From a bacterium (GTDB taxonomy: Bacteria; SM23-31; JAUVVT01): a DNA stretch of 12,159 bases. Shown one piece after another: positions 1-12,159 of the stretch. The stretch spans positions 1 to 12,159 of the forward strand of contig JAUWXV010000106.1 in assembly GCA_030616165.1 (NCBI GenBank), in the 5' to 3' direction. Both the position numbers and the translations under genes were made by a program. The notes beneath the pieces were generated by a model. That model searched no databases and was not told the origin of the DNA. It saw nothing but the letters and a program-made list of their open reading frames with translations. Position 1 is the stretch's first letter. Each line of letters opens with the position of its first letter.

Positions 1-279
1 GTGTGTTTTCAGTCTTCCGGCACATGGGAAGTTTATGCTGATGATATTGATGGTATACCGCTTGAAGCTTCTACAAGCCCTGTTATTACAGTAAACCCAC
101 AAACACCAAACGCGCCAACAGGATTTACTGCTGCAGTACTGTCAACAACTTCAATCAAATGGCAGTGGACAGACAATGAATTATTTGAAGACGGTTATAT
201 CCTGAGAACCAGCACAGGCGGTATAATCAAAACCTTATCTGCTAATGGGTCAAGAAACTTCCCCCATTTTGAAACATAA
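1..279 (+). CDS. Fibronectin type III domain protein, C-terminal fragment broken by a junction
   Basis: The reading frame is open from the window edge, so the GTG at position 1 is probably internal and the N-terminus lies outside. Residues 1-36 read like the last strands of a preceding beta-sandwich domain (TWEVYADDIDG, then VITVNP). Residues 37-84 match a fibronectin type III domain: PNAPTGFTA, SIKWQWTDN, EDGYILRTSTGG and IIKTLSANG are typical strand and turn motifs. Such domains usually occur in tandem in secreted or surface proteins, where they act as spacers or binding modules. The domain is cut after about residue 84: the last eight residues (RNFPHFET) are the antisense of the pgsA fragment on the other strand. 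The real protein should continue with the second half of the domain, so this is a truncated or chimeric fragment. No ligand or partner can be inferred. Confidence 0.6.
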   Translation: MCFQSSGTWEVYADDIDGIPLEASTSPVITVNPQTPNAPTGFTAAVLSTTSIKWQWTDNELFEDGYILRTSTGGIIKTLSANGSRNFPHFET

Positions 280-443
280 CCATATCTTCTTGCTATATGA
301 CCGTCGTACCAATCTGTCAGAGATGCTATAATAAATACAAACGTTGCAACCTGTTCAAAATAATATCTATCAAATAGCAAAAAAAAGACAAAAATCGGCG
401 TTAAAATCATCCGAAGTATTGATAGTTGATTCGGTAATGTCAT
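195..443 (-). CDS. pgsA: CDP-diacylglycerol--glycerol-3-phosphate 3-phosphatidyltransferase, N-terminal fragment
   Basis: PgsA is an inner-membrane enzyme that transfers a phosphatidyl group from CDP-diacylglycerol to glycerol-3-phosphate, the committed step to phosphatidylglycerol. The start MTLPNQLSILRMILTPIFV is typical of the family, and residues 9-42 form hydrophobic membrane segments. The complete CDP-alcohol phosphotransferase signature is present: D44, D47-G48, A51-R52, eight residues, G61, D65 and D69. Homology ends at about residue 73 (DPLADKVLI). The remaining residues are antisense of the fibronectin gene, and a stop follows at 82 residues, whereas PgsA is usually about 170-200 residues with several more membrane helices. 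The metal-binding motif is intact but the fragment could not form a full enzyme. No Shine-Dalgarno sequence is visible before the ATG. Identification is firm; whether the truncation exists in the cell is uncertain. Confidence 0.8.
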   Translation of the reverse strand: MTLPNQLSILRMILTPIFVFFLLFDRYYFEQVATFVFIIASLTDWYDGHIARRYGYVSKWGKFLDPLADKVLIIPPVLVLRI

Positions 444-584
444 ATCTTATTAACAAATTTATTAATACTTTATAAGTTTAAAATTAATATATTTTTTTAT
501 AAAGTCAAGTGAAAAAACCTATATTTTTTTTACTTAAAACTTTGATGATTTTTTATAAGATAATAAAAATTTACGGAGTTTTAT

Positions 585-755
585 ATGCCGGCACAAATCA
601 ATCAATTGAGATTTGTAGAAATTGATAAGCCTATTAAATTCAATTCAAACCAGGAACCCGGTCGAAGTTCTTCAAAAATCTTAAGAGAAGTTATTTCCGG
701 TTCAAATGAGGACCTAACCTGTATTATTCATAAAATTTACATTTTTTATGAATAA
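585..755 (+). CDS. Small ORF of 56 residues, unknown, possibly a truncated gene
   Basis: The ORF begins with ATG six bases after GGAG (575-578), a good Shine-Dalgarno arrangement, and encodes 56 residues starting MPAQINQLRFVEIDKPIKF. Residues 1-45 have a normal mixed composition that looks protein-like. The last eleven or so residues (IIHKIYIFYE) come from a perfect 12-base inverted repeat whose right arm contains the stop codon. This suggests a longer gene cut short by repeat insertion or deletion. I do not recognise the family. There is no signal peptide and no convincing membrane segment. It is the only plus-strand candidate gene right of position 279. It could also be a chance ORF behind a chance GGAG. 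Confidence 0.35.
   Translation: MPAQINQLRFVEIDKPIKFNSNQEPGRSSSKILREVISGSNEDLTCIIHKIYIFYE
724..755. repeat. Perfect 12-base inverted repeat with 8-base loop
   Basis: The left arm TTATTCATAAAA (724-735) and right arm TTTTATGAATAA (744-755) are exact reverse complements, separated by TTTACATT. The right arm ends in the stop codon of the 56-residue ORF. The stem is AT-only except for one C-G pair, so it would be weak as an RNA terminator. It is part of the left copy of the direct repeat described at 719-778. Confidence 0.6.
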
Positions 756-798
756 ACCCTATCCTTACATAAATTTAAGTATATCTTAATATATCATG

Positions 799-866
799 TC
801 GAGTGAAGTCCAGACATCTCTATTTTTTTTGAGATTTCTCGACTCCGTCCTGCGGACTCCGCTCGA
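799..866. repeat. REP-like palindromic repeat element
   Basis: The outer arms 799-811 (TCGAGTGAAGTCC) and 854-866 (GGACTCCGCTCGA) pair over 13 positions, with one G-T wobble and one mismatch. Inner arms ATCTC (816-820) and GAGAT (831-835) pair around a T-rich loop. The right half also contains CGACTCCG and GGACTCCG as a short direct repeat. It is clearly richer in GC than its surroundings. The core, read on the minus strand as CGAGCGGAGTCC followed by GAAATCTC, resembles dispersed palindromic repeats I recall from other bacterial genomes; that is memory, not a search. Confidence 0.6.
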
Positions 867-973
867 AATGACACTATACTGTATTATGCAATTCAGCATT
901 TATGAATAATCCAGACTAATTGTTAAAATATTATCCTTCATAAATAAAATTTAATTTTTTAATAAAAACAATT

Positions 974-3967
974 TCACAGGGCTTTTCCGCAGCATTTTTT
1001 ATATTTTTTACCACTTCCACAAGGGCATGGGTCATTTCTTCCAACTTTGAGTTTTACCCTAATAGGTTTTCTTTTACCAGCAGAAGGGTGATTAGTTTGT
1101 TGATTTCCAGTACTGCTGAATCCCATTCCATTGGCTGAGGCATGTTGTGTGACCGCCTCTTCAGGCATTCTCCTTGAAGGAGGGGCTTCTTCAGAAATTT
1201 GCGCCTTATATATCAACTCTATAATTTCCTCATTAGTTCTATTTATCATATCCACAAACATATTGTAGCCTTCTTTTTTGTATTCAATCAGTGGGTCTTT
1301 CTGACCGTATGCTCTTAATCCTATTCCTTCTTTTAATTGATCCATTTCGTAAAGATGTTCTTTCCATCTATCGTCGATTACTCTCAAAGAAGCTATCCTT
1401 TCGAGTTTTCGCATTAATTCAGACCCTATAACCTCTTCCTTTTTTTCATACAGTGCGTGTGCTTTCCCGTTAATATTTTCTATAAGTTCTTCCTGTTTTA
1501 GAAATTGTATTTTATCCGGGGGGAAATCAAGTTTCAGCAGCATAATTCTTGCCATTTTCTCTTTTAATCCCTCGAGGTCCCATTCTTCAGGATAAGACTT
1601 GGCGTCAGTAAATTCATAAGCTGTATTTTCAATAATTTCATCCATAATCTGAAGAATCTCACTTTTAAGATCTTTGCCCATCAAGGCATGTTTTCTTCTA
1701 TCATATACCACCTCCCTCTGCTGATTCATAACATCATCATATTCCAGAAGGTGTTTTCGGATATCAAAGTTGTGCATTTCAACTCTTTTCTGGGCTTTTT
1801 CAATAGACCTTGTAATCAAAGGATGCTGAATGACCTCTCCCTCTTTAGCACCCAATTTATCCATAGCTCCTGCTATTCTGTCTGAACCAAAAAGTCTCAT
1901 AAGGTCGTCTTCGAGTGATAGATAAAACCTCGATGAACCGGGGTCGCCCTGTCTTCCGCTCCTGCCTTTAAGTTGAAGGTCAATTCTCCTTGCCTCATGT
2001 CTTTCGGTTCCCACTATGTGAAGTCCATCCGCTTCAACCACTCCCTGTCCAAGTTTGATATCTGTCCCTCTTCCAGCCATATTTGTTGCTATTGTAACCA
2101 CACCTGCTCTTCCTGCATTTGTTATTATTTCTGCTTCTTGCTGGTGATACTTTGCATTCAGGACTGAATGTTTAATTCCTCTCCTTTTTAGCATTCTGCT
2201 GAGAGTTTCAGAAACATCAACAGTAACAGTCCCGACCAGAACAGGTCGGCCATTCGATATCATCTCTTCAATTTCATTTATTACAGCATTGTATTTTTCC
2301 CTTTTTGTTCTGTATATTCGGTCATCGTAATTAATTCTAATCACCGGTTTATTTGTGGGGATAACAGTAACATCAAGTTTATATATTTCATAAAATTCGG
2401 CAGCCTCTGTATATGCCGTTCCAGTCATTCCTGCAAGTTTTTTATACAGCCTGAAATAGTTTTGCAGTGTAATGGTAGCCAAAGTTTGAGTCGCTCTTTC
2501 TATTTTTACGCTTTCTTTCGCTTCTAAAGCCTGATGAAGGCCATCGCTATATCTTCTACCTGGCAAAACCCTTCCCGTGAACTCATCGACTATCATCACC
2601 TTTCCTTCGCTGACAACATATTCTACATCTTTTTCAAACAGCGAATAGGCTTTTAAAAGTTGAGAAATATTGTGAATTCTTTCACTTTTTTCTCCGTATG
2701 ATCTCTGGAGTTCTTCTTTTCTCCTTTCTTTTTCTTCCGGGGAATAATATTCCGCATTTTCAATTGTGTGTAATTCTACCGATAAGTCAGGTAGTACAAA
2801 CATTTCAGGGTCATTTGGTGAAAGGGCTTCTCTTCCCTTTTCGGTCAGGTCTATTACATTTCCCTTTTCATCGATGCTGAAATATAAGACCTCATCAATT
2901 TCATGCATTTTCTTATCTCGGAGAAAGTCGTTTTCCACTTGCCTCATCAGTTTTTTGGTTCCCGCCTCTTTGAATATTTTTAAAAGTTTCCTATTTTTCG
3001 GAGCGCCTCGATGTGACTGGAGAAGTTTTATACCTGCTTCATAGTCACTGCCTTGATTAAGAAGTTTTTCCGTATCTGATACTATCTTATTTACAAAATG
3101 AGCCTGCATCTTAACCAGGTTTTCAACAAGTGGTTTTAGTTCGTTAAATTTATGTGAAGAAACACTTGCAGGACCAGAAATAATTAAAGGAGTTCTTGCC
3201 TCATCTATCAATACACTGTCAACCTCATCTACTATTGCATAATAATGTCCTTTCTGGACAATGTCTTCTTCAGAAATCGCCATATTATCCCGAAGATAAT
3301 CAAATCCGAATTCATTATTAGTTCCATAAGTAATATCTTTTCTATATTCTGCTTTCCGCTGTTCGGGGTCCATATCGTTTAAAATACAACCCACAGAAAC
3401 CCCAAGATTCTCATAAATTTTACCCATCCACTGAGCATCCCTTTTTGCAAGATAATCATTAACCGTAATAAGATGAACCCCTCTTCCAGTGAGGGAATTC
3501 AAATAAAGAGGCATAGTTGCGACCAGTGTTTTACCTTCACCGGTAACCATTTCATCAATTTTACCCTGATGGAGAACTACCGCTCCAATTAATTGCACAT
3601 CAAACGGTATCATATCCCAAACTATCTTCTGTTTGCAAACTTCCCAACTTTTTCCCATAAGTCTTCGGCATGCCTCTTTTACCACTGCAAAGGCTTGAGG
3701 AAGTATCTCATAGAGTATCTCTTTTTCTCTTTCCAAAATTAAATCTTCGATGTCTTCTTCGAATAATTCACTATGCTCTTTCTTAATTTTTTCCCTTTCC
3801 TCAGCGATTGCTTTTTTAAATTCATCGGTCTTTTCCCGGAGTTGTTCATCGGTTAGAGAGTGATATTCCTCATATAATTCATTTATCTCTTTTGTAATCG
3901 GAATAATCTTCTTTATATCTCTTTCTGATTTACTCCCCAATATCTTAGTTATAACATTTCCAAACAT
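974..3967 (-). CDS. secA: Preprotein translocase ATPase SecA, FCB-type with insertions
   Basis: SecA is the motor ATPase that drives unfolded preproteins through the SecYEG channel at the inner membrane. The 997 residues show the whole family architecture: Walker A MVTGEGKT at 140-147, DEVDSVLIDEARTP at 247-260 (Walker B), the preprotein-binding region, IVDEFTGR around 459-466, LAGMTGTA at 511-518, the second helicase half with NMAGRGTDIKLG at 629-640 and GRSGRQGDPG at 668-677, a helical scaffold, and a C-terminal SEC-C zinc motif with C981, C983, C992 and C993. Compared with the roughly 840-900 residues of most bacteria, it has an insertion near 52-85 and another near 275-355. Both are features of Bacteroidetes/Chlorobi-like SecA. 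The ATG start fits the family N-terminus, with only a weak AGGT upstream. The gene is complete and lies downstream of the restriction-modification-like island. Confidence 0.98.
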   Translation of the reverse strand: MFGNVITKILGSKSERDIKKIIPITKEINELYEEYHSLTDEQLREKTDEFKKAIAEEREKIKKEHSELFEEDIEDLILEREKEILYEILPQAFAVVKEACRRLMGKSWEVCKQKIVWDMIPFDVQLIGAVVLHQGKIDEMVTGEGKTLVATMPLYLNSLTGRGVHLITVNDYLAKRDAQWMGKIYENLGVSVGCILNDMDPEQRKAEYRKDITYGTNNEFGFDYLRDNMAISEEDIVQKGHYYAIVDEVDSVLIDEARTPLIISGPASVSSHKFNELKPLVENLVKMQAHFVNKIVSDTEKLLNQGSDYEAGIKLLQSHRGAPKNRKLLKIFKEAGTKKLMRQVENDFLRDKKMHEIDEVLYFSIDEKGNVIDLTEKGREALSPNDPEMFVLPDLSVELHTIENAEYYSPEEKERRKEELQRSYGEKSERIHNISQLLKAYSLFEKDVEYVVSEGKVMIVDEFTGRVLPGRRYSDGLHQALEAKESVKIERATQTLATITLQNYFRLYKKLAGMTGTAYTEAAEFYEIYKLDVTVIPTNKPVIRINYDDRIYRTKREKYNAVINEIEEMISNGRPVLVGTVTVDVSETLSRMLKRRGIKHSVLNAKYHQQEAEIITNAGRAGVVTIATNMAGRGTDIKLGQGVVEADGLHIVGTERHEARRIDLQLKGRSGRQGDPGSSRFYLSLEDDLMRLFGSDRIAGAMDKLGAKEGEVIQHPLITRSIEKAQKRVEMHNFDIRKHLLEYDDVMNQQREVVYDRRKHALMGKDLKSEILQIMDEIIENTAYEFTDAKSYPEEWDLEGLKEKMARIMLLKLDFPPDKIQFLKQEELIENINGKAHALYEKKEEVIGSELMRKLERIASLRVIDDRWKEHLYEMDQLKEGIGLRAYGQKDPLIEYKKEGYNMFVDMINRTNEEIIELIYKAQISEEAPPSRRMPEEAVTQHASANGMGFSSTGNQQTNHPSAGKRKPIRVKLKVGRNDPCPCGSGKKYKKCCGKAL

Positions 3968-4061
3968 TTATTTTATACCTATATTATTACTAAAAAATAT
4001 AAATTATTTTAAATTACATATAGAACAATCCAATAAAAATAAAATACCATCTATTTCATAT

Positions 4062-4340
4062 CTAACTATTATATTTAGTATATGAAATCTCATAAGGAAT
4101 ATTATGTTTAATAACTAATAATAAATTGTTAAGTGCAGATTGTGAACCCTCTATAAGAACATTTATGTATCTTTTGCTTTCTAAAATATCGTGTAAAATA
4201 AAACTGTAAAATTCTATTGATTTTCTTGCTTCTTCACTTACTAATTCTGCAATAAAATTTCTATCTTCATCTGAAAAAATTTTCTTTGAGATAATTTTAA
4301 TTATCCACAAAATTTGTTCGTTTAAGTTGTTAGATGCCAT
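4062..4340 (-). CDS. Unknown 92-residue protein overlapping the PLD nuclease gene
   Basis: I do not recognise this protein. Its ATG lies inside the end of the upstream nuclease gene, with a 19-base overlap in another frame, an arrangement typical of translational coupling. It has no signal peptide. The sequence is acidic and helix-prone in the middle (DEDRNFIAELVSEEARKSIE), followed by a more hydrophobic stretch (INVLIEGSQSALNNLLLVI), and ends in YEISYTKYNS. It shows no catalytic motif, zinc ligands or obvious helix-turn-helix. One 60-base line counted by eye gave about 23% GC, like the two genes upstream and lower than flanking housekeeping genes, so it probably arrived with them. A controller, accessory subunit or antidote for the nuclease are all possible guesses, none supported by motif. 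A 94-base spacer separates it from secA. Confidence 0.6.
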   Translation of the reverse strand: MASNNLNEQILWIIKIISKKIFSDEDRNFIAELVSEEARKSIEFYSFILHDILESKRYINVLIEGSQSALNNLLLVIKHNIPYEISYTKYNS

Positions 4341-5176
4341 TTTCCGCCCTTTAAGTTAATTAATATTTTATTCTTAAGAGACTGCTGTGCATCTCTAACT
4401 AAATGTTTCCATTTCTTGCCAAAATGTTGACCATTGATCACTCTATCAATAGTATCATCACAAATATCTGGATGTATTGATTGTATTATTGGATGAAGAT
4501 CAGCCGTACTTAAAGGGCCTTTCTTTTTTAAAATGTAAAGAATAGTATCACAAAATATTGCGTTAATTGTTTTAACTTCTTTTATTCTATTTTTCAATAA
4601 TTCAAAATCAAGAACATCAGTACTTTTCTTTATTAACTTTGCTAATTCCGTGGCTTTTATAAGGTCATCAGCTTTATTTTTATTTATATATAATTTTTCA
4701 GCTTCTTCGTAAATTTTTTCTAACACACTTTTATCTAGTATGTTACCTAATGAATAATATTTTAACATATCTTCTTTTATATTGGAAATTATATTTTTAT
4801 CATTAATCAAAACTCCATATTCAAAATTATTAATTAAACCACCACTTGTAAGATTAGAAGAAGTAATAATTCCAATTCTGTTATCAATTAAATAAACTTT
4901 AGCATGCAATCTGCCAAGACTTGAAATATTAACTTGATTAAAATGATTATATAATTCCAATAATGCAGCTGGTTCAGTAAAACCATTTACTATATTTTTC
5001 GTTGTGAGATTTGTTAAAATAGTCATACTAATATTGGATTTTTGAATTGAATTTGATAATATATTAACTCCCCCAATATTTATAAAAGGAGAAGATACAA
5101 AAAGTTCATTTCTTGTCCCACTAATTATATTAATAAATTCATTTTTCCAAGGTGATAATAAAAATTTATATTGCAT
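4322..5176 (-). CDS. PLD-superfamily nuclease with C-terminal winged-helix-like domain, probable restriction endonuclease
   Basis: The N-terminal half (about 1-145) has the phospholipase D / Nuc fold: a strand-rich start (ELFVSSPFI) and one HKD motif with H91, K93 and D98, followed by the expected TSSNLTSGG at 106-113. A single HKD motif means the active site would form in a homodimer, as in the Nuc family and BfiI-type restriction enzymes, which cut DNA without a metal ion. A charged helical linker follows (150-200). The C-terminal 205-284 (KGPLSTADLHPII, then CDDTIDRVINGQHFGKKWKH, ending GGKWHLTT) looks like a winged-helix DNA-binding module. The gene starts 36 bases after a truncated methyltransferase, supporting a restriction role. 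No Shine-Dalgarno sequence is visible, and three sampled lines are only 22-25% GC. The catalytic residues appear intact. The recognition site is unknown, and a defence nuclease other than classical restriction is possible. Confidence 0.8.
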   Translation of the reverse strand: MQYKFLLSPWKNEFINIISGTRNELFVSSPFINIGGVNILSNSIQKSNISMTILTNLTTKNIVNGFTEPAALLELYNHFNQVNISSLGRLHAKVYLIDNRIGIITSSNLTSGGLINNFEYGVLINDKNIISNIKEDMLKYYSLGNILDKSVLEKIYEEAEKLYINKNKADDLIKATELAKLIKKSTDVLDFELLKNRIKEVKTINAIFCDTILYILKKKGPLSTADLHPIIQSIHPDICDDTIDRVINGQHFGKKWKHLVRDAQQSLKNKILINLKGGKWHLTT

Positions 5177-5212
5177 AATTATTTTTTATTAATTTTTTAT
5201 TACTATATGCAA

Positions 5213-5566
5213 TTAGTATTTCCAAATAATATGATTAACAGTAATAAATCTTAATTCATCAAGTGCTATTAAAATATCCTTAAGATTATTCCAGCAAGAA
5301 AAGACATACATACTTCCAGATTCTTTAAGTACTCTATATATTTCTTTCATCCATTTAATAGTAAAATCAAAATATTTTTCTTTGGGAATTTCATTATATC
5401 CTTCCAAAACTCTTGATGCCTTTCTATTATAGTTGGTTCTCTTTGCCTTAAAATCTATAGCAAATGGTGGATCTGTTATAACAAGGTCAACTTGGTTATA
5501 TGGAATATACTTCATTCCTTCAATACAATCCATATTATATATTTTGTTGACATTTAAATTTTTCAT
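5213..5566 (-). CDS. N4/N6-type site-specific DNA methyltransferase, N-terminal part only
   Basis: The 117 residues match the beginning of a beta-class amino-methyltransferase. The catalytic motif IV TDPPF is at 31-35, in the context VDLVITDPPFAIDF. It is followed by the helix IKWMKEIYRVLK, the strand GSMYVFSCWNNLKDI and the IIWKY block (113-117) that normally leads into the middle of the enzyme. The frame then stops. Family members are usually 250-330 residues and carry the target-recognition region and the S-adenosylmethionine-binding FxGxG motif in the missing C-terminal part. The 36 bases before the nuclease gene contain no continuation in any minus-strand frame, so a simple one-base frameshift does not explain it. 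AAGGA sits nine bases before the ATG. Without the cofactor motif it should be inactive alone, either a deletion remnant or one half of a split enzyme. Confidence 0.85.
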   Translation of the reverse strand: MKNLNVNKIYNMDCIEGMKYIPYNQVDLVITDPPFAIDFKAKRTNYNRKASRVLEGYNEIPKEKYFDFTIKWMKEIYRVLKESGSMYVFSCWNNLKDILIALDELRFITVNHIIWKY

Positions 5567-5605
5567 ATTCTAACATCCTTCTTATATATGATTTTTTATG
5601 TTAAA

Positions 5606-6328
5606 CTAATATCCGTTATACAGCCTCTCTGCGAGAAATGAAGGCAATTCAGCGTTTAAAATTTTATCTGCTGCTCTCTTTATATTATAATCGAGTCGAA
5701 TATATTCCAAAGACCATTCATTTTCATCGAAAATTGCAAATGAAAGATTCGGGTTACGGTCTCTGGGCTGTCCGATACTACCAACATTTACTATATATTT
5801 TTCATCTTTTGAAAAGAAAAACTTTTCGTTTTCATTTCCCGGGAAATTCCTTTCCGCAAAGATAGCGGGAACATGTGAATGCCCGATAAAACAAATATTC
5901 TGGTCAAACACACCGAACTGAAAATTTGCATCCCATGTATTCAAAATATATGACCATTCTTCAGGATTATGAGGAGATGAATGCACAAATAAGAATCTAT
6001 TTTTACTTATAGTCAAGGGTAGATTTTTTAGATAATTACAGTTTTCCTCTTCAAGATTGTCTTCTGTCCACTTGGCAGCTTTTGCCGCATATATGTTAAA
6101 AAAAAGCCTTTCTTCAGGATAAACCGCAGCGTAGTCATGGTTTCCGACTATAATATTTTTTGAAATCTTTTTACAGAATCTAATACATTGATTAGGATTC
6201 GCACCATATCCAACTAAGTCACCAAGTATCACTATATCTTCAACATCTTTTCTCTTTCTAATATATTTATAAGTCTGGCTTAAAGCTTCAAGATTAGAAT
6301 GAATATCTGATATAATTGCAAAAGACAT
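5606..6328 (-). CDS. Calcineurin-like metallophosphoesterase, YfcE/MJ0936-type
   Basis: The 240 residues show the full metallophosphoesterase motif series: DIH at 8-10, GDLVGYG at 36-42, GNHD at 62-65, the histidine of VHSSP at 116, and GHSH at 149-152. These bind two metal ions, usually manganese or iron/nickel, for phosphoester hydrolysis. The compact length and the GDLVGYGANP form are typical of the small cytosolic phosphodiesterase group; the natural substrate of this group is mostly unknown and cannot be read from the sequence. No signal peptide is present. The start lies 25 bases downstream of nusB on the same strand, so the two are probably co-transcribed, with only a weak purine-rich stretch before the ATG. 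One line counted by eye is about 38% GC, unlike the island that follows. Fold assignment is firm; function is open. Confidence 0.9.
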   Translation of the reverse strand: MSFAIISDIHSNLEALSQTYKYIRKRKDVEDIVILGDLVGYGANPNQCIRFCKKISKNIIVGNHDYAAVYPEERLFFNIYAAKAAKWTEDNLEEENCNYLKNLPLTISKNRFLFVHSSPHNPEEWSYILNTWDANFQFGVFDQNICFIGHSHVPAIFAERNFPGNENEKFFFSKDEKYIVNVGSIGQPRDRNPNLSFAIFDENEWSLEYIRLDYNIKRAADKILNAELPSFLAERLYNGY

Positions 6329-6353
6329 CTTTTCACTTTTTTATAAAAAACGG

Positions 6354-6824
6354 TCAATTGTTCTTTTTCTGTGATTTTCGATCAACAAGCCCCCTTCCTT
6401 CTTTAAAAATTCTCCCTTCTTTCACCAAATCCAAGAGGATGGAATCGAGCAGACCGTTAATAAATTTTCCACTTTTATCTGTGCTGAATATTTTCGATAT
6501 TTCTATAGCCTCGTCGATTGACACTTTTGGCGGTATATCTGAAAAATGCAAAAATTCACATAAAGCCTGCCTCATAATTACTTTATCAATAACAGTAATT
6601 CTTTCAAACTTCCAGTTTTGTGATTTTTTCTTTATCAATTCATCAAATTCATTTATATTCTCAATGGTTTTTTTAACGAGTTTCTCATAAAATCCTATCA
6701 TCTTTTTTCCAATAGGCTTTTCCCATATAGGGTCATTCAGAATCTGTTCAATTGTGTTTCCAGATATTTCATATGCATAAAGAGTCTGCAGTGCTCTTGA
6801 TCTTGCTTCTCTCCGAGTATTCAT
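6354..6824 (-). CDS. nusB: Transcription antitermination factor NusB
   Basis: NusB is a small all-helical RNA-binding protein. With NusE (ribosomal protein S10) it binds the boxA element of rRNA leaders and prevents premature termination. The N-terminal RREARSRALQTLYAYE is the arginine-rich helix that opens the family. The C-terminal half carries the conserved WKFERITVIDKVIMRQALCEF, DIPPKVSIDEAIEISKIFST and GKFINGLLDSILLDL stretches. At 156 residues it is normal length with a short lysine-rich tail. The ATG gives the family N-terminus directly, but no Shine-Dalgarno sequence is seen. It heads a probable two-gene unit with the metallophosphoesterase 25 bases downstream. Upstream is a 319-base spacer filled with palindromic repeats, so its promoter probably lies there or it is read through from phoH. 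Confidence 0.96.
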   Translation of the reverse strand: MNTRREARSRALQTLYAYEISGNTIEQILNDPIWEKPIGKKMIGFYEKLVKKTIENINEFDELIKKKSQNWKFERITVIDKVIMRQALCEFLHFSDIPPKVSIDEAIEISKIFSTDKSGKFINGLLDSILLDLVKEGRIFKEGRGLVDRKSQKKNN

Positions 6825-6973
6825 ACGTTCATATTTTTTGTGAAAATCTATTTAAAATCACAAATTTTAAACAACCAGTACCTTATTAAATAATAAATGA
6901 TATATTTTCCTGACATTTTTTGAAATTGAGAAGTAATAAACGAAATAAAATAAACTTTTACTTTAGCACAGAA

Positions 6974-6994
6974 GGACAGGACAATGTCCTGTCC
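6974..6994. repeat. 21-base near-perfect palindrome (GGACAGGACA core)
   Basis: GGACAGGACA (6974-6983) and TGTCCTGTCC (6985-6994) are exact reverse complements around a single A. It resembles the next palindrome (7033-7062), which shares the CAG(A/G)ACA and TGTxCTGTCC blocks, so the two are probably members of one dispersed repeat family. No T-run follows on either strand, so it is not a standard terminator. Confidence 0.65.
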
Positions 6995-7032
6995 CTACAA
7001 TATATTCAATTACAAATGATTATTATATAGGT

Positions 7033-7062
7033 ACAGAACACAAAGTGCAGGCAGTGTTCTGT
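7033..7062. repeat. Inverted repeat ACAGAACAC / GTGTTCTGT
   Basis: The nine-base arms at 7033-7041 and 7054-7062 are perfect complements around a 12-base loop. The flanks GGT before and CC after suggest a decayed longer repeat of the same family as 6974-6994. Confidence 0.55.
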
Positions 7063-7096
7063 CCGTTAACATATTTTTGAAAATTAAAGGAACTTT

Positions 7097-7127
7097 TCTC
7101 GTTCCCAAACTCAGTTTGGGAACGAGA
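7097..7127. repeat. 31-base palindrome with 15-base perfect arms
   Basis: TCTCGTTCCCAAACT (7097-7111) and AGTTTGGGAACGAGA (7113-7127) are exact complements around one C. It lies 16 bases past the phoH stop codon. The CTCGTTCCCAAACT motif is one I recall as a dispersed palindrome in several unrelated bacterial genomes. On the phoH strand it is followed by AAAGTTCC rather than a T-run, so terminator function is doubtful, although a stem this stable could still protect the 3' end of phoH mRNA. Confidence 0.7.
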
Positions 7128-7143
7128 TTAAAACTTTAAAAAA

Positions 7144-8133
7144 TTAGTTGTTTTCTTTTTGGGATTTTGAATTCTTTTTAATTTCGTGATTATCATAAGC
7201 CTGAATAATATCTTTAACCAATCTATGCCTGATAACATCCTCTTTATTTAAATATATAAAATCAATTCCATTAATATTTTTTAGTACATGCTGAATCTGG
7301 ACAAGTCCAGAATCATTTTTATTGTGAAGGTCTATCTGGGTAATATCTCCATTAACAATAGCCATTGAATTAACTCCAAGTCTGGTTAAGAACATCTTCA
7401 TCTGCATCGCAGAAGCATTCTGGGCTTCATCTAATATCAAAAATGAATTATCCAAGTTTCTTCCTCTCATATATGCAAGTGGAATAATTTCAATAATCTG
7501 TTTTTCAATATAATTTTTCAGTTTCTCTTTGGCAAGCATATCGAATAGAGCATCATATAGAGGTCTCAGGTATGGTTCGACCTTTTCTCTCAGGTCACCT
7601 GGTAGAAATCCGAGGCTTTCTCCAGCTTCCACGGCCGGTCTTGCAAGAATTATTTTTTTAATTACTTTGGACTTCAGATGGGCAAGTGCAAATGCAACAG
7701 CAAGATAGGTTTTACCAGTCCCAGCGGGTCCTATTATAAATACTATATCATTTTTCATCACAGAACGATAATATTTCATCTGACCTGATGTCTTTGGTTT
7801 TATGTATCCATTATGCTTAAAAATTATTACAGAATTTAAATCCTCCATTGTTTTAATCTGCTCATTTTTTGAGTTGACCATTCGAATAACTGTCTCTATA
7901 TCCCTCTTATGAAGCATTTTATTCCTGTTAATCAGAAAAATGAGCTCAGAAAATACGTTTTCAATTTTTTCTACCTCTTCCGGCGTTCCTTCAAGGGTCA
8001 CATTTTCTCCTCTAACTACAATCTTTGATTGAAAATTCTCTTCAATCATTTTCAGATAGGTATCGTTCTTTCCGAGTAATATCAATGGATCAACCTCTTT
8101 CAATACAATATTTTTCTTACTTATAATGTTCAT
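7144..8133 (-). CDS. phoH: PhoH-like ATPase (PhoH2/YbeZ type)
   Basis: The 329 residues have the two-part structure of the bacterial PhoH-like protein. An N-terminal KH-like region covers about 10-100 (VRGENVTLEGTPEEVEKI). The P-loop domain follows, with Walker A GPAGTGKT at 135-142 and Walker B LILDEAQN at 232-239. Other conserved blocks are ILARPAVEAGESLGFLPGDL, EKVEPYLRPLYD and the sensor-like NGDITQID (261-268). In other bacteria this ATPase is linked to RNA metabolism and ribosome maturation, often beside ybeY; no ybeY is seen here. The tail from about 315 is lysine- and asparagine-rich and probably disordered. The gene stands alone, with a terminator-containing spacer upstream and a palindrome-filled spacer downstream. 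No strong Shine-Dalgarno sequence is visible close to the ATG; a purine-rich GAGGG lies about 15 bases away. Confidence 0.95.
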   Translation of the reverse strand: MNIISKKNIVLKEVDPLILLGKNDTYLKMIEENFQSKIVVRGENVTLEGTPEEVEKIENVFSELIFLINRNKMLHKRDIETVIRMVNSKNEQIKTMEDLNSVIIFKHNGYIKPKTSGQMKYYRSVMKNDIVFIIGPAGTGKTYLAVAFALAHLKSKVIKKIILARPAVEAGESLGFLPGDLREKVEPYLRPLYDALFDMLAKEKLKNYIEKQIIEIIPLAYMRGRNLDNSFLILDEAQNASAMQMKMFLTRLGVNSMAIVNGDITQIDLHNKNDSGLVQIQHVLKNINGIDFIYLNKEDVIRHRLVKDIIQAYDNHEIKKNSKSQKENN

Positions 8134-8460
8134 TATTCAATCTTTTTCCCTCTTTTTTCAAATTGGCAACATTCTTTTTAAAAAAGTTGTAAAATAAACC
8201 TTAAATTATTTAATAAAAAAAGGTGTTGCTATTATTTATAATTAAAAATAAAAAAGTATTATTAGCGATTATAAATGTTTTTTTATTTTAAACTAAAATA
8301 TCAAAAAAATGTTCAAATTATTAATCTACACTTAAAATAAAAAAGCCCTTAATTTCTCTTAAATAAAGAGAAATCAAGAGCTTTGATATAAAATATACCT
8401 CAACTTAAAAGACATTTAAGAAAATCGATAAAAGATGATTATTCAAAACCGCCATATTTT
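8134..8460. other. Spacer between LysM gene and phoH, with one terminator
   Basis: This 327-base stretch is very AT-rich and contains the terminator at 8335-8384. The phoH-proximal part (8134-8330) must hold the phoH promoter if the terminator is effective, but the composition offers many promoter-like words and none stands out. No RNA gene was seen. Confidence 0.5.
8335..8384 (-). terminator. Rho-independent terminator for the lipoprotein-LysM unit
   Basis: The arms 8342-8360 and 8366-8384 pair over 19 positions around a five-base loop. The only two non-Watson-Crick positions (8347/8379 and 8351/8375) are C-A or A-C on the plus strand but G-U wobbles on the minus strand, so the stem is unbroken only in a minus-strand transcript. 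On that strand it is followed by a T-rich run (CTTTTTTATTTTA). It lies 77 bases after the LysM stop codon and in the right orientation. Confidence 0.85.
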
Positions 8461-9315
8461 TTAAGGAATAAATAGAACAGTATGAGGATAAATCAAATCA
8501 GGGTCTACAATAATAGAATTATTCGCTTCATAAATCCTTTTCCATTGAAATGGGTCGTTATAAATCTCAGGAATCCCAGCAATCTTACTTAGAAAATCAC
8601 CTCTATTGACTAAATACTGTCCTCTCTCAACTACCTTATGAATCCTAAAAATCTGGTTTGGGAATATCAGGTCTGGATTTCTTATCTCGTCTCTGTTAAA
8701 ACTGTAAATCCTCATCCACTGATATGGGTCCGCATATATATTAGGCTTACCGGCAATTTTCCACAAGTAGTCCCCTCTAATCACGGTGTATATTTCAATT
8801 CTAGGTTTAGCCTGTGCTGCCCTTGCTTTAAGTCGTTCAAACAAACCCTGAACTTCTCTAAGCTGAACAGCAATTTCAGGAAGTCTTGCTCTTCTATCGG
8901 CTGCCATCTCTTCTAATCTTTTTTCTATCGCGTCAACTTCATCCAATCTGTCATATAATTCCTCAAGAGATAATCTTAAAAGCCCTGATATCTGCTGTCT
9001 TAAACTCTCTAACTCGTTTTGAAATGCATCTATTTGTCTCTGATTATAACCCAAAAGTCTGTAAATCTCCTGTCTCATAGCAGCAATTTGATTGTCAAGG
9101 TCGTTTAGTTGATACCTTAAATCTGCTATTTCCTTTTCCAGTTTTGCAATTTCTGCTTTGGCAACCCTTTCCCTTTCCATACATTTTGCCAGTTCTATAT
9201 TATAATCTTCAATTCTCATTCTCTCCTGCTGAGCATATAATGAACTGGTACTTATAGCAAAAATTATAGCAAAACTAATAAATAATATAAAAAGGAACTT
9301 GCTTTTTTCTTCCAT
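8461..9315 (-). CDS. Exported coiled-coil protein with two C-terminal LysM domains
   Basis: Residues 1-28 form a signal peptide (lysine-containing start, hydrophobic FLFILFISFAIIFAIS, cleavage site SLYA before QQ). Residues 35-165 are a long charged heptad-like region rich in E, R, L and Q, predicted coiled coil (KAEIAKLEKEIADLRYQLND). Two LysM-type domains follow at about 176-225 and 234-284. They share YxVxRGDxLxKIAGxPxIYxDPxQWxRIY and end in NPDLIFPNQ or DPDLIYPHT, so they are a clear internal duplication. LysM domains bind N-acetylglucosamine-containing polymers such as peptidoglycan, so the protein probably spans or tethers within the periplasm. AGGAG (9326-9330) lies ten bases before the ATG. 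It follows an Lpp-like lipoprotein gene by 51 bases and precedes a strong terminator, so the two form a unit. The exact role is unknown. Confidence 0.88.
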   Translation of the reverse strand: MEEKSKFLFILFISFAIIFAISTSSLYAQQERMRIEDYNIELAKCMERERVAKAEIAKLEKEIADLRYQLNDLDNQIAAMRQEIYRLLGYNQRQIDAFQNELESLRQQISGLLRLSLEELYDRLDEVDAIEKRLEEMAADRRARLPEIAVQLREVQGLFERLKARAAQAKPRIEIYTVIRGDYLWKIAGKPNIYADPYQWMRIYSFNRDEIRNPDLIFPNQIFRIHKVVERGQYLVNRGDFLSKIAGIPEIYNDPFQWKRIYEANNSIIVDPDLIYPHTVLFIP

Positions 9316-9366
9316 TGTTAGCTGACTCCTTTTTTGAATTTTAAATATTTAGAAATTTCTTTGTAA

Positions 9367-9621
9367 TTATCTGACAGCGTCCCTGTCTCTTGTAAGTTTT
9401 TGCAATTCTTGCCTTTTAGCAGCAATGTCTTTTTCAAGTTGGGCTTTTTCTGTTTTCAGCGCTTCTATTCTCTTCTCTGCTGCGGTTGCCGCATTACATG
9501 CATCCTCAAGTGCTTTCAATTGGTCCTCAGAAGCATATCTTGTACAACCAGTGGAAGACAACATCCCAACTAGAAATAAAATCAATATTAAAAGTGAGAT
9601 AAATCTTTTGATATTTTTCAT
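9367..9621 (-). CDS. Lpp-like small lipoprotein with coiled coil
   Basis: The 84-residue product starts MKNIKRF, followed by a hydrophobic run (ISLLILILFLVGML) and a lipobox-like SSTGC ending at C26, so it should be lipidated at that cysteine. The mature part (27-84) is a continuous charged helix (AEKRIEALKTEKAQLEKDIA) predicted to form a coiled coil, resembling the size and design of murein lipoproteins. It ends in DAVR rather than the terminal lysine through which E. coli Lpp is joined to peptidoglycan, so a covalent link is not expected. A perfect AGGAGG lies 12 bases upstream, the strongest ribosome site in the window, suggesting high expression. The next gene encodes an exported coiled-coil LysM protein, so the pair may link the outer membrane and cell wall. 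Confidence 0.85.
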   Translation of the reverse strand: MKNIKRFISLLILILFLVGMLSSTGCTRYASEDQLKALEDACNAATAAEKRIEALKTEKAQLEKDIAAKRQELQKLTRDRDAVR

Positions 9622-9633
9622 ATCTAAAACTTT

Positions 9634-9639
9634 CCTCCT
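9634..9639 (-). promoter_or_regulatory. Strong ribosome-binding site of the lipoprotein gene
   Basis: AGGAGG on the minus strand is an exact anti-Shine-Dalgarno match, 12 bases before the ATG at 9621, somewhat farther than usual. Most genes in this window have weak or no such site, so this one fits an abundant envelope protein. Confidence 0.75.
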
Positions 9640-9863
9640 TTATACCATTTTTTGAACATTAATATAAATAACGTACGATTAAACTTTATTTAATATTTTA
9701 TATAATCGAAATATTAACAAAAGATTTGCGAATAAATATATATAAATGAAGCAATATAAAATTTTTTTTAATTTTTTTAAAACTTAATAAAATTAATCAT
9801 AATTGTCAAGGAAAAAAATTAACTTAATATTCTTTTTTTATTTATTTTAATAAATTTATAAAA

Positions 9864-11642
9864 TTAGACCACAATTTTGATACCCAGTTCTTTAAGTTGT
9901 TCAGGATTTACCTCCGTTGGACATCCATCCATCAGGGAGACAGCACTATTTGTTTTTGGAAAAGCAATAACTTCACGGATTGATTTAGTACCTGTAAATA
10001 TCATTGCAATACGGTCAAATCCAAATGCGATTCCGCCGTGTGGTGGGGCACCATATTCGAGTGCATCAAGCAAGAATCCAAACTTTAGTTTTGCCTCTTT
10101 TTCGCCAATCTTCAACAGTCTGAACATCTTCTCCTGGAGACTTTTGTCATGTATTCTTATACTTCCTCCTGCAATTTCATTTCCATTTAAAACAAGGTCA
10201 TACGCCTTTGCTCTTGCTTTTGCAGGGTCTTTATCAAGAAGCCATATATCTTCTTCCTTCGGTGAAGTAAATGGATGATGCATAGCCTGAAATCTGTTTT
10301 CTTCTTCATTGAATTCTAAAATTGGAAAGTCAGTTATCCATTCGTGAACATAGTCAGTCTTCCTGGGTAAATTAAATCTTTTAATTATCTCCATTCTCAT
10401 ATTACCCATTGCTGGAAGAACAGCATCTTTCTTTTCTGCCATTAATATTAATACATCTCCTTTTTCTGCTCTGCATTTTTCAAGAAGTCTATTTAAAGTT
10501 TCCTCCTTAAAATATTTTTTAATAGATGATGAAATCCCATCTTCAGTTATTTTAATAAAAAAAGCCCCTTTTGTGCCCAATTTTACCGCCTGTTCAGACA
10601 ATACATCCATTTCGCGCCGAGAAATTTGTGCCAAATTTCCTAAATTAATGCATACTATAATACCATCTTTTCCAACAGCCTCTTTAAAAACGGGAAAATC
10701 TGCAGTTCGTGCAATTTCGGTAATATCTTCCATAGGGAGTTCCCATCTCAAATCCGGTTTATCGGTTCCGTATTTCGAGATAGCCTCCTGGTACGTGAGT
10801 ATTGGAAATGGTGCCTTTATCTCTATATTTAATACCTCTACAAATACCCGAATCATCAATCCCTCCATTACAGAAAAGATATCCTCTTCTTCCACAAAAG
10901 ACATTTCAACGTCAATCTGAGTAAACTCAGGCTGCCTGTCTGCTCTTAAATCTTCATCCCTGAAGCATTTCACTATTTGAAAATATTTATCACATCCCGA
11001 CACCATCAAAACTTGTTTATATGTTTGAGGAGACTGTGGAAGAGCATAAAACTTTCCTCTGAAAATCCTGCTCGGAACAAGATAATCTCTTGCCCCTTCT
11101 GGTGTGCTTTTCATCAGCATTGGTGTTTCAATTTCAAGAAATCCCAATTCATCAAAGTATTTTCTTACCGATTGATAAAACCTGTGTCTGATTTGAAGAT
11201 TCCTCTGCATTATAGGTCTCCTAAGATCCAGATACCTGTATTTTAACCTCAATTCCTCACTAATTGCATCACTGCTTTCATCCAAATTGAAAGGAACTGC
11301 CTTTGAGGCATTAAAAACTTTCAACTCACCTGGGAAAACCTCTATTTCACCAGTTGATAATTTAGGATTCACCATCTCCGGAGACCTCTCAACCACAATG
11401 CCCTTAATTCCGATTACATACTCCTTTTTCATTTCACTTGCTTTTTCATAGGCATCCTTGTTCTTCTCCGGATTAAAAACAACTTGAGTTTTTCCATATC
11501 GGTCACGGAGATCAACAAATATAACCCCTCCGTGGTCCCTCATAGTATCAATCCACCCCATCAATATCACCTCCTCCCCATTATCAGACTTGCGAAGGTC
11601 TCCACAATAATGTGTTCTATGCCATCCTTCCAATCTGTCCAC
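9864..11642 (-). CDS. aspS: Aspartyl-tRNA synthetase, bacterial type
   Basis: This class II synthetase charges tRNA with aspartate. The 592 residues match bacterial AspRS in full. The N-terminal anticodon-binding OB fold (1-110) is followed by motif 1 around 150-180 (IETPMLMKSTPEGARDYLVPSR), QSPQ at 203-206, motif 2 FRDEDLRADRQPEFTQID at 227-244, the bacteria-specific GAD-like insertion (about 285-420), and motif 3 GIAFGFDR at 537-544. The start is GTG, supported by AAGGAG eight bases upstream and by the typical HRTHYCGDLR N-terminus. The RDHGG sequence places a histidine at 37, where E. coli has leucine. Histidine here is associated with non-discriminating enzymes that also make Asp-tRNA(Asn) for GatCAB amidation. 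A second specificity position (about 89) is glutamate, so this is only a hint. Confidence 0.98.
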   Translation of the reverse strand: MDRLEGWHRTHYCGDLRKSDNGEEVILMGWIDTMRDHGGVIFVDLRDRYGKTQVVFNPEKNKDAYEKASEMKKEYVIGIKGIVVERSPEMVNPKLSTGEIEVFPGELKVFNASKAVPFNLDESSDAISEELRLKYRYLDLRRPIMQRNLQIRHRFYQSVRKYFDELGFLEIETPMLMKSTPEGARDYLVPSRIFRGKFYALPQSPQTYKQVLMVSGCDKYFQIVKCFRDEDLRADRQPEFTQIDVEMSFVEEEDIFSVMEGLMIRVFVEVLNIEIKAPFPILTYQEAISKYGTDKPDLRWELPMEDITEIARTADFPVFKEAVGKDGIIVCINLGNLAQISRREMDVLSEQAVKLGTKGAFFIKITEDGISSSIKKYFKEETLNRLLEKCRAEKGDVLILMAEKKDAVLPAMGNMRMEIIKRFNLPRKTDYVHEWITDFPILEFNEEENRFQAMHHPFTSPKEEDIWLLDKDPAKARAKAYDLVLNGNEIAGGSIRIHDKSLQEKMFRLLKIGEKEAKLKFGFLLDALEYGAPPHGGIAFGFDRIAMIFTGTKSIREVIAFPKTNSAVSLMDGCPTEVNPEQLKELGIKIVV

Positions 11643-11650
11643 GCTTTTTT

Positions 11651-11656
11651 CTCCTT
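11651..11656 (-). promoter_or_regulatory. Ribosome-binding site deciding the aspS GTG start
   Basis: AAGGAG on the minus strand ends eight bases before GTG at 11642. With the match of the following residues to the AspRS N-terminus, this fixes the non-ATG start. Confidence 0.8.
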
Positions 11657-11689
11657 TTAATTAAGTAACGAAACTTTGGCAAATTTGTA

Positions 11690-11741
11690 TGAGATTGCCA
11701 TCCCGAAGTCTCGTCCCGAACCTTTGGGAGTGGCAATCTCA
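11690..11741. repeat. Long hairpin repeat in the aspS leader
   Basis: TGAGATTGCCA (11690-11700) pairs perfectly with TGGCAATCTCA (11731-11741). The stem continues with TCCCGAAG (11701-11708) against CTTTGGGA (11722-11729), with one G-T wobble and one bulged G at 11730, and a 13-base loop. It is much richer in GC than its flanks. It looks like a mobile palindromic repeat rather than a gene-specific control element. It has no T-run on the aspS strand. Confidence 0.7.
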
Positions 11742-11744
11742 ACA

Positions 11745-11776
11745 ATTATATATATTAGTGATTTAAATAAAGTAAA
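11745..11776 (-). promoter_or_regulatory. Possible sigma70-type promoter of aspS
   Basis: On the minus strand TTTACT (11776-11771) precedes TATATATAAT; the exact TATAAT is at 11750-11745. The spacing is 18 bases to the middle TATATA frame and 20 to the exact TATAAT, so the fit is loose. Transcription would begin close to the hairpin at 11741. In such AT-rich DNA this could be chance. Confidence 0.35.
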
Positions 11777-11970
11777 GATTTAGTCATCTGAACCCAATTA
11801 ATTTTCCATAATTAGTTTCATATCATTTATCAAACATTTTTTAATTATTTGAAGCACGATTTTTATTTAATTCTTACCATGTAAATAGAGAGTAAAAAAT
11901 ATGCTCATCATAACAAAAGTATTAAATTTCTGTTAAAATTCAGCTATTTTTTCTCCTCAACGAAAATTAA

Positions 11971-12061
11971 AATTACACCTTAATAAAGCAGGCAACAATA
12001 AATTCCTACTTAATAAATATACAACAATAAATTCCCCCTTAATAAAGGGGGATTAAGGGGG
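11971..12061. repeat. Three degenerate tandem units of about 30 bases with palindromic core
   Basis: The units start at 11971, 12001 and 12030, each with AATT, a CCT- or ACT-containing stretch, then TTAATAAA. The first two also end in CAACAATA. The third has an intact palindrome: CCCCCTT (12034-12040) pairs with AAGGGGG (12045-12051), and alternatively CCCCCTTAAT (12034-12043) pairs perfectly with ATTAAGGGGG (12052-12061), so two exclusive hairpins are possible. The final bases overlap the end of the DUF559 gene. Confidence 0.65.
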
Positions 12062-12159
12062 TTGTTTTTCTTCAATCCACATTTCAATCTCTTTCAACAC
12101 GCCATCCATATTATTTTTTATATCTAAATCACTAAACCTTAATAAAGATATTCCTGATG
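12053..12159 (-). CDS. DUF559 endonuclease-like protein, C-terminal fragment
   Basis: The gene enters from the right edge and only its last 34 codons plus stop are present. They read ISLLRFSDLDIKNNMDGVLK and then EIEMWIEEKQPP. The LLRFSDLDI block followed by a helix with a VLKEIEMWIEE pattern is the end of DUF559 proteins, a Vsr/very-short-patch-repair-like endonuclease-fold family. The catalytic residues are in the missing N-terminal part. The last codons (QPP and the stop) are provided by a GGGGG-rich palindromic repeat, so the original C-terminus may have been changed by repeat insertion. Its function in the cell is not established for the family. It is the first gene of the minus-strand run in this window and is separated from aspS by about 410 bases. 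Confidence 0.7.
   Translation of the reverse strand, partial: SGISLLRFSDLDIKNNMDGVLKEIEMWIEEKQPP

Follow-up and report, generated by a model that had tools for sequence, protein, structure and literature searches.

An intact winged-helix PLD nuclease beside repeatedly truncated amino-methyltransferases, probably a solitary modification-dependent enzyme

We analysed a 12,159-nt contig stretch (the window) in which three ORFs on the minus strand, flanked by secA and a metallophosphoesterase gene, encode the 5' part of an amino-methyltransferase (MTase), an intact nuclease with a PLD domain and a C-terminal winged helix (PLD-wH), and a small protein we designated S92. We favour, with somewhat better than even confidence, the reading that the nuclease is a solitary PLD-wH enzyme, most likely modification-dependent (type IV-like), and that the adjoining MTase is the remnant of a dead restriction-modification (R-M) operon. 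The MTase is truncated in the window and at seven further loci, the nuclease is conserved and intact with a PLD fold, S92 is conserved, and the genome search turned up no other MTase of that subfamily that could stand in for it. The PLD-wH nuclease class is already known; what is informative is that the MTase next to the nuclease is consistently lost, whichever subfamily it comes from.

Layout of the locus

The MTase stump (positions 5213-5566, minus strand) is 117 residues long and represents the 5' part of a beta-class amino-MTase, from motif IV (TDPPF) to motif VIII. The PLD-wH nuclease gene (4322-5176, minus strand) encodes 284 residues and matches Pfam PLDc_2 (9e-12), and the S92 gene (4062-4340, minus strand; 92 residues) starts within the nuclease gene, sharing its last 19 bases. 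A preliminary description of this DNA had named these same three ORFs, including the 19-base overlap, and all were recovered where it had placed them. It had also spoken of an AT-rich island: the three ORFs are indeed at 23-26% GC (stump 25.7%, PLD gene 25.0%, S92 ORF 23.3%) relative to 37.9% for secA and 33.5% for the metallophosphoesterase gene, but GC elsewhere in the window also drops to 22-30% in places, so that the contrast is real but softer than first noted. Supporting that the arrangement is beyond chance, locus L015, an independent assembly whose nuclease is 77% identical, repeats the three-gene set with the MTase ending at almost the same codon. Compared with their L015 counterparts, all three window genes appeared to be under purifying selection. 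We set aside a mobile cassette with defined ends, as no repeats above the AT-rich chance level were seen, and no RNA elements were found.

The nuclease

An AlphaFold2 model of the nuclease (mean pLDDT 89.6) shows a single PLD domain (about residues 1-150), a helical linker and a C-terminal winged helix (about 204-284). The PLD residues are H91-K93-D98, S106, N108 and E119; the first three, which the preliminary description had called an intact motif, are invariant among 13 aligned relatives. What it had called a DNA-binding-like C-terminus is modelled as a winged helix, residues 204-284 being predicted in the whole-protein model to follow the helix-helix-hairpin-helix-hairpin order of that fold. 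VIA Z scores were highest for Nuc (1byr, 17.7), SauUSI (17.6) and NucT (17.3), followed by BfiI (15.3) and NgoAVII R (14.1). Profile matches among 13 family members were weak, to Mrr_N at the winged helix in two and to RE_NgoFVII in four, and identity with DrmC of DISARM was rejected (47 bits relative to the NCBIfam cut-off of 133).

The winged-helix part of the gene (4322-4567, minus strand) is its best-conserved section, FGKKWKHLVRDAQ, and is the predicted DNA-reading domain. Mean pairwise identity is 67% over the winged helix and 86% over its core (residues 238-264), as against 46% for the PLD domain. Since a recognition part should covary with a paired MTase, conservation of the winged helix beside differing MTases argues that the two are not cognate pairs, and the DNA target of the nuclease seems to be fixed, independent of the neighbouring MTase. 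The nuclease has a dN/dS of about 0.16 relative to L015, and its frame is intact everywhere except L020 and L123, with L126 incomplete at a contig edge. The nuclease of L022 (L022:5992-6834) looks mosaic, with a Chloroflexi-like N-terminal part and a C-terminal winged helix like that of the window group.

The truncated MTase

The stump covers positions 1-82 of the 221 in Pfam PF01555 (N6_N4_Mtase; E 1.3e-13). It falls short of a beta-class N6/N4 MTase, in that motif IV is there but the target-recognition region and AdoMet motif I (DPFxGSG) are absent. Full-length relatives of 260-276 residues on phage contigs (L052-L056) include both the target-recognition region and DPFLGSG, and over the length of the stump the L052 protein is 77% identical to it. 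These phage proteins, the closest full-length relatives found, are orphan MTases with no nuclease of the PLD-wH family adjoining. Past the stump end the profile match can be followed across two TAA codons as far as model position 126, which suggests, although the bases concerned are few and AT-rich, a nonsense change (probably CAA to TAA) combined with a deletion; the MTase/PLD junction (5177-5212, minus strand), where homology is weak and the sequence AT-rich, possibly retains a few decayed MTase codons after the probable nonsense change. The claim that the MTase is cut to its N-terminal part is thereby borne out, and because related truncations recur in independent assemblies (L015, L016 and L022) we rejected assembly error as their cause.

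A GTDB genome scan with the nuclease returned 13 clear relatives, 34-77% identical and from many lineages including archaea; whole-genome samples added four in Chloroflexota, six in the class of L024 and one in the phylum of L018, for a total of 25 loci including the window. Of 180 genomes sampled from the L024 class, 10 carried the nuclease (seeds and already known cases counted), and in the other phylum samples only the seed genomes did. No relative of the nuclease was present in phage records or viral contigs (IMG/VR), and the plasmid protein found was only 23% identical, so carriage by such elements was dismissed.

An amino-MTase adjoined the nuclease at 8 of the 25 loci and was broken at all eight. 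Seven of these are upstream pieces (subfamily 1 in the window, L015, L016 and L022, a second subfamily in L019 and a third in L026 and L027); the eighth, in L122, is a 54-residue piece downstream that faces the nuclease. The MTases at nuclease loci belong to at least three subfamilies, about 27-32% identical between them, and they break at motif VIII (window, L015, L019, L026 and L027, the last additionally frameshifted), at motif I (L016 and L022) or just after motif IV (L122). The systematic search covered amino-MTases, as opposed to C5 or type I enzymes, and found no intact adjacent amino-MTase at any of the 25 loci. Three loci end at contig edges, and 14 gave no amino-MTase match to any of the five queries; as the nuclease is mostly intact at those 14, it can exist without a neighbouring protector. 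The preliminary description listed, among other options, that the set had become a different kind of defence module, and named relatives with an ordinary complete pair and no conserved third gene as what would speak against its reading. The MTase is truncated, the nuclease looks intact and the set does not behave as an ordinary R-M pair; we found no complete pair among the 25 loci and S92 at six of them.

The MTases of L019, L026, L027 and L122 carry TSPPY, TSPPF or FSPPY motifs. Such motifs are more typical of N4-cytosine MTases. These enzymes may thus make N4-methylcytosine, which a reader of adenine methylation alone would ignore. We considered and rejected the possibility that the nuclease had inserted into an MTase gene and left its 3' part downstream, as no such 3' part was found there at any locus. 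In L022 a small zinc-ribbon gene separates the MTase piece from the nuclease; it belongs to one of two zinc-ribbon-like families, the first lying before the nuclease (L022:5796-5981 and L023:192-425) and the second after it (L050:6198-6416 and L122, reverse complement 1064-1267).

We also searched the genome of the window, a fragmented MAG about 90% complete, and found neither a second member of the stump's MTase subfamily nor the missing C-terminal piece. The suggestions that another MTase protects the genome or that the MTase is split gained no support there, as there was no intact subfamily relative and the only pieces were of other subfamilies. Two contigs carrying N- and C-terminal MTase parts (C114 and C8), both at contig ends, probably represent one unrelated MTase with its own downstream gene. 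The complete cognate MTase of a type II R-M system is therefore missing, as the stump has no motif I and the genome searched yielded no substitute or piece. A literature search for truncated or split MTases adjoining nucleases returned nothing.

S92 and the genes downstream

Homologues of S92 lie 3' of the nuclease in L015, L016, L017, L021 and L022, i.e., at six loci with the window, and none was found near the nuclease at the other 19 of 25. The S92 model (mean pLDDT 87.9; strand-helix-strand-strand-helix-strand) is predicted to have a ferredoxin-like fold. We found no match in Pfam, PADLOC or NCBIfam, and the structure matches were to many unrelated proteins that share this fold; being generic, they say nothing on function. 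A TnpA-like transposase was rejected for the same generic match and because no HUH motif was seen in the sequence.

After S92 in L022 there is a 177-residue gene whose start resembles a PD-(D/E)XK nuclease (FDGFYDIPWDFKAHA), as read by eye, with no family match. In L015 a stop codon cuts this REase-like gene short of its catalytic lysine, in L016 and L021 the gene lacks its 5' part, and the window does not have it at all; the leftover 3' part has a dN/dS of 0.125 between L015 and L016. Both arms of the R-M operon are thus disarmed in most cases with the nuclease kept intact, the exception being L022 with its apparently intact REase-like gene. In L019 and L048 a different gene of 205-216 residues directly follows the nuclease and has a GDxEV...E(I/V)KH pattern. 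This second REase-like family (L019:4493-5143; L048 4878-5408, reverse) overlaps or abuts the nuclease stop, with no intact MTase adjoining; a weak Cas2 match of the L019 gene (PADLOC, 3.5e-4) was taken as chance. Divergent to the nuclease in L050 (5114-5296, minus strand) is a fragment starting MEWRGFYFKYLC, which shares 10 of 15 residues with the L022 REase-like start and is possibly a scrap of a restriction gene.

Relation to known enzymes

Winged-helix fusion endonucleases were described in 2024 as N6-methyladenine-dependent type IV enzymes, with 27 predicted PLD-wH members of which two, from Anaerolineaceae and Chloroflexi, were cloned (PMC11037411). The wH fusions in that study are reported to show Dam-dependent toxicity, the outlier being one PLD-wH; since the PLD-wH enzymes resisted purification and Aba4572I, one of the two cloned, proved toxic even in the absence of Dam, methylation dependence is weakly supported for the PLD-wH class. 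The same study argues that wH enzymes should stand alone, 87% of more than 1,000 wH fusions having no MTase within three neighbours on either side, and reports that in the PD-(D/E)XK-wH class adjacent 4mC/6mA MTases were inactivated by frameshift.

Compared by description, the window nuclease resembles Aba4572I and CbaI in the order of its domains (PLD first, winged helix at the C-terminus), in having no NTPase and in mostly standing alone, and its family is likewise commonest, in our samples, in Anaerolineaceae/Chloroflexi. The gene order around Aba4572I (amino-MTase, PLD-wH, hypothetical, hypothetical), where the MTase is not described as broken, is the same as in the window. Unlike the published members, the window locus has a demonstrably truncated MTase and, next to the nuclease, a conserved gene for the predicted ferredoxin-fold protein S92; the motif also differs, being HxDx(4)K or HxEx(4)K in the two published members and HxKx(4)D in the window nuclease.

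DpnI (PD-(D/E)XK-wH) shares a winged helix C-terminal to its nuclease domain, but that domain is of a different fold from PLD. Using a DpnI winged-helix sequence that matched 4esj/4kyw letter for letter, hhalign paired 22 columns in the expected register at 36% identity (E 0.021, probability 2%), which is below significance; in that alignment, itself below significance, R261 of the window nuclease falls on R231, which is changed in the published K229A/R231A variant. DpnI was not among the matches when solved structures were searched with a winged-helix profile. SauUSI (type IV; PLD, SF2 ATPase and SRA) shares the PLD domain at 22% identity, but the window nuclease has neither ATPase nor SRA. 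The restriction enzymes BfiI, NgoAVII/CglI and NgoFVII also share the PLD catalytic domain; their systems have an intact MTase, however, and BfiI, NgoAVII and CglI have B3-like recognition domains in place of the winged helix.

Weighing the explanations

If the nuclease is modification-dependent it would cut adenine (amino)-methylated DNA, read by its C-terminal winged helix, and S92, whatever its presumed role, may be a small ferredoxin-fold partner co-translated with it, the genes being, as we infer, expressed. The MTase would be a dead leftover of an R-M operon, with the nuclease inside or beside that operon. An active amino-MTase next to a nuclease that targets amino-methylated DNA would be self-destructive, so that the MTase would occur only broken; with the MTase lost, the modification-sensitive REase of the same operon would have to decay too; relatives have it 5'-truncated or interrupted, and it is gone from the window. 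The preliminary description started from the premise that a nuclease without its MTase is normally lethal. A modification-dependent nuclease needs no protecting MTase and should conflict with one, so the lethality paradox disappears, and the premise sits poorly with relatives that mostly stand alone (no amino-MTase was detectable at 14 of 25 loci) and with an architecture matching that of modification-dependent endonucleases. Several observations go against our reading: the winged-helix similarity to DpnI is weak, the published PLD-wH enzymes resisted purification and Aba4572I was toxic without Dam, the MTases with TSPP or FSPP motifs may be cytosine enzymes, the MTase near Aba4572I is not described as broken, the PD-(D/E)XK-like gene of L022 looks intact next to a dead MTase, and the stumps stay open and conserved, which is unexpected of plain debris.

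The locus could instead be a decaying type II R-M remnant, recently acquired, in which the PLD protein was the REase or its partner and is now silent or inactive and being lost, with MTase and REase knocked out; we regard this as unlikely. It would account for the GC below the flanks at nearly all loci with comparable flanks, which fits recent transfer, for the patchy occurrence of the nuclease and for the broken or missing REase-like neighbour (L015, L016, L021 and the window). It also has a precedent in PMC3488263, which lists 74 solitary REs whose nearby MTases are corrupted; they resemble the window in having a full-length nuclease beside a truncated MTase, but all 74 have an intact orthologous R-M system elsewhere and none was found for the window. 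A decaying remnant is moreover hard to reconcile with frames intact at all but L020 and L123 (L126 being edge-incomplete), many of these loci having no R-M debris, with purifying selection and with an MTase broken in eight of eight cases; a fixed winged helix beside changing MTases argues against cognate pairs. The nuclease might alternatively be a broad DNA nuclease restrained by S92 in a toxin-antitoxin-like defence and freed upon infection. The 19-base overlap and the position of S92 after the nuclease at six loci would suit this, as would a haloarchaeal PLD nuclease that is toxic alone and held back by its pAgo partner (PMC11442185), but an antidote should regularly accompany its nuclease, and absence of S92 from 19 of 25 loci makes a required antidote unlikely; as the S92 fold is also generic, we give this account very little credence.

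The openness of the stumps raises a further alternative, that the stump is a working part, the half-domain from motif IV to motif VIII being kept as a non-catalytic subunit, e.g., one that contacts DNA or helps the nuclease to fold. This is favoured by the open frame from start codon to break in six of the seven upstream stumps, by the stump dN/dS of 0.12 between the window and L015 (95% 0.06-0.24), close to the value for the nuclease, and by the fact that the stumps are not enriched in changes at positions that never vary among full-length relatives. The breaks in three subfamilies lie within about a dozen residues around motif VIII; this closeness is suggestive and was noticed post hoc. Against it, the breaks lie elsewhere in L016 and L022 (motif I) and in L122 (shortly past motif IV), the L027 frame is shifted, a stump is missing from most loci, and the window and L015 stumps each have one change (G to C and W to C, respectively) at a position where the other eight sequences all agree. 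Constraint on the stumps would mean either that all truncations are recent or that the pieces are in use, and recent independent truncations could likewise leave frames open. We consider a working stump distinctly improbable, and doubt to much the same degree the broader proposal that the N-terminal active-site half of amino-MTases, lacking the AdoMet-binding half, was captured repeatedly as a conserved, non-catalytic PLD-wH partner, independently in at least three subfamilies and each time with the break where motif VIII ends.

Should our preferred reading of a solitary modification-dependent nuclease be true, an intact nuclease beside a beheaded MTase is the picture to be expected, and the apparent paradox is settled. 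The loci also serve as a test of genome conflict by comparison, in that a PLD-wH nuclease and an intact amino-MTase were not observed side by side at any of the 25, which are spread over bacteria and archaea. The poorly expressed PLD-wH class gains a set of homologues and, in S92, a candidate for a missing partner, and the specificity of the broken MTases may give a clue to the modification recognised by the nuclease.

Other features of the window

Near the start of the window, a CDP-alcohol phosphatidyltransferase (PgsA-like) ORF (195-443, minus strand) ends at 82 residues and covers Pfam positions 1-78 of 152. On the opposite strand an ORF unrelated to it (1-279, plus strand) runs in from the contig end, possibly reflecting a contig-end mis-join or a truncated gene. 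Two LysM domains occur in a coiled-coil protein (8461-9621, minus strand) whose neighbour is a probable coiled-coil lipoprotein of 84 residues.
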